From [Phormidium] sp. LEGE 05292 (GTDB lineage Bacteria; Cyanobacteriota; Cyanobacteriia; Cyanobacteriales; Aerosakkonemataceae), in assembly GCF_015207735.1 (NCBI RefSeq), contig NZ_JADEWG010000019.1:1-64000 (forward strand): a stretch of 64,000 nt of DNA. The letters run 5' to 3'. The position numbers and the translations under genes were made by a program. Shown here in pieces: positions 1 through 64,000 of the stretch (within the stretch, counting starts at the first letter, position 1; each line of letters begins with the position of its first letter). The notes beneath the pieces are model-generated. The model had not been told where the DNA came from, did no database searches, and saw only the letters and a program-made list of their open reading frames with translations.

Positions 1-256
1 GAGGGGCAGAGGGGCAGGGGGGTAGAATTTATTCTGTTCCCTGTTTCCTGTTCTCTGTTCTCTTTCTTGCCTTCTGCCTTTCTTCCGACTTCTGTTCGCT
101 TAGTTAATTTACTTTGCACCATAATTTTTGCCACTACAACCCCAGACTTCTAGGCTAGCTAAAGTGATTTGTCATTGGTCATTTGTCATTGGTCATTTGT
201 TTAATATTTTCCAGTGATTCAACCATTACCAATGACCAACTACCAATGACCAATAA
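1..256. repeat. Repeat-rich intergenic tract downstream of pyk
   Basis: No gene is visible here. A G-rich run of repeated GAGGGGCAG units (about 1-25) is followed by a pyrimidine-rich CTGTTCC/TCTGTTC tract (about 38-110). Direct repeats of TTTGTCATTGGTCA at about 168-201 face inverted copies (ACCAATGACCAA) at about 226-257, so the two halves can pair into a long stem just beyond the pyk stop codon. It could act as a transcript end for pyk; that is inference. Such low-complexity intergenic tracts are common in large cyanobacterial genomes. Confidence 0.6.
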
Positions 257-2050
257 CTAAACAGTAACAACGGTTTCAGTCTGAGTTGCGCCGATCGCAC
301 CAGAATAAATTAATCCTCGCTGCATATCCAGAGTTAAAATTGCGCCGTCGCGGATGCAACTAGTGGCATTTTTCACACCGACTATTACCGGGATACCCAA
401 ACGTAAACCGATGACTGCGGCGTGACTGGTGAGGCTTTCGTCTTCGGTGATGATACCTGCGGCTTTGCGAATGGCATCGACGTATTCCGCACTGGTACGG
501 GAGGCGACTAAAATTTCTCCGGGGTTAAAGTTAGAGACATCGGCATAGTTAGCTGCTACCCTCGCCCTACCACTGACTGAACCAGAACCCAAGGCTGTAC
601 CTTTACCGAGTACTGCGGTTACTACTTCCACTTTAATCAAATCTGTGGAACCGGACACGCCTTGCAGAGTTCCGGCTGTCATTACTACTAAGTCACCTTC
701 GGTGACTAGATAATTTTCCCGTGCCACATTAATGGCAGCTTGGAAGGTTTGACTGGTGGAAGGTAAGTCTAAAACTAATAGGGGTTTAACGCCCCAAACT
801 AATTGTAATTGTCTGGCAACATCGACGTGGGGTGTAACTGCCAAAATGGGGGTTTTGGGCCGGAATTTGGAGACGTTTCTGGCTGTTGCGCCGGATTTAG
901 TCAAACTCATGATTGCTGTAGCGTCTAGCTGTTCGGCTATGTGTCCGACTGCTTGGCTAATAGCGTTGGGAATGGAAGGGCTGCTATTAGCGATCGTAGC
1001 GACGGTGGGTTGTTGCGCTTGTTCTTGTTCGATTCTGACGGCGATGCGTGCCATTGTTGCTACGGCTTCGATCGGATATTTACCCACAGCAGTTTCGTTG
1101 GAAAGCATCACGGCATCGGTCCCATCGAGGATCGCATTGGCTACGTCGGAGATTTCAGCGCGGGTGGGACGGGGGCTACCCACCATGCTATCAAGCATTT
1201 GGGTGGCAGTGATGATGGGGATTCCTAAACGGTTGGCAAGGACGATTAATCGCTTTTGTAGGATGGGTACGTCTTCGGCGGGTAGTTCTACGCCTAAGTC
1301 GCCTCTGGCTATCATTACGCCATCGCAGAGGGGGAGGATGGCTTCCATTTGTTCGATCGCTTCATGCTTTTCGATTTTGGCGATCACTGGTACTTGTTTG
1401 CCAGCACTGAAAATCAATTCTTTGATTTCTAGTACGTCTTGGGGATTTCGCACGAAGCTTAATGCTACCCAGTCTACACCTTGGTCTAAGCCGAACATTA
1501 AGTCTTTGCGGTCTTTGTCGGTGAGGGCTTTGATGGAGAGGTAGACTCCGGGGAAGTTTACGCCTTTGCTGTTGGAAAGGACTCCGCCGACGACGACGCA
1601 GCAATGTAGTTCTTGGGTGATGCGATCGACTTTTTCCACGACCATTTCTACTTTGCCGTCGTCTAGGAGGATGGTAGCGCCTTCGGGGACTTCTTCGGCT
1701 AGTCGATCGTAGGTGACGGAACTAATTTCTTCGGTGCCTAAAACTTGACGATTGGTTAAAGTAAAGCGATCGCCTTTTTTCACCACCACAGACCCTTGTT
1801 CAAATTGCCCTAATCTGATTTTCGGGCCTTGTAAGTCTTGCAGTATCCCCACTGGCTGATTAAGCTCAAAGGAAGTTTGCCGAATTAGGCGAATATTCCG
1901 TTGGTGTTCATCGTGTGTACCGTGAGAAAAGTTTAGGCGTAAGGTGGTAGCACCAGCTTCGATTAAAGCACGCAAAACTTCGGGAGTACGGGTAGCAGGG
2001 CCAATTGTGGCAACTATTTTTGTTCTTCGCAGGTATTTTTCAGATGGCAT
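257..2050 (-). CDS. pyk: Pyruvate kinase with C-terminal PEP-utilising swivel domain
   Basis: Converts phosphoenolpyruvate and ADP to pyruvate and ATP, the last step of cytosolic glycolysis. The 597-residue protein opens with the family signature TKIVATIGPATRTPE and LRLNFSHG. It carries the catalytic lysine region VIAKIEKHEAIEQ, the metal/substrate motif MIARGDLGVELP and NETAVGKYPIEAV before the C-terminal regulatory domain. About 100 extra residues at the end include TSHAAVIGLRLGIPVIVG, the phosphohistidine-type swivel domain known from PEP-utilising enzymes and from Bacillus-type long pyruvate kinases. The domain therefore makes it longer than the ~470-residue short form. The start at MPSEKYLRRTKIV matches where the family begins. 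It is transcribed alone, with a repeat tract downstream. Confidence 0.97.
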   Translation of the reverse strand: MPSEKYLRRTKIVATIGPATRTPEVLRALIEAGATTLRLNFSHGTHDEHQRNIRLIRQTSFELNQPVGILQDLQGPKIRLGQFEQGSVVVKKGDRFTLTNRQVLGTEEISSVTYDRLAEEVPEGATILLDDGKVEMVVEKVDRITQELHCCVVVGGVLSNSKGVNFPGVYLSIKALTDKDRKDLMFGLDQGVDWVALSFVRNPQDVLEIKELIFSAGKQVPVIAKIEKHEAIEQMEAILPLCDGVMIARGDLGVELPAEDVPILQKRLIVLANRLGIPIITATQMLDSMVGSPRPTRAEISDVANAILDGTDAVMLSNETAVGKYPIEAVATMARIAVRIEQEQAQQPTVATIANSSPSIPNAISQAVGHIAEQLDATAIMSLTKSGATARNVSKFRPKTPILAVTPHVDVARQLQLVWGVKPLLVLDLPSTSQTFQAAINVARENYLVTEGDLVVMTAGTLQGVSGSTDLIKVEVVTAVLGKGTALGSGSVSGRARVAANYADVSNFNPGEILVASRTSAEYVDAIRKAAGIITEDESLTSHAAVIGLRLGIPVIVGVKNATSCIRDGAILTLDMQRGLIYSGAIGATQTETVVTV

Positions 2051-2310
2051 TTTGATCTATCCACAAAGGTAGAAGGAGGCTGGGGACTGGGAAAAATTGA
2101 CCAAGATTTACAGAATCCTGCTCATCATGTAAATCCATAAATCCTGATCCTGTTTTGAGTTATGAGTTTTCAGTTAAAGGGAATCTATTAATCTAACACT
2201 TCAATACTCACAACTCATCACTGTACCTTAATCAGATAGCAACAAACTTTATTGTTTGAGTGTCAGTATCGTATACTACGCGATGGAAGTTAACAGGAGT
2301 AATGATACTG

Positions 2311-3216
2311 ATGTCGGAGGCACAGAAGCCGCTGACAGTACCAAAGGAGTTGTTGCAACCTCCCGGCGATTTTAATCCTACGCTGCTGATGTTTTGTGTC
2401 GCAGTCGGAATGGTCATACTTTCCACTTGCGGGTATTGGTGCTGGGAATGGCCTGATTGGTGCTGTTTTTCGATTAACGTGATTGCTTTACACATGGTCG
2501 GGACTGTGATTCATGATGCTTCTCACAATGCTGCCCATCGCGATCGCGTCATCAATGCTATGTTAGGGCATGGTAGCGCCCTAATGTTAGGTTTTGCTTT
2601 TCCAGTTTTTACGCGGGTACATATTCAACATCACGCCCATGTCAATGACCCAGATAATGACCCTGACCATTTTGTTTCTACTGGTGGGCCATTATGGTTA
2701 ATTGCGGCGAGGTTTTTCTATCACGAAGTTTACTTTTTTAAACGGCGTTTATGGCGCAAATATGAGTTGTGGGAATGGTTTTTTAGCAGGTTGTTTGTCG
2801 CCACAATTGTCTATTTTGCTTGCCAACATGGAATTTTAGGCTATGTTTTGAATTTCTGGTTTTGCCCAGCTTTAGTAGTAGGTTTGGCGTTAGGGTTGTT
2901 TTTTGATTATCTACCCCATCGTCCTTTTAAGGAGCGCGATCGCTGGAAAAATGCTAGAGTCTATCCTAGCCCCATTCTTAACATCCTAATCTTAGGTCAA
3001 AACTATCATCTGATTCATCATTTGTGGCCTTCAATTCCTTGGTATCATTACCAAACGGCTTACCGTGCCACTCAGCCTCTTTTAGATGAAAAGGGCTGTT
3101 ATCAAACTTTGGGATTGTTCCAAGGCAAAGATTTTTGGAGTTTTGTCTACGACATCTTTTTAGGAATTCGTTTTCACGGGAAAAAGAATTCTCATCGGCA
3201 GTTGGAAGAGGTTTAG
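2311..3216 (+). CDS. crtR: Beta-carotene hydroxylase / fatty-acid-desaturase-family membrane enzyme
   Basis: Membrane di-iron hydroxylase of the fatty-acid desaturase superfamily. The best match is cyanobacterial CrtR, which adds 3-hydroxyl groups to beta-ionone rings of carotenoids to make zeaxanthin. All three histidine boxes are visible: HDASHNAAHR, HIQHHAH and NYHLIHHLWP, with hydrophobic segments between them. An upstream in-frame start exists at 2260, but ATG 2311 is chosen because AGGAGT lies 10-11 bases ahead and MSEAQKPLTVPKE is where the family begins; this gives 301 residues. ATG 2302 is too close to the ribosome-binding site. Substrate assignment rests on family resemblance; another desaturase-type activity cannot be excluded by eye. 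Confidence 0.85.
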   Translation: MSEAQKPLTVPKELLQPPGDFNPTLLMFCVAVGMVILSTCGYWCWEWPDWCCFSINVIALHMVGTVIHDASHNAAHRDRVINAMLGHGSALMLGFAFPVFTRVHIQHHAHVNDPDNDPDHFVSTGGPLWLIAARFFYHEVYFFKRRLWRKYELWEWFFSRLFVATIVYFACQHGILGYVLNFWFCPALVVGLALGLFFDYLPHRPFKERDRWKNARVYPSPILNILILGQNYHLIHHLWPSIPWYHYQTAYRATQPLLDEKGCYQTLGLFQGKDFWSFVYDIFLGIRFHGKKNSHRQLEEV

Positions 3217-3368
3217 CAAAATTTACTGAATATATCGATAATTGAGGTAAATTTAATAATTCCCTAGAAGCAAGATTTATTTCTTGCTTATTTTTTTGGC
3301 AAATTTACAATTTCTCAATTCTATTGTAGAATCTGCCACAAGGAACTGCTACTACGGGAAGCAAACAA

Positions 3369-6137
3369 ATGCTCAGTGCCAACGAACTGTTTAATGAAAC
3401 TTACTATCTAGATAATAATTTAGACCTTTCTGTAGCTTTGAGTAATAACATTATTCCTAACGGCTTTGCTCACTTTAACGGAATTGGAAAGTCAGAAAAT
3501 CGCAGTCCCAGCGGGCTCTTTGATAGTGACTTCTATCTACAAACTTATTCTGATGTAGCCTTAGCTGTTCAGAATAAGACAACTACTGCATTTGACCACT
3601 TTATTTTATCCGGTCAATTTGAAGGACGCGACCCTAATTCTGCATTTCATACCGCTCTTTATTTACAACAAAATCCAGATGTAGCGGCGGCGGCGCAAAG
3701 AAAGGAAATAACAGCCTTTGAACATTTTGTTAAATATGGTATCAATGAAGGACGTTCTCCCGCTGCTATTTTCAACCAACCTAACCCAGAAAAGTGGACT
3801 TTTTCCTTAGATGATTACACAATTGAACACCAAGGAATCAATAACCTAGATATCAATGTTGAATATACCTACAAAGATGGAATTACCTATTCAGAATACC
3901 CGGATTTTGTGCCGATCGCGCAGAGTGTGAATCAGTTTTTAGTTAATTACCCCAACGAAACCGACTTTTGGGAAATTCTCAACAAAAACCTCACGCAAAA
4001 ACTTTTGGATGAAAATCCAGTAATGCAGTCTGTGACTGTTGACATTGATGTTTTACCCAGTATTTCATTACCTTACCAACGTTCTAGTACAGTTACCCGT
4101 GACAGACAAGGAAAATTAGAGGAAAAATGGGATTTCAAAATTCCGCAATATACTATTCAGCACCAAGGATTAAATACTTTAAACCTTGATGTTAATTATA
4201 CCTTTAAACCAGGAATAAGCAATAGCCAATATCCTGACTTTGTACCAATTTATAATCGCATTAATAATTTCCTAATTAACTATCCCAACGAAACTGATTT
4301 TTGGGAAATAGTCAATAAAAACTTAACTCAGCAAATCCTCTCTGAACATCCCGAATTTGCCGACTTTAAAGTTAATTTAGAAGTGCTGCCAACTAACAGT
4401 TTACCATATACCAGAAGCAGCACTGTGACCCGAACTCAACCACAGTTATTAAATGTGCCGGAAACGTTTTTAGTAGGAAATACTAGAGGTAACAACGTAG
4501 TCAGATTTGATGCCAAGACAGGTAGCTATTTAGGTGAATTTATTAGTGCTGGTAGCGGGGGATTGTTCGCTCCTGATAATATTATTTTAGGGCCTGATGG
4601 TAATAATGATGGCATCAGTGACCTTTACATTACTAGCGGTGACAAACCTGCAACTTCTACAGGACAAGGCGCTTCGGGAATTTTGCGTTTTGATGGGAGA
4701 ACGGGGGCATTTATCGATCGCTTTGTCACCGATAATCCCAACACGCCTAACATTGATGAAACGGGTGGTTTGTTGCGTCCTTATGGTTCAGCCTTTGGCC
4801 CCGATGGTAAACTTTATGTTAGCAGTTTCTTAACTGACCAAATTTTACGCTATGACGGCACAACTGGGCAATTTATTGATGTTTTTGCTAAAGGAAATCA
4901 ACAATCTGGGGGATTAAATGGCCCGAATGGAATAATTTTTGGCCCTGATGGTTATCTCTACGTTACTAGCGAAGGAAGTGTAGCGAAAAATGGTACAGCA
5001 GATTTCAGTGCTGGCTTACCTAGTCAGGTATTACGTTATGATATTAAAACAGGTGAATCGAAAGTAATTGCTTCACCGCAAGCTGCACCTAATGGGAATG
5101 GTTTTGTCAGTCTTTTAGGGTTAGCTTTTGGCCCTAATGATGGTCTACTTTACGTGAGTGATTTCGCTAATGATATCCGCAAATATAATGTGCAAACTGG
5201 CGATTTGTTGGGAGTAATTTCAACAAATTATACAGGAACAAATACAACTAATAACTTTACTGGTGGGTTAACTTTTGCCGGAGATGGCAATCTTTATACT
5301 GTAGGTTTTGACTATCGGGAAGGTGCGAATAATATTGGGGCAATTTTAGGATTTAACCCAGTAACAGGGGCAAAAATACCTGCACCAAATAATTCAAACA
5401 GCAATACTTTTGTCCCGCCAGATCCTACGTTGAATCGTCCAGTTGGGATTCTTTCTTATATCCCTAAAACAACGGGAGATTTAAAAGAAGAATGGTCGTT
5501 TAAGTTCCAAAATTACCCAATTCAACATCAAGGTTTGAATAATTTGAATATTGATGTTGATTACGTCTACAAACGGGGAATTAAAAATAATGAATACCCA
5601 GATTTTGTACCAATTTATCAGGGAATAGATAAGTATTTGGTGAATTACCCGAATGAAGGTGATTACTGGGAAATTTTGAATAAGAATGTGACGCAGAAAG
5701 TTTTGACGGAAAATCAGACAATTGATGCTATAACTATTAATTGGAATGTGCTGCCATCACCATCTTTACCTTACAATCGTTCTAGTATTGTGACGCGAAA
5801 TCGCCAAGGGTTACTAGAAGAGAAATGGAACTTTAAAATTCCTAATTATGCGATCGCACATCAAGGTTTAAATACTTTGAATTTAGATGTGAATTATACC
5901 TTTAAACAAGGGATAACTAATGCAGAGTATCCTGATTTTGTACCGATTTATAAGCGGGTAGACGAAGTGTTGCGAAATTACCCAGACGAAAATCAATTTT
6001 GGGAAATTCTGAACCGGAATTTGACAAGTTTAGTGTTAAGAGAAAATCCGGTATTGGCAGATGCTACTATTGGGGTAAGTGTTTTACCAACGGAAAAGTT
6101 ACCTTATAATCGGGGTAGTTTGGTGAAGAGATCGTAA
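3369..6137 (+). CDS. Large repeat protein: NPDVAAA-type repeats, four tunnelling-fold-like repeats and a beta-propeller
   Basis: A 922-residue protein of unknown function. Residues 1-140 hold three copies of a ~47-residue repeat of the form LYLQQNPDVAAAAQ...AFEHFVKYGINEGRSP, common in secreted or surface cyanobacterial proteins. Four ~100-residue repeats follow, two before (about 143-243, 253-355) and two after (about 705-805, 815-920) a central region of ~340 residues. That centre is rich in FGPDGxLYV and RYDxxTG motifs, as in NHL/SMP-30-like propellers. Each ~100-residue repeat contains HQGLNxLNxDVxYxxKxGI, YPDFVPIY, a FWEILNKNLTQ helix and VLPxxxLPYxRSS. Repeats 1 and 3 resemble each other, as do 2 and 4. 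The order helix pair, VxVxVLP and terminal VTR resembles dihydroneopterin aldolase/urate oxidase tunnelling folds; this is inference. No classical signal peptide is seen. Confidence 0.8.
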   Translation: MLSANELFNETYYLDNNLDLSVALSNNIIPNGFAHFNGIGKSENRSPSGLFDSDFYLQTYSDVALAVQNKTTTAFDHFILSGQFEGRDPNSAFHTALYLQQNPDVAAAAQRKEITAFEHFVKYGINEGRSPAAIFNQPNPEKWTFSLDDYTIEHQGINNLDINVEYTYKDGITYSEYPDFVPIAQSVNQFLVNYPNETDFWEILNKNLTQKLLDENPVMQSVTVDIDVLPSISLPYQRSSTVTRDRQGKLEEKWDFKIPQYTIQHQGLNTLNLDVNYTFKPGISNSQYPDFVPIYNRINNFLINYPNETDFWEIVNKNLTQQILSEHPEFADFKVNLEVLPTNSLPYTRSSTVTRTQPQLLNVPETFLVGNTRGNNVVRFDAKTGSYLGEFISAGSGGLFAPDNIILGPDGNNDGISDLYITSGDKPATSTGQGASGILRFDGRTGAFIDRFVTDNPNTPNIDETGGLLRPYGSAFGPDGKLYVSSFLTDQILRYDGTTGQFIDVFAKGNQQSGGLNGPNGIIFGPDGYLYVTSEGSVAKNGTADFSAGLPSQVLRYDIKTGESKVIASPQAAPNGNGFVSLLGLAFGPNDGLLYVSDFANDIRKYNVQTGDLLGVISTNYTGTNTTNNFTGGLTFAGDGNLYTVGFDYREGANNIGAILGFNPVTGAKIPAPNNSNSNTFVPPDPTLNRPVGILSYIPKTTGDLKEEWSFKFQNYPIQHQGLNNLNIDVDYVYKRGIKNNEYPDFVPIYQGIDKYLVNYPNEGDYWEILNKNVTQKVLTENQTIDAITINWNVLPSPSLPYNRSSIVTRNRQGLLEEKWNFKIPNYAIAHQGLNTLNLDVNYTFKQGITNAEYPDFVPIYKRVDEVLRNYPDENQFWEILNRNLTSLVLRENPVLADATIGVSVLPTEKLPYNRGSLVKRS

Positions 6138-6487
6138 TTCTGATTATAAACCGCAGATGCACGTAGATAAACGCAGATAAAAACAGATAAATATCTGTGT
6201 GCATCGCATAAAATCAAGCTAAAATTATCTATTATCTAAATGTTTGCTACAGATGCTTGGGAGGGGCGGGTTTTGATTTCAATTTATTGCTGGGTATTGG
6301 GAACTTCTGGCTAAACCCGCCCCTACCTCATTTGTATCAATCATTTGTGTAAACGGTATTACTCGGTAGTGTTTCCTTGGTGGGATCGATCGCATCAAGC
6401 ATTACGGTTAAATGTGCCTGCTTCAGAAATTGCGATCGGAGTTCCTGTCTATTTAAAACCTGATTTACAATACACCAGTAGATTAAC
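6138..6487. other. Intergenic region with degenerate repeats
   Basis: This 350-bp gap contains AACCGCAGATGCACG followed by TAAACGCAGATAAAA (about 6149-6190), a repeat also found in frame inside metH. It also contains a palindromic element at 6262-6326 (separate entry). The stretch 6348-6500 reads open on the + strand for about 50 codons but has no start codon, and I do not recognise it. Confidence 0.5.
6262..6326. repeat. Palindromic repeat with GGGGCGGGTTT / AAACCCGCCCC ends (intergenic copy 1)
   Basis: The ends AGGGGCGGGTTTT and CTAAACCCGCCCCT are inverted copies of each other around a ~40-bp centre. The same ends occur at 20249-20316, 24042-24109 and 60377-60443. The centre of this copy differs from the other three, so it is the most divergent member. 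Confidence 0.7.
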
Positions 6488-6904
6488 TCACTCTCCATAA
6501 ACAGTAACCATGACCTTTCTTTGACGTGCTTTATTATCACAATCAATGTGAAAAATTTGTTGCCAAGTTCCCAAAACTAATTTACCGTTAGCGATCGGCA
6601 CAGTCAAAGAAGGGCCAAGCCAAGTTGCTTGTAAATGGGAATGTCCATTACCATCATGCCAGGTTTGTTCGTGAAAATAATCCCGACTGGGAGGAATCAA
6701 TTTATTGAGAATTTCCGGTAAATCTCTTTGCAATCCCGATTCAAATTCAATTGCTCCAATTGCCCCAGTACTACCAACATTAAAAACATTAACCATTCCC
6801 TTTTGAATTCCCGAATTTTTCACAACCTGATTTACTTTTTCCGTCAAGTCGTGCATATCACCATTTCCCTTAGTTGAAATATTGATTTGCTCTTGATGAA
6901 CCAT
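6488..6904 (-). CDS. YjbQ/UPF0047 family protein
   Basis: A 138-residue protein matching the YjbQ (UPF0047) family, small trimeric enzymes reported to have weak thiamin phosphate synthase activity; the physiological role is not settled. Diagnostic segments are visible: the GAIGAIEFESGLQRDLPE region, then DGNGHSHLQATWLGPSLTVPI containing the conserved histidines, and a C-terminal LGTWQQIFHIDCDNKARQRK. Length and start (MVHQEQINIST) fit the family. It stands alone with repeat-rich gaps on both sides. Confidence 0.9.
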   Translation of the reverse strand: MVHQEQINISTKGNGDMHDLTEKVNQVVKNSGIQKGMVNVFNVGSTGAIGAIEFESGLQRDLPEILNKLIPPSRDYFHEQTWHDGNGHSHLQATWLGPSLTVPIANGKLVLGTWQQIFHIDCDNKARQRKVMVTVYGE

Positions 6905-7351
6905 AAATTAGCCTCTAACACTTTTGTTTTTTACTTATAATTAACACATATTAGATACCAATACTCAATGATTCAAAGAAAAAATTTTTGAACCGAGTTC
7001 GCGTAGCGTGTGCGTAGCAAGTAAGACGCGAAAGACGCGAAGAAAGAAGAGAGGAAGAGAAGATTTGAAAATTGATTTAGGATTGCTATAGCCTCTTCGT
7101 CTTCTCCTTCGCGCTCTTCGCGTCTTTGCGGTTCAAAAAAAAAATATCGATCGCCACTCACCAAATACACATTTGCGGTTACAATTGAAAAGCGTTCCCT
7201 CACCAAGGGGAGAGGCAAAGGAGTAAGAAAAGACTCAATTGCCCGATCGCAAATTATCGATCGCCAATAACGCTATTAACAGAAAAAATAGGTCTAAAAA
7301 TTGAATTTAAGACCTGAACAGCAGCGATCATGCCATGTCGGAGAATCTATT
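6905..7351. other. Intergenic region with a long imperfect inverted repeat
   Basis: No gene is seen. Between about 6981 and 7140, TTTTTGAACCG ... GACGCGAAAGACGCGAAG ... GAGGAAGAGAAG is answered by CTCTTCGTCTTCTCC ... CTTCGCGTCTTTGCGG ... TTCAAAAA, so the two ~60-base arms can pair imperfectly. The arms are the GAACCGC...GACGCGAAG repeat scattered elsewhere in the window (32415-32490, 42927-42960). The end of the gap carries the gltX leader. Confidence 0.6.
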
Positions 7352-8860
7352 GTGACAGTAAGAGTTAGAATCGCCCCAAGTCCCACAGGAAATTTACACA
7401 TCGGTACGGCAAGAACAGCAGTATTTAACTGGCTATTTGCCCGTCATCAAGGTGGGACATTTATTTTGCGAATTGAAGATACAGACTTAGAAAGATCGCG
7501 CTCCGAATACACAGAAAATATCCTTGAGGGTCTAAAATGGCTAGGATTAAATTGGGATGAAGGGCCATTTTTTCAAACAAAACGATTGGATTTGTATCGC
7601 CAAGCCATCCAAAAACTATTAGATCAAGGCTTGGCTTATCGGTGTTATTCCACAGAAGAAGAACTGGAAAAAATGCGGGAAGCGCAAGTTGCGAGAAAAG
7701 AAGCGCCCCGCTATGATAATCGACATCGAAATTTAACAGCAGAACAACAAGCTGCTTTTGAAGCCGAAGGCAGAAGACCAGTAATTCGCTTCAAAATTGA
7801 GGACGATCGCGAAATTTCTTGGAACGATATGGTGAGGGGAAGAATCACCTGGAAAGGCAGCGATTTAGGTGGTGATATGGTAATTGCCCGTCGTTCGGAA
7901 AGCGAAGATTTCGGTCAACCTTTGTACAATTTGGCTGTAGTTGTAGATGACATTGATATGCAAATTACTCATGTCATTCGCGGCGAAGATCACATTGCCA
8001 ATACTGCTAAACAAATTCTTCTGTATCAAGCTTTGGGATCGGCAGTTCCCGAATTTGCTCACACTCCTTTGATATTGAATAAGCAAGGACAAAAGCTTTC
8101 CAAACGCAAAGGTGTCACCTCGATTTTTGACTTTAAAAAGTTAGGATTTACCCCCGAAGCTTTAGGAAATTACATGACTTTGTTGGGTTGGTCTTCACCA
8201 GATTCTACTAAAGAAATTTTCACTTTAGAACAAGCTGCAACTGAATTTACTTTCGATCGAGTTAACAAAGCAGGAGCAAAATTTGACTGGGATAAATTGA
8301 ACTGGATTAACAGTCAATACTTGCATAAATTACCAGTTAGCCAATTAACAGATTTGTTAATTCCTTTCTGGCAAGAAGCAGGTTTTACATTCGATCCTGA
8401 GAGCGATCGCCCTTGGCTAGAACAAATCACCGCTTTGATTGGCCCTAGTTTGATTCGTTTACCAGTTAGCGATCGAGCTTGGTTAGACCAAATGTTAACC
8501 CAAATTCCTGACATTACTGCTGTCCCCGATCCAGTAGAAATGAGCCGCTATTTCTTCGTATCTCAAGTAGAATTCACCGAAGAAGCCAAAGCACAATTAC
8601 AACAAGAAGGCGCAAAAACTGCCTTAGAAGCAATTCAAAATGCCCTAGATAATCAGGAATTAACCGCAGAATTAGCCCAAGGAATTATTAAACAGGTAAC
8701 AAAAGAACAAAACCTGAAAAAAGGTGTAGTAATGCGGAGTTTAAGAGCCGCTTTAACAGGCGATGTTCATGGCCCTGATTTAACCGAATCTTGGGTAATT
8801 TTACATCAGAAAAAACTGGATAAAGCCCGCTTACAAGAAGCATTATCTCAGGCGAAATAA
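7352..8860 (+). CDS. gltX: Glutamyl-tRNA synthetase
   Basis: Class I aminoacyl-tRNA synthetase that charges tRNA-Glu; in cyanobacteria the enzyme is usually non-discriminating and also supplies Glu-tRNA for tetrapyrrole synthesis and for Gln-tRNA by transamidation. The Rossmann signature [15 protein letters not shown] (HIGH motif) is at the N-terminus and KLSKRKG (KMSKS motif) lies near residue 245; the C-terminal half is the helical anticodon-binding region. A longer reading frame opens at 7301, but GTG 7352 is preferred because the family starts at [13 protein letters not shown] and GGAG lies about 9 bases ahead, giving 502 residues. A perfect 14-bp palindrome follows the gene. Confidence 0.96.
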
Positions 8861-8868
8861 GACCTGCT

Positions 8869-8896
8869 GTAGAGGCGTTTCATGAAACGTCTCTAC
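8869..8896. repeat. Palindrome GTAGAGGCGTTTCA / TGAAACGTCTCTAC after gltX
   Basis: A near-perfect 28-bp palindrome with arms GTAGAGGCGTTTCA and TGAAACGTCTCTAC sits 9 bases after the gltX stop. A sister copy lies at 43479-43506 downstream of metH. It could fold as a hairpin and end transcription, but no long T-run follows. It is most likely one of the short dispersed palindromes of cyanobacterial genomes. Confidence 0.7.
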
Positions 8897-8979
8897 ATAA
8901 AATTAAAATCAGATAGAGCGATCGCTAAACCAATCATGATAAAATAATCAACATTATTTACTCCCCTGCACAAATCATT

Positions 8980-9510
8980 ATGTACCAACAGATTTTGCAA
9001 GTTCTAAATAATTCTCCTTTCACTAATCGTCACTCAGTTTTAAGTTTATTCATACTTTTATCTTTTAACTTACTCTTAACTACAAAAACTCAAGGACAAT
9101 TAACTCCTAATCCCAATATTCCTATTTTCCAAAGCGTTACAATTGACCCTAAGTTTCGACCAGACCCACAAATTATTTCTGGGATTAGTGGGGGAATGGA
9201 ACCTGCTAGGGAAATTGCAGGTCGAAGAGATACAGAAATTGGCCCTTGTACGGGTTTTGTCGATCGCAATCCTAATCACACATTACTAATAACTTCTCCT
9301 TTAAATTATTTGCGAGTTCAAGTTATTAGTCCCGCCGATACAATATTAATAATTAGTGGCCCTGGTGGTACTTGGTGTAATGATGATTATGCAGGAAAAA
9401 ATGCGGGAATTGCTGGTCAATGGTTGCCTGGAACTTATAGCATTTGGGTTGGTTCTTATCAGAAAGATAGATATGCACCTTATAAAATTTTGTTCTCTGA
9501 GGTGGAGTGA
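8980..9510 (+). CDS. Secreted protein of unknown function
   Basis: A 176-residue protein with an N-terminal hydrophobic stretch (SVLSLFILLSFNLLL, about residues 19-33) that looks like a signal peptide or anchor. The mature part holds conserved-looking segments GPCTGFVDRNPNHTLLI, SPADTILIISGPGGTWCNDD and PGTYSIWVGSY. This pattern (two cysteines, an aspartate-rich turn and a beta-sandwich-like tail) is seen in cyanobacterial periplasmic proteins without known role. I do not recognise a characterised family. It precedes a DUF2358 gene by 40 bases; co-transcription is possible. Confidence 0.75.
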   Translation: MYQQILQVLNNSPFTNRHSVLSLFILLSFNLLLTTKTQGQLTPNPNIPIFQSVTIDPKFRPDPQIISGISGGMEPAREIAGRRDTEIGPCTGFVDRNPNHTLLITSPLNYLRVQVISPADTILIISGPGGTWCNDDYAGKNAGIAGQWLPGTYSIWVGSYQKDRYAPYKILFSEVE

Positions 9511-9550
9511 TATTTTTTTGAACCGCAGAGTCTGTCTTATAACATAAATC

Positions 9551-9982
9551 ATGGAATATCAACAGCAAATCCAACAAGTAATAACCACACTCGAAAAAGA
9601 CTTACCCACACTTTTCGAGAAAGACATTTCTTATGATATTTACACCAAAGATATCTACTTTCAAGACCCCGTTAACAAATTCAAAGGCAAACTCAACTAT
9701 CGAATTATCTTTTGGACATTGCGATTTCACGGCAAGCTATTCTTCACCGAACTTTACTTTGATTTGCATGAGGTGAAACAAACCGCAGCAGATATTATTT
9801 TGGCAAACTGGACTGTTAGAGGCAAGTTACGCCTTCCCTGGAAAGCTAACATATTTTTCAATGGTTACTCAACTTACAAATTAACCAAAGAAGGCTTAAT
9901 TTACGAACATATTGACACATGGGATCGTCACCCAAGTGAAATTTTAAAACAGTTTCTCCCTCAAAAAAACAACCCTAATTAA
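9551..9982 (+). CDS. DUF2358 domain protein
   Basis: A 143-residue protein of the DUF2358 family, found in cyanobacteria and plastids. The fold is expected to be NTF2/SnoaL-like. Visible features include ISYDIYTKDIYFQDPVNKFKG near the N-terminus, the LHEVKQTAADIILANWTVRG strand pair and HIDTWDRHPSEILKQF at the end. No catalytic role is established for the family. Start ATG 9551 is the only plausible start. Its downstream end faces the convergent gene at 10011. Confidence 0.85.
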   Translation: MEYQQQIQQVITTLEKDLPTLFEKDISYDIYTKDIYFQDPVNKFKGKLNYRIIFWTLRFHGKLFFTELYFDLHEVKQTAADIILANWTVRGKLRLPWKANIFFNGYSTYKLTKEGLIYEHIDTWDRHPSEILKQFLPQKNNPN

Positions 9983-10010
9983 AAAGGTAAAAGGTCAAGA
10001 GTAAAGGTAA

Positions 10011-11414
10011 TTAATTTTGACTTAAATAACCCTCTCCGTGAATTTGGGGGAAAATCCGATAGGAATTTTCATCTATCATTATCTGACTAGGTGAAGTTTC
10101 TTGTTCCATATTCACTAAATTATATTTGATATCTCCTGTATACAGTGTTAAAATAATCTGAATAACCTCCAGAAAGTTAATTACCCATTGACAATCCTGC
10201 TCTGAGTAATTTCCATAATAATCAACCAATTTTGACATACATAATTCTAAAAAAGTCCGCGAATGAGGAGAAATTAATAATACTTTGAGAAGCAAAATTC
10301 CTAAAGTTAAGGCATTACCTTGGGAAGCAATTAAAACAAACAGCTCGGAGGGTTGATTATTCTTGTCAATAGTCAAATATTCAATCATCCGATTAGCAGT
10401 CCTTAAAATCAAAATATTTTGCAACGCTTGCCGATCTTCATGTTGATAAAGAGCATCTAACTTTTGCGTTAGCTGCATTTTTATAGATTTTACTATCTCG
10501 GCACTTTCTAAAGAAAATATCAGATAATTCAACAAACTTTGTTTAAATTGACGGTAACTTATTCCTTGAGTTTGATTCAAAAAGATAGCTGCTAAATTTA
10601 CATGGCTAAAAGCGCCATTTTTTGCCAGGACTTTCTTAATTAACCGTAAGGCTTCATCACCCAAAGCTGTAGGATTTTTAACCTTGCTCTTACTAGATAA
10701 AGTACGATTAGAATGAACCGTATACATCGCCAGATCAAACTTGTATTTATCTTGCAACTGTTGTGACAATCTTCTCGCAGCTTGGCGTTGTTCTAAAGAA
10801 TTTTCCGAATTAAGATACTGAGGAGTTAGTAAATAAGAAGTATAACGAGATTTCCAGTTTCCTGTTTGCTGACGATCGTATCTTGAAGCAAATAGTTTTA
10901 CTTCTTGATAATCTTGGCTTTTCATAAAATTAATTATCCAACTTCTCAGACTCCGCAGAAATGTGGATGAACCACTATAGTTGAGATGAGGAACAGAAAG
11001 CTTTTCAATTAAAATTTGAGCATATTGATATTTCCTGCTATAAATCCAGGTGTTGAGCAAAATATAAATACAACGTTTCAGAGTATTTCTAAACTCTTGC
11101 TCATTTTGAGATAAAACTATGATCTTCAAAGCTTTTTCAATTTCAAGATTACAGTCAAAACTAGGATTAATAAATAACTTTTCAAATTTTGTTAACACTA
11201 TCTCTGGTGCAGCAGATTTGGCAACATTTAGGAAAAATAGCCAAATTCTCTCTTGTGCAGCAGCAATATGTTTTCCCTGTTTATTGAACTGACTGGGTAA
11301 TTCATCTATCTCGATATTACTTACGGTATTGTCGAAAGAGGGAATTCTAATTACTCTTAACTGGTTAATTTTAGGTTGGGATACAAAACTCTGTGATAGC
11401 ATTGGTAGATCCAT
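10011..11414 (-). CDS. Conserved protein of unknown function, copy A of a duplicated pair
   Basis: A 467-residue protein with no recognised domain. It is alpha-helical in appearance, lacks a signal peptide and membrane segments, and is rich in Leu/Gln/Asn. It is a close paralog of the protein at 12652-14022: long blocks such as LKRCIYILLNTWIYSRKYQY, SQDYQEVKLFASRYDRQQTG and GNALTLGILLLKVLLISP are the same or nearly so. Differences concentrate at the N-terminus and in short patches. The upstream DNA of both copies is also related, and copy A is followed by a broken queE start. This shows that it arose by a segmental duplication. Confidence 0.85.
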   Translation of the reverse strand: MDLPMLSQSFVSQPKINQLRVIRIPSFDNTVSNIEIDELPSQFNKQGKHIAAAQERIWLFFLNVAKSAAPEIVLTKFEKLFINPSFDCNLEIEKALKIIVLSQNEQEFRNTLKRCIYILLNTWIYSRKYQYAQILIEKLSVPHLNYSGSSTFLRSLRSWIINFMKSQDYQEVKLFASRYDRQQTGNWKSRYTSYLLTPQYLNSENSLEQRQAARRLSQQLQDKYKFDLAMYTVHSNRTLSSKSKVKNPTALGDEALRLIKKVLAKNGAFSHVNLAAIFLNQTQGISYRQFKQSLLNYLIFSLESAEIVKSIKMQLTQKLDALYQHEDRQALQNILILRTANRMIEYLTIDKNNQPSELFVLIASQGNALTLGILLLKVLLISPHSRTFLELCMSKLVDYYGNYSEQDCQWVINFLEVIQIILTLYTGDIKYNLVNMEQETSPSQIMIDENSYRIFPQIHGEGYLSQN

Positions 11415-11519
11415 TAATTCTTGATATCAATATACATTTTTCTTTGCTTAGAAAAAATGTTAACCTAACCATAACCTGATTTTTTCGGATATAACTAGAG
11501 GTTTTTATTAATTTTTACA

Positions 11520-11656
11520 GAAAAAATATAATTTTAGGTTGTGTTGTAAAGTTTATATAAATTTTTGCTCAATCTGAATTAATATTTTTACCATGACAGA
11601 TAATTTTTCAAAAGCGCGACTAATTGACTATTTTCCGCTATTCGGGGTGAACGGTG
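11520..11656 (+). pseudogene. Truncated duplicate of the queE leader and 5' end
   Basis: ATG at 11593 begins ATGACAGATAATTTTTCAAA and continues through AAGCGCGACTAATTGA to about 11656. This matches the first ~20 codons of intact queE from its ATG at 14680, except for small indels that break the frame. The preceding ~75 bases (AAAAAATATA...TTAATAT) match 14415-14490 upstream of intact queE. The alpha/beta hydrolase gene then ends at 11680, so the copy stops abruptly. It marks the right end of a duplicated block. Confidence 0.85.
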
Positions 11657-11679
11657 CAACTTAACGCACCATTCCTGTC

Positions 11680-12543
11680 CTATTTTTGCAAAAATTCCCG
11701 CATATATTGATTTACCAACTCCGGCTTTTCTTGCTGTACCCAGTGACTAGCATCAGGAATATATTTAAGTTGAAAATCTTTGACATACGCTTCTGTTCCG
11801 AAAGTGAGTTCCTTACCAAGCGCAGTATCCTTTTCTCCCCAAATCATCAAAGTTGGTACTTCCAAAATACCCCAATTATCATTCAACAATTTCTGTTGAA
11901 AAATATTGCGGTAATAATTCAAACTTGCGGTTAATGCACCACGTTTCGCAGCGGCATCTTTGTAAGCTTCAATATCTGCTTGAGTAAAGGCATTTTTGTC
12001 TACTGCCATGCCAGTAAACAGATTATCAATTATTTGATAATCGAATTGTTGAATTACAATTTCTGGTAGCCAAGGTAACTGAAACAAAAACATATAATAA
12101 CTGCGGAGTAACTGTTGCGGAGTGCGGATACCTTGAGCAAATTTAGCGGGATGGGGAATGTTTAACACAATTAATTTTTCCACCATTTCGGGATAGGCGT
12201 AAGCAAAACACCATGCGATCGCACCACCCCAATCATGACCTACCAACACACATTTATTGTAACCCAATCCCTCAATTATTCCCTTCACATCTTTAATAAA
12301 TTCATCCATCACATAAGCCGATTGATTTGCAGGTTTTTCACTATCATTGTAGCCACGCAAATCAACAGCCACTACCTTACGATCTTTAGCAAATTCGGGA
12401 ATTTGATGTCGCCAAGAATACCAAAATTCAGGAAAACCATGCAACATTAACATCAAGGAACCTTCTCCCTTAGTCACGTAATGTAGCTTCACGCCGTTGC
12501 TGTAGATACGATCGTGCTTCCAAGAATTTTCTGTGCCAAACAT
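11680..12543 (-). CDS. Alpha/beta hydrolase, epoxide hydrolase/haloalkane dehalogenase-like
   Basis: A 287-residue cytosolic alpha/beta hydrolase. The oxyanion-hole motif LMLHGFPEFWYSW, the nucleophile elbow LVGHDWGGAIAW (Asp nucleophile) and the late histidine in DASHWVQQEKPE are visible. Together with the Asp nucleophile these point to the epoxide hydrolase/dehalogenase branch rather than serine esterases. LMIWGEKDTAL supplies the usual acid-residue region. Substrate is unknown. It sits between the two paralogous ~460-residue proteins and may have been captured between them. The ATG at 12543 fits the family start. Confidence 0.9.
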   Translation of the reverse strand: MFGTENSWKHDRIYSNGVKLHYVTKGEGSLMLMLHGFPEFWYSWRHQIPEFAKDRKVVAVDLRGYNDSEKPANQSAYVMDEFIKDVKGIIEGLGYNKCVLVGHDWGGAIAWCFAYAYPEMVEKLIVLNIPHPAKFAQGIRTPQQLLRSYYMFLFQLPWLPEIVIQQFDYQIIDNLFTGMAVDKNAFTQADIEAYKDAAAKRGALTASLNYYRNIFQQKLLNDNWGILEVPTLMIWGEKDTALGKELTFGTEAYVKDFQLKYIPDASHWVQQEKPELVNQYMREFLQK

Positions 12544-12651
12544 CGCTGTCTCCTCAGTTGCTTTCTTTATCTTAACAACCTTGGTAATAATAGCACTATT
12601 TCCTAAAGAAAGCTGTAATCATAGAAATTACTGAAATAACAAAATTAACAA

Positions 12652-14022
12652 CTAAATTTGACTTAAAATACTTTCTCCATAAATTTGAGGAAAAATGCGA
12701 TAGCAATTTTCATCTATCATTGTATGGCTAGGTGAAGTTTCTCGCTCCATATTAACTAAATTATATTTCACATTTTCTGTATACAGCGTTAAAATAATCT
12801 GACTAACCTCCAGAAAGTTAATTACCCATTGACAATCCTGCTCTGAGTAATTACCATAATAATCAATCAATTTTGACATACATAATTCTAAAAAAGTCCG
12901 TGAAGGAGGAGAGATTAATAATACTTTGAGAAGCAAAATTCCTAAAGTTAAGGCATTACCTTGGGAAGCAATTAAAACAAACAGCTCAGAGGGTTGATTA
13001 TTCTTGTCAATAGTTAAATATTCAATCATCCGATTACAAGTTCTCAAAATCAAACCGTTTCGCAACACTTGTTGATCTTCATGTTGATAAAGAGCATCTA
13101 ACTTCTGCGTTAGCTGCATTTTTATAAATTCTACTAAACCTGAATTGTCTAAAGAAAATATTAGATAATTCAGTAAACTTTGTTTAAACTGACTGTAATT
13201 TAGTCCTTGAGTTTGATTCAAAAAAATACTAGCTAAATGTACATGATTAAAAAAGCCAGGGGTTGCCAGAACTTTCTTAATTAACCTTAAAGCTTCGTCA
13301 CCCAAAGCTGTAGGATTTTTAACTTTGTCATTCCAAGATGGAGTAGTATGAGAATGAGCCGTATACATTGCCAGATCGAACTTGTATTTATCTTGCAACT
13401 GTTGTGACAATCTTTTCGCAGCTTGGCGTTGTTCTAAAGAATTTTCCGAATTAAGATACTGAGGAGTTAGTAAATAAGAAGTATAACGAGATTTCCAGTT
13501 TCCTGTTTGCTGACGATCGTATCTTGAAGCAAATAGTTTTACTTCTTGATAATCTTGGCTTTTCATAAAATTCATCATCCGGCTTCTCAGACTCCGCAGA
13601 AATGTAGATGCACCACAATAACTGAGATGAGCAACGGAAAGTTTTTCAATTAAAATTTGAGCATATTGGTATTTTCTGCTATAAATCCAGGTGTTGAGCA
13701 AAATATAAATACAGCGTTTGAGAGTATTTCTAAACTCTGGCTCATTTTGAGATAAAACTATGATCTTCAGAGCTCTTTCAATGTCAGAATTAGACAAAAA
13801 ACTAGGATTAATAAATAAGTTTTCAAATTCTGTTAATACCAGCTCTGGCACAGTAGATTTGGTAAGATTGAGGAAAAATTGCCAAATTTCCTCTTGTGCA
13901 GCAGCAATATGTTTTCCCTGTTTATTTGACTGACTGGGAAATTCATCTAACTCGATATGACTTACGGCATTATCGAAAGAGTGGGTAGTTTTAGTTTGAG
14001 ATACAAAAGTTTGAGGTGGCAT
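12652..14022 (-). CDS. Conserved protein of unknown function, copy B of a duplicated pair
   Basis: A 456-residue paralog of the protein at 10011-11414, with almost identical central and C-terminal blocks (for example LTPQYLNSENSLEQRQAA and NRMIEYLTIDKNNQPSELF). It is shorter at the N-terminus by about 11 residues (PPQTFVSQTKTTHSFDNAV). No domain, signal peptide or membrane segment is recognised. It is divergent from intact queE 650 bp away, the arrangement that copy A shares with the queE remnant. This copy therefore probably keeps the ancestral context. Confidence 0.85.
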   Translation of the reverse strand: MPPQTFVSQTKTTHSFDNAVSHIELDEFPSQSNKQGKHIAAAQEEIWQFFLNLTKSTVPELVLTEFENLFINPSFLSNSDIERALKIIVLSQNEPEFRNTLKRCIYILLNTWIYSRKYQYAQILIEKLSVAHLSYCGASTFLRSLRSRMMNFMKSQDYQEVKLFASRYDRQQTGNWKSRYTSYLLTPQYLNSENSLEQRQAAKRLSQQLQDKYKFDLAMYTAHSHTTPSWNDKVKNPTALGDEALRLIKKVLATPGFFNHVHLASIFLNQTQGLNYSQFKQSLLNYLIFSLDNSGLVEFIKMQLTQKLDALYQHEDQQVLRNGLILRTCNRMIEYLTIDKNNQPSELFVLIASQGNALTLGILLLKVLLISPPSRTFLELCMSKLIDYYGNYSEQDCQWVINFLEVSQIILTLYTENVKYNLVNMERETSPSHTMIDENCYRIFPQIYGESILSQI

Positions 14023-14667
14023 TGGTAGATGGATTAACTCATAATGTTAATTTACTGTTTTTTCTCTACTAAATAGGTGATTGAACGCTGCAATTAATGA
14101 TGATAGTAGTCTAAGTGTTTAGTGAGAGTAAATACTTAAGTTTTGTGATGCCAATCACTAGGTAGAGATTTTGAATTAATATTAAGTAACACGAAACAAA
14201 TGAGTAGAGTACGATCGCCATAAATTACCAGATTCACAACATTTAGCACCCTGTGAACGGAAAAACACGAGTTTTCCTTTATACTTGAAAGGCTATTCTA
14301 CTCTTTCAAAAGATGCACCTGGACAGAAACAGAAATACATACCCTTGGGGTATTGCTTAAGTTAAGAATAAACTGACTCCCCGGTTCTGGCTAGGGTTTC
14401 TCAGTAATCTTAACTAAAAAAATATACTTTGATGTTACTTTGTAAGCTTGATATAAATTTATTGTACAATTAAAGTTAATATAAGAAAATACCGATCGGT
14501 TTAATTTATTCTTAAATTTTATTGGTTTAAAATAAATAAATTTATATAAATTCACCTACTCTCGATAATTAATTCAGTCAGCTTAAACAAACTTCATCAC
14601 ATCTCCGATAAATTTGGCAATTGAGGAAAACAGCCAGAAAAATAAAAGTTAGTATTGTTCCCAGCAG
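14023..14667. other. Long divergent intergenic region upstream of queE
   Basis: A 645-bp AT-rich region between copy B and queE with no open frame that looks coding. It holds a small hairpin-capable stretch, TTGAAAG...CTTTCAA at about 14285-14310, and CTGACTCCCC...GGGTTTCTCAG at about 14370-14402. The part 14415-14490 is homologous to 11520-11592 upstream of the queE remnant. I see no clear preQ1 riboswitch. The length would allow promoters for both divergent genes or a small RNA, but I cannot show either. Confidence 0.4.
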
Positions 14668-14679
14668 ATGAGACTAAAA

Positions 14680-15453
14680 ATGACCGATAATTTCCCAAAA
14701 GCGCGACTAATTGAATTATTTTCCGCCATTCAGGGCGAAGGACTGAACGTTGGTACACGCCAAATCTTCATCCGCTTTGCCATTTGCGACTTGCGTTGCC
14801 ACTATTGCGATAGCGCCCACACCTGGCAAACACCACCCACCTGTAAAATCGAACAAACACCCGGAAAACGCGATTTCGTCAACTATCCCAATCCCGTCGA
14901 GCTACCATCGTTATTGGACTGGGTAGAAAAGCAAAACCAACTAGGGTTGCATGACAGCATCAGTTTGACTGGTGGTGAACCGTTACTTCACGCAAATTTT
15001 TTAGTTCAATTTCTCCCCCAAGTACGTAATCTCACTGGATTGCCTATCTACTTAGAAACAGGCGGACATCGCCCGGAAGAATTAGCAATGGTTTTACCCT
15101 ATTTAGATTCTGTGGGTATGGATATCAAATTGCCCAGTGTCAGCGGCGAAAATCATTGGTCAGCGCATCAAAAATTTTTAAAATTATGTCATGATGCTAA
15201 ATTGGAAACTTTTGTCAAGCTGATTATTTCCAGTCAAACCGATCCCAAAGAGTTAGAATTAACCGGAGAATTAGTAGCAGCTTGCGACCCAAAAATTCCC
15301 GTATTTCTGCAACCTGTAACGCCTCTTGCTAATCAACCAAGAATATTAGCCCCTGCACCAGATTTGGTGTTAGAATGGCAAGGTTTAATGAAGCGATTTG
15401 TTAAACAAGTGCGGGTAATTCCTCAAACTCATAAAATGATTGGTCAGCTTTGA
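14680..15453 (+). CDS. queE: 7-carboxy-7-deazaguanine synthase
   Basis: Radical SAM enzyme converting 6-carboxy-tetrahydropterin to 7-carboxy-7-deazaguanine on the way to queuosine. The [4Fe-4S]-binding CDLRCHYC motif (CxxxCxxC) is present near residue 35, preceded by LIELFSAIQGEGLNVGTRQIF, the family's opening. SLTGGEPLLH is the SAM-contact GGE motif. The frame is open from ATG 14668, but ATG 14680 is chosen. It gives the usual start MTDNFPKARL, and the duplicated fragment at 11593 begins with the same ATG. This gives 257 residues. A protein with AIM24-like features follows 28 bases later. Confidence 0.95.
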   Translation: MTDNFPKARLIELFSAIQGEGLNVGTRQIFIRFAICDLRCHYCDSAHTWQTPPTCKIEQTPGKRDFVNYPNPVELPSLLDWVEKQNQLGLHDSISLTGGEPLLHANFLVQFLPQVRNLTGLPIYLETGGHRPEELAMVLPYLDSVGMDIKLPSVSGENHWSAHQKFLKLCHDAKLETFVKLIISSQTDPKELELTGELVAACDPKIPVFLQPVTPLANQPRILAPAPDLVLEWQGLMKRFVKQVRVIPQTHKMIGQL

Positions 15454-15481
15454 TTTTTTTTGAATAATTTAAATTTGTGAT

Positions 15482-16210
15482 ATGGAATACCTAGTTAAAG
15501 TTTTGGAACCGACAGATTTGTGGTATCTGCAAAATAACATTAACAAAGAAACTAACAAATATTACCATCCTACGAAAAACATTCCCTTTGCCCAGCAAGT
15601 AGAAATCCATCTGGAAAATTCGGGAGTAATCATTCAAAAAGGCAGTTTACACAGATGTATGGGTAAATTATCTTATGAAATTTACAAAACTGATAACCGT
15701 TTAAGAGATATTTGGGTGGCTTTGACCACAGAAATTGAATATAACGCCCCTGTTTATAAAGGTACTGGTACTGTGCATTTAGAACCGCGACAAAAAGGGA
15801 ATTTTTTGCATTATACACCGATCGCCATTTCCGACCAAGAACAATGGGAATTCGATGATGGTATATTTCAATTCTGCTCCGATAATGTAGTAATTGGAGC
15901 AAAAAGATTGAAGTATCGACAAATGATTGGTTCGAGCGATGGTAAATGGAGAATTGCTGTAAAAGCTTTGCCAAATAAAACAGCCAAAGCTGTAGCTGGA
16001 ACAATTGCACCCGCAAAAGTGGTGGAATTAAACAGAGGTGAAATTTTAATTGCTGATTTTGATATGGTTAAAGGTTACACTAAAGGAATTGTCGAAGATT
16101 ATCGGAAATTGGGGCATTTTGGTAGAGGTGGCGGTGAAGGTTTTGTCTGGGTTTATGAGGGAGAAGGTAAATTATTAGTCACTGAAACCGAGGGAATGGG
16201 ATTAGGTTAA
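15482..16210 (+). CDS. AIM24-like protein (tentative)
   Basis: A 242-residue soluble protein. The C-terminal half shows features of the AIM24/TIGR00266 family of beta-rich proteins: GTGTVHLEPRQKGNFLHYTP, then WEFDDGIFQFCSDNVVIG, and finally GRGGGEGFVWVYEGEGKLLV with the glycine-rich turn typical of the family end. The N-terminal ~70 residues are less typical. No enzymatic motif, signal peptide or membrane segment is visible. The function of bacterial AIM24 homologues is unknown. It lies 28 bases after queE in the same direction, so co-transcription is plausible, but I see no functional link. Confidence 0.6.
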   Translation: MEYLVKVLEPTDLWYLQNNINKETNKYYHPTKNIPFAQQVEIHLENSGVIIQKGSLHRCMGKLSYEIYKTDNRLRDIWVALTTEIEYNAPVYKGTGTVHLEPRQKGNFLHYTPIAISDQEQWEFDDGIFQFCSDNVVIGAKRLKYRQMIGSSDGKWRIAVKALPNKTAKAVAGTIAPAKVVELNRGEILIADFDMVKGYTKGIVEDYRKLGHFGRGGGEGFVWVYEGEGKLLVTETEGMGLG

Positions 16211-16217
16211 TTATATT

Positions 16218-16324
16218 AATACCAATTCTCTATGAAGATGCGCTGTACGGAACCCCTCCCCAAACCCCTCCCCGTCTACGGGGAGGGGCAATGATTAAGC
16301 GCAATTTTACGGAGAATTGGTATA
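16218..16324. repeat. Inverted-repeat element with TACCAATTCTC / GAGAATTGGTA ends
   Basis: Terminal inverted repeats TACCAATTCTC (16220-16230) and GAGAATTGGTA (16312-16322) bracket ~80 bp containing a second hairpin, CCCCTCCCCGTCTACGGGG. The size and ends are those of a small non-autonomous MITE-like element. A related CTCCCCGTTTACGGGGAG core occurs at 62333-62405. Confidence 0.65.
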
Positions 16325-16357
16325 AGATACCCGACTTCTTCAAGAAGTCGGGTATCT
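16325..16357. terminator. Perfect 16-bp hairpin (AGATACCCGACTTCTT arms)
   Basis: AGATACCCGACTTCTT and its exact reverse complement are separated by one base. There is no long T-run on either side, so it is either an atypical terminator between the convergent AIM24-like gene and leuA region, or a dispersed palindrome. ACCCGACTTCTT palindromes are common in cyanobacterial genomes. Confidence 0.5.
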
Positions 16358-16370
16358 GGAGGATATTTGA

Positions 16371-16544
16371 TTACTGAAGATTCAACCAATTAATTACACC
16401 CAAAGAAGTTAGAGTTCCGACAAAGTGAGCTGTGATTCCATTCATGTTTGCTGCTGCTACGAAAATATTTAACGACCTAATAATTCTCGTGGGGTCGTAA
16501 ATTGCTACACCTTGAGGTTGAGCTAAATAATCTTTTGGCTGAAT
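16371..16544 (-). pseudogene. Start-less 57-codon open frame, probable gene remnant
   Basis: Reading the - strand, an open frame runs from just after a TAA (16545-16547) to a TAA at 16371. It encodes segments such as QPKDYLAQPQGVAIYDPTR and NIFVAAANMNGITAHFVGTL. The composition looks like real protein, with an amphipathic and hydrophobic mix and no low complexity. There is no ATG, GTG or TTG at the front; the frame begins ATT CAG. It starts only 8 bases downstream of leuA on the same strand. I do not recognise the family. It could be the 3' end of a decayed gene, or a small gene using a rare ATT start. Confidence 0.4.
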
Positions 16545-16552
16545 TTACTGGT

Positions 16553-18256
16553 TTAGCAGCAAATTAATTCGGGAAAGATTCCTTTAGTTTCCCCATTAAT
16601 TCGCTGATAAGCACGATTTATTGCACTTAAAATTGCTAAGAATGAAGCGGCGACAATGTTGGAGTGAATCCCTACTCCGTAGAGAGAACCGGAAATAAAA
16701 TTACCTCCGATTTCCACAAAAGCGATCGCCTCTGCATTGCTACCTTGAGAAAGCGATCGCTCTTCATAATAATCTACACGCAATCCCAAATTTAAAGCAT
16801 TGAGAAACGCATCAATGGGGCCATTGCCACTACCATTAATAGTTACAAACTTGCCGTTAATTTGTAATGTTGCCGAAATTCTTTGCATTTCTCCGACTAC
16901 ATCGGTTTCAAACAATTGATGAGAGATATATTTAAATGGTGCAGTAGCTTGCAAATATTCGCGATCAAACAACTGTTTTATGTCAGATGAAGACATTTCT
17001 CGACCTTCATTATCCATCACCTGTTGGACTACTTGACTAAACTCTATTTGCAACCTTCTCGGCAAGACTAAATCATAATCTCGTTCCAACAAGAAAGTGA
17101 TTCCACCTTTTCCAGATTGACTATTTACCCGGACAATTGATTCGTAATTTCGACCGACATCAGCAGGATCGATCGGCAGATAAGGAACTTCCCAAATCGC
17201 GTTTTCTGTTCGTGCGGCGAAACCTTTTTTAATAGCATCTTGATGGGAACCAGAAAAAGCTGTAAATACCAAATCTCCCACATAAGGATGACGAGGATGG
17301 ATGGGTAATTGAGTGCAATCTTCGATCGTTCTTGCGACTTGATTAATCTGCGAAAAATCTAAACCAGGATCGATACCTTGGGTGTAAAGATTCAACGCCA
17401 AAGTTACTAAATCAACATTTCCTGTGCGTTCTCCATTACCAAATAAACATCCTTCAACTCTTTGAACACCTGCCATTTGTGCTAATTCTGCTGCCGCAAT
17501 TGCACAACCTCGGTCATTATGAGTATGAACACACAAAATTATGCTATCTCTTCGTGCTAAATTGCGGTGCATCCATTCTACTTGGTCAGCAAAAACATTA
17601 GGTGTTGCTACTTCCACAGTCGCGGGAAGATTAATAATTGCTTGATGCTGAGGTGTGGGTTGCCAAACATCAATTACGGCATCACAAATTTCTTTAGCAA
17701 AGTCTAGTTCTGTGGCGGTAAAAGTTTCCGGTGAATATTGAAAATACCAATCAGTATTCGGTTGTTCTGCGCCTAATTCGTTAAATAATTTAGCTGCTTT
17801 TACTGCTAAGTCGATCGTCTCGCTTTTATTCAACCCGAACACAGTCTGGCGAAATACAGGAGATGTGGCATTATACAAATGTACGATCGCTTTTTTTGCC
17901 CCTGACAAAGCGGCAAATGTCCGGCGAATTAAACTTTCTCTCGCTTGCGTTAATACTTGAATAGTCACATCATCGGGGATTAACTGCTGTTCAATTAAAT
18001 AGCGAATGAAATCAAATTCTGTCTGTGAAGCAGCAGGAAAACCAACTTCAATTTCTTTAAAACCGATATCAATTAACATTTGAAATAAACGCAATTTACG
18101 TTCAATATTCATCGGTTCAATTAATGCTTGGTTGCCATCTCGTAAATCTGTACTCAACCAAATTGGCGGGTTAGTAATCGTTTGGCTGGGCCAAGTGCGA
18201 TCGACTAAACTAATCGGAGCAAAAGGGCGATATTTAGTAGCAGGATTTTTCAACAC
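16553..18256 (-). CDS. leuA: 2-isopropylmalate synthase, type 2 (LeuA2 form)
   Basis: First committed enzyme of leucine biosynthesis, condensing acetyl-CoA with 2-oxoisovalerate. The 567-residue protein has the HMG-CoA-lyase-like TIM barrel motifs [17 protein letters not shown] and [13 protein letters not shown], then the C-terminal LeuA regulatory domain ([16 protein letters not shown]). The opening ([18 protein letters not shown]) and the overall size match the long type-2 form better known from actinobacteria and proteobacteria than the ~530-residue form usual in cyanobacteria. The start is GTG 18256 with AAGGAAG about 8 bases ahead. leuC lies separately at 30419. Leucine feedback is expected through the C-terminal domain. 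Confidence 0.93.
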
Positions 18257-18922
18257 GATCGGTTCTTCCTTATTAATTGGGATGACATTAATTGGGATGA
18301 CAGGCAGGATGCCTGTCCTACGGGACTGGGGACTGGCTACATGGTAAAATTAGGGTATAAATATTAGTAATTTCCCCTACTTTCTTAAATTTTCAAGTTA
18401 AATTCACCTGAAATTATTGCTCTATTCGCAACAATTTATTAACCCCAAACTTAGGGATTAATCATGGGAATTAAACTGAAAAAAACCTGAATTAAACTTG
18501 TCAAAATTAGTTGCGCCCCAGGCGCAGCAGCAGCCCCAGCCCCAGTAAAAGGCTAGTAATGCTATGTAGAGATGGCTGCTTAGTAAACATAATTTCAACC
18601 GCAATGACTAAACTTCATCATAACTCCGAAGATTCCGATCGGTCAAGTTGCAGGAATCGCAAAACTTATTAATGCTGAAGTGTTTTCAATTCCCCCTAAC
18701 CCCCTTTGTAAGGGGAAACAGATTCAAAGTCCCCCTTTGTAAGGGGGATTTAGGGGGATCAAACCGACAATATTTGTAATTTGTGTTAATACCAAAATCC
18801 GTAACCCCAAATAAATTATCTGTATATGAAATTAAATCAAATTATTTTGCCCACAAGTCAAAATTTACTAAGTGAGCAAAAATACTTGTATAATACTAAT
18901 TCTAAAGTTTTATTAAGACGGT
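18257..18922. other. Intergenic region between leuA and the GHL10 gene, repeat-rich
   Basis: The gap holds a tandem ATTAATTGGGATGACA duplication (about 18273-18302) and a short palindrome GACAGGCAGGATGCCTGTC at 18299-18317, repeated in inverse orientation at 56094-56115. It also holds a CCCCC/GGGGG hairpin repeat at 18691-18760. No gene is supported. The promoter of the GHL10 gene must lie in the AT-rich last ~120 bases. Confidence 0.5.
18691..18760. repeat. CCCCCTAA / TTAGGGGG hairpin repeat
   Basis: TCCCCCTAACCCCCTTTGTA and its near-inverse TAAGGGGGATTTAGGGGGAT flank GATTCAAAGTCCCCC. The same GATTCAAAGTCCCCCTT core is tandemly amplified at 48591-48789, and the C-rich arm recurs at 63351-63384. 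These are dispersed cyanobacterial repeats. Confidence 0.7.
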
Positions 18923-20212
18923 ATGCAACTAAGAGCTTTGTTAGCAAAATCACGATTAAAGTCAAACAAATCACCTTTGACCCGTAAAGGATGGCAGAAA
19001 TTTCCTAAAAATTTTGGCTTGCTCGTCCTGGCATCACTAATCACAGTTTTGCTAATTGGTCAACCAATCAAAGCTTTTGCTCAACTGATTCCCATTCCCC
19101 AAGAACAAATTGCGCCACCAGTTGCACAGCCACCAGCGCAGGAAATTCGCGGAGTTTGGATGACCAGCAATGATACTGACGTGCTCATGGATAACGCCAA
19201 ACTGCAAAATGCCGTGAATCAATTAGCACAACTGAATTTCAACACGATTTATCCAGTCGTTTGGAATTCAGGTTATGTGCAGTATCCCAACAGCGAATTA
19301 GCAAAAAAAACCGGAATTTATCAATCTTATATCGGCAAAGGTTCTCAGGGACAAGACATTTTAGCGGAATTAATTAAATTTGCTCATCACCATCGATTGC
19401 TAGTAATTCCCTGGTTTGAGTTTGGTTTCATGGCTCCGCAAACCTCCGAATTAGTCTTAAATCATCCCAATTGGTTAACACAAAAACAGGATGGTAGTCA
19501 AACATCAATTAGTGCAGCTGGCGAAGTAGTTTGGTTAAATCCTTTCCTTCCTGAAGTTCAGCAATTTATGACTGATTTAGTTTTGGAAGTTATCAGTAAA
19601 TATAATGTTGATGGCGTTCAATTTGACGATCATACCTGTTTACCTAAAGAATTCGGATACGATCGCTACACCCTAGCCTTATATAAACAAGAAACTGGTA
19701 AAGACGCACCAACAAATCCCGAAGATCCTGCCTGGATGCGTTGGCGTGCGGATAAAATTACTGCCTTCATGACGCAACTTAATCAAGCAGTCAAACAGAG
19801 AAAACCCCAAGCAATTTTCTCCGTTTCACCCAACCCTTACATCACTGCTTACAATGGTTATTTGCAAGATTGGACAACTTGGGTAGAACAAAATATTGTC
19901 GATGAATTAATTGTCCAAGTTTATCGTCCTGATATGCCCAGTTTTCTTGAACAAATTGTGCGTCCAGAAATTCAAGCAGCGCAACAAAAAATTCCTACCG
20001 CAGTTGGTGTTCTCACAGGGTTAAGAAATCGCCCAGTACCCATGCCACTAATTCAGTCTAAAGTACAAGCAGCACGCGATCGCGGATTAGGTGTCACTTT
20101 CTTCTTCTACGAAAGCCTTTGGGAATATGCACCAGAATCCAGCACCGAACGCAAATCTAACTTCAAAGCCTTATTTAATTCCCCTGCTTCTCGCATCACC
20201 GCACAGCAATAA
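18923..20212 (+). CDS. Secreted GHL10 (DUF187) family glycoside-hydrolase-like protein
   Basis: A 429-residue protein of the glycosyl-hydrolase-like 10 family. Residues 1-55 hold a basic stretch and a hydrophobic helix (LLVLASLITVLLIGQPIKAFAQ) that fits a signal peptide or anchor. The domain begins at EIRGVWMTSNDTDVL, a family hallmark, and continues with NFNTIYPVVWNSGYVQYPN, WFEFGFMAP, and DGVQFDDHTCLP carrying the putative catalytic acidic pair, then ISPNPYITAYNGYLQDW-type strands. The natural substrate is not established, though peptidoglycan or exopolysaccharide is often suggested for the family. Start ATG 18923 fits. The following gap carries a palindromic element. Confidence 0.9.
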   Translation: MQLRALLAKSRLKSNKSPLTRKGWQKFPKNFGLLVLASLITVLLIGQPIKAFAQLIPIPQEQIAPPVAQPPAQEIRGVWMTSNDTDVLMDNAKLQNAVNQLAQLNFNTIYPVVWNSGYVQYPNSELAKKTGIYQSYIGKGSQGQDILAELIKFAHHHRLLVIPWFEFGFMAPQTSELVLNHPNWLTQKQDGSQTSISAAGEVVWLNPFLPEVQQFMTDLVLEVISKYNVDGVQFDDHTCLPKEFGYDRYTLALYKQETGKDAPTNPEDPAWMRWRADKITAFMTQLNQAVKQRKPQAIFSVSPNPYITAYNGYLQDWTTWVEQNIVDELIVQVYRPDMPSFLEQIVRPEIQAAQQKIPTAVGVLTGLRNRPVPMPLIQSKVQAARDRGLGVTFFFYESLWEYAPESSTERKSNFKALFNSPASRITAQQ

Positions 20213-20248
20213 GATTGAAGGCAGAAGAGAGTTTTGAGTTTTGAGTTT

Positions 20249-20316
20249 GTAGGGGCGGGTTTAGCAGATAATTTCGTTATCACAGCAGAAGAATTAACTG
20301 CAAAACCCGCCCTTAC
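20249..20316. repeat. Palindromic repeat with GGGGCGGGTTT ends (intergenic copy 2)
   Basis: GTAGGGGCGGGTTTAGCAGA at the left and AAAACCCGCCCTTAC at the right are inverted. The flanks (GAGTTTTGAGTTT left, AGAGTTTTGAGTT right) are also shared with the copy at 24042-24109, which lies in reverse orientation inside a gene. The interior matches that copy over nearly its whole length (GCAGATAA, CAGCAGAAGA, TTAAC). The element here lies between two genes and is not translated. Confidence 0.85.
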
Positions 20317-20348
20317 AGAGTTTTGAGTTAAGGGAAAAGTTCTCAGTT

Positions 20349-21434
20349 TTAAATTACCTCCTCTGCTCCCCTGCTCCCCTGCTCCTCTGCCCCCCTGCTC
20401 CCCTGCTCCTCTTTGGGTTGCCATTGATTAAGTATATCCTTGACTAAAGCTTCCTTTAACCAAATTTGCACCACAATTAAAAGCGGAATTGCTAAAAACA
20501 AACCCAAAAACCCGAAAAAGCTAGAAAAAATTACCACTGATAAAATAGTAAATACTGGTAACAAAGACACCTGCTGCTTCATCACCATTGGCACCAAAAC
20601 CAAGCTTTCAAACTGCTGAATTACAACGTACAAAATTATTACTGCCACAGCTTTCCAAGGTGCATCGAGAAAAGCTAATAATGCAGGTGGAATTAAACTT
20701 AAAGTTGGGCCGACATTAGGAATAAACTCTAACAAACCTGCTAACAAAGCATTAACTAATGGCAATGGCACTTGTAAAATTAATAGCCCAATATAACTAA
20801 CTACGGCAATCACTAACATATCAAATAAAGTGCCTTTAATCCAGCCAACCAAAGAGCGTTCGCACTCCGAAAGAATCTCTTCAACTCGCCGCCGATAAAA
20901 TGCCGGAAACGCCAATACAAAAACTCGGCGATATGGCACAGGATTTACCAAAAACATGATAGTTACTACTAAAAATAGCAGAAAATTTAAGACAATACCC
21001 AAAGAATTATTAAAGAAAGCAAAAAAGTTACCAAATAGCCGAGTTGTCCAAGTTTGTAAATTTTGTGTAAAACCTTGTAAATTACGAATATTATCTACCA
21101 GTTGTTGAGGAACTACAGTTTGTATCCATTCAAACCAAAGACGCACTCTTTGTAATGATTGTGGTAACAAATAAACTAATTTTTGTCCTTGAGCAAAAAT
21201 TGGCGGAAATACCACCGCAAAAAAACCAACTATCAATAATAGTAAAAATATAATTGTTAGAGCAACAGCAATGCCTCGTTGCATCCGAGTTCGCTGAAGT
21301 AATTGCACCACTCTATTTAAAACTGTTGCTAAAACTACCGCACCAAACACCAATAAGACAATTTGGTTAATTTGCCACAATATATAAACAGAAAGAATAA
21401 AGGCAAGTACTCCTAACCATTGCCCAAATCGCAC
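20349..21434 (-). CDS. AI-2E family transporter (PerM-like membrane protein)
   Basis: A 361-residue polytopic membrane protein of the AI-2E/PerM family. It begins with a helix pair (LGVLAFILSVYILWQINQIVLLVFGAVV cut by the usual loop), has the long periplasmic loop, and ends with the conserved GLLEFIPNVGPTLSLIPPALLA and VFLSSFFGFLGLFLAIPL-like segments. Members are thought to export small molecules, but substrates are rarely proven. The last ~20 residues (PKEEQGSRGAEEQGSRGAEE) are not family sequence. They are a translation of the GAGCAGGGGAGCAGGGG repeat tract common in intergenic DNA, so the natural C-terminus was probably near LNQWQ. It is divergent from the next gene. Confidence 0.9.
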   Translation of the reverse strand: MRFGQWLGVLAFILSVYILWQINQIVLLVFGAVVLATVLNRVVQLLQRTRMQRGIAVALTIIFLLLLIVGFFAVVFPPIFAQGQKLVYLLPQSLQRVRLWFEWIQTVVPQQLVDNIRNLQGFTQNLQTWTTRLFGNFFAFFNNSLGIVLNFLLFLVVTIMFLVNPVPYRRVFVLAFPAFYRRRVEEILSECERSLVGWIKGTLFDMLVIAVVSYIGLLILQVPLPLVNALLAGLLEFIPNVGPTLSLIPPALLAFLDAPWKAVAVIILYVVIQQFESLVLVPMVMKQQVSLLPVFTILSVVIFSSFFGFLGLFLAIPLLIVVQIWLKEALVKDILNQWQPKEEQGSRGAEEQGSRGAEEVI

Positions 21435-21575
21435 AATTTTTTCTCCTATTTTTGGTTATGATAAAAAATTATCTTGGCTGGATTTCTACTTGACATCTAT
21501 CCTAAGAGTGCTAAATACCATTGCTCTTGCAGAATCAGTGGTACAACTTTATCGTTTATGTGAAGGAAGATTGCT

Positions 21576-24500
21576 ATGACTCCAACGGCTTCATCTAGGT
21601 TCTGGGAATTAATCGGTGAAGTATTTAGTTTTAATTCGGAAGCATTTGAAACTATTATTAATCTACATGAGGGAATGCTGCTAGCATTGCTGGTTGTGGT
21701 ATTAGCTGGTTTATCTTTGAGTGTGGGACAAAGTATTATCCTGTTCATTAATCGCGTTAAGCCAGCGCGTTTTGTTTTTAGCTTGTTGCTGAATGCAATT
21801 CTGTTTACCTTTGGCTTTGTATTTTTAGTATTTAGTACCTGGCTGATTTGTCTGTTACCTTGGTCGGTGAATGTTCCTTTTTGGCATCTGATGGAGGTGT
21901 TGGGGCTAAGTTACGCACCGCTGCTGTTCAGCTTTTTGGGGGCGTTACCCTACTTAGGGGTGCCGATTTTGAACTTACTATCGGTATGGCGGTTGCTGGC
22001 AATGATTGTTGGTTTTAGTGTTGTTGCTGGTGTGAGTGAGACGATCGCACTAGGTTATGTAGCATTTGGCTGGGTAGTTCTCCAACTATTAGAAAGTACC
22101 ATAGGACAACCGATCGCTAAATTAGGGAAAAAAGTTGCCGATAAAGTTGCCGGAGTTAAGTTAGCCACCAACAATCAAGAACTCCGGGAAATTGTCACAT
22201 CCGGCATCGGGCAAACCTCTTCACCAATAATTACCGCCAGCCAAACCAGAGTACCAGAAGTTAGACAGTTGTTCCAGGCATCCGGGCGATCGGCAACTGA
22301 TGCCGCCCAAGCAGTAGCCCAAACAGTAGCCAATCAACCAAGAACATCCACCGAACTGAAAGTCACTCACAGCATTAACACCTCCGATCCCATTGTTCAG
22401 CTAGAACAGGATAGCCGCAGTATTTCTGGAATTATCAAGTGGATCGTCAGTTTGCTAGCAATGGTAATCATTTTTATCATCGTAGCTGCTCTTTTGCGCC
22501 CGATTCGCGATGGGTTATTTGGCTGGTACGATCAATTACCTAGATTTTTGCGCTTAATTTTTAATTTATTTTGGATTGGTGTAGTGGCGATCGTCTTCGC
22601 TGGCTTACTCGCACCCCTAGAAACCCTTGGCTGGTGGGCAGGTTGGTATGGCGATGATTTAAATACAGTAGCAGCAGAGCAGGGGAGCAGGGGAGCAGCA
22701 AAGCAGGGGAGCACAGGAGCAGAGGAGCAAGAAAACTCCTTAACTCAACACTCAAAACTCTCTCGTTACATTGTTTACCTTGATGGCATTGGGCAATCTG
22801 GTGAAGAGTACACCCCCGATGTTGAGGACTTTCTCACTGCTTTCAAAGCTGTTTTACCCCAAGACATGGAACTAATCGAGGGATTAATGATGTACTCGGT
22901 ACTCAATAAACCCTTGAACGAAGACCGACCTTTAGCATTTTTGTGGCGACTGGCAGATAAAATGCGTTGGAGTAACCCAACGGCACTTTTGGGAATCATG
23001 CTCAATCTGCGAAATGTCTTTATTGTGGCAGTTTCCGCAGATCAACGTTATGGCCCAATTTATAATCAAGGCATTGCACAGGTACTTTACAACGGGCTAA
23101 TTGCACAGGGTTATCAACCAGGCAGCGGTGTGCCGATTACGCTCATTGGTTATAGTGGCGGTGGGCAAATGTCGGTAGCTGCTGGGTCATACTTAAAACG
23201 GGCAACAGGCGCACCGATCGATGTCATCTCTTTAGGTGGCGTAATGAGTGCCAACAACAACCTCCTTAAATTGCAACACCTCTACCATTTAGTCGGAGAA
23301 AAGGACTCTGTAGAACGCATTGGGCCAATTATGTTTCCCGGTCGTTGGAAAGTGTTCTTTTTATCTTACTGGAACCGCGCCAAACGCAAAGGGAAAATTA
23401 GTATCATTTCTTTGGGAGAAGTGGGACATCAAGTTCCAGGCGGGATGATGGACCCGAACGCATTTTTACCTGATGGACGTAGTTATTTACAGCAAACGAT
23501 CGAAGTAATTTTGCAAATTCTCGAAGGTAAAGCATTAAGGTCAGATCAGCAAATGAAGAGAAAAACCAGCAACTATGCACTCTATAAAGCAGCAGAGTTT
23601 ACCCGTCCCGATTATTATCCAGTTAATCAAACTGTAGATCCCACCCTATATCGCCCCATTGCTGATTGGATGGGTCGCTTGATTTTACCCAAACCGGAAC
23701 AAAGGCAGCGAGTGCGGGGAGTATTGCTGGAAATCTATCACGCACCTGATAATTATCAACACTTAGTTGGACAGGTGGTAAACTTGCGTTGGAGCAATGA
23801 GCCTTTTGTCCACAAGCTACTTGCAGCAGCTACCAGAGATGTTCACTTTAGCGCCGATGCTGAGTATCGCAGCAAATATGAGGGCTTAATTCATCCCGAT
23901 CGCTTAAACCACTGGCAACTAGTAGACCCTTTAGAATCTTTAGCTGGCTCTCATCCCACAGATGATGTAATTGTAATGCTCAATGAGCCAGTCAGGGTAG
24001 GAGAGCAGGAGAGCAGAGGGGCACAGGAGCAAAAAAACTCTGTACGGGCGGGTTTTGTTGTTAACTCTTCTGCTGAGAACACAGATTTATCTGCTAAACC
24101 CGCCCCTACAACTCAAAACTCTACCACTTCCCTCTACATCTCGACTACACCAATACAAATTACTGGGCGTTACTATGCACTGGTAAAATTTATCAAACCG
24201 ATCGCTGGTACAGATAAATTCCGAGTTTGGCATTTCAATAAAGCAACGCGAAAGTTTGATGGAGTTGAAGAAATTGTCAGAATGCCAGAGGTAAAGGCAA
24301 ATGCTAATGGTTGTTTTCCTTCCACTAGTCGCAGTATTGAGAGGGTTTCACTCAATGAACAAGGTTGGTATATTTATGGTGCCAAAGATAAGTCAGGAAC
24401 TTTTGTCGTTGAGTCTCTTGCTCCCCGTGCTTTGTTGGAACTGCATCCTCAAAAGATAATTTTTGGACGCAAACTAGGAGAAAATTATATCCGCAAAGGT

Positions 24501-25448
24501 GCTTGGGCAGATGCAGCAAAAAAGAAAGGTAGAATTACTTCCGTCTTGCTCAGTCCTCGTCGGGAGGGAATGGAAGAAGCGATCGCACAATGGCAAGAAA
24601 ACGACCTCGCTTTAGTTATTCACACCTACGGCGGTATCGGTGGGAAAAAGAAAGAACCAGCCGCTAGCACTCCCATTTTCTTTGGACATTTTGCTTATGG
24701 TGTAGCCCAAGTAATTTGGGAACCTCTAGCTGATGAATTAAGATTTGATATTCGCTATCACCAGGTTTATACTCATAACACAGATGGTATTATCGCCGGA
24801 ACTTTGCATTGGTCACGTTACATGGGCGATCGACAATTTGGTTGGGCAGGTTTACGTCCAGTGTGCGATATGTTGATTAAACTCGATTCCTTTACAGGTT
24901 TCTACAACCTTGATGGTACCCAGGTTTCTCCCTTAATACAAATGTTGCGTCAACTGCAAGTCATGACTGCTCGTTATCGCATCGGAGATGGCACCGGAGG
25001 AACTTTCGTTGGCCCTGCTAACAACTGCGCCCAAGACTCCAATCGAGCATTATTTGCCAGTCTGACGCAAACAACCAAATTTTTGCAAGCTAACCCGGAA
25101 ATAGTCAATAAATTACTAGAACCTAATCCAAAACAAGAGCAACGCTTCTGGCAACTCAAACACTTAAAGAAAGAACTGCAACAAGAACTGCAACCTTGTG
25201 GTGGGCCTCGTCCTGATTGGGAAAATAATGAGTATAATTTGGGCAGTACTTTGGAAGATAATCCCATACAAAACTTGTTAATGGGTTTAGCCAGTTGGCG
25301 CACCCTTCTTCCCCGAATTGCTAGTGATGCGATCGCCCAAATTTTTCTCAAATATGGGGCAACAATCTGGGTTTTACGCACTAATCAAATCGGTGGTTAC
25401 GATCCTGATATCGAACCGATCGCACCTACGAGTTTTTCCCTGTTTTGA
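21576..25448 (+). CDS. Large membrane-anchored alpha/beta-hydrolase-like protein of unknown function
   Basis: A 1290-residue protein. Residues 25-170 contain several membrane helices, and a second group lies at about 285-365. The soluble part from ~395 onward opens IVYLDGIGQSGEEYTPDVED and contains LIGYSGGGQMSVAAGSYL, a nucleophile-elbow GxSxG motif, then GEKDSVERIGP and GEVGHQVPG, giving a plausible Ser/Asp/His set. Further C-terminal regions include GHFAYGVAQVIWEPLADELRFD and a segment with FGWAGLRPVCDM, with no family I recognise. Two low-complexity insertions are visible. One at about residues 367-393 contains EQGSRGAAKQGSTGAEEQ. The other at about 809-850 contains a palindromic element. 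A lipase/peptidase role is only inference. RBS GAAGGA precedes ATG 21576. Confidence 0.8.
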   Translation: MTPTASSRFWELIGEVFSFNSEAFETIINLHEGMLLALLVVVLAGLSLSVGQSIILFINRVKPARFVFSLLLNAILFTFGFVFLVFSTWLICLLPWSVNVPFWHLMEVLGLSYAPLLFSFLGALPYLGVPILNLLSVWRLLAMIVGFSVVAGVSETIALGYVAFGWVVLQLLESTIGQPIAKLGKKVADKVAGVKLATNNQELREIVTSGIGQTSSPIITASQTRVPEVRQLFQASGRSATDAAQAVAQTVANQPRTSTELKVTHSINTSDPIVQLEQDSRSISGIIKWIVSLLAMVIIFIIVAALLRPIRDGLFGWYDQLPRFLRLIFNLFWIGVVAIVFAGLLAPLETLGWWAGWYGDDLNTVAAEQGSRGAAKQGSTGAEEQENSLTQHSKLSRYIVYLDGIGQSGEEYTPDVEDFLTAFKAVLPQDMELIEGLMMYSVLNKPLNEDRPLAFLWRLADKMRWSNPTALLGIMLNLRNVFIVAVSADQRYGPIYNQGIAQVLYNGLIAQGYQPGSGVPITLIGYSGGGQMSVAAGSYLKRATGAPIDVISLGGVMSANNNLLKLQHLYHLVGEKDSVERIGPIMFPGRWKVFFLSYWNRAKRKGKISIISLGEVGHQVPGGMMDPNAFLPDGRSYLQQTIEVILQILEGKALRSDQQMKRKTSNYALYKAAEFTRPDYYPVNQTVDPTLYRPIADWMGRLILPKPEQRQRVRGVLLEIYHAPDNYQHLVGQVVNLRWSNEPFVHKLLAAATRDVHFSADAEYRSKYEGLIHPDRLNHWQLVDPLESLAGSHPTDDVIVMLNEPVRVGEQESRGAQEQKNSVRAGFVVNSSAENTDLSAKPAPTTQNSTTSLYISTTPIQITGRYYALVKFIKPIAGTDKFRVWHFNKATRKFDGVEEIVRMPEVKANANGCFPSTSRSIERVSLNEQGWYIYGAKDKSGTFVVESLAPRALLELHPQKIIFGRKLGENYIRKGAWADAAKKKGRITSVLLSPRREGMEEAIAQWQENDLALVIHTYGGIGGKKKEPAASTPIFFGHFAYGVAQVIWEPLADELRFDIRYHQVYTHNTDGIIAGTLHWSRYMGDRQFGWAGLRPVCDMLIKLDSFTGFYNLDGTQVSPLIQMLRQLQVMTARYRIGDGTGGTFVGPANNCAQDSNRALFASLTQTTKFLQANPEIVNKLLEPNPKQEQRFWQLKHLKKELQQELQPCGGPRPDWENNEYNLGSTLEDNPIQNLLMGLASWRTLLPRIASDAIAQIFLKYGATIWVLRTNQIGGYDPDIEPIAPTSFSLF
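24042..24109. repeat. Palindromic repeat with GGGCGGGTTT ends inside the 1290-aa hydrolase gene
   Basis: This is the reverse-orientation counterpart of 20249-20316, including its GAGTTTTGAGTT-type flanks. Here it is read in frame within the coding sequence, giving a peptide including VVNSSAENTDLSAKPAP. It lies immediately after a second repeat tract translated as EQESRGAQEQ. No frameshift or stop results. Confidence 0.9.
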
Positions 25449-25519
25449 TCGATCTTAAGTTTTGCTTCTCATCTCATGTCCGTTGAATTACCCACAATAA
25501 AAACTCATCACGTTGTTGC

Positions 25520-25583
25520 GTAGGGACACAGCATCATAAATATTTTGGACAAACAGATCAAGTTAATTATGCCGTGTCCCTAC
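25520..25583. repeat. Inverted repeat GTAGGGACAC ... GTGTCCCTAC
   Basis: The ends GTAGGGACACAGCATCATAA and TTATGCCGTGTCCCTAC are inverted copies. A second copy with the same ends (GTAGGGATACGGCATCAT ... ATGATGCCGTGTCCCTAC) lies at 37370-37433. Both are in gaps between genes. Confidence 0.8.
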
Positions 25584-25623
25584 TCCTAATTATGGGTAAT
25601 CGACCGGACATGATATCACCCCT

Positions 25624-25663
25624 AAACCCGGTTTGCTTCCCATAAGTAAAAACCGGGTTTTTT
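25624..25663. terminator. Hairpin AAACCCGGTTT / AAACCGGGTTT plus T-run
   Basis: AAACCCGGTTT and AAACCGGGTTTTTTT pair around a short loop, followed by a T-run on the + strand. This fits a Rho-independent terminator for the 1290-residue protein gene, although it lies ~175 bp after the stop. ACCCGGTTT hairpins are also found at 55708-55750. Confidence 0.55.
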
Positions 25664-26058
25664 TCGGGTTTTTACTTAACTAATGACTATGGATAAAATT
25701 TAGTTTTTGTCTCCGTAATTTTACTCTAGGTTACTTAATAACTCTCATGTTACTTTGAGATTGTAGGTAATAAAGATTCATATATTTCTATTAAGCAACT
25801 ATCAATAAACTAGTTGGGATTAGCCTTTGATCAACTTCCCTTGGCTAGTTTGTAAATAGTGCTTTTTTGTGACCAAAAACAGACTATTTTACTTAAAGGA
25901 AATTATTTAATGTTTTTATTTTTAAATTAATAAACATTTATTGTGGTGGATTTTAACTGTTTTATATGGTTAAGTCAAGATTAATTTTTGTGTGTTGAAT
26001 TAGAGCGATCGGCTAATACGTAAATTACTAATTTTTTGGACTTTTACTAGAGATTGCT

Positions 26059-29000
26059 ATGCCTATTAACTTCACTGGTTCTTATTCTCAAAACTTTGAC
26101 GCTCTTGCTTCTTCAGGTACTAATCTGACATGGACAAATGATATTACACTTGCTGGATGGTTTCTTTTTAATCAAGTTTCTTTTGGCACGGCAATCACTG
26201 CTTACGACACAGGTACTGGAACTGATAATACCGGAAAATTTTACAGTTTTGGTTCAACAAGCTCCAGCGATCGCGCTTTGGGAGGAGTCGGATCGGGAGC
26301 AGCCTATTTTGGCTCCCCAGCAACAGGGGTAGCTGCTGGATGGATTGCCTTTGCTGCCACAAATACGACTAGCGCAACTATTAACAACCTGACTGTTGCT
26401 TTTAACGGTGAACAGTGGCGCAATGCGGGAAATACCACTGCTCAGTCAATGGTTCTACAGTATGGTTTTGGTACATCTTTTACTACAGTTTCTTGGAATA
26501 CCCCAGGTGGAAATTTTGATTGGACTTCTCCTGTCGCTACTGCAACTCCTAGTCCGGTTAATGGTAATCTAGCTGGTCGAGTAGCTAATCTGGGAGGAAC
26601 ACTCAGTAACTTAAACTGGGGAAATAACAGTACATTGTGGTTTCGTTGGATTGAAACTAATGATGCGGGAAACGATCACGGATTGGCGATCGATGATTTC
26701 TCAGTGTCCTTACCAACACCTCAACCAGATCTCACCATCAATTTATCCGCTTCCCCAAACCCAGTAACAGCTGGCACTGGCAACACTCTCACCTACACCC
26801 TCACAGCTAGCAACAATGGTACTGTCAACGCCACAGGTGTCAACATTAATTTCACCCTCCCCGCAGGAGTTGATATTATTAGCATTCCCCAAACTAGCGG
26901 ATTCCAAGCACAAATTCCTCCTCCTAATAACAACACTATTTCCTTCACAAACGGCAGCATTAATGCAGGTAGCAATGCCACATTAACAGTGCAAGTAGTT
27001 GCCTACAATGCTGGTACTCTCAACAGTACAGCAGTTATCGATCCAAACAATACTATTACCGAAAGCAACGAAAGCAACAACACTGCTGCTATTTCCACCA
27101 CAGTTAACCCCGGTCAACCCGATTTAAATCCTGGCATTTCTACTCCTGGCCCACTAACCGTAGGTACGCCCTTTAACTACACATTGGATATTCAAAACAA
27201 TGGTGGTGCTAATGCCAGCGGCGTTGAATTAACCTTCACTTTACCTGCCAACGTTACCTACAATTCCTCTAATATTTTCGGTGGTGGTTTTGGTAATCCA
27301 ACTATTAATGGTTCTACACTTACTTTCACTGGTGGAACCATCAATGCAGGTGAATTTGCCCAAATAGACGTTAACGTTACACCCAACCAAGCAGGTACTC
27401 TCGATGGTACAACCTTAGTTGCCGATCCTAAAAACATCATTACCGAAAGTAACGAAGTAAATAACTCAGTTACTACGGGTACTTTTACCGTGAACGCCGC
27501 ACCAGGAGTACTCATTAGTGAATCAGGCGGTAGTACTGAAATCGCAGAAGGCGGTGTCACAGACGAATACAAAGTAATCTTAACCACTCAACCCACTGCT
27601 GACGTAACCATTAACATCAATCCCGACAGTCAAACTCTCACCAATACCAACAGTTTAACCTTCACTTCTGCTAACTGGAATATTGCCCAAATTGTCAATG
27701 TCAAAGCAGTGGATGATTCCATCGTTGAAGGAAATCATGTTGGGAAAATTATTCATACTGCCATTACCAATGATGCTAACTATAAAGGAATTAATATTGC
27801 TTCCATCACGGCAAATATCACCGACAACGATACCCCAGGAGTGCTCATCAGCGAATCTGGCGGTAGCACAGACATCGCGGAAGGTGGTATCACAGACGAA
27901 TACAAAGTAATCTTAACCAGTCAACCCACTACTGACGTAACCATTAACATCAATCCCGACAGTCAAACTCTCACCAATACCAACAGTTTAACCTTCACTT
28001 CTGCTAACTGGAATATTGCCCAAATTGTCAATGTCAAAGCAGTGGATGATTCCATCGTTGAAGGAAATCATGTTGGGAAAATTATTCATACTGCAATTAC
28101 CAATGATGCTAACTATAAAGGAATTAACATTGCTTCTATCACGACAAATATCACCGACAACGATACCCCAGGAGTACTAATCAGTGAATCTGATGGTAGT
28201 ACTGACATTGCTGAAGGCGGTACCACAGACGAATACAAAGTGATCTTAACCAGTCAACCCACTACTGACGTAACCATTAACATCAATCCCGACAGTCAAA
28301 CTCTCACCAATACCAACAGTTTAACCTTCACTTCTGCTAACTGGAATATTGCCCAAATTGTCAATGTCAAAGCAGTGGATGATTCCATCGTTGAAGGAAA
28401 TCATGTTGGGAAAATTATTCATACTGCAATTACCAATGATGCTAACTATAAAGGAATTAACATTGCTTCTATCACGACAAATATAACTGACAACGATACA
28501 CAACCAACCCCAATTCCAACTCCAACCCCAACTCCAACCCCAACACCAACACCAACACCAACTCCAACACCAACTCAAACCCCAACTCCAATTCCAACTC
28601 AAACCCCAACTCAAACCCCAATTCCAACTCCAACCCCAGAATTAATACTTCATCCGTATATTTGTGGCTGTGAGGACTTAGAAAAACTAGTAGATAATAG
28701 CCACAATGGGAAAATTTCTGCTAGTAATCCCCCTCATGATTTGATGGTTGGAAGCGATAATTCTGACAGCTTATTTGGGGGAATTGGTAATGACAGTATC
28801 TTTGGTAGATTAGGTGATGATTTGATTTTTGGTAATCAAGACCGGGATTTCATTAATGGGAACAAAGGTAACGATACTATTTTTGGAGGAAAAGATGATG
28901 ATTTTGTCAGAGGTGGTCAAGATAATGACCTAGTTTTTGGTGATTTAGGTAATGATACTGTGTCTGGCGATCGCGGAAATGATAGCGTTTTTGGTATGGT

Positions 29001-29514
29001 TGGTGATGATGTTTTAGTAGGTAATGAAGGCGACGATTTTCTCAATGGCAATCAAGGTAACGATACGGTTTCTGGTGGGGAAGGTAAGGACATTGTACAT
29101 GGTGGTCAAGATGATGATAAATTGTGCGGTGATGCGGGAAATGATACTTTGTTTGGCGATCTTGGGAATGATACCATCTGTGGTTGTGAGGATAATGATT
29201 TAATTTTTGGTGGTGCGGGTGATGATTTATTAAATGGTGGTGCTGGCAATGATACGATCGCAGGTGGCGCAGGTAGTGATGTTTTTGTCCTACCATCTGG
29301 TGCCGGAAATGATATCTTTCTTGATTTTGCGATCGACCAAGATAAACTAGGTTTAACTAATGGTTTAAATTTCCAAAGTTTGACTATTACCCAAGGAACA
29401 GGTGTTCAAGCAAATGATACCTTGATTCGCATCACCACCACTGGTGAACTGTTAGCTTCCTTAGTCCGAGTATCAGTTAGTGCGATCGTTTCTAACCTGT
29501 TTACTAATGTCTGA
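26059..29514 (+). CDS. RTX surface/secreted protein with CARDB domains and near-identical tandem repeats
   Basis: A 1151-residue protein. Residues 1-215 form an N-terminal beta-rich domain (MPINFTGSYSQNFDALASSG) with no signal peptide. Two CARDB-type domains follow (about 224-340 and 352-480; PDLTINLSASPNPVTAGT, TVNPGQPDLNPGISTPG). Then come three almost identical 111-residue repeats with Calx-beta-like features, a Thr-Pro linker (PTPTPTPTPT), and a C-terminal block of RTX nonapeptides such as GGIGNDSIFG and GGAGDDLLNGGAGNDTIAG that bind calcium. RTX repeats without a signal peptide usually indicate type I secretion. A surface or matrix role is inference. The repeats are identical enough at DNA level to allow recombination. 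Confidence 0.88.
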   Translation: MPINFTGSYSQNFDALASSGTNLTWTNDITLAGWFLFNQVSFGTAITAYDTGTGTDNTGKFYSFGSTSSSDRALGGVGSGAAYFGSPATGVAAGWIAFAATNTTSATINNLTVAFNGEQWRNAGNTTAQSMVLQYGFGTSFTTVSWNTPGGNFDWTSPVATATPSPVNGNLAGRVANLGGTLSNLNWGNNSTLWFRWIETNDAGNDHGLAIDDFSVSLPTPQPDLTINLSASPNPVTAGTGNTLTYTLTASNNGTVNATGVNINFTLPAGVDIISIPQTSGFQAQIPPPNNNTISFTNGSINAGSNATLTVQVVAYNAGTLNSTAVIDPNNTITESNESNNTAAISTTVNPGQPDLNPGISTPGPLTVGTPFNYTLDIQNNGGANASGVELTFTLPANVTYNSSNIFGGGFGNPTINGSTLTFTGGTINAGEFAQIDVNVTPNQAGTLDGTTLVADPKNIITESNEVNNSVTTGTFTVNAAPGVLISESGGSTEIAEGGVTDEYKVILTTQPTADVTININPDSQTLTNTNSLTFTSANWNIAQIVNVKAVDDSIVEGNHVGKIIHTAITNDANYKGINIASITANITDNDTPGVLISESGGSTDIAEGGITDEYKVILTSQPTTDVTININPDSQTLTNTNSLTFTSANWNIAQIVNVKAVDDSIVEGNHVGKIIHTAITNDANYKGINIASITTNITDNDTPGVLISESDGSTDIAEGGTTDEYKVILTSQPTTDVTININPDSQTLTNTNSLTFTSANWNIAQIVNVKAVDDSIVEGNHVGKIIHTAITNDANYKGINIASITTNITDNDTQPTPIPTPTPTPTPTPTPTPTPTPTQTPTPIPTQTPTQTPIPTPTPELILHPYICGCEDLEKLVDNSHNGKISASNPPHDLMVGSDNSDSLFGGIGNDSIFGRLGDDLIFGNQDRDFINGNKGNDTIFGGKDDDFVRGGQDNDLVFGDLGNDTVSGDRGNDSVFGMVGDDVLVGNEGDDFLNGNQGNDTVSGGEGKDIVHGGQDDDKLCGDAGNDTLFGDLGNDTICGCEDNDLIFGGAGDDLLNGGAGNDTIAGGAGSDVFVLPSGAGNDIFLDFAIDQDKLGLTNGLNFQSLTITQGTGVQANDTLIRITTTGELLASLVRVSVSAIVSNLFTNV
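27504..28500 (+). repeat. Three 333-bp near-identical tandem repeats inside the RTX gene
   Basis: Units begin at about 27504, 27837 and 28170 (GGAGTACTCATTAGTGAATC-like starts) and repeat every 333 bp, equal to 111 codons, so the frame is kept. Only a few bases differ between units, mostly near their starts. Such identity points to recent expansion or gene conversion. Confidence 0.92.
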
Positions 29515-29645
29515 TTATTTCCTCATATCATGTCCAGCTAATCAGCCATAGTATCCAATTTATATCACTGGAACCATAAGCTTGCAATTGCGGCAACTTA
29601 TGCGTAAAGTCACACAATACAATTGAATAAGGATGATTAAGGATA

Positions 29646-29717
29646 AGCTGGTGACGGGATTTGAACCTGCGACCCACGCATTACAAGTGCGTTGCTCTAC
29701 CACTGAGCTACACCAGC
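29646..29717 (-). tRNA. tRNA-Thr (anticodon TGT)
   Basis: Read on the - strand, acceptor arms GCTGGTG and CACCAGC pair, the D-arm is GCTCAGTGGTAGAGC, and the anticodon stem ACGCA / TGCGT encloses CTTGTAA, giving anticodon TGT (decodes ACA). The T-arm includes TTCAAAT. No CCA end is encoded. It is 72 bases including the discriminator. The neighbouring HNH nuclease gene lies about 40 bp away. Confidence 0.95.
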
Positions 29718-29757
29718 GACATAAACAATAATAGCAAACTTCTCGACACTTACAGCC

Positions 29758-30240
29758 CTACAACTGAGAATTTTTTTGTGACTCTGATTCGGAACCCGCG
29801 AAATTAACACTCTCTAGGTTAGTGACAGTATACAAGTGTCTACGCCAATCTCTACCTTGACCTTTGTTGCGTGCTCTGTATGTAGGTGTTAGAGAATGAC
29901 AGTTAGGACATAAAAGGCGGAGGTTGTCTGGAGAATTATTCTGCCAATTTCCGTCAATGTGGTCTACTTCCACAGGGATTTTACCTGTATAGGGATTAAC
30001 TTGACACCATCCACACAAGGAACACTTTTCGCCGTATTGCTCAATTAAAAACCTTCTCAGATGATTGGAGACATTACCATACTTTTTAATTCCATTCTCC
30101 TGTCCAGCTAACCAAGAGGTGATGTAAAGTTTGTACCTGTGGTCATTTTGGCACTTGTTACTACAATATTTTTCGATCGCTCTTTTTGTCTGCATCCCAC
30201 AGTTTAAGCACTCGGATTTAGGTTTTTTCGGCATTGGCAT
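29758..30240 (-). CDS. HNH endonuclease family protein with zinc-binding cysteines
   Basis: A ~160-residue protein with an HNH nuclease core: VEVDHIDGNWQNNSPDNLRL and LLCPNCHSL provide the H-N-H residues. Two CxxC pairs surround the core (CSLCGWC and CPNC), and a further N-terminal zinc-ribbon-like set CLNCG...CSNKC is seen. Small HNH proteins of this kind are often homing, phage or mobile-element nucleases. The longer frame begins 30288, but ATG 30240 is preferred because it gives MPMPKKPKSECLNCG and GGGGTG lies just upstream. It lies next to tRNA-Thr, a common insertion site for mobile DNA, but no other element parts are seen. Confidence 0.8.
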   Translation of the reverse strand: MPMPKKPKSECLNCGMQTKRAIEKYCSNKCQNDHRYKLYITSWLAGQENGIKKYGNVSNHLRRFLIEQYGEKCSLCGWCQVNPYTGKIPVEVDHIDGNWQNNSPDNLRLLCPNCHSLTPTYRARNKGQGRDWRRHLYTVTNLESVNFAGSESESQKNSQL

Positions 30241-30418
30241 CAGTTTACACCCCAAGGATTCATTGGTAATTGAGATCGATCGCCCCACCCTGATAAAATC
30301 TCATATTGCGTGAAATCCTAAATCTGCCTGAAATAAAAGCCAATACAGCAGAACGAATAGATAGCATAGTTAATAAGAGAAAAGCGCAAGTAGCAGCAAT
30401 TTGCAGGAGAACATAACT

Positions 30419-31741
30419 ATGGGGATGACCCTAACTGAGAAAATTTTGGCACGCGCCGCTGGTCGATCGGTAGTAGAACCAGGGGAAAACATCTGGGTTG
30501 ACGTAGATGTATTAATGACTCATGATGTTTGTGGGCCGGGAACGATCGGCGTTTTTAAGCGGGAATTTGGTGCAGATGCCAAAGTTTGGGACAAAGAAAA
30601 AATCGTCCTAATTCCCGATCACTATATCTTTACCGCCGACGAACGCGCCAACCGGAACGTGGACATTTTGCGGGACTTTGCCAAAGAACAAGCGATTAAA
30701 TACTTTTACGACATTACCGATCGCTCTGACTTCAAAGCTAACCCAGATTATAAAGGAGTTTGCCACGTCGCCTTAGCCCAAGAAGGGCACACTCGTCCCG
30801 GCGAAGTGCTCTTTGGTACAGACTCCCACACCTGTAATGCTGGCGCTTTTGGTCAATTTGCCACAGGTATTGGTAACACCGATGCCGCTTTCATTATGGG
30901 AACTGGTAAACTTTTGATTAAAGTCCCAGCGACGATGAGATTTGTTTTAGATGGAGAACTGCCACCATACTTATTGGCGAAAGACCTAATTTTACAAATT
31001 ATTGGTGATATTTCCGTTGCTGGTGCCAATTATCGCACAATGGAATTTGCTGGCAGTACCATTGCAGCAATGTCAATGGAAGAAAGAATGACAATGTGCA
31101 ATATGGCGATCGAAGCTGGCGGCAAAAATGGTACAGTTGCCGCAGATGAAACTACTTTTGAGTATTTGCGCGATCGGACCAACAAACCCTTTGAAGCAGT
31201 TTACACCGATGCCGACGCAAAATTCTACAGCCAACATCATTATGATGTCAGCAAATTAGAACCCGTCGTCGCCAAACCTCACTCTCCCGATAACCGCGCC
31301 TTAGCAAGAGAATGCAGCGATGTTAAAATCAACCGAGTTTACATCGGTTCTTGCACAGGTGGAAAAACTTCTGATTTTGTCAATGCTGCCAAAATTATTA
31401 AAGGTCACAAAGTCAAAGTTCCCACCTATTTAGTACCAGCAACTCAGAAAGTTTACGAAGATTTGTTCACTCAAAAACATGACGGACAAACACTTTCGGA
31501 AATCTTCTTAGAAGCGGGTTGTATTGAACCAGCTGCACCTTCTTGCGCTGCTTGTTTAGGTGGGCCAAAAGATACCTTTGGGCGTGTAAATGAACCGGAA
31601 ATTTGCGTTTCGACAACTAATCGTAACTTCCCCGGAAGAATGGGTAATAAAGAAGCACAAATTTACTTAGCTTCTCCTTTCACCGCAGCAGCTTCCGCCC
31701 TCACAGGATATGTTACCGATCCTCGTGAATTTTTGAGTTAG
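30419..31741 (+). CDS. leuC: 3-isopropylmalate dehydratase large subunit
   Basis: Isomerises 2-isopropylmalate to 3-isopropylmalate in leucine biosynthesis, together with a LeuD small subunit not found in this window. The 440-residue aconitase-family protein has ILARAAGR at the front, GTDSHTCNAGAFGQFATGIG, YIGSCTGGKTSDF (one iron-sulfur cysteine) and the CAACLGGP pair (the other two cysteines). The style (ADERANRN, DVDVLMTHDV) is that of the archaeal-type LeuC/homoaconitase branch common in cyanobacteria. An upstream TTG at 30401 is open, but ATG 30419 has AGGAG 9 bases ahead. LeuA lies ~12 kb upstream, not in the same operon. Confidence 0.95.
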   Translation: MGMTLTEKILARAAGRSVVEPGENIWVDVDVLMTHDVCGPGTIGVFKREFGADAKVWDKEKIVLIPDHYIFTADERANRNVDILRDFAKEQAIKYFYDITDRSDFKANPDYKGVCHVALAQEGHTRPGEVLFGTDSHTCNAGAFGQFATGIGNTDAAFIMGTGKLLIKVPATMRFVLDGELPPYLLAKDLILQIIGDISVAGANYRTMEFAGSTIAAMSMEERMTMCNMAIEAGGKNGTVAADETTFEYLRDRTNKPFEAVYTDADAKFYSQHHYDVSKLEPVVAKPHSPDNRALARECSDVKINRVYIGSCTGGKTSDFVNAAKIIKGHKVKVPTYLVPATQKVYEDLFTQKHDGQTLSEIFLEAGCIEPAAPSCAACLGGPKDTFGRVNEPEICVSTTNRNFPGRMGNKEAQIYLASPFTAAASALTGYVTDPREFLS

Positions 31742-31860
31742 TTGAACAAAGCAGAAGACAGAAGGTAGAACGTAGGAATTACAGAAAATTCTAATTAGTG
31801 AAATCCTCCATTTCTTCCTCTGTGTCCTCTGCGCCTCTGCGGTTCAAAAAAACAGTAACC

Positions 31861-31943
31861 TCTTGCAAAAGTCAGCAATCCCATTTGTGTTTATCTGTGG
31901 ACATTTGTGGTTAAAAAATCCAAGATTCAGACTTTTGCAAGAA
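31861..31943. repeat. Inverted repeat TTGCAAAAGTC / GACTTTTGCAA with internal GTTTATCTGTGG repeat
   Basis: The arms TTGCAAAAGTC and GACTTTTGCAA bracket a block with GTGTTTATCTGTGGACATT, which is related to the CGCAGATAAACGCAGAT repeat at 6149-6190 and in metH. It follows leuC on the + strand and precedes cynS on the - strand. Upstream at 31820-31852 lies CTCTGCGCCTCTGCGGTTCA, another member of the gene-tail repeats. Confidence 0.6.
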
Positions 31944-31950
31944 ATCTTTA

Positions 31951-32388
31951 TTACCACTTTTTATAAGGTAAGAATTTACCATTCATAATAACTTTTACTC
32001 GATCGCCTTTTGGATCTTCTTCCTTTTCCACATCTAAGGTAAAGTCGATCGCACTCATAATCCCATCACCAAACTTTTCATGAATTATCTCTTTAATTGG
32101 CATTCCATAAGATTGCATTATTTCATAAAAACGGTAAATTAAAGGATCGGTGGGAACTACAGGCCCTAAACCTTTAACAGAAGGTTCTGTTAATTCTTGC
32201 ACATAAATTTCGTCAAGTCCTAAAGCATCAATTAGTTTTTTTGCTTCTTCTTCGGAAGCACTTGCTTGACGGTAAATTACCGCTGCTATCCAAACTTCAT
32301 CTCTACCTAAGACCTTTTCTAAATCGGCAAAACTGATGCCGTTGGCTTTTTTGGCAGCTAATAGTTTTCGGGTAATTTCTGGAATCAT
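31951..32388 (-). CDS. cynS: Cyanate hydratase (cyanase)
   Basis: Decomposes cyanate with bicarbonate to ammonia and CO2, so releasing nitrogen. The 145-residue protein has an N-terminal helix-turn-helix-like domain and the highly conserved C-terminal catalytic domain. [18 protein letters not shown] contains the active-site Arg and Glu, and [14 protein letters not shown] contains the active-site Ser. The GTG at 32397 is open, but ATG 32388 gives [11 protein letters not shown] with GGAG ~8 bases ahead. It stands alone with the fructokinase upstream; in cyanobacteria it is often cytosolic and NtcA-controlled, but no NtcA site was verified here. Confidence 0.96.
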
Positions 32389-32414
32389 TAACAACACTCC
32401 TCAAGATTAAAGAT

Positions 32415-32490
32415 TTTTTGAACCACGTTAGCGCAGCGATTCGCGATAGCGAATTAGACACGAAGGACACGAAGGAAAGAGAAAGAGAAG
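32415..32490. repeat. GAACCACG ... GACACGAAGGACACGAAGG repeat tract
   Basis: Sequence TTTGAACCACGTTAGCGCAG with GACACGAAGGACACGAAGG and a GAAAGAGAAAGAGAAG tail fills the gap between cynS and the fructokinase gene. The same tract occurs in frame within metH (42927-42960), and related arms are at 6981-7140. Confidence 0.75.
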
Positions 32491-32493
32491 AAA

Positions 32494-33465
32494 CTAATGT
32501 ACGCTGAGAAATTCTTCTACTTCTTCTGGTGTGGGTTGAGCAGCGATCGCACCAGCTTTCATGGTCGTTATTGCACCAACCGCACTAGCGTAGATTACCA
32601 TATTTTTTGCTGTGTCGGCATTAGTTAAAGCTTCGGTTCCCTGTTGACATAATTGATGAATGAATCCGGCAACGAAGCTATCTCCTGCGCCAGTTGTATC
32701 TACGACTTTGACGGAAAAAGCGGGGATTTTGTCGGAATTGTTGGCTAGATAATAACTACAACCTGCTTCGCCAGCAGTTACTAAAACACCTTGTAAATGT
32801 GGTAGTTGTTTTGCGATCGCACTAGGATCAGTAGTATTAAATAACCATTCTGCTTCTTCGTCGGAAAGTTTCACGAAATCAGCTTGCTGTAAAAACTTTA
32901 AAATTACACCGGGCGCAAGGTCTGGGTTAGGCCAAAAAACTGGTCGCCAATTCACATCTACCAACACTTTAACATTGTTTTGCTTTGCCAGTTGGACGGC
33001 TTTTTCGATCGCCTCCCGACTTCTGGGATAAGCTAACTCTAAAGTTCCCGAAACCAAAAAACTCACATCCTGAAAGAGTGTTTCTGGTAACTGAGAAACA
33101 TTTAACCGAGTATCAGCGAAATCTCCCGTGTCTAAATTTCCGAAACCTGCAAATTGGCGATCGCCAGAATGCGATCGTAACACATAAACTTGTCTCGTTG
33201 GTGCTTTGGGATGACGTTGAATTCCCGTTACATCCACACCAATTTCTTGAAACAGTTTAACTAAAGAATTTCCCGGTTCATCTTCACCCAGACAACCAAT
33301 AAAACCCGCAGATGTTCCCAATTTTACTAAAGCACAAGCTACATTTGCTGGCGCACCTCCTGGGTAAGCAGTCCAAGACTCCACTTCTGGAAGCGATTTT
33401 CCCGGTTGATCTGCTAAACAATCAAATAACACTTCACCAATACAAAGAACTTGAGTATTACTCAT
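32494..33465 (-). CDS. Fructokinase / PfkB-family carbohydrate kinase
   Basis: Phosphorylates a sugar, most likely fructose, at C6. PfkB signature 1 is seen as YPGGAPANVACALVKLG and signature 2 as VVDTTGAGDSFVAGF, whose Asp is the catalytic base. VLVDVNWRPVFWP and KLSDEEAEWL are typical of the fructokinase group. Length (323 residues) and start MSNTQVLCIGEVLFD fit. It likely feeds fructose from sucrose breakdown into central metabolism. The next gene upstream is divergent, so it has its own promoter. Confidence 0.92.
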   Translation of the reverse strand: MSNTQVLCIGEVLFDCLADQPGKSLPEVESWTAYPGGAPANVACALVKLGTSAGFIGCLGEDEPGNSLVKLFQEIGVDVTGIQRHPKAPTRQVYVLRSHSGDRQFAGFGNLDTGDFADTRLNVSQLPETLFQDVSFLVSGTLELAYPRSREAIEKAVQLAKQNNVKVLVDVNWRPVFWPNPDLAPGVILKFLQQADFVKLSDEEAEWLFNTTDPSAIAKQLPHLQGVLVTAGEAGCSYYLANNSDKIPAFSVKVVDTTGAGDSFVAGFIHQLCQQGTEALTNADTAKNMVIYASAVGAITTMKAGAIAAQPTPEEVEEFLSVH

Positions 33466-33574
33466 AGCGATATTTTCCCTAAACTTCTAACGATCGATAA
33501 CCAAGGCAAAAAAAGCGAATCGTAGAGTATTCTAAAATTGTCATAGGTAGATTTACAGGGTATAGGAATCCATT

Positions 33575-33847
33575 ATGACTAGTCCGGTATCTGGAACTGA
33601 TGCGTCTCTGTCCGAAAGAGAATTACAAATCATTGGGTTAGTAGCCGATGGCTTAACTAATGAGAAAATAGCCGAAAAGCTGCAAATCAGCAAGCGCACC
33701 GTAGATAATCACATTAGCAACATTCTCGAAAAGACCAAAACCGAAAACCGGGTAGCACTGGTACGTTGGGCTTTGCAGTGGGGTAAAGTTTGCATTGATG
33801 AAGTCAACTGTTGCGTTTTGCCACCACCAGGGGATGAAGCTATTTAA
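33575..33847 (+). CDS. Small LuxR/NarL-type regulator, PedR-like
   Basis: A 90-residue protein that is little more than a GerE/LuxR helix-turn-helix: LSERELQIIGLVADGLTNEK and ISKRTVDNHISNILEKT are the classical recognition segments. The C-terminal CIDEVNCCVLPPP carries cysteines. This matches PedR (Ssl0564 of Synechocystis), which senses photosynthetic electron flow through thioredoxin and regulates light-responsive genes; orthology here is by resemblance only. It sits a little upstream of psaE, a plausible place for a light regulator. A strong hairpin follows the gene. Confidence 0.85.
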   Translation: MTSPVSGTDASLSERELQIIGLVADGLTNEKIAEKLQISKRTVDNHISNILEKTKTENRVALVRWALQWGKVCIDEVNCCVLPPPGDEAI

Positions 33848-33872
33848 ACACTAAGAAAGGGAACAGGGAACG

Positions 33873-33908
33873 GGAAAGGGGAATAGCTAACAGCTGATTC
33901 CCCTTTCC
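33873..33908. terminator. 12-bp stem hairpin downstream of the PedR-like gene
   Basis: GGAAAGGGGAAT and ATTCCCCTTTCC are exact inverted copies around AGCTAACAGCTG, itself palindromic. TTCTGCCTTTTC follows on the + strand, so a transcription end for the PedR-like gene is plausible. The stem may also be one of the dispersed repeats. Confidence 0.6.
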
Positions 33909-34135
33909 TTCTGCCTTTTCAAGCGACATTCTTTACAATTTAGACAATTTAGCGATCGCAGACCTTACCCGCAATCCCCCTGATTGCGGAAATTCTGCCG
34001 ATTTCGATCGCTCTCGACTAGGCAGATAATTAACAAAACTTAAAGTTAGGTGACTTACAGGAAGTACCTCTAGAGTAGTACTCTGAAAAGCAATTGAGCA
34101 ATCATTTGCATTATCTCGAAAGGGAAAACACAAAT

Positions 34136-34351
34136 ATGTCGTCGATTAAACGTGGATCTAAGGTACGAGTTCTCCGTCAAGAGTCCTATTGGTATCAAGA
34201 TGTTGGGACAGTTGCTTCCGTTGACCAAAGTGGGATCAAATTTCCAGTGATCGTTCGCTTTGAAAAAGTTAACTACAACGGCTTTAGCGGCAACTCTGGC
34301 GGTGTTAACACCAATAACTTTGCCGAAAGCGAACTAGAGGTAGTTAGCTGA
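34136..34351 (+). CDS. psaE: Photosystem I subunit PsaE (typical form)
   Basis: A 71-residue stromal-side subunit of photosystem I, needed for ferredoxin docking and cyclic electron flow. Sequence [20 protein letters not shown] followed by [20 protein letters not shown] is PsaE throughout, and [17 protein letters not shown] is the usual glycine/serine-rich loop before the end. An upstream ATG at 34094 is open, but ATG 34136 (MSSIKRGSK) is the family start. The gene is monocistronic here, with a second psaE gene ~380 bp downstream in the same direction. The upstream gap has an AT-rich stretch but no promoter I would place. Confidence 0.97.
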
Positions 34352-34733
34352 GTCACCAGCAGCAACAGAGAATTTTTAGTTGGTCAGTTTGGCTTGGGAC
34401 ACCTGACTACCTAAACTAAAAATCAGTTAATAGAGTCTGTCCGAATTGACTCGATAATGAGCTATGAGAGGGCAGAATGTATTAGTAATTAATGCAATTC
34501 TACCCTCTTCGCTTTTCTATGCCTTAATTAAGCAATCAAAAGCAAATCCTCTTTGGCAATAAAGACCAAAGTCAGAGTTTTACAGCCGCCCTAAATGTAA
34601 CTTAATCTTAAAATTTAATCCTAATTAGAAGATCTATCTTCAGTATGAAAGTTAGCTCTACCTTTAGGTACTATTGTCTCTAAATACTCAGCCAGTAAGT
34701 TTGAATATAGATTGTGTTAAAGGAAAAAGTTTC
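34352..34733. other. Gap between psaE and psaE2, with hairpin
   Basis: No gene is seen. GAGGGCAGAATG ... CATTCTACCCTC-type inverted sequence at about 34466-34507 can fold into a hairpin and may end the psaE transcript. The remaining AT-rich part up to 34720 probably carries the promoter of the second psaE gene. AAAGGAAAAAG at about 34719-34729 is its ribosome-binding site. Confidence 0.5.
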
Positions 34734-35093
34734 ATGGCTATTAAACGTGGCGATACAGTCAGAATCTTAAGAAAGGAATCTTACTGGTTTCAAGATGTTG
34801 GTACGGTTGCTACTGTGGATCAAAGTGGGATAAAATATCCTGTGATTGTTCGCTTTGAGCGCCCTAATTATGCAGGGGTGAACACTAACAATTTTGCTGA
34901 AAGCGAATTGGAGGCAGCTTCAGGCTCAGCAGCTAAATCGAAATCAGCGGCTTACTCAACTCCGGTTGATGAAAGCAAACGGAAAACCAGTGTTGCTGTT
35001 CCTACTAGTGGTAAGCGTACTGCTGAACAAGAATCAGGAAGTGGCGATCCTCTGGTAGAAGGCGGCGGAAATCAAGGAACAGAAAAACGTTAA
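34734..35093 (+). CDS. psaE2: Second PsaE, with shortened loop and long C-terminal tail
   Basis: A 119-residue protein whose first ~63 residues are PsaE ([40 protein letters not shown]). It lacks the FSGNSGG loop of the neighbouring PsaE, going directly from NYAG to [13 protein letters not shown]. It then adds ~55 residues of Ser/Lys/Glu/Gly-rich sequence ([34 protein letters not shown]) with no recognisable fold. ATG 34734 with AGGAAAAAG ahead is the chosen start. mutM begins 3 bases after the stop, so the two are co-transcribed. The short loop resembles the plant type, and the tail is new. Whether it enters photosystem I is unknown. Confidence 0.85.
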
Positions 35094-35096
35094 ATT

Positions 35097-35933
35097 GTGC
35101 CAGAACTGCCGGAAGTAGAAACAGTACGAAGGGGTCTAAATGAATTGACCCAAAATCAGCAAATCGAGGGGGGAGATGTGTTATTGGCGAGGACGATCGC
35201 TCATCCCCTCTCAATTAATGATTTCTTAGCCGGACTTAAAGGCAGTAAAATTATTCAATGGCACCGCAAGGGCAAATATTTACTAGCTCAATTAAGTCCG
35301 GGTTCTGGTTGGTTAGGTGTTCATCTGCGAATGACTGGGCAATTATTATGGTTGTCGCAAGATGAACCTTTGCAGAAACATACCAGAGTCAGACTCTTTT
35401 TTGCCCAAAATCAGGAATTACGTTTTGTAGATCAGCGGACTTTCGGGAAAATGTGGTGGATACCAGCAACCGAAACTCCAGAAAGCATAATTTCCGGGGT
35501 GAAAAAACTAGGGCCCGATCCCTTTTCCCCAGAATTTTCTGTAGAGTATTTAGTAGAAAAGCTGAAAAATCGCCGACGAGCGATTAAAACTGCCTTATTA
35601 GATCAAGAGTTAATCGCTGGTGTTGGGAATATTTACGCCGATGAAGCTTTGTTTTTAAGTAAAATTAGCCCCACGACTTTGTGTACAGCTTTGAGTAAAG
35701 AGCAAATTACTCGGTTGCGGGAGGCGATAATTCAAGTTTTGCAAACGAGTATTGAGGCGGGTGGGACAACTTTTAGTAATTTCCTCAACGTACAGGGGAT
35801 CAACGGAAACTATGGTGGGGTAGCTTGGGTTTATAACCGAAATGGTGAACCATGTAAAATTTGTGGCAGTGTTTTGGGAAGAATAAAATTAGCGGGACGA
35901 TCGGCTCATTTTTGCCCGGAATGTCAAAGTTAA
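35097..35933 (+). CDS. mutM: Formamidopyrimidine-DNA glycosylase
   Basis: Base-excision repair enzyme that removes oxidised purines (8-oxoguanine) and cleaves the abasic site. The mature N-terminus PELPEVETVRRGL contains the catalytic proline and Glu, and HRKGKYLL contains the conserved lysine. LDQELIAGVGNIYADEAL is the helix-two-turn-helix region, and CKICGS...CPEC near the end is the zinc finger. The start is GTG 35097, giving 278 residues. It follows psaE2 by 3 bases. Linking photosystem and oxidative-damage repair in one transcript is suggestive but not proven to be functional. Confidence 0.96.
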   Translation: MPELPEVETVRRGLNELTQNQQIEGGDVLLARTIAHPLSINDFLAGLKGSKIIQWHRKGKYLLAQLSPGSGWLGVHLRMTGQLLWLSQDEPLQKHTRVRLFFAQNQELRFVDQRTFGKMWWIPATETPESIISGVKKLGPDPFSPEFSVEYLVEKLKNRRRAIKTALLDQELIAGVGNIYADEALFLSKISPTTLCTALSKEQITRLREAIIQVLQTSIEAGGTTFSNFLNVQGINGNYGGVAWVYNRNGEPCKICGSVLGRIKLAGRSAHFCPECQS

Positions 35934-36091
35934 AGTGGTAGTGGGTAGTGGGTAGTGGGTAATTGGTAAAACAATTATCACTTCTCAATCCAAAATCTAA
36001 AATCCAAAATACTTCCCATAACTTGTGACAGATGCTCGCAATAGTTGATAATTCTTTATATAAGAGATTGAGAGACAAAGCGAGCAACATT

Positions 36092-36307
36092 ATGGCAATC
36101 AAAAAAGGTGATTTAGTCCACGCAGTCCGGGAAAAACTGGAGAATAGCCTCGAAGCGAAAGCTAGTGATACGCGCTTTCCCAACTATATGTTTAACACTA
36201 AAGGGGAAGTAGTAGATTTACGGGGCGATTATGCTCTAGTGAAATTCGGGCACGTACCCACCCCTAATATCTGGCTGCGTTTAGATCAGCTAGAATCTAC
36301 AAAATGA
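36092..36307 (+). CDS. ndhO: NAD(P)H-quinone oxidoreductase subunit O
   Basis: A 71-residue peripheral subunit of the cyanobacterial NDH-1 complex, which drives cyclic electron flow and CO2 uptake. The sequence [19 protein letters not shown] and [16 protein letters not shown], ending [14 protein letters not shown], matches NdhO closely. An upstream ATG (36032) is open, but ATG 36092 gives MAIKKGDLV, the usual beginning. Its stop overlaps the ATG of mdh by 4 bases (ATGA), indicating translational coupling. Confidence 0.95.
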
Positions 36308-37290
36308 TTAATTTTACTTCCTCCCTGCCTCTTTGCGCTTCTACTCGTGTCAGCATTATTGGTGCGGGTAAAGTTGGTAGTACTCTGGCGCAGCGCATTG
36401 CCGAGAAAAATTTAGCGGATGTGGTGTTGCTGGATATAGTGGCAGGGATGCCTCAAGGTATTGCTTTAGATTTAACCCAGGCGAGGGGAATTGAACAGCA
36501 CGACTGTCGAATTATTGGCACGAATGATTACGCAGATACGGCAAATTCCGATATTGTGGTGATTACTGCGGGACTTCCACGCAAGCCTGGGATGACTCGC
36601 GATGATTTGATGCGAACTAATGCTCAAATTGTCGTGGAAGCGGTGCAAAGATCGATCGCACATTCCCCCAATGCCATTTTGATTGTAATCACCAATCCCC
36701 TAGATGTGATGACTTATTTGGCATGGCAAGCTAGTGGACTTCCTAGTAATAAAGTAATGGGAATGGCGGGAGTTTTAGATTCAGCCAGATTCCAAACTTT
36801 TATCGCAATGGAATTAGGAGTTGCCATTACTGATATTACCACAACGGTATTAGGAGGACACGGGGATTTAATGGTTCCTTTACCTCGCTATTCTACCGTT
36901 AGTGGCGTGCCAATTACCGAAATCATGGAGTCAGAAACCATTGAACGGTTAATTAAAAGAACTCGCAACGGCGGCGGAGAAATTGTGGAATTAATGCGAA
37001 CTGGAGGTGCTTATTTTGCTCCGGCTTCTGCTACTGCTTTAATGGTAGAGTCAATTTTGTATAACCAGTCGCGTGTAGTTCCTGCTTGCGCTTATCTGCA
37101 AGGTGAATATGGTTTAAAAGACATTTATATTGGCGTTCCTTGCCGTTTGGGATGTGCGGGTGTGGAAAGTATTGTGGAGTTGAATCTCACAGAAGCAGAA
37201 CTTTCCGCTTTGCATATTTCAGCGGAATCTGTGCGCCAAAATGTTCACCACGCGAAGGAGATGTTAGCTGCTGTAGCTAAGGTTAATTAA
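36304..37290 (+). CDS. mdh: Malate dehydrogenase (lactate dehydrogenase-like)
   Basis: Interconverts malate and oxaloacetate with NAD(H). The 328-residue protein has the Rossmann motif [47 protein letters not shown] and [16 protein letters not shown], where the His is the catalytic base. This is the lactate-dehydrogenase-like malate dehydrogenase form. Its ATG overlaps the ndhO stop (ATGA), so translation is coupled. A strong Rho-independent terminator follows. Confidence 0.95.
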
Positions 37291-37316
37291 TCGGTTTTTG
37301 TTGATGATTTTTTTGG

Positions 37317-37346
37317 AAAGAGCGATCGAAATATCGCTCTTTTTTG
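37317..37346 (+). terminator. Rho-independent terminator after mdh
   Basis: AAAGAGCGAT and ATCGCTCTTT pair exactly around CGAAAT, followed by a run of T on the + strand. Position, 26 bases after the mdh stop, fits the end of the ndhO-mdh transcript. Confidence 0.85.
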
Positions 37347-37369
37347 TTTGTCATTTCTTCAATTATCCT

Positions 37370-37433
37370 GTAGGGATACGGCATCATTAAAATCTCACTC
37401 TAAACCAATATATTTATGATGCCGTGTCCCTAC
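37370..37433. repeat. Inverted repeat GTAGGGAT ... GTGTCCCTAC, second copy
   Basis: Sister of 25520-25583: the arms GTAGGGATACGGCATCAT and ATGATGCCGTGTCCCTAC match that copy, with a differing centre. Lies between mdh and the TA pair. Confidence 0.8.
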
Positions 37434-37550
37434 TGATGCGATCGCACAAATTGAACCAGAACCTAAAAGCATAGATTAAAATATACTCAGCGATCAGTAA
37501 TCTTTTAATTTGCTAAAGTATGATGTATTAGCAGGAAGGAAACATAAATT

Positions 37551-37874
37551 ATGACAGCCAAAATTTATTCTGTAAATGCCAACGAAACTGCTTCTTTGCG
37601 AGGTATACCAGTACCGGATTCATTCTATAAAGATCATCCACAATGGGATAATGCCAGCGTGAAAATTGAGGTGTTATCTGACAACACTCTACTAGTAAGG
37701 TTAGTGTCTGAAGATGAAGATAATGAAGAAGAAGAAGACCCCAAAATGCTGCGACTATTCCTAGATGCGCTGATGGCAGATGTGATTAAAGATCCTTCTA
37801 TTCTTGTGCCTTATACAGAGGAGATGAAAGCGGAAGAAGATGCTCTTTTAGAGGGAGTTACATTAGACCCATGA
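37551..37874 (+). CDS. Putative antitoxin of a YhaV-type toxin-antitoxin pair
   Basis: A 107-residue acidic protein (EDEDNEEEEDPK, residues ~50-62) with a beta-strand-rich N-terminus (KIYSVNANETASLRGIPVPD, VKIEVLSDNTLLVRL) that could be an SpoVT/AbrB-like DNA-binding fold. Its stop overlaps the start of the following gene by 4 bases (ATGA), the layout of a type II antitoxin-toxin pair. The antitoxin does not look like PrlF itself. Likely represses its own operon and binds the toxin; this is inference from gene order. Confidence 0.7.
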   Translation: MTAKIYSVNANETASLRGIPVPDSFYKDHPQWDNASVKIEVLSDNTLLVRLVSEDEDNEEEEDPKMLRLFLDALMADVIKDPSILVPYTEEMKAEEDALLEGVTLDP

Positions 37875-38380
37875 CTCATCTAATTTCGCATGGGTGGAAT
37901 ATCCGCTTCCACCCTTTATTCAGCAAGCAAAGATTGGATCTAGTTAATAATGTTAAGAAAATCAAAGATCGATTATCGGATGAAAAAGAATATCGATCGC
38001 ATCCACAAGTTAAGCTATTTTTAGCAGTTAGGCAGGGATATTTAGAACATATTCCTTCAGATCCTTTTTCTCTTCGTTTCGCCCTTAAAGATGACCTGCG
38101 GAGATATAGTCGTCTGAAAGGGATGGGTCTACCAAACAGGTATCGACTGTTTTTTAGAGTATACCAACAGGAAGAACAAAAAGAAATAGTTATCTTATGG
38201 TTAGGTTATCCCCGGAAAGAGGGAGATAAAAATGATTGTTATGCGGTTTTTCAAAAGATGGTTTTGAATGGCACGTTTCCGGCAAGTATGCAGGAATTAA
38301 TTGAGCAATGTGAAATAGGAAATGGGATAATAGAGGCGACAGATGAGGGTGGAAAAGACGAGATTGGGGATAACAAATAG
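37871..38380 (+). CDS. YhaV-family toxin
   Basis: A 169-residue protein with the features of YhaV, a translation-linked ribonuclease toxin. It shows the N-terminal GWNIRFHPLFSKQRLDLV, the central HPQVKLFLAVRQGYLEHIP, RYSRLKGMGLPNRYRLFFRV, then VILWLGYPRKEGDKNDCYAVF and the C-terminal QKMVLNGTFPASMQEL. It starts 4 bases before the antitoxin stop. A ~20-residue acidic C-terminal tail (IEATDEGGKDEIGDNK) extends beyond YhaV. Confidence 0.85.
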   Translation: MTHLISHGWNIRFHPLFSKQRLDLVNNVKKIKDRLSDEKEYRSHPQVKLFLAVRQGYLEHIPSDPFSLRFALKDDLRRYSRLKGMGLPNRYRLFFRVYQQEEQKEIVILWLGYPRKEGDKNDCYAVFQKMVLNGTFPASMQELIEQCEIGNGIIEATDEGGKDEIGDNK

Positions 38381-38449
38381 GAAGTGTTTTTTTTATCATA
38401 ATAGTGAATTAGCACGTATCGCCCTAAAATCTTATTCAAGAGGTAAGCA

Positions 38450-39091
38450 ATGATTACCACTAAATTACAAACTGACACCTGGGTAGTAACAAGTTGGGAT
38501 GAATTCATCCAAACTTCTGAAAATCCTGCTTATCAAAAAGCCAAATGCTACTACCATAATGGAAAAATGAGGATTGAAACAATGGGAGTTGGGCCAAATC
38601 ACGCCAAAGATCATGGAATTATTTTTTTGGCAGTTAGTCTATTCTGCATTGCCAAAGCGATCGCTGTCAACGGACTAGATAATTGTAGCTACCAAAAAAC
38701 AGGTGTCAGAGAAGCACAACCAGATATATCTTATTATGTGGCAGAGCGATCGCAATTAGCACCAACTGGAAGCACCGTAGTTAATTTAGATAACGTTCCA
38801 TCGCCAGATTTAGTAATTGAAATTGCTGATACAAGTTTAGCTGATGATTTAGGTCAAAAACGTTTACTTTACGAAGAATTAGAAGTGGCTGAATACTGGG
38901 TAGTAGACGTTCAAAATGCCCAAATTATTGCTTTTGCGATTATCGCCAATAATGGTAGTAGACGGATTACTCGATCGGAAATTTTACCGGGATTACCCAT
39001 TTCTTTGTTAGAGGAAGCTTTACAGCGCAGTCGCGAAGAAAATCAAGCACAGGTTGGTGCTTGGTTATTAGCACAATTTCAGCAATTATAA
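38450..39091 (+). CDS. Uma2 family (DUF820) restriction-endonuclease-like protein
   Basis: A 213-residue Uma2 protein, a PD-(D/E)XK nuclease-like family expanded in cyanobacteria. The strand/helix set NPAYQKAKCYYHNGKMRIET, QPDISYYV (aspartate of the core), PSPDLVIEIADTSL and YEELEVAEYWVVDV carries the expected nuclease residues D, E and the following hydrophobic strand. Function remains unknown, although members are often near toxin-antitoxin or mobile loci, as here. ATG 38450 fits the family start. Confidence 0.88.
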   Translation: MITTKLQTDTWVVTSWDEFIQTSENPAYQKAKCYYHNGKMRIETMGVGPNHAKDHGIIFLAVSLFCIAKAIAVNGLDNCSYQKTGVREAQPDISYYVAERSQLAPTGSTVVNLDNVPSPDLVIEIADTSLADDLGQKRLLYEELEVAEYWVVDVQNAQIIAFAIIANNGSRRITRSEILPGLPISLLEEALQRSREENQAQVGAWLLAQFQQL

Positions 39092-39403
39092 ATTCGATCG
39101 CAAAAATAGAATAAGAACGCCAATGAGTTACAATCTGTTTATCCTCTCAGTAGTTGAGAAAATTGTTTAAGAGTAGCTTTAGAATTATAGAATGCGATCG
39201 TCTTTCTCTTGGTTTTTGAGCCATAATTGATCGCCACTGTTAATGGTAATTAAGTTTATTTTACAACTTTGCGATCGCTCTCGTAACTTTAATATTTTGG
39301 AAAGTGCGATTGCAGAATTTTTTATATTATAATATGCCTAGCAATATATTTGAAAATAAAATATATTTCTTTTATATAAATATCATGGAAATTAGAGTAA
39401 TTG
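39092..39403. other. AT-rich gap before the truncated genes
   Basis: No gene is supported in this 312-bp AT-rich stretch. It ends in a TATATAAATAT-like tract preceding the ORF at 39404. Confidence 0.4.
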
Positions 39404-39670
39404 ATGAAAAAGGTAATAAAAGGTTTAGCAAATTGGAGTATTCCTGCTATATTGGGCGGTTTGGTTACTCTCGGAGTTACTCAATTTCAAAATTTCGATA
39501 AAGAATATTTGCATGAGCTTATAGATCAGCTTTCTGAATGGAATTCGCGGCTATACAAACAAAACCCGCCTACGCGGGTTAAAACTCTTGAGTCCGCGCA
39601 GGCGGACTTGGTTTTTATAGATGCGAATTCCATTCGCCCAATATTATTTTCTAACACTCCTTTATCGTAA
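39404..39670 (+). CDS. Small membrane protein, C-terminus overrun by a palindromic element
   Basis: Residues 1-49 start MKKVIKGLANWSIPAILGGL and include a hydrophobic helix (PAILGGLVTLGVTQF) followed by KEYLHELIDQLSEW. Beyond about residue 45, from 39536, the frame reads through the palindromic element (NPPTRVKTLESAQADLV), which is unlikely to be natural protein. The coding part is therefore probably truncated. I do not recognise the family. Start ATG 39404 has no clear ribosome-binding site. Confidence 0.4.
   Translation: MKKVIKGLANWSIPAILGGLVTLGVTQFQNFDKEYLHELIDQLSEWNSRLYKQNPPTRVKTLESAQADLVFIDANSIRPILFSNTPLS
39535..39636. repeat. Palindromic element with GAATGGAATTCGC ends and two internal hairpins
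   Basis: The ends GAATGGAATTCGCGGCTATA and TATAGATGCGAATTCCATTC are imperfect inverted copies. Inside are two perfect hairpins, AACCCGCCTACGCGGGTT and AGTCCGCGCAGGCGGACT. The ~100-bp size and structure are those of a non-autonomous MITE-like repeat. It sits between two truncated genes. Confidence 0.85.
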
Positions 39671-39813
39671 GCTATTCTCCAAGCTCTCCCATCTCCCACA
39701 TCTGCCATTAATGCTTTAAAAGTTTCCCATCTCACACCGTTCATAACAATGGTGGGGGGTGAGGCGACTTGCGGTTGGGGAAAATTTGCATCTACAATTG
39801 TTTGCACATTCAT
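39640..39813 (-). pseudogene. Truncated Uma2 (DUF820) gene remnant
   Basis: On the - strand the frame begins at ATG 39813 and reads MNVQTIVDANFPQPQ, then MNGVRWETFKALMADVGD and GRAWRIAYDKGVLEN. These are the N-terminal ~50 residues of the Uma2 family. It ends abruptly at the palindromic element (39535-39636), so the nuclease core is lost. Probably a remnant. Confidence 0.8.
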
Positions 39814-39897
39814 TTTTGCTATTGCTCCTGTACTCACTAATTTTGCAAAATAGATTAAGCTTTATATCCTGTTCTGGCAAACCTCTTAGTTTATATT

Positions 39898-42800
39898 ATG
39901 AGTAGTTCTTTCCTCCAACGTCTTCACAGTCCCGATCGTCCTGTCATCGTTTTCGATGGCGCAATGGGAACCAACTTACAAACGCAAAACCTCACCGCCG
40001 CCGACTTTGGAGGGCCAGAATATGAGGGATGTAATGAGTATTTAGTCCACACTAAACCGGAAGCAGTTGCGAAAGTACACGCTGACTTTCTCGCTGCTGG
40101 CGCGGATGTGATTGAAACTGATACTTTTGGCGGAACTTCTGTCGTATTGGCGGAATATGATTTGGCGGATAAAGCGTACTATCTCAACAAAACTGCTGCT
40201 GAACTTGCTAAAAGTGTCGCCAATGAATTTTCTACTCCAGAAAAACCTCGTTTTGTTGCAGGTTCAATGGGTCCCGGAACTAAGTTACCAACATTGGGAC
40301 ATATTGATTTTGACACATTGAAAAACGCTTTTGTCGAACAGGCAGAAGGGCTTTTTGATGGTGGCGTTGACTTGTTCATTGTGGAAACTTGTCAAGATGT
40401 GCTGCAAATTAAGGCGGCGTTGAATGGCATTGAAGAGGTGTTTCGCAAAAAAGGCGATCGCCGTCCGATCATGGTTTCGGTGACAATGGAAACTACGGGA
40501 ACTATGCTGGTAGGTTCTGATATCAGCGCAGTTTTGACAATTTTGCAACCTTACCCGATCGATATTCTCGGTCTAAATTGTGCAACTGGGCCCGATCGCA
40601 TGGCAGAACATATCAAATATCTTTGCCAAAGTTCGCCCTTCGTGGTTTCTTGCATTCCCAACGCCGGGTTGCCGGAAAATGTCGGCGGTCATGCACATTA
40701 TAAACTTACGCCGATCGAACTACGCATGGCGTTGATGAAGTTTGTCGAAGATTGGGGTGTGCAAGTAATTGGCGGTTGTTGCGGTACTCGTCCCGAACAC
40801 ATTGCACAGTTGGCAGAAATTGGTAAATCTCTGCAACCAAAGGAACGTGATTTTAATTACGAACACTCAGCAGCATCAATTTATACTGCACAGCCTTACG
40901 AGCAAGATAACTCATTTTTGATTGTTGGCGAACGCCTCAATGCTAGCGGTTCTAAGAAATGCCGTGACTTGCTAAACGCTGAAGATTGGGATGGGTTGGT
41001 CGCTTTGGCGAAAGCTCAAGTCAAGGAAGGGGCGCACGTCCTCGATGTCAACGTCGATTATGTTGGTCGGGACGGTGTGCGGGATATGCGGGAATTGGCA
41101 TCAAGGCTGGTAACAAATGTGACTTTGCCTTTGATGTTGGATTCGACCGAATGGGAAAAAATGGAAGCGGGGCTGAAAGTTGCCGGGGGTAAATGTATAC
41201 TTAATTCGACTAACTATGAAGATGGCGAAGAACGTTTCTTTAAGGTTTTAGAGTTAGCGAAAAAGTATGGTGCGGGAGTAGTAATTGGAACAATTGATGA
41301 AGAAGGAATGGCGCGAACTGCTGATAAGAAATTCCAAATTGCTCAACGTGCTTATCGTCAAGCTGTAGAATATGGTATCCCACCAGAAGAGATCTTTTTC
41401 GACACTTTAGCATTGCCCATTTCTACCGGGATTGAAGAAGATCGGGCAAATGGTAAAGCGACAATTGAATCTATTCGGCGCATTCGGGAAGAATTACCCG
41501 GTTGTCATATTTTATTAGGGGTTTCTAATGTTTCTTTCGGTTTAAATCCGGCGGCGAGAATTGTCCTCAATTCCATGTTTTTGCATGAAGCGATGGCGGT
41601 GGGAATGGATGCGGCAATTGTTAGCGCCAGCAAGATTTTACCCTTGGCAAAAATTGAACCGGAACATCAAGAAGTTTGCCAGAAATTGATTTACGATGAA
41701 CGGGAATTTGATGGTGATATTTGTGTTTACGATCCTTTGGCGGTGTTAACTAAGCTGTTTGAAGGGAAGACTACTAAGCGCGATCGATCTGAGGATGCCA
41801 ATCTCCCCATTGAAGAACGTTTGAAACGTCACATCATCGACGGCGAACGTATTGGGTTAGAGGATGCTTTAGCCAAAGCATTAGAACAATATAAACCCTT
41901 AGAAATCATCAATACTTTCTTATTAGATGGCATGAAAGTTGTTGGCGATTTATTTGGTTCTGGACAAATGCAATTACCTTTCGTTTTGCAATCTGCGGAA
42001 ACAATGAAAGCAGCAGTTGCTTACTTAGAACCAATGATGGAAAAGCAAGAATCTGGCAATAATTCTAAGGGAACTGTGGTAATTGCCACTGTGAAAGGTG
42101 ATGTTCACGATATTGGGAAAAACTTGGTTGATATCATCCTTTCTAATAACGGTTACAAAGTGGTGAATTTGGGAATTAAGCAACCAGTTGATAACATCAT
42201 TGAAGCTTTCCAAGAACATAAAGCTGATTGCATTGCCATGAGTGGTTTGCTGGTGAAATCTACTGCTTTTATGAAGGAGAATTTGGAGGTTTTCAACGAA
42301 CGAGGAATCACCGTTCCGGTAATTTTAGGTGGTGCGGCGTTAACTCCGAAGTTTGTCCATGAAGATTGTCAGAATACTTACAAAGGTAAGGTGATTTACG
42401 GCAAAGATGCCTTTGCAGATTTGCATTTTATGGATAAGTTAATGCCTGCGAAAGTTGCGGGGAATTGGGATGATTTGAAGGGGTTTTTGGATGAGTTAGA
42501 AACCGCAGATGCACGCAGATTAACGCAGATGGAAGAGAAGTCTGCTAAGTCTAATGGTAAGGTTGGATCTGAGGAACGAAAAGAGGTTGATACTAGGCGT
42601 TCTGAGGCGGTTGCTGTTGATATTGAACGTCCGATTCCGCCTTTTTGGGGTACGCAACTTTTGCTGTCGGAAGAGATTCCAATAGAAGAGGTTTTTGGGT
42701 ATTTGGATTTGCAAGCTTTGATTGCTGGGCAATGGCAATTCCGCAAACCAAAGGATCAGTCACGGGAAGAATATGACCAGTTTTTGGCTGAAAAAGTTTA

Positions 42801-43455
42801 CCCGATTTTAGAACATTGGAAGCAGCGAGTTGTTGAGGAGAATTTGTTGCATCCACAGCTGATTTATGGTTATTTCCCTTGTCAAAGTGAGGGGAATTCT
42901 TTGCATATTTATGATTGGGAGAATTTGAACCACGAAGACACGAAGGACACGAAGAAAGAGATAGCGAAGTTTGATTTTCCTCGGCAGAAATCTGGGCGGC
43001 GTTTGTGTATTGCTGATTTCTTTGCGCCTGTGGAAGGTGGGAAGGTTGATGTGTTTCCGATGCAGGCGGTAACTGTGGGGAATATTGCGACGGAGTTTGC
43101 ACAGAAGTTATTTGCAGATAATCAATATACTGATTATTTGTATTTTCATGGTTTGGCGGTGCAAACTGCGGAAGCTTTGGCGGAATGGGTACACGCCAGA
43201 ATTCGCCGGGAGTTAGGTTTTGTAGGGGAAGAACCGGATAATATTCGTGATATTTTGGCGCAAAGATATCGCGGTTCTCGTTACAGTTTTGGTTATCCTG
43301 CTTGTCCAAATATTCAGGATCAATATAAGCAGTTGGAGTTGTTAGGAACTGAACGAATCAAACTGTTTATGGATGAGAGTGAACAGCTTTATCCTGAACA
43401 GTCTACGACTGCGATTATTACTTATCATCCGGTTGCGAAATACTTCACTGCTTAA
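39898..43455 (+). CDS. metH: Cobalamin-dependent methionine synthase, with two in-frame repeat insertions
   Basis: Transfers a methyl group from 5-methyltetrahydrofolate through cobalamin to homocysteine. The 1185-residue protein has the homocysteine-binding domain ([15 protein letters not shown] with zinc-binding Cys), the pterin domain ([11 protein letters not shown]-type: [16 protein letters not shown]), the B12 cap, the B12-binding domain ([15 protein letters not shown], where His is the cobalt ligand) and the C-terminal activation domain ([18 protein letters not shown]). Two segments are foreign: [13 protein letters not shown] (about residues 866-878) and [12 protein letters not shown] (about 1009-1022). 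They are translations of intergenic repeats. Both lie in the linker or surface loop near the activation domain. Confidence 0.96.
42498..42532 (+). repeat. In-frame AACCGCAGATGCACGCAGAT repeat inside metH
   Basis: The segment AACCGCAGATGCACGCAGAT followed by TAACGCAGATGGAAG encodes [11 protein letters not shown]. It matches the intergenic repeat at 6149-6190 (AACCGCAGATGCACG, ACGCAGAT). It lies in the linker after the B12 domain. Confidence 0.8.
42927..42960 (+). repeat. In-frame AACCACGAAGACACGAAGGA repeat inside metH
   Basis: The segment AACCACGAAGACACGAAGGA and CACGAAGAAAGAG encodes [11 protein letters not shown]. It matches the intergenic GAACCACG...GACACGAAGGACACGAAG tract at 32415-32490. 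It is in the activation domain region between IYDWEN and [17 protein letters not shown]. Confidence 0.85.
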
Positions 43456-43478
43456 TTAGCTAGTTGAAATCGCAATCT

Positions 43479-43506
43479 GTAGAGACGTTATATATAACGT
43501 CTCTAC
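43479..43506. repeat. Palindrome GTAGAGACGTTATA / TATAACGTCTCTAC
   Basis: A perfect 28-bp palindrome shortly after the metH stop, sister of the one at 8869-8896. Could form a hairpin at the transcript end. It may simply be a dispersed repeat. Confidence 0.75.
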
Positions 43507-43564
43507 AAAATTTTGAATTAAAGATACTATTTGTATTTGTAGTATTATGTTTTTGTATTCGATA

Positions 43565-43930
43565 TTAATGCTCGATTATAACTGTTCTAACTTGATCTTC
43601 AGTTGCAGCATTATTTATCGTATTGTTTGCGGTTAGATGATTTTTTACTTTCAACTTTAGAGGTTCTGTAATCAATAAACCGTCTATTTCCTTGAGAAGA
43701 GATTCCACAGATTCTTTTTTGCTACGTTCTGTGTAGATGGCAATAAGTACCGCGTCAACACCATATTCTGCGATCGCATCTCCTAAAAGAGTTACTAAAC
43801 CGAACATACCTATGCCAAGAAGTATGACAAAAGTTTCTCCCAGAGTTAAGATTGCGACGACTACCGCTACGATCGCAGAACCTAAATACAACCCTGTAAG
43901 TTTTTTGATAATTTTGTCTAGTTCCATCAT
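43565..43930 (-). CDS. Small membrane protein of unknown function
   Basis: A 121-residue protein with two adjacent hydrophobic helices (LYLGSAIVAVVVAILTL and FVILLGIGMFGLVTLLGDAIA) near the N-terminus and a charged cytosolic tail (TERSKKESVESLLKEIDGLL ... LKVKNHLTANNTINN). No family is recognised. It is convergent with metH and divergent from the PEBP gene. Confidence 0.65.
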   Translation of the reverse strand: MMELDKIIKKLTGLYLGSAIVAVVVAILTLGETFVILLGIGMFGLVTLLGDAIAEYGVDAVLIAIYTERSKKESVESLLKEIDGLLITEPLKLKVKNHLTANNTINNAATEDQVRTVIIEH

Positions 43931-44010
43931 AATTCTCCTATAACTTTATATTGTAGTTTGAAATGCTAGCGTAATTTTAGCACTTCTACCCATATAATGA
44001 GAAAATATTT

Positions 44011-44607
44011 ATGTCTACTCCGATCGCACGTCGAATCTTCCTACAACACAGTATTAATTTACTTGGATTAGTAGGACTTTCCCTAGCAAGTTGCAGCCCT
44101 ATCAATAATCCTTCAACTAATAGTCAATTACCACCAAAGGTGAAAACTATGAAACTTGAAAGTGATGCTTTTTCCGCTAACAGTATGATTCCATCTAAAT
44201 ATACTTGCGATGGTCGAGATTTTTCGCCTCCATTGAAATGGGATGCACCACCGACAGGAACACAAAGTTTAGCTTTAATTGTTGACGATCCAGATGCACC
44301 AATGAAAACTTTTGTTCATTGGGTGCTTTACGATTTACCCCCGGAAATTACTAGTTTACCAGAAGCAATTCCCGGTGATGCAACGCTAGCAGATGGAGGT
44401 ACTCAGGGGAAAAGTGATTTCGGTAAATTGGGTTATGGTGGCCCTTGTCCGCCTAGCGGTACGCACCGTTATTTTTTCAAATTGTACGCTCTCGATCGCA
44501 CTTTGGAATTAGCATCAGGTGCGACTAAAGAACAATTGGAAGCAGCGATGAATGGTCATATTTTGGCAGCAGCAGAATTAATCGGTTTTTATTCGCGTCA
44601 AAGGTAA
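44011..44607 (+). CDS. YbhB/YbcL family PEBP lipoprotein
   Basis: A 198-residue phosphatidylethanolamine-binding-protein family member. The N-terminus MSTPIARRIFLQHS continues to LGLVGLSLASCS, a lipobox-like end to a signal with twin arginine, so it is likely a Tat-exported or lipid-anchored protein. The PEBP core includes KYTCDGRDFSPPLKWDAPP, LIVDDPDAPMKTFVHWVLYD and YGGPCPPSGTHRYFFKLYAL, all conserved. Function in bacteria is unknown. Confidence 0.9.
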   Translation: MSTPIARRIFLQHSINLLGLVGLSLASCSPINNPSTNSQLPPKVKTMKLESDAFSANSMIPSKYTCDGRDFSPPLKWDAPPTGTQSLALIVDDPDAPMKTFVHWVLYDLPPEITSLPEAIPGDATLADGGTQGKSDFGKLGYGGPCPPSGTHRYFFKLYALDRTLELASGATKEQLEAAMNGHILAAAELIGFYSRQR

Positions 44608-44667
44608 TTTTTTCTGCGGTTGTTGAGTAAGATAGTAATCAAAAAGCACCTTTTTTAAGGTGCTAAT

Positions 44668-44733
44668 AATTATGGAGAAAGTCAGATGGCAGAACTGAGA
44701 ATTATCTGCTTGCAGATTGTTTTTGATGCTTGA
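44668..44733 (+). pseudogene. Truncated duplicate of the 5' end of the following TA gene
   Basis: GGAGAAAGTCAG then ATGGCAGAACTGAGAATTAT (from 44686) resembles the leader and start of the gene at 44782 (AGAAAGTAAG then ATGGCAGAACTAAAGATTAT). The frame stops after 15 codons (MAELRIICLQIVFDA, TGA at 44731-44733). It could be a decayed duplicate or a short upstream peptide that affects translation of the operon. Confidence 0.65.
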
Positions 44734-44781
44734 TTAACAGTTATGTATAATAGAAAAACAGAGCAATAATGAGAAAGTAAG

Positions 44782-45072
44782 ATGGCAGAACTAAAGATTA
44801 TTTGCGAGTATCCAGACTCGTTAAAGCAATTCATAGAGGAAGCGCTGTCACAAAGAATTGCGTCGCTTAAAGATGGAATTCGACGTACTGAAGAACGCAT
44901 TAACGAATTTGAAGGCAAATATCAAATGTCTACAGAAGAGTTTTTGTTTCAGTATGAAAATGATCAAATTCAGGAAACTCTTGAAATAGATGAGTGGATT
45001 GGGGAATCTTTGATGTTGAAAGGACTACAAAAAGATTTAGATACATTGAGAGGAATTGAGTTTGTTAATTGA
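44782..45072 (+). CDS. Putative antitoxin of a TumE-type pair
   Basis: A 96-residue protein predicted to be mostly helical and charged (LKDGIRRTEERINEFEGKYQ), without a recognised DNA-binding motif. It overlaps the next gene and is followed by a TumE-like protein, which suggests a partner role. Identity is inferred only from gene order. The start ATG 44782 carries AGAAAGTAAG ahead. Confidence 0.65.
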   Translation: MAELKIICEYPDSLKQFIEEALSQRIASLKDGIRRTEERINEFEGKYQMSTEEFLFQYENDQIQETLEIDEWIGESLMLKGLQKDLDTLRGIEFVN

Positions 45073-45445
45073 GGAATATTTTCAGGAAGTTCGCAACATT
45101 ATTGCAGCCTGCTTGGTAGTGCAATTAAGCAATGTCAATTATGAAAGTCGAAGTATTTATAGAGGCTTCATTCGGGGAGAATTAAAATTTTCGGATGATT
45201 CGGTTCTTTACCTACGTGAATTTGTTGATGTGAAAACAATTATCGATCGGGAAATGTACTCATATCATTACGAAAATCCCTCGAAAGATATGATTTTTCG
45301 CTATGACAATACCAGGCATCACAAAAAATTGAATCTGCCAAATTATCCCCATCATAAACATGATGGTAGTGAAGATAATGTAATCTCGTCAAATACGCCT
45401 ATGTTGGCAGATGTCTTGGATGAGATTGCGGGATTGTTGGGATAA
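45062..45445 (+). CDS. TumE/DUF6516 family toxin-like protein
   Basis: A protein of ~127 residues with features of the TumE family of type II toxin-like proteins: the strand YRGFIRGELKFSDDSVLYLR, a central REFVDVKTIIDREMYSYHYE, MIFRYDNTRHHKKLNLPNYP and HHKHDGSEDNV with conserved histidines. It overlaps the preceding gene. TTG 45062 is preferred over TTG 45056 because AGAGGA lies ~8 bases ahead; both are non-ATG. Biochemical action is not known to me. Confidence 0.75.
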   Translation: MLIEEYFQEVRNIIAACLVVQLSNVNYESRSIYRGFIRGELKFSDDSVLYLREFVDVKTIIDREMYSYHYENPSKDMIFRYDNTRHHKKLNLPNYPHHKHDGSEDNVISSNTPMLADVLDEIAGLLG

Positions 45446-45486
45446 TTATACTCCCTACAATAACCACTACTTACCCTTTCTAAATT

Positions 45487-45678
45487 TTATGCCTTTGCCG
45501 ATTCTTCTGCCATTTCATTATTTGATTCTTTTACCTCAGTAGGCAAGTTTTCAGAATTTTCATTATCTTCCTCAAATAATTCTGGCGAAGATCGCTTCAA
45601 ATTTTCAAGGAACTGCTCAGTGGTAATTTCTGCAAAATGTTTACGAATCAGTTCAGCCGCTTTTTTTGGATTTACCAT
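45487..45678 (-). CDS. Small acidic protein, possible toxin partner
   Basis: A 63-residue acidic protein with a helical N-terminal half (MVNPKKAAELIRKHFAEI, FLENLKRSSPELFEED) and a Glu/Asn-rich tail. It follows the ART-like remnant on the same strand with one-base overlap. A role as antitoxin or immunity partner is only a guess from order. Confidence 0.5.
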   Translation of the reverse strand: MVNPKKAAELIRKHFAEITTEQFLENLKRSSPELFEEDNENSENLPTEVKESNNEMAEESAKA

Positions 45679-46194
45679 TATAAAAGTTCTCCTTCTGAAT
45701 CTATCAAATAAGACTCCTCAATCAGAGATATATCTCTGACGGATATTTGGATATGAGCGCGATCGAAAACAGCAGAATTAGGAAAAATACGCTCACCTTC
45801 CACGAAAACACCTCTAATCACACGAATACTTTCTGCTTGTGGATTTAAGATTTGTTCAACTAGATAGTTGAAGTAAGCACAGTCTAATCTATGCGCTTTG
45901 GATCTTTCAGGATTTTGCCGAGGTAAAGGTCTATTTGCTTGTCTGAACTCCTCCACAAATACAGTATAAGCTTCCCTGATGATGGGAAACCATTCAATGT
46001 CCAGCAAATCGATACAGTCTTCTAAGCGAATTGTAGAACGAATTACAGCCGGATTTGTCGGATGTTGCTGATTTGCCCATTCCCAAGCGCGTACAGGTGC
46101 ATCTTGGAAAAAGTATACTCCCGTTCCTAGCCAATCGTAGTCATTGGAACTGACATTAAAACCCTGCTGAATAATTACCTCTGCTTAGTAGTTT
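45678..46194 (-). pseudogene. ADP-ribosyltransferase-like (DUF3990-type) toxin gene remnant
   Basis: The - strand frame reads AEVIIQQGFNVSSNDYDWLG, TGVYFFQDAPVRAWEWA and LLDIEWFPIIREAYTVF down to the stop at 45678. GFNxSSNDYDWLGxGVYFF resembles the second half of ART-like HGTS...GF folds. The N-terminal part with the HGT motif is missing. A TAA lies directly upstream of the alanine codon, at about 46195-46197, and the sequence before it (LHFSNY) looks degenerate. A shorter frame can start at ATG 46007 but lacks the core. Probable decayed toxin gene. Confidence 0.6.
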
Positions 46195-46208
46195 GAAAAA
46201 TGGAGTCG

Positions 46209-46547
46209 CTACGCGATCGCAAATTCAGTATATTGTCTGACATGAGGTGGATGAAAAGCTAAAACAATCTCCTCTCGTCCAATCCCTTTCTGTAACAAAT
46301 CTGTCGCCACCCCATCCTCTGTCCAATCTTCCTCAATCCAAATTTTGTTATCTTTCAAACGGAGATGAATCATCACACTCTTAATCCGTTCATCTTTGTG
46401 CCACCCCATCAATAGCAAAAGATACTGATCGTGTACCTCATCAAAGGCTAAAACACTTTCAGTTGTAGAACCAGATTTTTCATTGAGTTGATGATATTCA
46501 GCTAAAACTTCTTGAATGATTTGACGATGATGCTTTAATCTATCCAT
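46209..46547 (-). CDS. XisI-like fdxN element excision controlling factor
   Basis: A ~112-residue XisI-family protein: MDRLKHHRQIIQEVLAEYHQ, then YLLLLMGWHKDERIKSVMIH and IWIEEDWTEDGVATDLLQKG, IGREEIVLAFHPPHVRQYTE are all family features. XisI was named from nitrogen-fixation element excision in Anabaena, where it is paired with XisH. Here no XisH is seen; instead a Uma2 gene precedes it by 14 bp in the same strand. The longer frame begins 46565, but ATG 46547 has AGGG ahead and matches the family start. Confidence 0.85.
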   Translation of the reverse strand: MDRLKHHRQIIQEVLAEYHQLNEKSGSTTESVLAFDEVHDQYLLLLMGWHKDERIKSVMIHLRLKDNKIWIEEDWTEDGVATDLLQKGIGREEIVLAFHPPHVRQYTEFAIA

Positions 46548-46561
46548 TCGCACCCTCTCCC

Positions 46562-47278
46562 TCACAACTCCTCTAAATTAATCCCCCTCTCTCTCAACAA
46601 CTCCTGCAAAGCTTGATATTTCAATCTTTCCTCTTCCAACTGTCTCTCTGCTTCATCAGCACGCTGTTTTTCCTGTTGTGCACGTTGCTTTTCTTGTTCC
46701 TTCAATTGTCCCAATTCTACAAAAGTTAAAAACCTCTCTCCTGAAGGCGCAAAAATTTCCAAATTATCAGTTGTAACTTGAAATCTCACTCCTAAACGAG
46801 GACTAATCCAACCATTGATTTCGTCAATTAATTCTAATTCATTTCCAGAACGCACCCACCCAATCAACTCCACATCATCAGGTTCAAAAACATAGTATTC
46901 CTCTACCCCATATCGTTCGTAAAACTTCAATTTCTGAGCCATTGCTTTGAGACGATTTCCCGGAGATAAAATCTCAAAAACTACCTGTGGAGCAATGTTA
47001 TCTTCTTCCCATTGTTTGTAAGAACCTCTGTCTCCTTTTGGTCTACCAAACACAACCATTGTATCAGGAGCTTGGCGAGTTTTGTTATCTCCTTCAACAG
47101 GATACCACAGCAAATCTCCGGCAACAAAGACGTTAGCATCTTCGGCAAATAAGAGTTCTAAATTTTCCTTAATTGTGACAATCCAGCGAAATTGTTTGGT
47201 ATTATCTGCCATTGGTTGTCCATCACTTTCGGGGTAGATAATGGCGGGTGTGGTGTCAGATGGTAGTTGTTGTACCAT
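46562..47278 (-). CDS. Uma2 family (DUF820) protein with coiled-coil C-terminus
   Basis: A 238-residue Uma2 nuclease-like protein. The core shows GDLLWYPVEGDNKTRQAPDT, PDTMVVFGRPKGDR, VVFEILSPGNRL and YERYGVEEYYVFEPDD, with the acidic residues expected of a PD-(D/E)XK fold. After residue ~185 a highly charged coiled coil (KEQEKQRAQQEKQRADEAER) completes the protein. Its partner gene is XisI downstream. Start ATG 47278. Confidence 0.88.
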   Translation of the reverse strand: MVQQLPSDTTPAIIYPESDGQPMADNTKQFRWIVTIKENLELLFAEDANVFVAGDLLWYPVEGDNKTRQAPDTMVVFGRPKGDRGSYKQWEEDNIAPQVVFEILSPGNRLKAMAQKLKFYERYGVEEYYVFEPDDVELIGWVRSGNELELIDEINGWISPRLGVRFQVTTDNLEIFAPSGERFLTFVELGQLKEQEKQRAQQEKQRADEAERQLEEERLKYQALQELLRERGINLEEL

Positions 47279-47310
47279 AATTGCTGATTGGCGAATTTGG
47301 CGGGTTGGTT

Positions 47311-48513
47311 CTATTTTACTGTATTAATTGTTTTGTACTCTCCGATTGATTTGACATGACTCTTCATTTCAAACAGTTGATCTTTTAAAACTAAGCGTTC
47401 TTGAGGTGATAAAAATGGAACTTCTTTGCGAGATAAGGTTGCGCTGAGGGGTAAAACGCGAAAATTGAGTTTATTGTTTAGTGTGTATTTGTCGATCGCA
47501 GTTGGTAAAGCCTCCACCTGAACAATTTCTACAGTTTTCTGCGGAAAAGTCTTGCGAACTTTAACTGCAAAAATGACTCCCAAATTTCGGTATTTTCCAT
47601 TTTGATTACCCACAAAATTACCCATCGAATAAATCACCGCTCTAGTTTTTAATTTTCCATCTTTCCCTTTAACTCTAAAAACTTGGTAAGGTTGAACAAC
47701 ATGGGGATGACTACCAAGAATGATATCTGCACCTGCTTTTATTAAGCTTTCTACTAATTGTTTTTGTGCTGCATCAGGTTGGCGTTGATATTCATTGCCA
47801 AAATGTAAGGAAACTGTCACTAAATCGGCTCCCTGTTTTCTGGCTCTAGCGATATCATTAATAATTTTCCCTTCGTCGATTAGTGATACTAAATAAGTTT
47901 TACCTTGAGGAATAGGAATACCATTTGTCCCATAAGTATAGGCTAAAATTGCCATATTAATGTCATTTTTCTTTACCATTAAAATTTGCGCTGCTTCTTT
48001 GGCTGTCCTGGCTGTACCTGTTGACACAACTCCACGAAAACGAATATTATTAATAGTGTTAATTACTCCTTTTTCGCCTTTATCTAACGAATGATTGTTG
48101 GAAGTTGTTAAAACATTAAATCCGGCTTTTTTGGCAGCATCTACTAATTGCGGTGGAGCATTAAATAACGGATAGCCTGAGTAACCCATTTCTGCGCCTG
48201 CTAATGTTGTTTCTACATTTGCGATCGCCCAATCCGCGCTAGAAATAATTGGCTTAACTTCAGTGAAAAACCCATCAAAATTATAGGTTTTCTGTTCGGG
48301 AATATAACCAGAACGAGTTAAACTCATGTGCATTAGCAAATCGCCAACCGCAACTAGTTTTGCTTCCTTGGTATAAGATTTAACTGGCGTTGGTTTCGGA
48401 GAAGTTTCCAGCTGTGTTAATTGGAGAGTTTCCGCCGTTGTCTTCTGATTTTGATTACAACCAGATATCAATACCAAAAGGAAAAATATCAATAGTGAAG
48501 GAGTAAATTTCAT
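47311..48513 (-). CDS. CapA-family (PGA synthesis) lipoprotein
   Basis: A ~400-residue protein with a lipoprotein signal (MKFTPSLLIFFLLVLISGCN, lipobox ISGC). The mature domain is a metallophosphatase-like CapA domain: LVAVGDLLMHMSLTRSGY, NVETTLAGAE, TTSNNHSLDKGEKG and LGSHPHVVQPYQV supply metal-binding residues. The family is associated with poly-gamma-glutamate or other capsule synthesis, but many members have unknown substrates. The longer frame begins 48531, but ATG 48513 starts the signal. A tandem repeat tract lies upstream. Confidence 0.9.
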   Translation of the reverse strand: MKFTPSLLIFFLLVLISGCNQNQKTTAETLQLTQLETSPKPTPVKSYTKEAKLVAVGDLLMHMSLTRSGYIPEQKTYNFDGFFTEVKPIISSADWAIANVETTLAGAEMGYSGYPLFNAPPQLVDAAKKAGFNVLTTSNNHSLDKGEKGVINTINNIRFRGVVSTGTARTAKEAAQILMVKKNDINMAILAYTYGTNGIPIPQGKTYLVSLIDEGKIINDIARARKQGADLVTVSLHFGNEYQRQPDAAQKQLVESLIKAGADIILGSHPHVVQPYQVFRVKGKDGKLKTRAVIYSMGNFVGNQNGKYRNLGVIFAVKVRKTFPQKTVEIVQVEALPTAIDKYTLNNKLNFRVLPLSATLSRKEVPFLSPQERLVLKDQLFEMKSHVKSIGEYKTINTVK

Positions 48514-48590
48514 ACCTTTTATCGCTATCATAAATGCGGTGTACTTGTTTGTTAAATAACTTAAGTTGTTAGTTGCAAAATCTAGGTTAG

Positions 48591-48789
48591 ATCCCCCCTA
48601 ACCCCCCTTACCAAGGGGGGAACTGGATCTCGATTCAAAGTCCCCCTTATTAAGGGGGGAACTGGATCTCGATTCAAAGTCCCCCTTATTAAGGGGGGAA
48701 CTAGATCTCGATTCAAAGTCCCTCTTATTAAGGGGGGAACTAGATCTCGATTCAAAGTCCCCCTTATTAAGGGGGATAATGGGGGATCT
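48591..48789. repeat. 39-bp tandem repeat, about 4-5 copies, of a dispersed hairpin
   Basis: Units GATTCAAAGTCCCCCTTATT plus AAGGGGGGAACTGGATCTC recur every 39 bp from about 48616 to 48770, with C-rich and G-rich hairpin arms at each end (ATCCCCCCTAACCCCC; AAGGGGGATAATGGGGG). The unit is the dispersed repeat also at 18691-18760. On the - strand the copies read as a repeated SSPLNKGDFESR peptide, but without start context; I do not annotate it as a gene. Confidence 0.9.
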
Positions 48790-48839
48790 TATAACCAAAA
48801 CTTTGCGTTAAATAAACAGGTGTTGTCACATTAACATTA

Positions 48840-49928
48840 ATGGAGACACTTCCTGCTAAACTACCTGAAAATTTTAGGAATTACCCGATGGCTACTAGAG
48901 AAGAAATTCTGCAAAACTTTGATCCTAATGGAATTGGTGTTGATAACGGCAATTTGTTAGGGCTTCCTTTTGATTATGAATCTGCTAATATTATTGTGTT
49001 TGGTGTTCCTTGGGAAGTTACGGTTTCTTATGGTTTCGGAACAGCCGCAGGACCAAAAAGAATTTTAGCAGCTTCTCGCCAATTGGATCTTTTTGATTTT
49101 GATAATTCAGATGGCTGGGAACAAGGGATTTTTATGGCAGAAATTTCTGCCGATATCCAGCAAAAAAGCGATGATTTAAGACAGAAAGCCACCATAATTA
49201 TTGAGCATTTAGAACAAGGTAAACTTGTGGAAGATGAGCCAGAAATAAAAGAAATTCTGGAAGAGATTAACCGTGAGTCTCAAGCACTTAATCAATGGCT
49301 ATTTGAGCAAGCAAAAACGGCGATGAATCTGGGGAAAAAAGTCGCTGTGATTGGGGGCGATCATAGTGTACCTTTAGGATATATGCAAGCCTTGGCGGAA
49401 CTTTATCCTAATTTTGGAATTTTGCATATTGATGCTCATTCAGATTTGCGTGATGCTTATGAAGGATTTGAATTTTCCCATGCTTCGATTATGTTTAATG
49501 CTTTGCAAATTCCGCAAATTTCTAAGTTAGTTCAGGTAGGAATTCGGGATATTTCTCAGGGTGAAGTTAATTTGATTAAGCAGTCGGAAGGAAGAGTTTC
49601 GGCGTACTACGATCCGATGTTGAAACAAAAGCTTTATGCTGGGGTGACTTGGTTAGATTTGTGTAAACAAATTGTGGCAGAATTACCGCAACAAGTTTAC
49701 ATTAGTTTTGATGTGGATGGTTTAGATCCTAAACTTTGTCCGCATACGGGAACTCCGGTTCCAGGAGGTTTGGAATTAGAACAAGCTTTTTGTTTATTCC
49801 GAGAAGTTGTGCATAGTGGTAGAGAAATTATTGGTTTTGATGTTGTGGAAGTTGGTGATGATGAATGGGATGCCAATGTTGGTGCAAGAACAGTTTATAA
49901 GTTGTGTAATTTGATGAGTTTAACTTAG
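48840..49928 (+). CDS. Ureohydrolase (agmatinase/guanidine hydrolase-like)
   Basis: A 362-residue arginase-fold enzyme. Metal-binding motifs are visible: GGDHSVPLGYMQALAEL, ILHIDAHSDLRDAYEGF and SFDVDGLDPKLCPHTGTPVPG, providing the two-metal ligand set. The N-terminal ~60 residues (ATREEILQNFDPNGIG) and a helical insertion (about residues 105-155) make it longer than ordinary ~300-residue agmatinases. That size resembles the Sll1077-type guanidine hydrolases, nickel enzymes of cyanobacteria, but I cannot decide between agmatinase and guanidine hydrolase. ATG 48840 is used. No guanidine riboswitch was recognised upstream. Confidence 0.8.
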   Translation: METLPAKLPENFRNYPMATREEILQNFDPNGIGVDNGNLLGLPFDYESANIIVFGVPWEVTVSYGFGTAAGPKRILAASRQLDLFDFDNSDGWEQGIFMAEISADIQQKSDDLRQKATIIIEHLEQGKLVEDEPEIKEILEEINRESQALNQWLFEQAKTAMNLGKKVAVIGGDHSVPLGYMQALAELYPNFGILHIDAHSDLRDAYEGFEFSHASIMFNALQIPQISKLVQVGIRDISQGEVNLIKQSEGRVSAYYDPMLKQKLYAGVTWLDLCKQIVAELPQQVYISFDVDGLDPKLCPHTGTPVPGGLELEQAFCLFREVVHSGREIIGFDVVEVGDDEWDANVGARTVYKLCNLMSLT

Positions 49929-49933
49929 GTTTG

Positions 49934-50040
49934 TTGTTGCGCTTGAGCGCTTTTCCCACTGAAGTGGGTACAACAGACCTGATTTTTAGGTCTGTTGTGA
50001 GCGCTTGAGCGCTACTCCCACTGAAGTGGGAACAACGGAC
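49934..50040. repeat. Duplicated GCGCTTGAGCGC / CCCACTGAAGTGGG repeat
   Basis: Two copies about 58 bp apart each hold hairpins GCGCTTGAGCGC and CCCACTGAAGTGGG, with GTTGT and ACAAC at the outer ends. Lies between the convergent ureohydrolase and multicopper oxidase genes and could end both transcripts. Confidence 0.8.
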
Positions 50041-50042
50041 TT

Positions 50043-53000
50043 TTATGAGGCAATAAAATCTTCGGTTCCTATTTGGCTAACTGGGATACCATTGAGAGTT
50101 GCTAACAGTTCATTAGTGCTGGTAATCCTAATTAAAGTTGAACCGCTGCTTTCTGCGATCGTTAGTTGAGCGAAAGTTAAACCACCAGTTAAGATGATGG
50201 AATCAATACCATTTTGGAAATCAATTATGGTATCACTTCCTTTGTTAGCGGCGAGGATAAAACGATCGCTTCCCTCCCCACCTTGCAACAGATCGTTACC
50301 TAAATCACCACTTAACCAATCATCCCCAGTTCCTCCATTCAAAGTATCATTTTCTTGACCACCATAAATGGTGTCATTACCAACATCTCCAAACAGGGAA
50401 TCTTGACCTGAATTGCCATAAATCAAATCATTATCTTTGCCACCATAAATGGTGTCATTACCAACATCTCCAAACAGGGAATCTTGACCTGAATTACCGT
50501 AAATTATGTCGTTATCTTTGCCACCGTAAACTGTGTCATTTCCTGCATCACCGAACAGAACATCTTGACCTGAATTGCCATAAATCAAATCATTATCTTT
50601 GCCGCCGTAAACTGTATCATTCCCTAAGTCTCCAGTCAGAACATCCTGTCCTTGATTGCCATAAATTTGGTCGTTACCTTTGCCACCATGAACTGTATCA
50701 TTACCCAAATTTCCAAATAATAAATCTTGCCCTTGATTCCCAGAAACTGTGTCATCACCTTTGCCACCGTACAAGGTATCATTATCATCACCCCCAGCAA
50801 TTAAGTCATTACCCTCGTTGCCAGAGATTTGATCGTTGCCACTCAAACCATAAATTGAATCATTACCAAAACTGCCAAATAAGTTGTTACTTCCCGTATC
50901 TCCGTAATAGAAATCATTGCCAGAAGTGTACAGAGTTCCGCCAGCAGCAACAGACATAGTAATATTTCTTTCTTGCAAGCGAATTAATTCAGCTTTGCCA
51001 GAAGAATCAACACCAAATATTACTGGTTCACCTCTTGATAAACCATTAATATCTGCAAAACTTCCTAACATTCCAGTTAAATTTTCTTTAGGAGTAAACT
51101 GAGTATCTAAACGAAATTCTGGTTCGTTCATACTCTCTCCTGTAGTGGAACTGTGAGAATGATCTTCTGCCGCCCCGTGATGCGATCCTCCCAAATAGGT
51201 GAAAATTTTAACCGCTTCTTGACCTTGAGGTACATTACCAACAGCCATTGTGGTGAGGTTGGCGTGGTAAGTTTGAATGGCTTGACCATTGGGAACATCT
51301 GGTCTTTGTAATACATAACCAGATGTTACTTTAATTTCTCCGTTGTAAACACCATAAGGTTGGAAAGTTTGAGTTAACAATGCAGTATCATGTGCTGTAT
51401 CTTTACCATTCAAACTGCCTTTTAATTCAATGGAACGTCCGCTGTAAACTTCTACTAATCCTGTGCCACCACTACCTTGGGAAACAATTACATCATCAAA
51501 GTTGTCTCCGTCAATATCACCAGAAGCTAGGTTAATTGTGCCAGTGAATCCAGTTTCATGATGGAATGGACTAATTCTGGTGATTAAGTGATAGTCCAAA
51601 CCGCTATAAACTTCAATTAAAGGATTGGCAATTCCACCTACACCAACGATGATGTCAGAGTGACCATCGCCATCAATATCTCCAGCTGCTACTGATGCTT
51701 TGGCATTAGGTGTAAATGTTTGGTTGGCGAAGGGAGAAAATTGAGTAAGTAGTAATTCTTGATTTTGTCCATCAAATTGGGTAATGCCTTGTTTTTGCCG
51801 ATCGCTCAACGTCTTACCATCAAATACCTTGACAGTGAATTTATTTGTTGTACTATCCAAATTAGATTCAATAGTAATAATATCGGTGACGTTATCTGTA
51901 ACATTCTTGTTCAGATTATCTTTTTGTTTGTAATTAACATCACCAATTGCTAGACCGATCGCACCTGTAAATGCTGCACCAAAGGGCGATAAATTAATCT
52001 TTTGGTTTAAATTGCTCGCCCGATATAAATCCAATTTTCCATTACTTTGTTGACCAGCTAAACCCAACCAAGTATCTTCAGTATTCAAAACCACCCGCAC
52101 AGGTGCCATCATCCCTGCGTCTTCGTGGAACAGAATGTGACAGTGATTGACGTAACTACCGGGAAAGTCTTCAAAATTCATCGCCACTTTGATTTCTGAG
52201 GCTTCCCCATCTACCATCGGCACGCCGAAAGGGTTGTCTACGGTGGGTGGTTGGCTGGGGTCGTAAGTTGGTGGTAGACCGATCGTATCGCTCAAAACGC
52301 CATCCAGATAAGCAGTTTTCAGGTCACTAACCGGAATACCGTTAATTTCCAGAACTGTAAAGTCATTTTGGTGAATGTGGAAAGGATGCCATTCCAGCAA
52401 GGGAATATTTAGTTGCGCGGGGAGGTTAGGATTACTCTGACCAGAAGTATTTTTCATACTCCAAACTTCAGTTGTGCCTAGCATTGGCATCGTCAGAGGA
52501 ACTTGACCTTCATCGAATTCGGTGGCAAAAAATTCTCCGTTGATCCGATATGTTCCCTCGAAACTAGAACTATCCAAGTCGTCGGGGACGTTACCTATTG
52601 CCAGCGCATTCCCCAGATTAGCTGACCAAGTAAATGTGCGTTGGCGATCGAAATCTCCTTTTTTCGTATCTGCAACTAATTCATCAATCTTTTGCGCCTG
52701 TTCAAGGAAAATATCATAAGGTTCTGGACGAGGGCCTTTTGGTATTTCATTTCCCGTCACTTCCACAGTTGCTAATACTTGCGGCCCCCAAATTAAGTGA
52801 CCATCTTCAAATCCATCTTTTCCTTTAATTAAAGCCGAAGTATTATTGCCAATAATTTCTTCAGTTCCATTAGATAGGAAATAATATTTCCCAGGTTTTT
52901 CAAACCATTCTTCAACAGTTAATCTTTGTCCGGGAGAGAGAACTGGCAATTCAGTAACGTCTTTAGCATTAGAAGCTATTGAACCTACAGAATCTCCATC

Positions 53001-54131
53001 AATAGCTACTAATGTTACTTCTTGAGGAACTAAATTGTCCCCTTCTTCTTTGAACAGTTGAATAATGTGAAAAGCATTACTGTTCATGTTAGTGAAGGCA
53101 AAAAGATTAACTTCACCTGTTTTCACTTCAATTGTGGGATTATACTGACCATTAACTGTGTGAATTACATTTTCTGTAGGTTCAGCTAACGGCCCACCGC
53201 CATAAGAGAAAATTCCCGGCGCACCGCCTGTTGGTCGCGTCGGATCGTAAGGTTTAGGTTTGGCGTTGTAACCCATGAAAACTGCATCGGACAATTCATA
53301 AACTTTTTCCCCATTTTCTGTTCCCAAAACTTGCAATGGTGTCCCAGCCGGAAGTGCTTTTGTTGGGTCTTGATTTAACGGATCTGTTGCGCTTCCTTGT
53401 CTGTTTACCTGTTGCACGCCAAAGGTATTAAGTGCCATAAAATGCAATGGCCTTTCTTTGGGATTGAATTTATCTATATCCGGCAAGTCGTAAGGGGTTG
53501 TTAATAATAATTGACCTGCTAATCCTGAAGAAACTTGTTCATTTGTTAATCCATGTAAATGCGGGTGATACCAATCAGGGCCAATAAAATGATTATCGGG
53601 AATGGGAATAATTTGATTCCAATTTTCTCCAGACTCTACTACATGAAGAACGTTATCACCACGTCCCATAGGTGATACGTGCAGTCCGTGAGTGTGGAGG
53701 TTTGTTACTTGGTCTAAATTATTTTCCAACCATAAGTTTAATGTGTCTCCAGGTTCTGTAATTAAAAATGGCCCCGGTATTGTGCCGTTATAACCTCTTA
53801 ATTGTTCATAAGGAGTATTTCTAGGTTGATTGCTAGCATCAGTCAGCCAAGGAATTTTTCCATCTCCTGATTTGAGAATGCCAAACCCATCAATTTGAAT
53901 TCGATCGATATTTTCCATTCTCAGGGTAGCGTTTAGTTCTTCTTGTGGCCCCCAACTGGAAATGTAATTGCCTGGTTGATCTAATTGCCAATCTCGAAAC
54001 GGGTCTTTGAAGGGAATTTTTTGATCGGGGTGAGGTAAAACTCTTAGATAATTACTTGTATCAAATCCTTGGCTCCAATTTTGAAAGTTTTCTTGACCAA
54101 TAATATAGGCGTTTCTGAGTTGTGTTGCCAT
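50043..54131 (-). CDS. Multicopper oxidase fused to FG-GAP repeats and an RTX C-terminus
   Basis: A 1362-residue protein. The first ~680 residues form a multicopper oxidase with all four copper-binding motifs: HTHGLHVS (~147), WYHPHLHGL (~192), HPFHIHQND (~583) and HCHILFHEDAGMM (~663). Residues ~740-910 have FG-GAP/VCBS-like repeats (GDIDGDGHSDIIVGVGG, GDIDGDNFDDVIVSQGS), suggesting a beta-propeller. The last ~270 residues are RTX nonapeptides (GNEGNDLIAGGDDNDTLYGG) and end with IRITSTNELLATLNG, similar to the RTX protein at 26059. No signal peptide; type I export is likely. Substrate (phenolics, metal or other) is unknown. Confidence 0.92.
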   Translation of the reverse strand: MATQLRNAYIIGQENFQNWSQGFDTSNYLRVLPHPDQKIPFKDPFRDWQLDQPGNYISSWGPQEELNATLRMENIDRIQIDGFGILKSGDGKIPWLTDASNQPRNTPYEQLRGYNGTIPGPFLITEPGDTLNLWLENNLDQVTNLHTHGLHVSPMGRGDNVLHVVESGENWNQIIPIPDNHFIGPDWYHPHLHGLTNEQVSSGLAGQLLLTTPYDLPDIDKFNPKERPLHFMALNTFGVQQVNRQGSATDPLNQDPTKALPAGTPLQVLGTENGEKVYELSDAVFMGYNAKPKPYDPTRPTGGAPGIFSYGGGPLAEPTENVIHTVNGQYNPTIEVKTGEVNLFAFTNMNSNAFHIIQLFKEEGDNLVPQEVTLVAIDGDSVGSIASNAKDVTELPVLSPGQRLTVEEWFEKPGKYYFLSNGTEEIIGNNTSALIKGKDGFEDGHLIWGPQVLATVEVTGNEIPKGPRPEPYDIFLEQAQKIDELVADTKKGDFDRQRTFTWSANLGNALAIGNVPDDLDSSSFEGTYRINGEFFATEFDEGQVPLTMPMLGTTEVWSMKNTSGQSNPNLPAQLNIPLLEWHPFHIHQNDFTVLEINGIPVSDLKTAYLDGVLSDTIGLPPTYDPSQPPTVDNPFGVPMVDGEASEIKVAMNFEDFPGSYVNHCHILFHEDAGMMAPVRVVLNTEDTWLGLAGQQSNGKLDLYRASNLNQKINLSPFGAAFTGAIGLAIGDVNYKQKDNLNKNVTDNVTDIITIESNLDSTTNKFTVKVFDGKTLSDRQKQGITQFDGQNQELLLTQFSPFANQTFTPNAKASVAAGDIDGDGHSDIIVGVGGIANPLIEVYSGLDYHLITRISPFHHETGFTGTINLASGDIDGDNFDDVIVSQGSGGTGLVEVYSGRSIELKGSLNGKDTAHDTALLTQTFQPYGVYNGEIKVTSGYVLQRPDVPNGQAIQTYHANLTTMAVGNVPQGQEAVKIFTYLGGSHHGAAEDHSHSSTTGESMNEPEFRLDTQFTPKENLTGMLGSFADINGLSRGEPVIFGVDSSGKAELIRLQERNITMSVAAGGTLYTSGNDFYYGDTGSNNLFGSFGNDSIYGLSGNDQISGNEGNDLIAGGDDNDTLYGGKGDDTVSGNQGQDLLFGNLGNDTVHGGKGNDQIYGNQGQDVLTGDLGNDTVYGGKDNDLIYGNSGQDVLFGDAGNDTVYGGKDNDIIYGNSGQDSLFGDVGNDTIYGGKDNDLIYGNSGQDSLFGDVGNDTIYGGQENDTLNGGTGDDWLSGDLGNDLLQGGEGSDRFILAANKGSDTIIDFQNGIDSIILTGGLTFAQLTIAESSGSTLIRITSTNELLATLNGIPVSQIGTEDFIAS

Positions 54132-54463
54132 AATTTTCCTATCCTTTACCTACTTTTAAGTTGCAATTTTTTATACTTTGCCAATGGTTTTTTATCTGTT
54201 GATTACACTTGTCAATATTGGCATGAATAAAGAGCGATCGTAAAGTGGCAAAAATACTTTATTCTTAGTTAAGTTAAATAGCATTAATTTTAATAAACTT
54301 TAATTGAATTTAATAACAATTAAATTAAATTTTTAATTTCATTACTAAAAATTTAAAAAGCCTAAAATTTAATGTTTAATTTATAATTGAGCGCAGGTTA
54401 TGCAAAATAAAAACCCGGTATCTATCGGGTTTCTAGGGTGACACTATATAATAATTAGCTGAA
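54132..54463. other. 332-bp AT-rich gap containing a terminator
   Basis: No gene is seen. A TTAA-rich run of about 100 bases (54250-54360) lies in front of the multicopper oxidase gene, probably with its promoter. The hairpin at 54410-54436 follows DUF2808 on the - strand. Confidence 0.5.
54410..54436 (-). terminator. Hairpin AAACCCG / CGGGTTT plus T-run after DUF2808
   Basis: On the - strand AAACCCG and CGGGTTT pair around ATAGATAC and are followed by TTATTTT, a Rho-independent terminator for the DUF2808 gene. Confidence 0.75.
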
Positions 54464-55021
54464 TTACCAAAAGAAGTTTCTGCGATCGTAAAAGTGGAAC
54501 CGTCCAAAACCGAGAAATTGACCATGTACTTTTTCTCCCGGAGGAAAAGCAGTCACCCCAAACAAATAAACTCCACCGAAACAAGGATTACGAACAGGCT
54601 CAAGAGCAATAGTTACAGTTTGTCCCGGAGTAATTGGCGGCTCAAAAGTGATAGCGATCGAACGACTTTTTTCGTCAGTTATCACTTCTTGAATCGGCAA
54701 ATTTTCCCCTTTTTTACCTCGAGTTCCCACAAAAGCACGACTTTCTTTCAAGCGAAAATCTACGTCCTCTCCTCCTTCGTATTGATTAATCACCACTCTT
54801 TGCAGGGGTTCTCCAGCATTTTCGGGCAAATTAACCGTAAAATAATAAGTTGCTGACCATACACAGGCATCATTAAACGTGGTAGTTGCTGCTAATAAAC
54901 TGGGAGGCTGCACAAAGTAAACTGTACCATCTGCCAGTTGCACTGCTTTTGTCTGTTGCCAGCTAGCTAAAATACTTACTGTGGCTGCTAATGTTGCTGA
55001 AAGAATTCGAGAAGTACGCAT
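54464..55021 (-). CDS. DUF2808 secreted protein
   Basis: A 185-residue DUF2808 protein with a signal peptide (ILSATLAATVSILASWQQTKA). Family features are seen: YFVQPPSLLAA, WSATYYFTVNLPENAGEPLQ, VVINQYEGGEDVDFRL, ITFEPPITPGQTVTIAL and CFGGVYLFGVTAFPPGE. The role is unknown; DUF2808 proteins are common in cyanobacterial periplasm or surface. Start ATG 55021. Confidence 0.9.
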   Translation of the reverse strand: MRTSRILSATLAATVSILASWQQTKAVQLADGTVYFVQPPSLLAATTTFNDACVWSATYYFTVNLPENAGEPLQRVVINQYEGGEDVDFRLKESRAFVGTRGKKGENLPIQEVITDEKSRSIAITFEPPITPGQTVTIALEPVRNPCFGGVYLFGVTAFPPGEKVHGQFLGFGRFHFYDRRNFFW

Positions 55022-55192
55022 AGGTTTTTATTAAGATTTGAAAAGAAGTTTTGCTATCCCGTAATTAAATTTTTTGCGGTCTTTATTAACTAATTTTAAT
55101 CAAATTAACTGTAATAAACCGCAAAGATATTTCATATTTTTAATGAGAAAAATTGGTTAGACTAAAAGTAATGCAAAAGCAGGTGGAATTAT

Positions 55193-55690
55193 ATGTCTTC
55201 AATCTCTAGTCTTCAATTAAAGCGACCAGGATGGCAAACAGTAGTTATTTTTACCTTGACCTTTTGGCTCAGTACTAGCCTGGTTTTGGACTTGGTAATT
55301 ATGCCTGGTTTGTATGCTTCTGGAATGATGTCGCAAAGTGGATTTGCCACAGCTGGTTATTTAATTTTCTGGCTTTTTAACCGCATCGAATTGTTGTGTG
55401 CAGCTTTAGTATTGACGGGTGTGTTAGTTCTCAAACGCACGCAAGATACTTTAGTGAGTCAGAGCCGCAATGCAATTGTTTTACCAATCATACTTCTAAC
55501 TATTGCTCTGATTTTCACTTATGTTTTGACACCACAAATGAGTGCTTTAGGGTTAAATATAGAAGTGCTTAATCCAGTAACTTCTGTCCCTGGTAGCATG
55601 ACTTTTTTACATCAAAGTTACTGGATTTTGGAAGTCATTAAGTTAATCGTTGGTGGCGCGATTCTGAGTTTGTTTTACCGAGAAAAGTAA
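55193..55690 (+). CDS. DUF4149-like membrane protein
   Basis: A 165-residue protein with about four membrane helices (VVIFTLTFWLSTSLVLDLVI, ATAGYLIFWLFNRIELLCAA, IVLPIILLTIALIFTYVLTP, LIVGGAILSLF). The pattern FxNRIELLCAALVLTGVLVL and SxMTFLHQSYWILEV fits the DUF4149 family. No function known. A strong terminator hairpin follows. Confidence 0.75.
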   Translation: MSSISSLQLKRPGWQTVVIFTLTFWLSTSLVLDLVIMPGLYASGMMSQSGFATAGYLIFWLFNRIELLCAALVLTGVLVLKRTQDTLVSQSRNAIVLPIILLTIALIFTYVLTPQMSALGLNIEVLNPVTSVPGSMTFLHQSYWILEVIKLIVGGAILSLFYREK

Positions 55691-55707
55691 TTGGTAAATG
55701 ATTTAGG

Positions 55708-55750
55708 TAAAACAGAAACCCGGTTTTTTCAAGAAACCGGGTTTCTGTTT
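55708..55750. terminator. Strong bidirectional hairpin between DUF4149 and GDT1 genes
   Basis: AAACAGAAACCCGG and CCGGGTTTCTGTTT are inverted copies around TTTTTTCAAGAAA. It lies between convergent genes and can end both transcripts. Confidence 0.8.
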
Positions 55751-55759
55751 ATGCGGATT

Positions 55760-56056
55760 TTATTCGGAGTCTTCAGGTAAAGCAGCAGTTGGTAAAAGTA
55801 AGCGTACAGCCATGATTGCAAAACCAATAGCGGCGATCGCTTTTACCCAATGTACAGGTAACAATTGCGCTGCACCTTCGCCAGCTATTACACCTAATAA
55901 ACTTGTTAACAGTAAGGCTCCAGCTGTGCCCAAAAATACTGCACGGGGAAATTTTGTACTGCCACTAAGAGCGATCGCAGCTAGTTGGCTTTTGTCTCCT
56001 AACTCTGACAAAAACACAGTAATAAAACTTAGTCCTAAAAGATGCCAGTCAATCAT
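55760..56056 (-). CDS. Half-size GDT1/UPF0016 manganese exchanger subunit (Hmx-like)
   Basis: A 98-residue membrane protein with one ExGD[KR][ST] motif (SELGDKSQLAAIAL). It has three predicted helices, with GTAGALLLTSLLGVIAGEGA and WVKAIAAIGFAIMAVRLLL. Full-length GDT1/Mnx proteins have two such halves in one chain; here the other half is the neighbouring gene. The pair resembles the hemi-exchangers (Hmx1/Hmx2) of filamentous cyanobacteria, which exchange Mn2+. Function inferred from family. Confidence 0.85.
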   Translation of the reverse strand: MIDWHLLGLSFITVFLSELGDKSQLAAIALSGSTKFPRAVFLGTAGALLLTSLLGVIAGEGAAQLLPVHWVKAIAAIGFAIMAVRLLLPTAALPEDSE

Positions 56057-56093
56057 AGCGATTTTAGATTTTAGATTTTGAATCTTTCAATTG

Positions 56094-56115
56094 TAGGACA
56101 GGCATCCTGCCTGTC
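56094..56115. repeat. Palindrome TAGGACAGGCA / TGCCTGTC
   Basis: GACAGGCATCCTGCCTGTC is an inverted repeat and is the reverse of the motif at 18299-18317. It lies between the two half GDT1 genes. Confidence 0.6.
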
Positions 56116-56131
56116 ATTTCCAGTCTCCAGT

Positions 56132-56572
56132 TTAAGAATGAAAAATTTCCCAAACTAATTGCATGGTAATTACCAGCATACTGATGCCAGCAGCTTTATT
56201 TAAAATTTGCGGAGATACCTTAGTTGCTAACCACCTACCCAGTAAAACTCCCAGTAAACTTGTGGCGATTAACGCTGAAGATGCGCCAGCAAAAACTAAC
56301 CAAGGAGACTGAGATTCTGCACTCATCAGCAAGGTAGCTACTTGAGTTTTATCTCCCATTTCTGACAAGAAAATAGTAACAAAAGTAGAGGCAAAAACTG
56401 CTAATGCTCCTTTGTTGAAATTCTTGTTTAGCTTTTGTGTCGGTTTCCCTACTGTCTTAGCATCAGTGATTTTCAGCGTTGACTCGATTACAGTTTGCTG
56501 TGCATCCCTAGTCTGATTAATTGACTCAGGAGCAGACAAGGTTGGTGGTGCAGAAGAAAGTTTCACAGGCAA
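56132..56572 (-). CDS. Half-size GDT1/UPF0016 manganese exchanger, second subunit with N-terminal extension
   Basis: A 146-residue protein whose C-terminal ~90 residues are the GDT1 half: FASTFVTIFLSEMGDKTQVA followed by TLLMSAESQSPWLVFAG and ATSLLGVLLGRWLATKV. The N-terminal ~55 residues are hydrophilic and proline/threonine-rich, unlike the family. It lies next to the other half and is probably its partner in a hetero-oligomer. Confidence 0.83.
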   Translation of the reverse strand: MPVKLSSAPPTLSAPESINQTRDAQQTVIESTLKITDAKTVGKPTQKLNKNFNKGALAVFASTFVTIFLSEMGDKTQVATLLMSAESQSPWLVFAGASSALIATSLLGVLLGRWLATKVSPQILNKAAGISMLVITMQLVWEIFHS

Positions 56573-56640
56573 TGGTAAAGTATTAGGTTATTTTCATATT
56601 TCTTTCATTTTATCCCCAAGAGGGCATTTTGATGTGATTT

Positions 56641-58179
56641 TTACTGCTGTTTTTCGGGAGTTTTTCCGCTCATGCGATCGAACACGATCTGCGACAGCGC
56701 CGGAAATAGCTGCCAATCCTTAGAATAAGCTTCATGTCCACCCAAAATCGCCAAAATATAAATAGGGCCATTTTCCTCCCTACTTCTGACAAAAGCTACC
56801 TCATGACGACCTGTATCCGTCCAACCTGCTTTAGAAGCAAAATCCAGATCTGAGGGCAATCCTTCTCCCAAAAAGCCCCGAATCGGGTTAAATCCACCAA
56901 ATCTGGCGGTATTTTCCCGCCAAGCTGACAATCGTAAATCTCTTGCCAACAAATGCACCATTTTGGCACTTGCTTCTGCGGTAACCGCTTTTCCTGTGAC
57001 AATTTCGTACATTAATCTGGCGGCGTGTTCGCTGGAAATTTGATTTTTTAACTCTTTAGGATCGTTCCACATTTGCATATCTCTACCCTCTGGTGTTTCA
57101 TGGCGCAAATAACTAATTGGGTAGGTTTTTTGATGGATCGCAATCCCTTCGTATCCGGCTTTGCTGAAAAATTCACTAATTTTGCGGCGCTTATTCGCCC
57201 AATCGTCATACTTTTCGCCCCGCAAATTGTAACCAGAGTAAGTATTAGTTGCAGCATCAATTAATCGACTAGCAGCATCATTAGAAGATTGTTGAATCAT
57301 GCGATTCAAATCCGCACCAAACACAGGTTCATTTGGCAAAATTCCTCGATGTAGTTGGTCAAAAACATCGACCATCCAAAACATTTTCACAACACTAGCA
57401 GGGTAGAACAATGATTTTTGTTGATATCCAGCTGTTTCTCCGGTTTTCACATTAATCAATGTGATAGATAGCGGTTGAGTTGGTAAATATCTCGATTGAA
57501 TTAACTTCAACATCTCATCAACAATTCCTTGTAATTGTTGACTTTGCTTTAATTGTGGAGGAGTAGTGACGTTATAAATTAATTCAGCTTCTTGTAACTT
57601 TGAATCTGTTGGTCTTGGCAGTGCGATCGCATGAGTTCCCGGAGGAATATCTGGTGGTAGTAAAGGTGTAGTAGGTAGCTGTTTTAATAGTTCTGTATTT
57701 TGTCTATTAAAGGCGGTTATACTCCAATTAAATAACTGCACAACTGAAGAAATAGCGGAAATAATAATCCACAAAACTGTCAGTGCGGCTAATACCAGCG
57801 CCGCTATTCGTAACTGATAATATTTTTTCCTACCTTTGCGAGTTCTCCGATTTCTCAGAGAACTTGTGTTTTCTAATTCCTGATATTTAGGGGAGCCTCT
57901 TCTTCTAGATGCAGCTTGTTCTAAACGCAACATTGAAAAATCATCAGCGTTCCTGCGAGACTTAGTTTTGTTTCCCTGCTCAAGCCTGCCAACTTGTCTT
58001 TGCGGTTTACTATTTTCCTGCTTAAGTCCGGTAATCGCAGGTTTTGGGCTAAATGAAACGACTGTTTGTTGGAGGTTGCCGTTCTCCTGCTTGAGTCGTT
58101 GAATGTTTTCATTTGCCCGCCTGAGTTTATCTTCCAGATCTGCTAGCTTTTGATAAGGGCTTTGCGATCTTTGTTGCAC
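56641..58179 (-). CDS. Class-A beta-lactamase-like serine hydrolase with coiled-coil and membrane anchor
   Basis: A 512-residue protein. Residues 1-110 are a coiled coil (RRANENIQRLKQENGNLQQT). A membrane helix (ALVLAALTVLWIIISAISSV) follows at about 130-150. The C-terminal domain from ~200 is a class-A beta-lactamase-like fold: FYPASVVKMFWMVDV contains the SxxK motif, and IQQSSNDAASRLI the SDN-like motif. It ends GRHEVAFVRSREENGPIYIL. Such proteins may be penicillin-binding or peptidoglycan enzymes rather than resistance factors. Start ATG 58179. Confidence 0.85.
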   Translation of the reverse strand: MQQRSQSPYQKLADLEDKLRRANENIQRLKQENGNLQQTVVSFSPKPAITGLKQENSKPQRQVGRLEQGNKTKSRRNADDFSMLRLEQAASRRRGSPKYQELENTSSLRNRRTRKGRKKYYQLRIAALVLAALTVLWIIISAISSVVQLFNWSITAFNRQNTELLKQLPTTPLLPPDIPPGTHAIALPRPTDSKLQEAELIYNVTTPPQLKQSQQLQGIVDEMLKLIQSRYLPTQPLSITLINVKTGETAGYQQKSLFYPASVVKMFWMVDVFDQLHRGILPNEPVFGADLNRMIQQSSNDAASRLIDAATNTYSGYNLRGEKYDDWANKRRKISEFFSKAGYEGIAIHQKTYPISYLRHETPEGRDMQMWNDPKELKNQISSEHAARLMYEIVTGKAVTAEASAKMVHLLARDLRLSAWRENTARFGGFNPIRGFLGEGLPSDLDFASKAGWTDTGRHEVAFVRSREENGPIYILAILGGHEAYSKDWQLFPALSQIVFDRMSGKTPEKQQ

Positions 58180-58330
58180 GAACCACTCCTATAACACACC
58201 TAAGTTTACTCATCGAAAGAATATAGCAGAAGGCAGAAGGTAAAAGTCGTAACAGTAAGGGTTCTAGCCCTTAATCCTGGCTTAACCACCCTGACGGTTG
58301 CTATACATCAAATAAGTATAAAATGATTTG

Positions 58331-58681
58331 CTAAAATTCAATTTTTTGATTAAAGTGTTGCATTTCAGGGCTACGATCACCGTAAATGTCAGATATGTGC
58401 TCTTGACAACATTCAATGGCAAAATCGTTAAGTTCTTCTGCTGCTATGCCGAACATATCCTGAAATGTTTCCGACTCGACGCGGCAAAATCGGGGACGAT
58501 TTGAGTAGATGCGACATTCGCGGGTAGTGCGATCGAAATTTATACACCATCCCTCTTCCCCCACCATGCTGAGATACTCCTTTAACTCCTCTGGGGTAAG
58601 ATATTCTTCTAAGTCTGGACGTTCAGATGGTTCTAGATAACAGCAAGCACCACATCCTTTGACGCAACACCAAGTCGTCAT
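58331..58681 (-). CDS. YkgJ family cysteine cluster protein
   Basis: A ~116-residue protein of the YkgJ type with a zinc- or iron-binding cysteine cluster: CCVKGCGACCYL near the N-terminus, CRIYSNRPRFCRVESETF in the middle and CCQEHI near the end. The longer frame begins 58708, but ATG 58681 (MTTWCCVKGC) is preferred. Function unknown. Confidence 0.85.
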   Translation of the reverse strand: MTTWCCVKGCGACCYLEPSERPDLEEYLTPEELKEYLSMVGEEGWCINFDRTTRECRIYSNRPRFCRVESETFQDMFGIAAEELNDFAIECCQEHISDIYGDRSPEMQHFNQKIEF

Positions 58682-58900
58682 AATTCTTAAATCAATCCTT
58701 TGTGTCAATGCTTTTAGAGTCTAGCAACTCTGCCAGTTAACGGGGGTATTTTCCCAATTAATAACCAGCTTCATGTTTGTTTATATTTTTTTATAGTTTT
58801 GTTAAGTTGCTTAAAAAAAGTGGACTGTAGCCAGGTAATATAAGAGACGGATTTTTTAACGTAGATATTCAAACCTATCTGGGTTAGCGCGGGAGGAGAA

Positions 58901-59044
58901 ATGGGATCTGTTATTAATTCTGTTACCAGTGTTGTTACCAGTATTCACTGGGAAGTGATTGCCCAGCTGACTCTGGTAGCTTTGATTATGCTTGCAGGGC
59001 CAGCTGTGATTGTAGTACTAGCTTCTCGCAACGGCAACTTGTAA
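58901..59044 (+). CDS. psb30: Photosystem II protein Psb30 (Ycf12)
   Basis: A 47-residue single-helix protein: MGSVINSVTSVVTSIHWEVI followed by AQLTLVALIMLAGPAVIVVL and ending ASRNGNL. The pattern EVIAQLT...AGPxxIxxLAxRxGNL is the Psb30/Ycf12 signature. It is a small subunit at the periphery of photosystem II, near PsbJ and PsbK. GGGAGGAG lies just ahead of ATG 58901. It is short enough to be missed by gene finders. A terminator follows at about 59078-59107. Confidence 0.93.
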   Translation: MGSVINSVTSVVTSIHWEVIAQLTLVALIMLAGPAVIVVLASRNGNL

Positions 59045-59077
59045 AAGCTTCAGCGAGTTCAGTCCTTAACAATTTAC

Positions 59078-59107
59078 AAGGGGGAGTCGATCCCCCTTTA
59101 ATTTTTT
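59078..59107 (+). terminator. Rho-independent terminator after psb30
   Basis: AAGGGGGA and TCCCCCTT pair around GTCGA and are followed by TAATTTTTT. Fits the end of the psb30 transcript. Confidence 0.85.
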
Positions 59108-59120
59108 GGACTACTAACCA

Positions 59121-59186
59121 TGTTCGTTGTGAGAACTTTAGTCCAATTATTTTAGAAATGTACGACTAAAGTCGCTACAACGAACA
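59121..59186. repeat. Inverted repeat GTTCGTTGT / ACAACGAAC
   Basis: Outer arms GTTCGTTGT and ACAACGAAC plus inner GACTTTAGTC-like arms (ACTTTAGTC / GACTAAAGT) form a composite hairpin between psb30 and recJ. It is a dispersed repeat of known cyanobacterial style. Confidence 0.7.
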
Positions 59187-59197
59187 ATTATGAGAAT

Positions 59198-61300
59198 TTA
59201 TTTGAGTTTTTCTAAAGCTATTTGTGCAGCTTCTACTAAAGTAAAGTAAGGCGGTTGTAATATATTGATTTCCGCAGCATCTTCACGAGTTTTACCTAAC
59301 AAACCTATTGTTTTTCCTAAAGGAACGGCTAAAACTTTGCCTTCAGCATTTTTAATCCTTAATTCTGTTAAGGAATCATTTGGATATAACCCGCAAGTGT
59401 AACGCTTTTGATTGTGGTAAAACTCGGCTTTTAACGGAATATTTCTGGCTGTGAAGGTTTGCCAAGACAATGGTTTTGCTTGTCTGACACCTAATAATTC
59501 TAATTCTACAGTTTTGCTGCCGTTAAAATTGTTTTCTCTGAGTCGATAGGCTAGATCAACTCGGTTTGGCAGGGGAAAGTAGTCGCGCCAACGCCATGCG
59601 ATCGCTTTAATTTTATCCGGTGAGCTAAACTGAGAAATAGTTAGCTTCAAATGACCTTTACCCACTATTTGCTGTTCCACAATTCGCGCATCAGACATCC
59701 AAAAAACTGGTGCTGAATTCTCAATTCCACAAGGTTGTAAAGCTTGGATTTGTTGATATAATTCTAAATTAATATCGGTAATTTCGGCTTTAGCATCAAT
59801 TTTTAATAAAGGTTTGAGGTGTTCTGGTTGGAGTAATTTATGAGCAAATTTACTCAGTCTACGGCGAAATTCTGTTAAGTTTTCCGCAGGTAAAGAAAAG
59901 CCGCCTGCTGCTTTATGTCCGCCGAATTTTCCTAGTAAATCTTCACAAGATAACAAGGCTTCAAACACATCAAATTCGGGAATTCCCCTAGCTGAACCGC
60001 GAATGCGATCGCTATCTTCCTCTTCATAAGTCCCAATAAAAACCGGAACTCCGTAGCGTTCCACTAAGCGAGATGCGACAATTCCAATTACGCCATGATG
60101 CCAATTTGGTTGGACGACAACTAAAACTCGTTCTTGTTGTAAATCGATTTGGCTTTGTTCGCACCATGCGATCGCTTCTTGTTCAATCTCCTCGCAAAGC
60201 ATCTGACGCTTTTGATTAATTTGTTCGCACTGCATAGCTCTTTTTAAAGCTACACCCATATTATCAGTTGTTAACAGTTCAATAACAATTTGTGGATCGG
60301 AAATTCTCCCAATGGCGTTGATTCTTGGCCCAAGTCTAAAACCAATATCTTCTGGGTTTAGAGATTTTTGAGTTTTAGGGGTGGGTTTTGTAGTCAATCC
60401 TTCTGTTGCGATCGCAGAATTATCTACTAAACTCGCCCTTACAGAATTTTTCAATAATGAATTGGAACTACTTTCTACGCCAGAAATTTGAATTAATGCT
60501 TGTACTCCGGCTAATTGGGAGTAAGGTAAGAGTTGTAAACCGCGTTTTACCCAACGTCGATTTACTCCAGTTAATGGTGCTAAATCGGCAATTGTTCCCA
60601 ATGTGAATAACTCTAACATTGGTTTAATTAAACCTTTAGCAAGCCCAAGTTTTTGCGCTAAACAAACTGCTAAAATATAAGCAACTCCTACACCAGCAAT
60701 TCCTCGATAAGGTGAAGTTTCTCGAATTAATTTGGGGTTAAGAATTGCATTGGCTGGTGGTAATTTGGGTGGGATATCGTGATGATCGGTAACGATGACT
60801 TGTAAACCTAATTCTCTGGCTCTTAGAATTGGTTCAAATGCGGCAATGCCGTTATCTACTGTTAAAATTAGTTGTACACCTTCTGTATGGAATTCTTCGA
60901 TAATTCGGCAATTAATTCCATATCCTTCAGTCATGCGACTGGGAATGGCATAATCTACATCAGCGCCTAAACTACGAAGCGATCGCAACAACAAAGCAGT
61001 ACTCGTCATGCCATCAGCATCATAATCTCCACAAATGGCAATTTTGCCTTGGGAAGCGATCGCATTTTCCAACAATTCCACACTAATTCCCAAGTCGGGA
61101 AATTCATCTAAAGGATCGGGTAGAAATTGAGTTTCTGGCTCTAAAAACTCTCTGACTTGGGTTGGAGTTTCCATTCCTCGATTGATTAACACCTGCGCTA
61201 ATAAAGGAGAAAGATGGAACTTTTCGGCTAATTCTTTAGCTTGTTGCGGTTTTTCTGGGTAAAACTCCCAACGTTGCAAAGGTAATCGATCGTTAGGCAT
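59198..61300 (-). CDS. recJ: Single-stranded-DNA-specific exonuclease RecJ, with an in-frame palindromic insertion
   Basis: 5'-to-3' exonuclease of recombination and repair. The 700-residue protein has the DHH family motifs AICGDYDADGMTSTAL, TVDNGIAAF, VIVTDHHDIPP and the GKFGGHKAAGGFSLPA DHHA1 region, followed by an OB-like C-terminal part. Residues ~280-312 contain SSNSLLKNSVR and VDNSAIATEGLTTKPTP, an insertion from a palindromic repeat (60377-60443), absent from ordinary RecJ. It begins directly after the stop of the upstream gene (TAAATG), indicating coupling with the secreted protein gene. Confidence 0.94.
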   Translation of the reverse strand: MPNDRLPLQRWEFYPEKPQQAKELAEKFHLSPLLAQVLINRGMETPTQVREFLEPETQFLPDPLDEFPDLGISVELLENAIASQGKIAICGDYDADGMTSTALLLRSLRSLGADVDYAIPSRMTEGYGINCRIIEEFHTEGVQLILTVDNGIAAFEPILRARELGLQVIVTDHHDIPPKLPPANAILNPKLIRETSPYRGIAGVGVAYILAVCLAQKLGLAKGLIKPMLELFTLGTIADLAPLTGVNRRWVKRGLQLLPYSQLAGVQALIQISGVESSSNSLLKNSVRASLVDNSAIATEGLTTKPTPKTQKSLNPEDIGFRLGPRINAIGRISDPQIVIELLTTDNMGVALKRAMQCEQINQKRQMLCEEIEQEAIAWCEQSQIDLQQERVLVVVQPNWHHGVIGIVASRLVERYGVPVFIGTYEEEDSDRIRGSARGIPEFDVFEALLSCEDLLGKFGGHKAAGGFSLPAENLTEFRRRLSKFAHKLLQPEHLKPLLKIDAKAEITDINLELYQQIQALQPCGIENSAPVFWMSDARIVEQQIVGKGHLKLTISQFSSPDKIKAIAWRWRDYFPLPNRVDLAYRLRENNFNGSKTVELELLGVRQAKPLSWQTFTARNIPLKAEFYHNQKRYTCGLYPNDSLTELRIKNAEGKVLAVPLGKTIGLLGKTREDAAEINILQPPYFTLVEAAQIALEKLK
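60377..60443. repeat. Palindromic repeat with GGGGTGGGTTT ends inside recJ
   Basis: The + strand TAGGGGTGGGTTTTGTAGTC ... TCTACTAAACTCGCCCTTAC shares ends and flanks (TTTTGAGTTT; ACAGAATTTTT) with the intergenic copy 20249-20316. Read on the - strand as recJ codons it gives VDNSAIATEGLTTKPTP, the same phase and orientation as in the 1290-residue protein gene. Divergent from the other copies, so older. Confidence 0.85.
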
Positions 61301-61729
61301 TTAAAAAACCAATACTTGACCAGGAATTTCTGTATCGTAAATTGCTCGATCGTCTTGTTGAGCAAAACTACCAGGTTTGAGGTCTAAAAGCAATGTTTGG
61401 GAATTCGGTTTATTGACCTTTCCTGATAATACTTGCTCTCCAGTCGGACTCCAATATAAAACCGAAAGTCCATGATCTTGGTTCCGCAGTTTGAAGCGGA
61501 GTTTCCGCGTTTCTTTCGGTTTCATAGTAATTTGGTCAGTATAAGATGGGATTTCTACACTAACCGGATTAGGCGTGTGATTACATACTTGTAAGGTAAT
61601 GTACTCACTTTGATTTAGCGTTTTCCCAGTCTTGACAAATTTTGGCCCTGCTATAGTTTCCGTAGTGATGATAATACCAGCTAAAACTAAGCAAGTTGTT
61701 CCTAAAATTCGCAGTAAGTTCTTATACAT
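61301..61729 (-). CDS. Secreted protein of unknown function, paralog 1
   Basis: A 142-residue protein with a signal peptide (LLRILGTTCLVLAGIIITTETI). The mature part has YITLQVCNHTPNPVSVEI, KPKETRKLRFKLRNQD and ends RAIYDTEIPGQVLVF. The end resembles that of the gene at 61825, so they are paralogs. Its stop abuts the recJ start. Unknown role. Confidence 0.7.
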   Translation of the reverse strand: MYKNLLRILGTTCLVLAGIIITTETIAGPKFVKTGKTLNQSEYITLQVCNHTPNPVSVEIPSYTDQITMKPKETRKLRFKLRNQDHGLSVLYWSPTGEQVLSGKVNKPNSQTLLLDLKPGSFAQQDDRAIYDTEIPGQVLVF

Positions 61730-61824
61730 AACTTCACCTACTTAGGTGCTTTTGTTATTGGCAGAAGATAACTCTGCAAGCGAAAGTATTATCTCATTAT
61801 TACTAGGAAAAATGCAAATTTTTC

Positions 61825-62247
61825 CTAGAATATAATGACTCGACCATCATCGCGGATGTAGAGGGCGCGATCGCCTGGAAGTCCCCCTGGCGTTATCTCT
61901 ACTCGTAGCGTATTTGCACTAGGTTTAGAAAGTCTTGCTCTTAATAAATATGGTGTAGCATCCCAAGACAATGAAGAAAGATTTGGTTCGGTTGCTGCTT
62001 GTCTGGGAAACCTAACTTGTTCTCCCGGACGTAAAAAAAGCACAGGAGTTCTTGGTACGTTTTGTAACTCAACAATGAAACCTGTACGATTAACTACTTC
62101 ATAATTAATCCATTGTCCGGGTGTAAAACCAATGGGCGGTGGTGGACAACTAGCGCCCGCACAAGTTCCGCCTAATGTTGTGGTAGAAGGCAAAAGGTAG
62201 AAGGTAAGAAAGGCAATGGTTGTAGTAATTAAGTATTTCTTTTTCAT
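61825..62247 (-). CDS. Secreted protein of unknown function, paralog 2
   Basis: A 140-residue secreted protein with a signal peptide MKKKYLITTTIAFLTFYLLP. The mature part includes FTPGQWINYEVVNRTGFIVE, FLRPGEQVRFPRQAATEP and the end GDRALYIRDDGRVIIF, similar to its neighbour. The signal core FLTFYLLPSTT is encoded by a CCTTTCTTACC / TTCTACCTTTTGCC repeat that is a typical intergenic sequence of these genomes. Role unknown. Confidence 0.72.
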   Translation of the reverse strand: MKKKYLITTTIAFLTFYLLPSTTTLGGTCAGASCPPPPIGFTPGQWINYEVVNRTGFIVELQNVPRTPVLFLRPGEQVRFPRQAATEPNLSSLSWDATPYLLRARLSKPSANTLRVEITPGGLPGDRALYIRDDGRVIIF

Positions 62248-62332
62248 ATTTATTACTCCTTAAATATTAGGGTAAAAATTGGCGATCGCTTTGTTCATAT
62301 TATGTTCAACCTGATTACTTATAAAACTAAAA

Positions 62333-62405
62333 GAACCCCACCCCCGCCAAAGCTTGGCTTTGTCTCCCCTCCCCGTTTACGGGGAGGGGATTAAGGGGTG
62401 GGGTT
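62333..62405. repeat. AACCCCACCCC / GGGGTGGGGTT inverted repeat with CTCCCCGTTTACGGGGAG core
   Basis: The arms AACCCCACCCC and GGGGTGGGGTT surround a smaller hairpin CTCCCCGTTTACGGGGAG. The core is shared with 16218-16324. Lies in the 200-bp gap between the GNAT gene and the secreted paralogs. Confidence 0.75.
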
Positions 62406-62446
62406 TAATCGCAGCACGAAACATAACTGATTATTCAAACTTAATA

Positions 62447-62923
62447 TCACTCTAACTCTATCAACATTTCCACAACACTAGGACGAAAACCACATTCTGA
62501 GAACAGCTTTCTTGCTGCGTCATTCTTAGCAGCAGTATCCAGGCGAATTTGTTCTACTCCCATCTTTTGAAACTGCTCAATAGTTTGCATTACTAACTGT
62601 CGCGCCACACCACTGCGGCGATATTCTGACTCTACCCAAAGGTCGTGAATAAAGGCATATTCTTTCAGTCGATAAATGGGTATTTCTCGCTCGATCGTAG
62701 CTACTAAAAATCCGGCTATTTGCTCTTTGGTTTGGTCTTCTGCTACTAAAAAGACAGTGCGATCGCTGTTTACCAGTTTACCCAACCACCCATCGTAACG
62801 TTGAGCCGGGTTAGGCAAAAACCCGTACTTCGCCGCATCCCAAGTTTCATGCAACGCACAAATTTTGCCTACCATCGGCAAAACCGCTGGAATATCCGAT
62901 TGTTTCGCAGGGCGAATCAGCAT
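62447..62923 (-). CDS. GNAT family N-acetyltransferase
   Basis: A 158-residue GNAT. The acetyl-CoA binding motif region HDLWVESEYRRSGVARQLVM contains the R-x-x-G-x-A/G signature, preceded by a strand (AEDQTKEQIAGFLVATIERE) and followed by IRLDTAAKNDAARKLFSECG. Substrate unknown. ATG 62923 fits. Confidence 0.9.
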   Translation of the reverse strand: MLIRPAKQSDIPAVLPMVGKICALHETWDAAKYGFLPNPAQRYDGWLGKLVNSDRTVFLVAEDQTKEQIAGFLVATIEREIPIYRLKEYAFIHDLWVESEYRRSGVARQLVMQTIEQFQKMGVEQIRLDTAAKNDAARKLFSECGFRPSVVEMLIELE

Positions 62924-63020
62924 GGAAAGCCCGTCAGTTACCTACTCCGTCAGTTTAGCTGATTGTTTTCCCCATATTTAATGCGCTTATATACCTAATT
63001 GCTCTTTTTTAGTCAAGATT

Positions 63021-63072
63021 TGCTTTACATTTTGTAATAATCTGTTATATTGGTTTACATAAGGAAACAAAC
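63021..63072 (+). promoter_or_regulatory. Possible promoter with HLR1-like sites upstream of the Psb35-like gene
   Basis: TTTACATTTTGTAATA at 63024-63039 and TTTACATAAGGAAACA at 63054-63069 each resemble the HLR1 site (two TTACA-like hexamers separated by four bases) bound by RpaB. The second hexamer in each case is imperfect. TTTACA (63024) and TATATT (63046) can serve as -35 and -10 with a 16-bp spacer. This is weak pattern evidence. Confidence 0.35.
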
Positions 63073-63089
63073 GAGAGGAACTATAAATC

Positions 63090-63317
63090 ATGACTATCCT
63101 GATTGCTTTATTTATCGTTGGTTGGTTAGCTGCTTCCGTAATTGGTACTCAAGCTTATTTTCGTGGCGAACAGTCTAAGCCAATTCACGATCGCAACTGG
63201 CGTTCTCAGTCTTTTGAAAAGTTAGCTGAAACCATCACTGGCACTAAAATTGATTACAACGATCGTGTTCCTGCTTACCGCATGGATGCTTATGCCAGCA
63301 ACAATTTACCTAGTTAA
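63090..63317 (+). CDS. Psb35-like single-helix thylakoid protein (tentative)
   Basis: A 75-residue protein with one N-terminal membrane helix (ILIALFIVGWLAASVIGTQA) and a hydrophilic tail (YFRGEQSKPIHDRNWRS, YNDRVPAYRMDAYASN). It resembles the Ssl2148/Psb35 protein of Synechocystis, which stabilises CP47 and associated high-light-inducible proteins during photosystem II assembly. This is from resemblance. GAGAGGA lies ahead of ATG 63090. Possible HLR1-like sites upstream would fit high-light control. Confidence 0.6.
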   Translation: MTILIALFIVGWLAASVIGTQAYFRGEQSKPIHDRNWRSQSFEKLAETITGTKIDYNDRVPAYRMDAYASNNLPS

Positions 63318-63626
63318 CTCAAGTTGCTAGTTACAAGTCTGGCTCTTTCTTAGCCCCCCTAGCCCCCCTTACTCAAGGGGGGAACAAGAAAGAATTAATA
63401 ACTAGCAATTTGCGTTAGTTAATCATTAAAACATCCCTACAACTTCTCGCCCCAGCAACCCAGCTGGGGTTTTTTGTTGGCAAGTATTTATCGTTACAAA
63501 AATATTTTACATAAAATCAATACTTGTGATAGAAACCATGCCATAACTAGAGTTAGAAGCTGAAGAATTTTATGTTAGTTAGTTTATTAAATAAGAGCAA
63601 AACTTATTAGTAAAAGTGGCAACTTT
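63318..63626. other. Gap with repeats and a terminator-like hairpin
   Basis: No gene is seen. AGCCCCCCTAGCCCCCCTT and AAGGGGGG (63351-63384) form a dispersed repeat hairpin. CCCCAGC and GCTGGGG at about 63450-63470 around AACCCA, followed by TTTTTTG, look like a terminator for the Psb35-like gene or a further small transcript. Confidence 0.5.
63450..63477 (+). terminator. Rho-independent terminator hairpin CCCCAG / CTGGGG
   Basis: CCCCAGC pairs with GCTGGGG and is followed by TTTTTTG. Good stem and T-run on the + strand; it ends the transcript of the Psb35-like gene, though 130 bp after its stop. Confidence 0.75.
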
Positions 63627-63884
63627 ATGAGAGTTCAGCTATCAACATTACCCTGCCATACCAAAAACCAAACGGTATCTTTCATTGGTGGTATGGGAAG
63701 AAGCATTAATTATCATCCTGAAGTTAATAGTTGACAATATGCTGTACAAATGGAGTTAGGGCCGGAACCAGATTTTGGCAGAATTGGTTATGAAACAACA
63801 ATTTGGCTAAATGAATCAGAAATTGATGCAGTGTGGAATTAATGGCAGTTTAGTGAGCGACTAGAATCACCAAACCCAAATTAA
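63627..63884 (+). pseudogene. Decayed gene with two in-frame stops
   Basis: From ATG 63627 the frame gives MRVQLSTLPCHTKNQTVSFI and GGMGRSINYHPEVNS, then TGA at 63732-63734. It continues in the same frame with QYAVQMELGPEPDFGRIG and YETTIWLNESEIDAVWN, a TAA at 63840-63842, then WQFSERLESPNPN and a final TAA at 63882. Protein-like sequence on both sides of each stop indicates a recently broken gene. The TGA may have been a Trp codon. I do not recognise the family. Confidence 0.7.
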
Positions 63885-64000
63885 AACTACTAACTAAAGA
63901 AAGAAGGTCTTTTTTTGGTTCTATCACTTAAGAAAGAGCTAAATAAAACAACAAGATAATTTACCCGTCTAGACAATAGGCAGATTTTTTACTCAGCCTA

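Follow-up and report, generated by a model that had tools for sequence, protein, structure and literature searches.

The gene studied here lies in a window of 64,000 nucleotides (the whole stretch of DNA that was analysed) from a cyanobacterial genome of 7.5 Mb in 351 contigs. Its product is built of four copies of a module of about 106 amino acids, each of which is supported by modelling as a tunnelling fold (T-fold), and carries a predicted six-bladed beta-propeller between the second and the third copy. The family to which the module belongs is described in neither Pfam nor NCBIfam and, judging from the sequences of its relatives, the protein is probably extracellular. To our knowledge, known T-fold proteins are cytoplasmic or organellar and have one or two modules per chain, and our literature search found no account of a secreted or a four-module T-fold. 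The reading that we prefer, and to which we give an even chance, is that of an exported single-chain T-fold ring, which would bind small planar ligands at the interfaces between modules and for which the propeller would provide a second binding face. The features of the gene are collected in Table 1.

Table 1. Features of the four-repeat gene and of the region preceding it, as positions in the window.
Feature	Position	Strand	Basis or remark
Terminator-like stem and T run, between crtR and the four-repeat gene	3268..3289	+	consensus match only
Promoter-like site, downstream of the terminator-like stem and before the four-repeat gene	3304-3332	+	consensus match only
Whole gene (ORF)	3369..6137	+	922 aa, cysteine-free (ORF translation)
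NPDVAAA-type N-terminal repeats, aa 1-135, without signal peptide	3369..3773	+	sequence
Repeat R1, T-fold, aa 139-244	3783..4100	+	identity, profile match, full model
Conserved Glu of R1, E202 codon, place of the FolB pterin-anchoring Glu	3972..3974	+	conservation and weak profile alignment
Repeat R2 and linker, T-fold, aa 245-355	4101..4433	+	identity; modelled singly, pLDDT 92
Conserved Glu of R2, E313 codon	4305..4307	+	conservation and weak profile alignment
Six-bladed YWTD/NHL-type beta-propeller, aa 362-700	4452..5468	+	structural match; takes the place of the linker between R2 and R3
Repeat R3, T-fold, aa 701-810	5469..5798	+	identity, profile match, full model
Conserved Glu of R3, E768 codon	5670..5672	+	conservation and weak profile alignment
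Repeat R4 and linker, T-fold, aa 811-922	5799..6134	+	identity, profile match, full model
Conserved Glu of R4, E879 codon	6003..6005	+	conservation and weak profile alignment

Four repeats and a predicted propeller insert

An earlier note on this DNA had described four repeats within one protein, and this is confirmed both by their pairwise identities of 55-64% (R1/R2 60, R1/R3 59, R1/R4 55, R2/R3 57, R2/R4 64 and R3/R4 56%) and by a search of the 7.5 Mb genome with the repeat profile. In this search all four repeats were matched with E-values of 1e-58 to 5e-60, which places them far beyond chance, and no significant match was obtained beyond R1-R4. The note had also paired repeat 1 with 3 and repeat 2 with 4. 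The short motifs that it quoted are present in the protein, and the linkers between repeats 1-2 and 3-4 are indeed alike (DRQGKLEEKW and NRQGLLEEKW), but over the full length the pairing is weak, R2/R4 being the closest pair and R1/R3 not rising above R1/R2.

The fold was assessed by modelling R2 alone with AlphaFold2, using a 62-sequence family alignment as input. The resulting model (pLDDT 92, pTM 0.84) has its elements in the order E E H H E E (bbaabb) of the T-fold module, in which two helices lie on one side of an antiparallel sheet. Structural comparison (Foldseek, VIA-align 2) returned T-fold proteins as the best matches throughout: the top one was the H. pylori dihydroneopterin aldolase 8evk (Z 13.2, rmsd 2.1 Å over 105 residues), with further matches to Bacillus urate oxidase 5yja (Z 12.5), PTPS (Z 10.4) and GTP cyclohydrolase I (Z 10.1). 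In the full-length model, whose pTM is 0.54, the element order is identical across R1-R4. The likeness to the T-fold, which had been put forward from the sequence, was thereby recovered by structure prediction of a single repeat. When the repeat profile was compared with the sequences of solved structures, no credible match emerged; a hit to the SEC2 coiled coil (E 0.008) was rejected as a helix match.

The propeller that had been postulated between repeats 2 and 3 was also found, as a prediction. Specifically, the modelled insert (aa 362-700) matches six-bladed propellers of the YWTD/NHL type with Z 24-28.6 over about 250 residues, the value of 28.6 being that obtained with the LRP4 propeller. 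In addition, it resembles the ScyD/ScyE proteins, and the NCBIfam model ScyE_fam (NF033206) matches it with E 4e-12 and 46.3 bits. This score is below the family cut-off of 80 bits, which places the insert outside that family, and the propeller described here differs from those proteins in being embedded in a T-fold chain. In the proteins that possess the propeller, the insert occupies the place of the middle linker and the outer linkers remain 8 residues long. Taken as predictions, the models show both the T-fold modules and the propeller.

An undescribed and apparently exported family

Searches for the repeat in other genomes retrieved relatives in 17/291 and 19/388 sampled genomes of the same class, that is, in about 5-6% of the sampled cyanobacteria, and in 16 of 80 genomes of close relatives; outside the cyanobacteria the module is rare (Paeniroseomonas, Pyrinomonadaceae). 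No Pfam or NCBIfam family model scored above its cut-off on the module, either in the window protein or in any other member. FolB was the recurrent sub-threshold match in both collections, with best E-values among 62 members of 0.01 (Pfam FolB) and 0.029 (NCBIfam FolB_dom), both far below cut-off, and an assignment as dihydroneopterin aldolase by family model was therefore rejected.

The members display several architectures: small proteins whose N-termini resemble signal peptides, proteins in which one or two modules are followed by RTX repeats, proteins with PEP-CTERM-like tails, and chains of four modules with or without the propeller. Intact members have one, two or four modules and never three, the apparent three-copy cases being truncated loci, or a gene broken by stop codons (G123). 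Adjacent copies are joined by linkers of 6-11 residues, with one exception of 20. Single-copy members of about 150 amino acids, devoid of adhesin parts, also occur.

Many of the small members with signal-peptide-like N-termini have a Cys before the first strand and another after the last. In the secreted single-copy members L063, L019, L023, L078 and L112, which have one Cys at each of these places, the pair probably forms a disulphide that ties the two ends of the module. As a separate observation, the four-module gene is split or contains in-frame stops in some Microcoleus and Tychonema genomes (L046, L115 of G123, and L044), and because of these interruptions it may be dispensable there.

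The NPDVAAA-type repeats that had been noticed at the N-terminus of the window protein are present, and no Pfam model scores above cut-off over them. Repeats of this type also head other proteins of the same genome (RTX-type proteins, a serralysin-like peptidase and others; loci L002-L010), most of which start without a signal peptide; in the Microcoleus orthologues they appear degenerate when read by eye. The window protein itself lacks both a signal peptide and an RTX tail. Reading by eye, we found signal-peptide-like N-termini in the single-copy relatives and RTX or PEP-CTERM-like tails in others. Since its relatives carry these candidate export signals, and its N-terminal repeats are common to RTX-type and peptidase proteins, the suggestion that the protein is secreted appears probable as a prediction. 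Export, family membership and the copy numbers of one, two or four are supported by comparison.

The upstream neighbour of the gene is the beta-carotene hydroxylase gene crtR (NF045688), which ends at 3216 and leaves a gap of 152 bases before the four-repeat ORF; downstream, yjbQ lies on the opposite strand. Because the terminator-like and promoter-like sites of Table 1 separate it from crtR, the four-repeat gene may form a transcription unit of its own. A second species of the same genus has the same protein and has also kept the neighbours crtR and pyruvate kinase. This conservation is confined to the genus: no neighbour recurs beside family members across genera, and no metabolic link emerges from the gene neighbours of the family. 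Elsewhere in the window, an alpha/beta hydrolase gene is flanked by two minus-strand genes (10011-11414 and 12652-14022), whose products, 467 and 456 aa long, are related to each other and have no Pfam or NCBIfam matches.

Conserved residues and known T-fold proteins

In the family alignment, the residues of the W-E-x-x-N motif are the most conserved of the module (94-98%, with Glu and Asn at 98% each), and an H-Q-G motif is conserved at 85-89%. T-fold proteins anchor the purine or pterin by a conserved Glu (or Gln) located where the second helix begins. The Glu of the module (E66 of the repeat) aligns with the invariant E73 of cyanobacterial FolB, the equivalent of E74 of S. aureus DHNA, which is the pterin-anchoring residue. 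As this correspondence depends on a weak profile match (probability 3.7%, P 0.011), it is a lead and not a demonstration.

QueF thioimide chemistry requires a Cys, and the four repeats contain neither a Cys nor a metal-binding His cluster. The catalytic Lys of FolB sits after strand 3; in the alignments, as read, it is absent from all four repeats and its position is taken by V or L. The GxxxxExxxxQ motif, which FolB has close to its N-terminus (PMC2229834), is likewise absent from all four. Because the motif, the Lys and the Cys are absent, the identification of the repeats as FolB or QueF enzymes was rejected. The earlier remark that FolB catalytic residues are not evident holds for the N-terminal motif and the Lys, but has to be qualified for the W-E-x-x-N Glu, which aligns, though weakly, with the FolB residue that anchors the pterin.

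In comparison with FolB (PF02152, TIGR00526; PDB 8evk, 1dhn), the repeats share the predicted fold over nearly their whole length and, according to the weak alignment, a Glu where the second helix begins, besides the sub-threshold profile matches. They differ in having an identity of only about 13%, in lacking the motif and the Lys, and in belonging to an apparently exported protein with four modules per chain, whereas the FolB ring is assembled from four chains. The source genome encodes a separate FolB of its own. Urate oxidase (uricase, PF01014; PDB 5yja) has in common with the window protein the tandem T-fold modules of its chain, one of which accounts for the Z of 12.5 reported above. Unlike the window protein, it has two modules per chain, no propeller and its own catalytic residues. 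The PF01014 model matched neither the repeats nor any other part of the 922-aa protein nor its genome, and a search of 59 genomes of the class, the source genome included, yielded no uricase. In urate oxidase, two chains contribute two T-folds apiece to a beta16alpha8 barrel, whose active sites lie at the interfaces (PMC5138847).

A candidate single-chain ring and its alternatives

In the mechanism that we propose, the four T-fold modules of one chain would close into a 16-stranded barrel, a ring otherwise built from four FolB chains or two urate oxidase chains. Wherever two modules meet there would be a pocket, and in it the conserved Glu that opens the second helix would anchor, outside the cytoplasm, a small planar ligand resembling a pterin, a purine or a similar heterocycle. 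The propeller, placed in the middle linker, would lie where the chain break of the urate oxidase dimer falls, and could offer a further binding surface, to which matrix or envelope polymers, for instance, might attach. Such a one-chain barrel would fit the copy numbers of one, two or four, the shortness of the linkers, the alternation seen in relatives (see below) and the position of the propeller; the pTM of 0.54 of the full-length model counts against the ring. The weakness of the profile match to FolB, the missing signal peptide and RTX tail of the window protein, and gene neighbours that differ between genera and suggest no metabolic role speak against the reading as a whole. In addition, ligand binding by the repeats may have been lost, since the catalytic set of any known T-fold enzyme was not recognised. 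The wider proposal of a secreted T-fold family in which a four-subunit ring was fused into one chain, with the propeller at a former subunit boundary, to give four-pocket extracellular heterocycle-binding barrels, is advanced tentatively, with a probability somewhat short of even.

Alternatively, the T-fold could serve as a scaffold only. The protein would then belong to the surface or the matrix, bind polysaccharide or other cells, as do many of the repeat proteins that cyanobacteria secrete, and have no small-molecule pocket. The N-terminal repeats common to RTX-type extracellular proteins, the patchy distribution of the family, the lack of recognisable catalytic residues of known T-fold enzymes and the fact that YWTD/NHL-type propellers are frequent binders of proteins or polymers all point in this direction. 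Nevertheless, we regard it as rather unlikely: W-E-x-x-N apparently sits at the T-fold ligand-site position instead of being scattered across the surface, and the single-copy members of about 150 aa are free of adhesin parts.

The arrangement of the modules bears on a further possibility, namely that the T-folds are independent units strung along the chain and associate with those of other chains, the four copies only raising avidity. Single- and two-copy relatives, if they form rings at all, must oligomerise between chains, and the full-length model has no confident arrangement (pTM 0.54). This alternative appears unlikely in view of the copy numbers of 1, 2 and 4, and not 3, of the short linkers, which leave little freedom between modules, and of the ABAB alternation in other four-copy chains. 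The alternation, which the earlier note had proposed for the window protein, is weak there but clear in three relatives that lack the propeller and have four copies in tandem, where repeats 1-3 and 2-4 are 55-65% identical and the other pairs 42-51%.

The accompanying claim that a whole AB pair had been duplicated was not borne out in the window protein, where R1/R3 (59%) stands against R1/R2 (60%). In trees of its repeats with those of the Microcoleus and Tychonema orthologues, a single clade of all R4s was rejected (p-AU 0.010); R1+R3 was not recovered, yet was not rejected either (p-AU 0.38); and R2+R4 were grouped within the window's genus only (support 96/94), not across both orthologue groups. 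Because the R4 clade is rejected and the R2+R4 pairing is confined to this genus, an exchange between R2 and R4 within this lineage, extending to their linkers, could account for the pattern as well as an old pair duplication.

Finally, an extracellular enzyme whose substrate is a pterin, purine or similar ring, and whose catalytic set is unlike that of known T-fold enzymes, is improbable: the majority of characterised T-fold proteins are enzymes, and besides the Glu the H-Q-G and the Asn of the module are near-invariant, but the repeats have no Cys, no metal-binding His cluster and neither the motif nor the Lys of FolB, and metabolic gene neighbours are absent. The diversity of reactions among T-fold proteins has been called astonishing (PMC5485725).

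Returning to the single-chain ring, an exported family whose chains contain one, two or four modules would offer natural intermediates for asking how symmetric rings become single chains. Should the conserved Glu have retained the binding of a heterocycle, cyanobacteria would own a dedicated extracellular binder of pterins, purines or similar compounds. A minor observation concerns a two-module protein with an RTX-like tail (L021:1024-2322), whose T-folds are 90% identical to each other and which, from its sequence, is apparently the product of a recent duplication or gene conversion.

Follow-up and report, generated by a model that had tools for sequence, protein, structure and literature searches.

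In-frame palindromic repeats are already known in Rickettsia and in other bacteria (PMC10969869, PMC2229807). The REPINs described by Bertels and Rainey (2011; PMC3116915) include Nostoc punctiforme, and Di Nocera et al. (2013; PMC3733652) list the cyanobacterial families GTAG-12/15/16, which were compared with the element studied here through their text description. The latter authors also report intragenic GTAG REPs in several bacteria, several of them in DNA-repair genes; the text of their article, in its available parts, names no intragenic GTAG REP from cyanobacteria.

An initial annotation of the window (the whole stretch of 64,000 nucleotides analyzed here, from [Phormidium] sp. LEGE 05292) placed four copies of a palindromic repeat in it. 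We recovered all four, and they are far above chance: 84 exact-arm copies were found in the genome and none with a reversed-pattern control. The annotated division into two coding copies and two copies between genes also stands. The relevant features are as follows.

6260-6326, no strand assigned: copy between genes, from the subfamily with a GCCAAAAG...ATTGAAAT interior
20249-20316, no strand assigned: intergenic copy within a (GAGTTTT)n heptamer array
21576-25448, plus strand: host gene of the 24042 copy, 1290 aa, with no Pfam or NCBIfam match
24042-24109, plus strand: copy in frame in the 1290-aa ORF, reversed with respect to its gene and read in phase GTA CGG GCG GGT
59198-61300, minus strand: recJ, single-stranded-DNA-specific exonuclease, intact ORF of 700 aa (DHH 86-236, DHHA1 391-487, OB 501-602)
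60368-60472, minus strand: RecJ residues 277-311, the length-variable loop that holds the insert, predicted disordered (pLDDT < 50)
60375-60442, minus strand: recJ copy, 68 bp, core 60379-60438, TTTAG-first relative to recJ, phase GTA AGG GCG AGT, encoding ~22 aa (V-RASLVDNSAIATEGLTTKPTP)

The 20249 copy is overlapped by a 105-aa ORF, which is probably spurious. A membrane-protein-like ORF at 20349-21434 (minus strand) has a C-terminal tail, PKEEQGSRGAEEQGSRGAEEVI, built of a GGAGCAGGGG-type tandem repeat.

Structure and census of the repeat

The repeat is a genome-wide family of imperfect palindromes of 66-68 bp, GTAG-GGGCGGGTTT..40 bp..AAACCCGCCC-YTAC, with about 143 copies in the 7.5-Mb draft genome and no coding capacity of its own. 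The element has arms of ~14 bp, and its core of 59-61 bp (GGGCGGGTTTAG...CAAAACCCGCCC) is extended by 4 bases at either end. Of 133 copies, 108 start with GTAG on the left; on the right, 28 end in CTAC and 57 in CTAC or TTAC. The interiors fall into subfamilies, including the one seen at 6260. An arm variant, GGGCGGGTGAGAGCAG replacing GGGCGGGTTTAGCAG, recurs at unrelated places in this genome (G000 C262, C336:49945, C311, C269 and C187).

When copies were folded as single strands they formed hairpins with z values of -3.6 to -6.9. The two arms are inverted and the pair is capable of forming a hairpin, as in a REPIN; direct inspection of the arm GTAGGGGCGGGTTT revealed no self-complementarity, and folding occurs only as an arm pair. 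Because a single arm is not itself palindromic, we use the label REPIN-like and do not call the element a classical REPIN. With the GTAG superfamily it shares the terminal GTAG in most copies; its loop of ~40 bp differs from the stem-loop of that superfamily, which has a stem of 6-13 bp and mostly a loop of 2-15 bp. An Rfam search of the window gave no match to the element above the gathering score, the sole match being a tRNA.

The covariance-model census proposed in the initial annotation produced 147 matches in the genome, which correspond to 143 distinct copies. A candidate spanning ORF exists at 17 of the 137 copies examined; therefore at least about 88% of the copies lie outside genes. 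About 11 of the 137 are internal to genes and in frame, their host genes being backed by domains on either side or by the sister species (G001). These 11 are located in RecJ, the 24042 gene, a hydantoinase, a DUF2344/radical-SAM protein, NRPS condensation (2) and adenylation (3) sequences, a TPR-CHAT protein and a RAYT. This is a short list, in which the NRPS cases may all stem from a single event. Three further copies are close to the N-termini of MFS, CHAT and DALR proteins. ORFs at C277, C228 and C204 were discarded as hosts because they are unsupported, and a G001 match at C3:192615, in the sister species, seems to resemble the arms by chance. In the NRPS adenylation sequences the element stands before LYKTGD, at the same place in L084 (C88), L109, L116 and L301, in two species and two frames, as could arise by module copying or at a hotspot.

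Of 130 copies, 36 have the heptamer GAGTTTT/AAAACTC no more than 40 bp away, compared with 2.5% of control windows. Exact-arm copies are present in 28 of 386 cyanobacterial genomes, representing 18 genera.

The element and one group of RAYTs

The genome contains a RAYT (G000:C258; L089:2260-2850) with two copies of the element directly upstream and one in frame just after its HuH motif, a position at which its close relatives have a short loop. Among the NCBIfam models, that of the REP-associated tyrosine transposase fits it best, with 71.4 bits, below the 80-bit cut-off. Other RAYTs (L272, L383, L384 and L385) have long in-frame loops after the HuH motif that are built of repeats such as VGADQCVCPNPP; it is as if repeats gathered at this position.

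Relatives of the RAYT occur in 52 of 120 genomes of the order. Among the closer ones (L367-L379), all 13 loci have arms no more than 400 bp from the RAYT ORF; the regions for the closer, split RAYT matches were picked by protein match, except for G222:C36, which was noticed for its element. No arms occur near L380-L386 and the other sampled RAYT branches, with the exception of L272. If the presence of arms is treated as a label on the RAYT tree, it needs 2 changes, compared with a mean of 13.5 after shuffling, and none of 500 shuffles was as low; the RAYT group has a support of 87/80, which means that it is poorly resolved. One RAYT group is flanked by the element in about ten other cyanobacterial genera, and in L373, L374, L377 and L378 the GTAG provides the stop codon of the RAYT. 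G003 and G004, which are rich in copies, gave no RAYT match at the cut-off used. An intact RAYT in L017 was dropped as a partner because arms are absent nearby.

We consider it likely that the repeat is a miniature element of filamentous cyanobacteria with inverted repeats, REPIN-like and tagged with GTAG, and that the coding copies are the survivors of a filter. A RAYT of the associated group, we infer, would mobilize the element in trans as single-stranded DNA. Most copies are intergenic, and tandem arrays of the heptamer often surround them. Copies inside genes are rare and would survive where the net length change keeps the frame, the frame is free of stops and the site is a tolerant surface loop; with the TAG derived from GTAG and an internal TAA, most survivors read V-(G/R)-A-G...K-P-A-P-T in either orientation.

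Two inverted ends, a length of ~67 bp, the non-coding nature and arms that are not self-complementary would also suit a MITE that belongs to an ordinary DDE-type insertion sequence, is unrelated to RAYTs and has terminal inverted repeats of ~14 bp. This origin is nevertheless improbable in view of the polarity of the GTAG end and the clustering of the element beside one RAYT group in several genera. No target-site duplication was seen at the empty sites compared, but these are too rearranged to carry weight on this point: none was a precise, rearrangement-free empty site, and most of them are repeat arrays.

Copies within coding genes

The RecJ insert is flanked by residues 276 and 313 and belongs to neither the DHH nor the DHHA1 domain. 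The concern about the fixed core motifs of the enzyme is hence not supported; the insert is in a variable loop, and the predicted model (mean pLDDT 86.2) is confident apart from residues 277-311. The loop has 48 aa here, 15-16 aa in most cyanobacteria and about one residue in a solved RecJ; it is longer in several relatives (37-64 aa), with 37 aa in the nearest genera. The expectation of a clean insertion of ~22 residues therefore holds against the 16-aa baseline and not against the nearest genera (37 versus 48 aa). The repeat itself is in frame in RecJ, as annotated, and it is absent from the RecJ of most other cyanobacteria. The recJ insert would give a floppy, disordered loop between DHH and DHHA1, which is probably why it has persisted, and the enzyme most likely still works. 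RecJ is the sole repair gene among the hosts found here, and a preference of the insertions for repair genes was rejected.

In relatives the same loop holds other sequence, in several genera the heptamer-like NPKSKIQN; in G007 and G008 it holds a related GTAGGGGCGGG element in another reading frame (CRGGLY). A second site in RecJ, before IKAIAWRW, contains copies in G004/G005 (GTA frame) and in G007 (RGG frame), and recJ has been struck at two sites in several genera. By its RecJ the genome stands near Argonema (73% identity; NCBI Oscillatoriales). The RecJ loop of G003, from the same family, is identical to that of L157, and G003 is for this reason probably Argonema antarcticum.

Both coding copies in the window share one phase, as the initial annotation had claimed (GTA-AGG-GCG-AGT in recJ, GTA-CGG-GCG-GGT in the 24042 gene). 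The claim that they also share an orientation was wrong: the interior of the element is asymmetric, the recJ copy is TTTAG-first and the 24042 copy the reverse, each relative to its own gene, and their similar translations are due solely to the near-palindromic sequence of the element. The GTAG end is a TAG stop in one frame and the main interior has a TAA, which usually shuts a second frame; one phase is preferred because the stop codons leave the V-(G/R)-A-G frame open. Summed over all copies, the open frame slots are 183 GTA, 87 RGG and 33 TAG. All 11 gene-internal copies use the GTA frame, in both orientations, and the family includes four coding cases in the RGG frame (among them one in a CHAT-domain protein of this genome, one in a sister-species NRPS and one in the RecJ of another genus). 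Hence the GTA phase is strongly preferred, as suggested, but it is not the only one tolerated; the phases are not random over all frames and track the stop-free ones. A phase bias beyond the open frames was rejected, since about 12-13 GTA, 4 RGG and 0 TAG independent cases show no excess over the 183:87:33 slots. On these sequence counts the stop codons account for the phase and no further bias is needed. An orientation bias (10 versus 4 coding copies) is not meaningful given the repeated NRPS modules.

The insertions were also compared with relatives. In the hydantoinase, a stretch of 28 aa in G002-G006 has an additional 43 aa of repeats here; the G001 gene has other heptamer repeats and lacks the element. 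The DUF2344 copy, with a net gain of 54 nt, is absent from nine other genomes, and the G001 gene has its own in-frame copy at another position. Judged by sequence comparison, both insertions are clear against the relatives. The hydantoinase loop in L323 and L324 (G009, G008) contains other in-frame repeats, of the ETPIPQN and CGVGILPAR types.

The sister species G001 has the 24042 copy at the identical site and in the same frame, and it has kept an insert-bearing RecJ (88% identity). Its recJ copy occupies the same site as that of G000 and is opposite to it in orientation. Both recJ copies share a rare ACTAC variant (2 of 137 copies in the own genome), and as a match to the G001 copy the G000 recJ copy ranks only 8th best among all G000 copies. 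The flip may reflect replacement or re-insertion instead of inversion in place. It is doubtful that the interior can invert between its arms inside a coding gene and so create two alternative in-frame loops; if this were true, the RAYT that contains a copy of its repeat in frame would be another such self-reference.

The fact that copies are retained in frame in recJ and the 24042 gene of two species, together with the two sites struck in recJ in several genera, could mean that coding copies are kept for a function of the encoded peptide, e.g. in the regulation of RecJ. A dN/dS of 0.39 over the 23 codons of the 24042 copy points the same way, but this value is based on 9 changes only and exceeds that of the rest of the gene (0.235). 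Since the RecJ loop is also predicted to be disordered, varies freely in length and sequence and holds other repeats elsewhere, and since the phase is accounted for by stops, such a function is very improbable. That the RecJ segment is an ancestral feature of the enzyme and the source of the repeat is hardly credible: several relatives do have a long loop, but their sequence there is unrelated, and the loop has 15-16 aa in most cyanobacteria and about one residue in the solved structure.

Comparison with known systems

The REPIN-like element resembles the RAYT-associated REPINs of Bertels and Rainey (2011, PMC3116915) in its inverted doublet hairpin, high copy number, mostly extragenic location and adjacency to RAYTs; it differs in that its arms are not palindromic singly and in that several copies are translated. 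GTAG REPs, as described in the available parts of Di Nocera et al. (2013, PMC3733652), share the GTAG end, the possible TAG stop, intragenic copies and REPtrons, whereas their loops have 2-15 bp compared with ~40 bp here. The SDR of Elhai et al. (2008), to judge from its title and from text that cites it, are likewise very small mobile repeats in cyanobacteria. That paper may already list the sequence; a description of translated copies of the element was not found in the literature consulted.

Our analysis ties a cyanobacterial repeat to one RAYT group, and the comparison with relatives shows that stop codons within the repeat determine its reading phase. The recurrent insertions into the RecJ and hydantoinase loops are natural test cases for mobile DNA that lengthens conserved enzymes. 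The parallel to the Rickettsia palindromic elements (PMC10969869, PMC2229807) drawn in the initial annotation is valid for the outcome, namely palindromic repeats that have entered conserved enzymes in frame and are tolerated there. It does not extend to length, sequence or host: those elements have 105-150 bp and another sequence and occur in Rickettsia only, while the element described here has 66-68 bp and occurs in a cyanobacterium. The element is a further example of a known phenomenon, in-frame palindromic repeats; with it, the few bacteria whose mobile palindromic repeats have been turned into protein gain a further phylum.
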